A stretch of 6,398 bases of DNA, taken from Planctomycetota bacterium (GTDB lineage: Bacteria > Planctomycetota > MHYJ01 > JACPRB01). How positions within the stretch are numbered: the first letter of the stretch is position 1; each line of letters starts with the position of its first letter. The stretch covers positions 1-6,398 of the forward strand of contig JACQFK010000263.1 in assembly GCA_016200125.1 (NCBI GenBank), written 5' to 3'. Shown here one piece after another: positions 1 to 6,398 of the stretch. The position numbers were made by a program, and so were the translations under genes. The notes beneath the pieces are model-generated. The model had not been told where the DNA came from. It searched no databases and saw only the letters and a list, made by a program, of their open reading frames with translations.

Positions 1-228
1 CACGTCGCGGAGGGCGATCTCTCCCGGCGCCCGGGCCAGCACGTAGCCGCTGCCCTGGCGGCCCTGGATGAGGCCCGCCTTCAGCAGCCGGCCGAGGACG
101 GAGCGGATGCGGTCAGGCGCGAAGCGGCTCGACCGCCGGATCTCCCGGACTGTCACCGGCTTGGCCTTCCGCAGCATGAGGTGGAGCGCATGGAGCCCCA
201 GGACGGCCGCGGCCGTGAGCTCTTTCAT
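1..228 (-). CDS. Rrf2-family transcriptional regulator, N-terminal 76 residues (cut by window edge)
   Basis: The visible protein begins MKELTAAAVLGLHALHLML and has the Rrf2 N-terminal plan: a first helix with regularly spaced Leu/Ala, a winged helix-turn-helix at about residues 19-50 (VTVREIRRSSRF, then RIRSVLGRLLKAGLI), and the wing GRQGSGYVLARAPGEIALRDV, which matches the family's usual G-x-GGY-x-LAR-x-P-x-x-I-x-L pattern. Rrf2 proteins are DNA-binding dimers, many with a Cys-ligated Fe-S cluster; that part would lie beyond the window, so the cofactor and target are unknown. The ATG at 226-228 is supported by the family N-terminus. It has no Shine-Dalgarno sequence and lies 12 nt past the GC of a sigma-54 element (240-255), so the mRNA is probably leaderless. 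It is the last leftward gene in the window and appears to have its own promoter. Confidence 0.85.
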   Translation of the reverse strand, partial: MKELTAAAVLGLHALHLMLRKAKPVTVREIRRSSRFAPDRIRSVLGRLLKAGLIQGRQGSGYVLARAPGEIALRDV

Positions 229-239
229 GTCAGGAATCG

Positions 240-255
240 AGCAAGCGGTGGGCCA
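240..255 (-). promoter_or_regulatory. Sigma-54 (-24/-12) promoter of the Rrf2 gene
   Basis: The minus strand reads TGGCCCACCGCTTGCT. Against the RpoN consensus TGGCAYR-N4-TTGCW only the A of the -24 box differs. GG and GC are exactly 10 nt apart, as required. The predicted +1 is near 229, one base before the ATG. A dyad at 285-302 is centred about 64 bp upstream of that +1. Confidence 0.75.
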
Positions 256-284
256 CCCCGGAAAGGCCGCCGGAGTGGCCTGGA

Positions 285-302
285 GCGCGGAGTATTCCGC
301 GC
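285..302. promoter_or_regulatory. Dyad, likely activator-binding site for the Rrf2 promoter
   Basis: GCGCGGAGTATTCCGCGC has perfect 7-bp arms (GCGCGGA/TCCGCGC) around GTAT. It matches the dyad at 4356-4373 at 14 of 18 positions. Its centre is 38.5 bp upstream of the -24 box of the promoter at 240-255. It directly follows the stop codon of the 37-aa gene. No T-run follows on the minus strand, so it is not a standard intrinsic terminator, although it could still act as an RNA hairpin. Confidence 0.6.
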
Positions 303-303
303 G

Positions 304-417
304 CTATTGCTTGCGGGAGCGGAGCGTGTCCTCGCGGAAAGTGAGGACCATCAGGGCCAGCAGCAGGCCTCCGATGATCAGGGTGAAGAAGATCTCGGCC
401 GGTTGGCAATGAGGCAT
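304..417 (-). CDS. 37-aa single-pass membrane microprotein, unknown function
   Basis: A short reading frame of 37 residues starts MPHCQPAEIFF. It has one hydrophobic stretch at about residues 9-26 (rich in L, I, G, A and V) and a charged tail, FREDTLRSRKQ. The positive C-terminus suggests it stays in the cytoplasm, with the short N-terminus and Cys4 outside. Translation signals are good: AAGGAG lies 7 nt before the ATG, and the ATG starts one base after the TAG of the 132-aa gene, so the two are probably translationally coupled and co-transcribed. The size and topology recall small subunits or modulators of membrane complexes, but I do not recognise a family. There is no membrane enzyme next to it to suggest a partner; the only other membrane protein here is the GGDEF protein encoded upstream. 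Confidence 0.7.
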   Translation of the reverse strand: MPHCQPAEIFFTLIIGGLLLALMVLTFREDTLRSRKQ

Positions 418-418
418 C

Positions 419-817
419 CTATTTCTCCTTCCGCAGAGTTCTGCAGGCGCAGGCGGGGGCGAAGGGCTCCAGTTCCGGCAGGACGCGGTGGTCGGCCAGC
501 CCGCGGCACTCCATGCGGACGGCGTCGTAGTGCGCCAGGCTCCGGGCCAGATCGAACAGATCGAAGCCCTCGCCGACGTCCTCGATCTCTTTCAGGGAGG
601 CGGCGAGCTGTCCGGGCGTGGTGACGTAGTAGCCTCTCCGGTGGAGCAGGCGCTTGAAGCTGTTCCACATCCCGGTGAGATTGACCCCGTTGAGGCCGTG
701 GGCGTGGAGCTCGGAAGTCAGACGAGCCATGGCCGCCGCGGCCTCGGAGGGCTCCACCGCCTCCATGGCCTCCAGGACCTTGCGTTCGGGCGGAGGTGAC
801 AGACTACCGGCTTCCAT
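419..817 (-). CDS. 132-aa hypothetical protein (first gene of a sigma-54 unit)
   Basis: I do not recognise a family. The product is soluble, with no signal peptide or membrane segment. It is mostly amphipathic helix: an acidic Ala/Glu-rich start (residues about 10-40), a more conserved-looking centre (HGLNGVNLTGMWNSFKRLLH, about 40-59, then a GYYVTTPGQLAASLKEIEDV region), and a C-terminus with Cys104 and a CAC pair (Cys123, Cys125) before a basic end. GC-rich third positions and clean coupling to the 37-aa gene downstream support it as real. The start is uncertain. ATG 817 has no Shine-Dalgarno sequence but sits 13 nt past the GC of a near-perfect sigma-54 element, which would make a leaderless message. 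ATG 766 and ATG 730 are in-frame alternatives; 766 has a GGAGG, but only 2 nt away. Confidence 0.65.
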   Translation of the reverse strand: MEAGSLSPPPERKVLEAMEAVEPSEAAAAMARLTSELHAHGLNGVNLTGMWNSFKRLLHRRGYYVTTPGQLAASLKEIEDVGEGFDLFDLARSLAHYDAVRMECRGLADHRVLPELEPFAPACACRTLRKEK

Positions 818-829
818 GTATGACCAGAG

Positions 830-845
830 AGCAAACCGGGTGCCA
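830..845 (-). promoter_or_regulatory. Sigma-54 promoter of the 132-aa/37-aa unit
   Basis: The minus strand reads TGGCACCCGGTTTGCT. It matches TGGCAYR-N4-TTGCW everywhere except the R position. GG and GC are 10 nt apart. The predicted +1 is near 819, two bases before ATG 817. It lies in the 52-bp gap after the GGDEF gene, so this unit can be transcribed independently of it. Confidence 0.8.
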
Positions 846-869
846 TTGAGGAATGGGCCCGGGAGAGCG

Positions 870-1694
870 TTATTTCGCGGGCAATTCCCCGGTCGTCATG
901 GATTTCTGCGGCGGGATCCCGTAGCGGGACGTGCCCTTTTCCGCGTAGCGCTTCTTCTTGTTCTCGGCCAGGATAGCGTCCGCCCGCTCGATCAGCGCCT
1001 CGGCCGTCGCGCCGTCCTCGGGATGACGGGCGACGCCCGCGCTGGTGCCCAGGCCCGCGGCGCGCATCACGGCATCGTCCGCGCGTCCCGGAAGCGACTG
1101 CGCCGACAGGATGTCGCCGTAGGTGATCAGGAGGAACTCGTCCCCGCCGTAGCGTCCCAGGACGTCACCCTCGCGGATGATGCTCTGGAGGGCCGCCGAA
1201 GCCTTCCTCAGAACTACGTCTCCCGCCGCATGGCCCAGCGTGTCGTTGATGTACTTGAAGCCGTCCAGGTCGAAGAGCACCACCGCGAAGCGCTGCTCGA
1301 TCCGCCGGGCCCGCTGGAGGGCCTTGTGGAGCTCCTCCAGAACGTAGCGGCGGTTGTGAAGCCCGGTCAGCGAGTCCGTGGTGGCCAGGTCGGTCAGCGA
1401 CTGGATGAGCTGCGCATTGTGCTCCTCGAGCCGCTGGCGCACCGTGCCCATGGCGCCGAAGACGAGGGCGAACAGGAAGGGGTGGGCGAGGAAGAGGAAA
1501 TGGACGGGATGCTGCAGGAGGGCGTCCCAGGGAGTCCTGCCCGGAATCGCGCAGAGGCTGCAGTCCAGCGCGAGGGAGACGATCGGAACCGGGATCCCCC
1601 AGAGGAAGCCGAACCACAGGTAGGCGTTCCGCCGGAGGTCATAGGTGAAGCTCCGGCCGAAGGCCGACAGGTAGGTCCGAACCGTGTTACGCAT
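870..1694 (-). CDS. Membrane-anchored diguanylate cyclase (GGDEF)
   Basis: The enzyme would make cyclic di-GMP from two GTP at the inner membrane. Two hydrophobic helices (about residues 23-46 and 63-85) flank a short outer loop. A charged linker helix (about 86-104) follows, then a full GGDEF domain (about 105-262): DSLTGLHNRR at 107-116, the metal/substrate segment FDLDGFKYIND at 141-151, the active-site GGDEF at 183-187, and a product-inhibition I-site REGD at 174-177, exactly five residues before GGDEF. It therefore looks catalytically intact and feedback-inhibited. There is no PAS, GAF or receiver domain, so input must come through the membrane part, which has a CxxC (Cys45, Cys48). ATG 1694 has a GGAGG directly against it, too close for normal use, and lies 15 nt past a sigma-54 GC. 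The receiver-only gene ends 61 nt upstream. Confidence 0.92.
   Translation of the reverse strand: MRNTVRTYLSAFGRSFTYDLRRNAYLWFGFLWGIPVPIVSLALDCSLCAIPGRTPWDALLQHPVHFLFLAHPFLFALVFGAMGTVRQRLEEHNAQLIQSLTDLATTDSLTGLHNRRYVLEELHKALQRARRIEQRFAVVLFDLDGFKYINDTLGHAAGDVVLRKASAALQSIIREGDVLGRYGGDEFLLITYGDILSAQSLPGRADDAVMRAAGLGTSAGVARHPEDGATAEALIERADAILAENKKKRYAEKGTSRYGIPPQKSMTTGELPAK
875..892. promoter_or_regulatory. Weak dyad, candidate activator site for the 132-aa unit
   Basis: TCGCGGGCAATTCCCCGG matches 12 of 18 positions of GYGCGGARTWTTCCGCRC and holds CGGG/CCCG arms at 878-891. Its centre is 38.5 bp upstream of the -24 box at 830-845, the same distance as at the Rrf2 promoter. It overlaps the last codons of the GGDEF gene. 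The support is mainly its position. Confidence 0.4.
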
Positions 1695-1708
1695 CCTCCG
1701 ATGGGAAA

Positions 1709-1724
1709 TGCAAAAGGGATGCCA
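1709..1724 (-). promoter_or_regulatory. Sigma-54 promoter of the GGDEF gene
   Basis: The minus strand reads TGGCATCCCTTTTGCA, matching TGGCAYR-N4-TTGCW except at the R position, with correct 10-nt GG-GC spacing. The predicted +1 is near 1698, four bases before ATG 1694. It lies in the 61-nt gap behind the receiver gene. Confidence 0.8.
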
Positions 1725-1754
1725 TGCTCCGGATGATCAGGGAAGGGGGGGCGG

Positions 1755-1772
1755 GTCAGGGTTTTTCCACGG
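1755..1772. promoter_or_regulatory. Weak dyad-like site, candidate activator site for the GGDEF promoter
   Basis: GTCAGGGTTTTTCCACGG matches 12 of 18 positions of the proposed consensus, best in the GG...TTTTCC core. Its centre is 39.5 bp upstream of the -24 box, the same distance as at the Kdo hydroxylase promoter. It overlaps the end of the receiver gene. The support is mainly positional. Confidence 0.35.
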
Positions 1773-2193
1773 AGCTAAGGGTTTTTTCGGGCTGGCCCGG
1801 CAGAGTCATGAGGTGGCTGGCCAGCATGTCCTGGAGCGTCTCCATCGAAAAAGGCTTCGACAGGTAGCCGTCCGCCCGCACGCTGAAGGCCTGGCGGGGC
1901 GCGGACGCCTGGTCGTAGGCGGTCATGATGAAGACCTTGAGTTCCGGACGCGCGGCGCGGACCTGTCGGATCAGCTCGTAGCCGCTCGCCCCGGGCAGAC
2001 GGATGTCGACCAGCATGCCGTCCAGGTGCTTGATCCGATCCAGCATCCGAAGGGCCCGTTCGGCGCTTTCCGCGGTCCAGACGCGATAGGTGCTCCGGAG
2101 CGATTCGCGGATCGACCAGCGCACGAGCTTCTCGTCGTCGACGACCAGCAACCCCTTGCGCTCGCGATGGGGTCGGCCCTTCTCTGAACTCAC
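1756..2193 (-). CDS. Receiver-only response regulator (CheY-like), 145 aa
   Basis: One complete receiver domain spans about residues 14-128, with no DNA-binding or enzymatic output. Key residues are present: acidic pair Asp19-Asp20 in LLVVDDEK, phospho-acceptor Asp63 in LVDIRLPG, switch Thr91 in IMTAYD and Lys113 in LSKPF. A basic N-terminal extension and a short C-terminal tail lie outside the domain. Such proteins usually act as phosphorelay intermediates, phosphate sinks or protein-binding switches. Helix 1 (EKLVRWSIRESL) closely resembles that of the NtrC-type regulator at 6059 ([12 protein letters not shown]), which suggests the same kinase may serve both. The start is GTG, with a strong AAGGAGG 5 nt upstream. 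The preceding short gene ends inside that site, so the pair is very likely one transcript. Confidence 0.9.
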   Translation of the reverse strand: MSSEKGRPHRERKGLLVVDDEKLVRWSIRESLRSTYRVWTAESAERALRMLDRIKHLDGMLVDIRLPGASGYELIRQVRAARPELKVFIMTAYDQASAPRQAFSVRADGYLSKPFSMETLQDMLASHLMTLPGQPEKTLSSVEKP

Positions 2194-2198
2194 AGGAT

Positions 2199-2205
2199 CC
2201 TCCTT
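2199..2205 (-). promoter_or_regulatory. Strong ribosome-binding site fixing the GTG start of the receiver gene
   Basis: The minus strand reads AAGGAGG, then 5 nt, then GTG at 2193-2191. The stop codon TAA of the upstream short gene (2206-2204) overlaps it (TAAGGAGG), consistent with reinitiation or coupling. Confidence 0.8.
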
Positions 2206-2410
2206 AGGCTTCGGGATCGATCCGGAACTCTCCCTGCGGCCAGGGGTGGGGAGCCAGCAGATACGGCACCTCGTTCCGGCGCTTCGGCAGGGGCAGCGGC
2301 CGGGGCTCGGCGGCCTCGGGAAGCGAGGGTTTCCAGAACACCCGAGTGGTCTCCTCTCCCCGGGGTTTCCTCCGGGGTTCGGGTTCCAGGAGTCCAGGTC
2401 CGCTTCTCAT
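2204..2410 (-). CDS. 68-aa proline-rich small protein, unknown function
   Basis: I recognise no family. The frame starts MRSGPGLLEPEPRRKP. It is rich in Pro, Arg and Glu, with few hydrophobic runs and no membrane segment, and looks largely extended or disordered. The C-terminal half (about residue 24 on: VFWKPSLPEA, later EVPYLLAPHPWPQGEF) has mostly G/C-ending codons and aromatic residues, like a real binding motif region. Evidence that it is expressed: its ATG lies 12 nt past the GC of a perfect sigma-54 consensus, and its stop is 10 nt before the receiver start. An in-frame ATG at 2461 would give 85 aa and overlaps the Usp stop (TGATG), but it lacks a ribosome site and would read through the promoter. 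I prefer 2410. It could be a partner of the receiver it is encoded with. Confidence 0.55.
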   Translation of the reverse strand: MRSGPGLLEPEPRRKPRGEETTRVFWKPSLPEAAEPRPLPLPKRRNEVPYLLAPHPWPQGEFRIDPEA

Positions 2411-2421
2411 GGCTATCCATG

Positions 2422-2437
2422 AGCAAGGGCTGTGCCA
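2422..2437 (-). promoter_or_regulatory. Perfect-consensus sigma-54 promoter of the short-protein/receiver unit
   Basis: The minus strand reads TGGCACAGCCCTTGCT and fits TGGCAYR-N4-TTGCW at every defined position. The predicted +1 is near 2411, one base before ATG 2410. It lies in the 50-bp gap after the Usp stop codon. A 7-bp inverted repeat (CTCATGG-ctat-CCATGAG, 2406-2423) spans the predicted start site and start codon. Confidence 0.85.
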
Positions 2438-2460
2438 CGGCCGGGGCCGTCCCGCCCCCA

Positions 2461-3375
2461 TCAGACCGCGGCGCGCGGCGGGGTATTCTCCGCAGATTGG
2501 GCGATTTTCTCCGGCCTTTGAGAAAACAGACGGTCTGTTTTCTCAAGGGCGGGGTGGCGGACTACGAGGAGGGGGACGGAGGCGGCGCGGAGGACCTTGG
2601 CGGCCACGCTGCCGAAGACCCAGCGCGAAGGCCCGCTGCGGCCGTGCGTCGTCATCGCGATTAGATCGATCTCCTTCTCCTCCGCCGCCTTCAGAATCTC
2701 CTCGGCGGGATCGCCCTTGCGATGGTCGAAGGTGGCGGGAATGCAGGCCTCCCGCAGGATCTGGTCCGCCGCCTTCATGGTCTCGTCGAGGGACTCCCAG
2801 CGGCCGTCATAGGGGGTCGGCTCGGTCACATGAAGCAGGCTGACGTGGGCGTCCACGGGGCGGGCCAACTCGAGGACCGGACCGAGCGCGCCCAGGGACA
2901 GGCGGCTTCCGTCCAGGGGGACGAGGAAGGTCCGGACCGGGAGCGATTCCAGTTTCCCACGGGACATGGCCGGCGGGAAGGACCGCGCCACGAGGACCGG
3001 CAGCGGGCTCGTCTGGAGCACCTTCTCGGCGACGCTGCCCATCACCCAGCGCGCGGCCCCCGTCCTGCCGTGCGTAGCCAGCGCGATGAGGGAGGCCCGC
3101 TCCGACGCGGCGGCATCCAGGATCGTCTCCGCCGCTCCTCCGCGGCGCAGGATGAAGGTCGCGGGGTATCCGTCGTTGGTGAGCTGGAAGGAGACTCTCC
3201 GGAGATAGTTCTCGATGTCATCGTCGCCTCCGAGGGGGACGAAGGGGACGGCGTGGAGCAGGAGGATCTGCGATTCGTGGCGCCGGAGGATCCGGCGGAG
3301 CTGGGACAGGATGACTTCCCCGTTCTCCGATCCGTCCAGCGGGACGAGGACGCGGCTCAGCAGCGGCTCGGTCAT
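2461..3375 (-). CDS. Tandem-domain universal stress protein (UspA superfamily)
   Basis: The protein has 304 aa with two Usp domains, about residues 6-131 and 147-273, each opening with a beta-strand ending VPLDGS. Usp proteins are soluble, often ATP-binding, and induced by stress or growth arrest. The nucleotide loop G-2x-G-9x-G(S/T) is kept in both copies (G103...G113-S114; G245...G255-S256), except that the first Gly is Ala100 and Thr242, common variants. The domains end at PVLVAR and PLLVVR as usual. An extra 31-residue tail follows, encoded by the palindrome and promoter-region DNA of the next unit, so it is probably not a functional domain. ATG 3375 has AAGGAG 7 nt upstream and overlaps the stop of the Kdo hydroxylase gene by 4 nt (ATGA), so both are on one transcript. 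Confidence 0.92.
   Translation of the reverse strand: MTEPLLSRVLVPLDGSENGEVILSQLRRILRRHESQILLLHAVPFVPLGGDDDIENYLRRVSFQLTNDGYPATFILRRGGAAETILDAAASERASLIALATHGRTGAARWVMGSVAEKVLQTSPLPVLVARSFPPAMSRGKLESLPVRTFLVPLDGSRLSLGALGPVLELARPVDAHVSLLHVTEPTPYDGRWESLDETMKAADQILREACIPATFDHRKGDPAEEILKAAEEKEIDLIAMTTHGRSGPSRWVFGSVAAKVLRAASVPLLVVRHPALEKTDRLFSQRPEKIAQSAENTPPRAAV
2476..2493. promoter_or_regulatory. Dyad, candidate activator site for the short-protein/receiver promoter
   Basis: CGGCGGGGTATTCTCCGC contains GCGG/CCGC arms around an 8-bp centre, 2 bp wider than the related dyads at 285-302 and 4356-4373. With its left half aligned it matches the proposed consensus at 13 of 18 positions. The centre is about 74 bp upstream of the predicted +1, roughly one helical turn further than the other sites. 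It lies inside the last codons of the Usp gene. Confidence 0.4.
2514..2550. repeat. 37-bp near-perfect palindrome in the 3' end of the Usp gene
   Basis: The arms 2514-2531 and 2533-2550 are complementary around a single central G (2532), with one mismatch (2517/2547). The core is GAGAAAACAGAC-G-GTCTGTTTTCTC. It is more AT-rich than its surroundings. It encodes about residues 276-288 of the Usp protein, beyond the end of the second Usp domain. No T-run follows on either strand, so it is not a classic intrinsic terminator. Its centre is about 121 bp upstream of the short-gene +1, a normal distance for a sigma-54 enhancer site. Other readings are a repressor operator or a mobile palindromic repeat. 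Confidence 0.8.
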
Positions 3376-4286
3376 GGCGGCACTCCTTGAAGCAGAGAGT
3401 AGGGCGTCAGCGCGCTGCGCCGGCAGTTCGCCCGCGGGACGATGAAGGTGTCGATGAAGGCGTGCTGCCCGGAGACGCAGGCGTGGGTGACCATGTCGGT
3501 GAAGACCATCCAGGCGGAGCCCGGCGGGAAGGCGAAGCGGCGATGGCCGTCCGGGGACTCCTGGAATTCCGGCGAGTCCTTCATGAAGTTGTGGAAGCGC
3601 CGCATGAGCCGGTCGTAGGGCGAGGTGTCCGCCAGCTTCGCCATCGGGAAGCCGGCGCGGGCGGCGGCGTCGAGCAGGCGGCTCCAGGTCCGGTTGCTCC
3701 AGCCCTCCGAAAGGTCGCGGCCTCCCCCCGCGGGAGGCGTCACCCCGGCGGCGCTTCCGTAGCGGCGGTAGACCTCGGGGAAGGTCCCCTTGGTGATCCA
3801 GACCCGGTCCTCGCTGGGGTGGGCGTTCATGAAGAAGCGCAGGATCCGGTTGCCGTGCGTCGCCCCGTAGGCCCCGGCGTCGACGTGGACCCGTTCATTG
3901 GAGGCATGGGCGGAGAGGGCGCGGCCCTTCTCCTGCAGGGGGCGGAAGCTCGAGGTCGCGACCGTCCATCCGCGCGCCAGCGGCTCTATCGTCCGCGTCA
4001 GGAACGCCCGGACCTGCGCGTTGTGGTCCATCAGGATGCGTGCGGCCTTCTCGCGGACGGCGCGGCCTCCGGCGATGCCGACCACGCGTCCGACCTCGGG
4101 ATGGAAGCTGATGTTCTTTCTTCGCAGATGGCGCGGCAGTTCATTCCGCAGGAACTCCAGATCCGGGGGCGAGGGGAAGGGCAGCGGGGATTCGGGGAAG
4201 TGCACGATGGCGCCCTTCTCGAGCGCGTCCGGGACCGCCTCCGGCGTGGCCGAAGCCAGTTCCTGCGAGGAGTAGGATTGGATCAT
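3372..4286 (-). CDS. kdoO: Kdo hydroxylase (Fe(II)/2-oxoglutarate dioxygenase)
   Basis: Enzymes of this family hydroxylate the outer 3-deoxy-D-manno-octulosonic acid of the LPS inner core, turning Kdo into Ko, and use Fe(II), O2 and 2-oxoglutarate; the family is known from Burkholderia and Yersinia. This 304-aa protein has the usual length. Features recalled from the family: RRKNISFHPEVGRVVG (55-70), the block NERVHVDAGAYGATHGNRI (130-148) with the iron-binding HxD (His134, Asp136), and the C-terminal VTHACVSGQHAFIDTF (266-281) carrying the likely third iron ligand His268. There is no signal peptide, consistent with work on the cytoplasmic side. ATG 4286 is chosen because AAAGGGG (4291-4297) and a sigma-54 element precede it; the frame stays open further upstream only as an antisense shadow of the kinase gene. 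It is the first gene of a pair with Usp. Confidence 0.82.
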   Translation of the reverse strand: MIQSYSSQELASATPEAVPDALEKGAIVHFPESPLPFPSPPDLEFLRNELPRHLRRKNISFHPEVGRVVGIAGGRAVREKAARILMDHNAQVRAFLTRTIEPLARGWTVATSSFRPLQEKGRALSAHASNERVHVDAGAYGATHGNRILRFFMNAHPSEDRVWITKGTFPEVYRRYGSAAGVTPPAGGGRDLSEGWSNRTWSRLLDAAARAGFPMAKLADTSPYDRLMRRFHNFMKDSPEFQESPDGHRRFAFPPGSAWMVFTDMVTHACVSGQHAFIDTFIVPRANCRRSALTPYSLLQGVPP

Positions 4287-4309
4287 GGGACCCCTTTCAG
4301 CGACAATAA

Positions 4310-4325
4310 TGCAAACAGGAGGCCA
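4310..4325 (-). promoter_or_regulatory. Sigma-54 promoter of the Kdo hydroxylase/Usp unit
   Basis: The minus strand reads TGGCCTCCTGTTTGCA. It differs from TGGCAYR-N4-TTGCW at the A and R positions and has intact TGGC and TTGCA with 10-nt GG-GC spacing. The predicted +1 is near 4299, leaving about 13 nt of leader that just holds the AAAGGGG ribosome site. This is the only strong unit here with a normal leader. Confidence 0.75.
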
Positions 4326-4355
4326 TCCGTGGAGGTCCGAAGGGCGGGACTCCAA

Positions 4356-4373
4356 GTGCGGAATTTTCCGCAC
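4356..4373. promoter_or_regulatory. Dyad, likely activator site in the divergent control region
   Basis: GTGCGGAATTTTCCGCAC has perfect 8-bp arms (GTGCGGAA/TTCCGCAC) around TT. Its centre is about 65 bp upstream of the Kdo hydroxylase +1 and about 95 bp upstream of the predicted kinase +1, so it could serve both directions. It is the best-formed copy of the motif shared with 285-302 and 4420-4437. Confidence 0.65.
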
Positions 4374-4394
4374 CCATGTGGCAGAATACGGCCG

Positions 4395-4418
4395 AAAACA
4401 GCGAAATTTCGCGGTTTT
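4395..4418. promoter_or_regulatory. 24-bp inverted repeat in the divergent control region
   Basis: AAAAC-a-GCGAAA/TTTCGC-g-GTTTT is a perfect 12-bp palindrome (4401-4412) flanked by complementary AAAAC/GTTTT with one mismatched pair. Its centre (4406.5) is 42 bp from the dyad at 4356-4373, four turns of the helix. It resembles the neighbouring dyads only loosely (GCGAAATTT against GCGGAATTT), so it may be a variant site or bind another protein. Confidence 0.55.
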
Positions 4419-4419
4419 T

Positions 4420-4437
4420 GCGCGGAATTTGCCGGGT
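4420..4437. promoter_or_regulatory. Degenerate dyad next to the kinase promoter
   Basis: GCGCGGAATTTGCCGGGT matches GYGCGGARTWTTCCGCRC at 15 of 18 positions, with an intact left half and a decayed right half. It overlaps the -24 side of the sigma-54-like element at 4434-4449. A protein bound here would tend to block rather than activate that promoter, which suggests negative autoregulation of the kinase/regulator pair (inference). Confidence 0.45.
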
Positions 4438-4449
4438 ATGGAGCTTGCG
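4434..4449 (+). promoter_or_regulatory. Weak sigma-54-like promoter of the kinase/regulator unit
   Basis: GGGTATGGAGCTTGCG keeps GG and GC 10 nt apart and an intact TTGC. It differs from the consensus at three positions (T, C and W). The predicted +1 is near 4460, one base before GTG 4461. It is clearly weaker than the five leftward promoters, and a housekeeping promoter cannot be excluded. Confidence 0.4.
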
Positions 4450-4460
4450 ATAGAACCCCC

Positions 4461-6062
4461 GTGAATGCGAACCCGCTGTCGTTCCAGTCGCCGGGAACGG
4501 TGGTTCCCGAGCATGCGCAGGTCCAGCTGCTGGAGGCCATCACCCGGAAGATCAACCTGGGGGCCTCCCTGGAGGAGACCTTCGAACTCATCTACGAGAG
4601 GCTGCACGCCTTCGTCCCTTACAACCGCATCGCGGTCGCCCTGACGGACGAGGCGCGGGAGCGGCTGTACATCATCGCGGCGAAGTCCGACGGCAAGGTG
4701 GTCCTGGGGCGGGGCTACTCGGGCGTGATCGCCGGGTCGAGCCTCGAGCCGCTGATCCGCGGGGGCAAGATCCGCGTCATCAACGACCTGCAGGACTACC
4801 TGGAGAAGAAGCCCGCGAGCGATTCCACGAGGCTGATCGTCCGCGAGGGCATGAAATCCAGCCTGACGCTGCCGCTCCTGATCGAGGGCAAGCCGGTCGG
4901 GGTCATGTTCTTCTCCAGCCGGGCCGCGGGCGTCTACCGTCCGGAGCACGAGGACTTCCTGCGCAACATCGTGGGTCACATGTCGATCGCGGTGGAGCGC
5001 GCCCGGCTGGTGGACGGTCTGCGCGAGCGGACCGAATTCCTGGAGAACATCCTGCAGAGCTCGCTCGACGGGATCGTCGTCGTGGACGGCCAGAACCGGA
5101 TCAAGACTTGGAACGAGGGGGCGCGGCGGATCTTCGGCTACTCGGCCCAGGAGGCGATCGGCCAGCCCTACGAACTCCTGCTGGCGGAGGAGGACCGGAG
5201 CGGCCCCGAGGCGAGGCGGATCCAGGAGGCCGTCGAGAAGAACGGGTTCCTGCGCCGCTGCGAGTGCCTGCGGCGGAACCGGGACGGGCGCCGCCTGGTG
5301 GTGGAGATCTCGGCGACGCTCCTTAAGGACAAGAAGGGCCGCCCGATCGGCCGCTCCTGCATCACGCGGGACGTCACGGACGTCAAGGCGATGCAGCAGG
5401 AGCTGGTGCGGACGCAGAGCCTGGCCGCGGTGGGCGAGATGGCCGCCACGGTCGCGCACGAGATCAAGAATCCGCTGGCGGGCATCAGCGGGGCGATCCA
5501 GGTCCTGGCGGAAGGGATGCCGAAGCAGGACCGCCGGCGCGTGATCGTCGGCGAGATCCTCGACCAGGTGAAGCGCCTCGACACGACGGTGAGGGATCTC
5601 CTGAACTTCGCCCGGCCCATCACGCCGACCCGGCAGGTCCTCGATCTGGCCGAGTCGATCTCGAGCGCCTGGAAGATGCTGGCGCCGCAGTCGGAGGCGA
5701 AAGCTGTGCGCTTCTCGCTGGAAGGCGGCCCGGGCGCGGTGGTCTCCGCCGATCCGCAGCTGCTCCGCCAGGTGTGGGTGAACCTCTTCCAGAACTCGAT
5801 CGAGGCGATGCCGAAGGGCGGCGAGCTCCTGGCCCGCGTGAGCGGGGGCAAGCCGGTCCGCGTGGAGATCCGCGACAGCGGGAACGGCGTCGATGCGTCG
5901 GCGGTGGGGAACATCTGGCGGCCCTTCTTCACCACGAAGACCCGGGGGACGGGCCTCGGGCTTCCCATCGTCAAGAAGATCATCGAAGCCCACGGCGGCC
6001 GGATCTGGTGCGAAAGCGAGCCCCTCAAGAGAACTTCTTTTTTCGTGGAGATTCCGCAATGA
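4461..6062 (+). CDS. Soluble GAF-PAS sensor histidine kinase
   Basis: The protein has 533 aa and no membrane segment or signal peptide, so it senses a cytoplasmic cue. Domains in order: GAF about 23-182, PAS about 190-308 ([19 protein letters not shown] and [11 protein letters not shown] are typical), a HisKA dimerisation domain about 318-386 with phospho-accepting His333 in VAHEIKNPL, and an ATPase domain about 395-533 with N box NLFQNSIEA (Asn445), G1 box RDSGNG (471-476), F box FFTTK (489-493) and G2 box GTGLGL (496-501). It looks fully active and belongs to the NtrB-like type. No Cys/His cluster marks a cofactor in the GAF or PAS. The start is uncertain: GTG 4461 lacks a ribosome site and sits 12 nt past a sigma-54-like GC; GTG 4500, in the loop of a 7-bp hairpin, is the alternative. 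It overlaps the regulator gene by 4 nt. Confidence 0.92.
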
Positions 6063-6398
6063 ACATCCTCGTGGTCGACGACGAGAAGCTGATCCGCTGG
6101 TCCCTGAAGGAGAGGCTCACCCGCGAGGGCCACAGCGTGACCGAGGCCGAGGACGGCAAGTCGGCCGCGGCGGCGCTGGAGGCCGAGCTTCCGGATCTGG
6201 TGCTCCTGGACATGAAGCTTCCCGACACGGACGGGCTGACGATCCTGCGCTCGATCGTCGAGCACGCCCCGGAGCTCCCGGTGATCATCATCACGGCCTA
6301 TTCGACCGTCGACACGGCGGTCGAGGCGATGAGGCTGGGGGCCTACGACTACATCTCCAAGCCCTTCGACATGGACGAGCTGACGATCACGGTGAAGC
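6059..6398 (+). CDS. NtrC-type response regulator, receiver domain (cut by window edge)
   Basis: The 113 visible residues form an almost complete receiver: Asp7-Asp8 in LVVDDEK, phospho-acceptor Asp51 in LLDMKLPD, Thr79 in IIITAYS and Lys101 in ISKPFD. The stretch [27 protein letters not shown] is typical of sigma-54 activators of the NtrC/ZraR class, so an AAA+ domain with a GAFTGA loop and a Fis-type DNA-binding end are expected past the edge; they are not visible here. The ATG overlaps the kinase TGA (ATGA), showing tight co-expression, and makes this its cognate regulator. Given the sigma-54 promoters in the window, it is the obvious candidate activator of the neighbouring leftward units (inference). 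Confidence 0.9.

Follow-up and report, generated by a model that had tools for sequence, protein, structure and literature searches.

The 6,398-nt stretch of planctomycete DNA analyzed here (hereafter the window) probably contains one local sigma-54 regulon, in which a neighboring NtrC-type activator would act on a shared palindrome and four of the five units would be leaderless. An exact search of both strands for TGGC-N7-TTGC identified five matches, every one of them on the minus strand and ahead of the first gene of a leftward unit, and no match on the plus strand, which agrees with the initial annotation of this DNA; of the site coordinates given there, the right ends were correct, but the left ends were each one base too low. 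All five sites have the GG at -24 and the GC at -12, at fixed spacing, of sigma-54 promoters. In 200 dinucleotide-preserving shuffles of the window, the mean was 0.14 matches (about 0.2 had been expected by chance in the initial annotation) and the maximum two, none reaching five. The sites, their spacing, the palindrome, the presence or absence of Shine-Dalgarno cores and the recurrence of the arrangement were all taken directly from sequence.

From gene order, we infer that each leftward gene group forms one transcription unit (Table 1): Kdo hydroxylase and universal stress protein (Usp); 68-aa ORF and receiver; GGDEF protein; 132-aa ORF and 37-aa membrane-type protein; and Rrf2 regulator. 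Their right-hand neighbors are a GAF-PAS histidine kinase and then an NtrC-like receiver running off the contig. The kinase had distant relatives only and no match in the viral contigs searched, and nothing within the window scored above the Rfam cut-offs. Matches to the Kdo hydroxylase were found in 3 out of 392 genomes searched, including G589, and the class of 23 genomes containing G589 was used as the comparison set.

Table 1. Genes, sigma-54 sites and palindromes of the window
Feature	Position	Strand	Remarks
Kdo hydroxylase family protein (PF11004)	3372..4286	-	
Universal stress protein, two Usp domains	2461..3375	-	Shine-Dalgarno core present
68-aa ORF	2204..2410	-	Heads its unit; 8 relatives, window's own copy excluded
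Receiver domain, stand-alone	1756..2193	-	Shine-Dalgarno core present
GGDEF protein	870..1694	-	N-terminal region membrane-type
132-aa protein, unnamed family	419..817	-	76 relatives
37-aa membrane-type protein	304..417	-	Shine-Dalgarno core present
Rrf2 family regulator	1..228	-	Contig end cuts gene
GAF-PAS histidine kinase	4461..6062	+	
NtrC-like receiver, start of presumed activator	6059..6398	+	Contig end cuts gene
Sigma-54 site, Kdo hydroxylase	4311..4325	-	ATG 24 nt past TTGC; AAAGGGG precedes ATG; leadered
Sigma-54 site, 68-aa ORF	2423..2437	-	ATG 12 nt past TTGC
Sigma-54 site, GGDEF	1710..1724	-	ATG 15 nt past TTGC
Sigma-54 site, 132-aa ORF	831..845	-	ATG 13 nt past TTGC
Sigma-54 site, Rrf2	241..255	-	ATG 12 nt past TTGC
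Palindrome, Kdo promoter	4358..4371	.	12/12; center 39 nt upstream of -24 element
Palindrome, Rrf2 promoter	287..300	.	11/12; center 38 nt upstream of -24 element
Palindrome, 132-aa ORF promoter	877..890	.	9/12; center 38 nt upstream of -24 element
Palindrome, 68-aa ORF promoter	2480..2493	.	9/12; center 49 nt upstream of -24 element; inside 3' end of Usp frame
Weak palindrome, GGDEF promoter	1757..1770	.	7/12; center 39 nt upstream of -24 element
Extra palindrome copy, Kdo-kinase spacer	4422..4435	.	10/12

The rpoN gene (PF04552) was detected in all 14 tested genomes of the same class. The window regulator resembled known NtrC-family systems (NtrC, AtoC and ZraR) in that its receiver scored best with the NtrC and AtoC models; the contig ends before any AAA+ domain, and the protein remained below all curated cut-offs, as expected for a fragment. 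In the relative L019, a possible counterpart of this regulator has the full domain order: a receiver, PF00158 (including the GAFTGA sequence) and an HTH of the Fis type. The contig of genome G694 that carries the homolog of the 132-aa gene also encodes a histidine kinase, along with an NtrC-type regulator (PF00158, GAFTGA). The window differs from the NtrC-family systems in its targets (Kdo hydroxylase, Usp, GGDEF, Rrf2 and unnamed proteins) as well as in the fragmentary state of its regulator.

A palindrome, GCGGAA-N2-TTCCGC, was found at four of the five promoters and in a weak form at the fifth, and may represent the activator site. Because four promoters share it at nearly the same distance upstream, it argues for one common regulator. 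The P-value of the palindrome was 5e-6, with the 49-nt distance admitted after the data had been seen; scores of at least 9/12 occurred at 11 places in the window, and 9/12 matches alone are not rare. It is conceivable, at a probability well short of even, that a different regulator, such as the Rrf2 protein or one of the MarR type, acts through the palindrome atop sigma-54 control and that the NtrC-type neighbor acts elsewhere. The short and near-constant distance (38-39 nt, one at 49) would fit such a regulator, and so would the Rrf2 gene in the window and the MarR genes near the 132-aa homologs at loci L018 and L019. A fixed, close position is not known to be typical of sigma-54 activator sites, and it was counted against the sigma-54 activator explanation. 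However, three extra palindrome-like stretches are present in the Kdo-kinase spacer, beside the operon of the NtrC-type regulator itself, and an 11/12 copy precedes the histidine kinase gene in G694. The 10/12 copy in the spacer is possibly an autoregulation site. We prefer the neighboring NtrC-type regulator as the probable palindrome-binding protein. The suggestion in the initial annotation of an RpoN regulon around its own two-component system is thus supported by the shared palindrome, the occurrence of rpoN in the relatives and the NtrC-type activator of a relative. Neither the palindrome nor the leaderless spacing had been mentioned there.

In the available part of the report on C. difficile, 23 out of 30 sigma-54 units adjoin an activator gene (PMC7438776). 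The window is similar to these SigL units, as far as they are described in that part, in its TGGC-N7-TTGC core and in the clustering of its sites by a two-component system with an NtrC-like receiver. Compared with the activator-clustered promoters described there, it is different in two respects: in four of its five units, the start codon sits where transcription would be expected to begin, and the palindrome common to the promoters is unusually close and evenly spaced.

The distances from TTGC to the first start codon of each leftward unit were 12, 12, 13, 15 and 24 nt, the first four of which correspond to the expected sigma-54 transcription start. A usable Shine-Dalgarno core was absent from all five first genes (in the GGDEF gene, GGAGG abuts the ATG directly and is not at usable spacing), including the four close-set starts, whereas all four downstream genes in the window have such a core. 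Four of the five units should thus give leaderless sigma-54 mRNAs, since their start codons are located where transcription should begin and lack a usable Shine-Dalgarno sequence; Kdo hydroxylase is the leadered exception. An ordinary leadered regulon under its activator, with misjudged start codons, true starts further downstream and leaders of normal length, appears unlikely to us, although the leadered Kdo gene and the clustering, which is ordinary in view of the C. difficile units (PMC7438776, available part), are in its favor, as are two relatives of the 132-aa gene with gaps of 23 and 25 nt. A strict conservation of the 13-nt gap of this gene was rejected on account of the same two relatives. 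On the other hand, the first residue is conserved across the 132-aa family: 15 out of 18 aligned proteins begin at the window's position (14 with Met and 1 with Val), and in 2 longer proteins this position is also occupied by Met. Similarly, four relatives of the 68-aa ORF (65-70 aa) share its starting Met.

Evidence against normal leaders was also obtained from six related genomes, in which 37 out of 131 ATGs downstream of TGGCAY-N5-TTGC were located at 12-14 nt, compared with 12.7 expected (P 1.6e-9). When only distinct sites were considered, the number was 36 out of 108, and the P-value did not exceed 3.4e-6 when any one genome was left out. Taken singly, the signal was significant in G669, G550 and G694, and not significant in G577 (P 0.08), G589 (P 0.19) and G520 (0/6). 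Five further genomes of the class had no peak at 12-14 nt (3 out of 24 matches vs 2.3 expected). A broader pattern gave 31 at 12-14 nt vs 14.5 expected (150 among the matches listed, from 3 genomes). No peak was observed in the controls (16 at 12-14 nt vs 14.5 expected, 150 among the matches listed), which came from 9 of 27 genomes, G401 in part, mostly from outside the phylum as far as can be told; in the control genome G390 alone, 7 out of 53 among the matches listed had a gap of 12. In the relatives, the Shine-Dalgarno core was present in 2 out of 46 leaders of 11-15 nt vs 8 out of 17 of 21-25 nt, and C directly preceded the ATG in 26 out of 37 cases at a gap of 12-14 nt vs 17 out of 46 at 18-30 nt. 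Ten out of 42 fetched ATGs at gaps of 12-15 nt opened frames shorter than 60 aa. In the 670 kb of G550 scanned, leadered and leaderless sites were mixed. Thus, several genomes from the same class of planctomycetes appear to share the leaderless sigma-54 design.

A special link between leaderlessness and sigma-54 within the lineage was not supported, as ordinary promoters, too, look to be a common source of leaderless starts in G550. For free-standing gene starts picked by a simple rule from fetched DNA, the Shine-Dalgarno core was found in 24% of 270 starts in G550 (background 11%) and in 32% of 96 starts in G520 (background 6-15%). The core was commoner among operon-internal genes than among first genes (28/60 vs 62/226 in G550 and 9/23 vs 23/78 in G520). 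TANNNT boxes crowd 6-13 nt before the ATG in G550, and weakly so in G520.

A chance origin of the five sites in GC-rich DNA, to which the mere eight fixed bases of the pattern and the similar numbers of ATG-linked and reversed patterns in G520 (31 vs 29) might point, is extremely improbable and is contradicted by the shuffles, by the position of each site before a first gene and by the reversed-pattern controls of the TGGCAY version (35 vs 1 in G669, 19 vs 0 in G694, 18 vs 1 in G589 and 24 vs 3 in G577).

In the mechanism that we propose, in which the actual transcription starts, the palindrome-binding regulator, the mode of leaderless initiation and the signal are the inferred elements, the five sites would serve a single local regulon as its sigma-54 promoters. 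The GAF-PAS kinase would phosphorylate the adjoining NtrC-type regulator, which would then probably bind GCGGAA-N2-TTCCGC and activate the promoters. In four of the five units, sigma-54 polymerase would begin transcription on the start codon itself or no more than ~3 nt away, and the mRNA of the first gene would therefore be leaderless and be translated as such, while the downstream genes in each unit would keep their Shine-Dalgarno sequences. Judging from the neighboring genes in relatives, the signal is likely to be oxygen, nitric oxide or redox.

Leaderless bacterial genes have been tied to -10 type promoters, with the -10 box beside the ORF, in Deinococcus-Thermus (PMC12340547), B. japonicum (PMC4842269) and C. 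jejuni (PMC3847290), according to the available parts of these reports. The window is similar to the genes described there in having a promoter element fixed a few bases before the ATG with no Shine-Dalgarno sequence between them, and different in that a sigma-54 -24/-12 promoter takes the place of the -10 type. The sigma-54 promoter is a known kind; its putative leaderless variant would be new. We lean slightly toward the idea that leaderlessness has become a design rule for the sigma-54 promoters of this planctomycete lineage, at many unlinked genes; those concerned would include genes for kinases, receivers, PilZ, a ClpB-like protein, Usp and anti-sigma-like ATPases. If so, an ATP-driven activator would release transcripts that start at the start codon, and a signal would lead to protein without a Shine-Dalgarno step. 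Should leaderless sigma-54 promoters be common in one lineage, leaderless translation would be coupled to a class of promoters that are tightly off and activator-driven. In these uncultivated bacteria, a sigma-54 promoter would then also point to true start codons and to small genes that have escaped gene calling.

Exactly five exact matches to TGGC-N7-TTGC were found in the window, all of them on the minus strand (mean of 0.14 in shuffled window sequence), and at 5/5 sites the match stands at the head of a leftward unit, ahead of its first gene, which bears out both points of the initial annotation (see table). The Kdo hydroxylase gene is followed by Usp, the 68-aa ORF by a lone receiver and the 132-aa protein gene by a 37-aa membrane-type protein, while GGDEF stands alone and Rrf2 is interrupted by the contig end. 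The units are flanked on the right by genes for a GAF-PAS kinase and for an NtrC-like receiver, the latter interrupted by the other contig end. By its record length of 6398 bases, the window appears to span an entire contig.

Sigma-54 sites and other features of the window (gap, nt between the C of TTGC and the ATG; palindrome, GCGGAA-N2-TTCCGC scored out of 12; distance, palindrome centre upstream of the -24 element)
Feature	Position	Strand	Gap (nt)	Palindrome	Distance (nt)
Sigma-54 site, Rrf2 unit	241-255	-	12	11/12	38
Sigma-54 site, 132-aa protein unit	831-845	-	13	9/12	38
Sigma-54 site, GGDEF unit	1710-1724	-	15	7/12	39
Sigma-54 site, 68-aa ORF unit	2423-2437	-	12	9/12	49
Sigma-54 site, Kdo hydroxylase unit	4311-4325	-	24	12/12	39
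37-aa single-helix-type protein, next after the 132-aa gene	304-417
132-aa protein	419-817
GGDEF protein	870-1694
Long near-perfect palindrome, Usp frame	2518-2546

The 132-aa family has 76 relatives and is without a Pfam or NCBIfam match; its sole organism-named relative (P0037) comes from a 'Planctomycetota bacterium' MAG, as does the top-scoring organism-named relative of the Kdo hydroxylase (P0103, 67%), whose Myxococcota relatives reach 55-57%. Judged by eye, an apparently similar small membrane protein lies between the 132-aa homologue and Rrf2 on a contig of genome G669. In the Usp frame, the long palindrome at the 3' end, past the Usp domain, reads TTGAGAAAACAGAC-G-GTCTGTTTTCTCAA and is a candidate terminator, regulator site or both. 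The GGDEF protein and the adjacent histidine kinase in loci L018 (11544-13468) and L020 (3812-5681) resemble each other in a membrane-type stretch at the N terminus, RxxYxWFGxLWGxPVPxFS...HPxxFxFLxHPxLFxxVFGAMGTVR, which may be a sensor module without a name as yet.

Transcription from sigma-54 promoters is expected to start about 12 nt beyond the GC element. Since the ATG gap is 12-15 nt at four of the five sites, the predicted leader of these mRNAs is 0 to about 3 nt. In C. jejuni, the sigma-54 recognition sequence was reported 8-13 nt upstream of the transcription start (PMC3847290). No Shine-Dalgarno core (GGAG, GAGG or AGGA) at usable spacing precedes any of the five first genes; the Kdo hydroxylase ATG is preceded by AAAGGGG, and GGAGG immediately abuts the GGDEF ATG. 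Such a core stands before all four downstream genes (Usp, receiver, 37-aa protein and response regulator). In the 132-aa family alignment, 15 of 18 members share the start position of the window's protein (14 with Met, 1 with Val), one starts later and the remaining two, which are longer, have Met there; the 68-aa ORF has eight other relatives, of which four (65-70 aa) start at the same Met. These conserved first residues support the choice of start codons. A longer 68-aa relative, P0201, reads WHRPC-SSAG-M, as would be expected from translation of a sigma-54 promoter 12 nt ahead of the ATG, and in the 132-aa family, P0029 has WPDVC-GLSD-M. No such signature is seen in three further long members (P0200, P0202 and P0204); judged from the protein sequences, the arrangement is thus not universal.

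Across relatives from one planctomycete class, TGGCAY-N5-TTGC-N(0-30)-ATG outnumbered its reversed control in G669 (35 vs 1), G694 (19 vs 0), G589 (18 vs 1) and G577 (24 vs 3), with smaller counts in G661 (7 vs 1), G535 (5 vs 2), G504 (5 vs 1), G600 (4 vs 1) and G642 (3 vs 2). Over six genomes, 37/131 ATGs lay at gap 12-14 compared with 12.7 expected from a flat spread across 31 gaps (P 1.6e-9); for distinct sites only, the count was 36/108 (P <= 3.4e-6 with any one genome omitted). Individually, an excess at gap 12-15 was observed in G669 (14/35, P 5.7e-5), G550 (12/29, P 1.3e-4) and G694 (8/19, P 0.0015), and a weak or no excess in G577 (6/24), G589 (4/18) and G520 (0/6). The peak was absent in five further class genomes (3/24 rows at 12-14 vs 2.3 expected). 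Shine-Dalgarno cores preceded 2/46 ATGs at gap 11-15, 4/25 at 16-20, 8/17 at 21-25 and 6/16 at 26-30. C stood directly before the ATG in 26/37 cases at gap 12-14 compared with 17/46 at gap 18-30, consistent with transcription from A (+1) after a pyrimidine (-1). In control genome G390, from another, small phylum, 7/53 rows had gap 12, and leaderless sigma-54 promoters may also occur outside the class.

Forty regions fetched around gap 12-15 sites contained 42 such ATGs, of which 32 open frames of at least 60 aa (31 genes, one counted twice; GC3 at least 0.70 in 31/32) and 10 open shorter ones. Of the 32 longer frames, 29 were scanned, and 20 of these matched a Pfam model with E of at most 0.001, L185 staying below the model's cut-off. 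The products include two PilZ proteins, two anti-sigma-type ATPases, a histidine kinase, a Ser/Thr kinase, a receiver, Usp, a ClpB-like protein, FliE, rhodanese, ferredoxin and cytochrome c554. A short frame, starting MKNK(R/H)... and with (S/R)RSVRxDHWRFCPLP, is common to the distant genomes G577 (L187, 594-875) and G550 (L193) behind sigma-54 sites with gaps of 15 and 13; given its low GC3, a conserved RNA or leader seems likelier than a protein.

A palindrome is also shared by four of the five promoters, with a weak copy at the fifth (GGDEF). With the motif taken from Kdo only, the summed score of the other four promoters at 38-40 nt was matched in 1/200,000 random draws, and in 0/200,000 when 48-50 nt, a range added after seeing the data, was also permitted. 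Scores of at least 9 occur at 11 places in the window, so the argument rests on position; scores of at least 11 number two in the 6.4-kb window vs four in 661 kb of G550 and one in 222 kb of G520. On the G694 contig of the 132-aa homologue, a histidine kinase gene (L167) has an 11/12 copy 38 nt ahead of a gap-13 sigma-54 site, and the L020 Rrf2 gene has a 9/12 copy at 38 nt. In L017, the 132-aa homologue and Rrf2 have copies at other distances, as does the 132-aa homologue of L020; the L020 GGDEF homologue has none (best 6/12). The near-constant distance at four of the window's five promoters supports the earlier reading of the five sites as an RpoN regulon.

All 14 genomes tested of the 23 in G589's class contain rpoN, and 4/23 have the 132-aa family. 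In L020 (G669 contig 515), exact sigma-54 sites precede the GGDEF homologue (58% identity; GTG after 13 nt), Rrf2 (ATG after 15 nt) and the 132-aa homologue (23 nt); in L017 (G550), the gaps are 25 at the 132-aa homologue and 17 at Rrf2. L019 (G694) encodes, about 3-6 kb away from its 132-aa homologue, a kinase together with an NtrC-type regulator that has a receiver, PF00158, a Fis-type HTH and a GAFTGA sequence. Around the 132-aa homologues of L017-L020 are genes for hemerythrin-domain proteins, for MarR and Rrf2 regulators and for cytochrome oxidase, which makes oxygen, nitric oxide or redox state a reasonable but purely conjectural signal. In G589 (L010), the Kdo hydroxylase gene has no sigma-54 site; a TACAAT box (region ~1485-1501) lies 9 nt ahead of the ATG, suggesting that an ordinary promoter gives a leaderless mRNA here.

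Planctomycetes have low Shine-Dalgarno use, with a base bias possibly from leaderless mRNA or ribosomal protein S1 (PMC5397173). As described in excerpts of the respective papers, the leaderless genes of B. japonicum (PMC4842269), C. jejuni (PMC3847290) and Deinococcus-Thermus (PMC12340547) have -10 type promoters, whereas the predicted leaderless genes of the window would have sigma-54 promoters. Among the matches listed, passages of these papers and of PMC3616915, PMC10783764, PMC5243855, PMC12403871, PMC7438776 and PMC5397173 contained no description of leaderless sigma-54 transcripts, and supplementary tables may list single cases. The larger point than the regulon would be the predicted leaderless design, recurring in part of a planctomycete class, which would represent a variant on a known kind of promoter.
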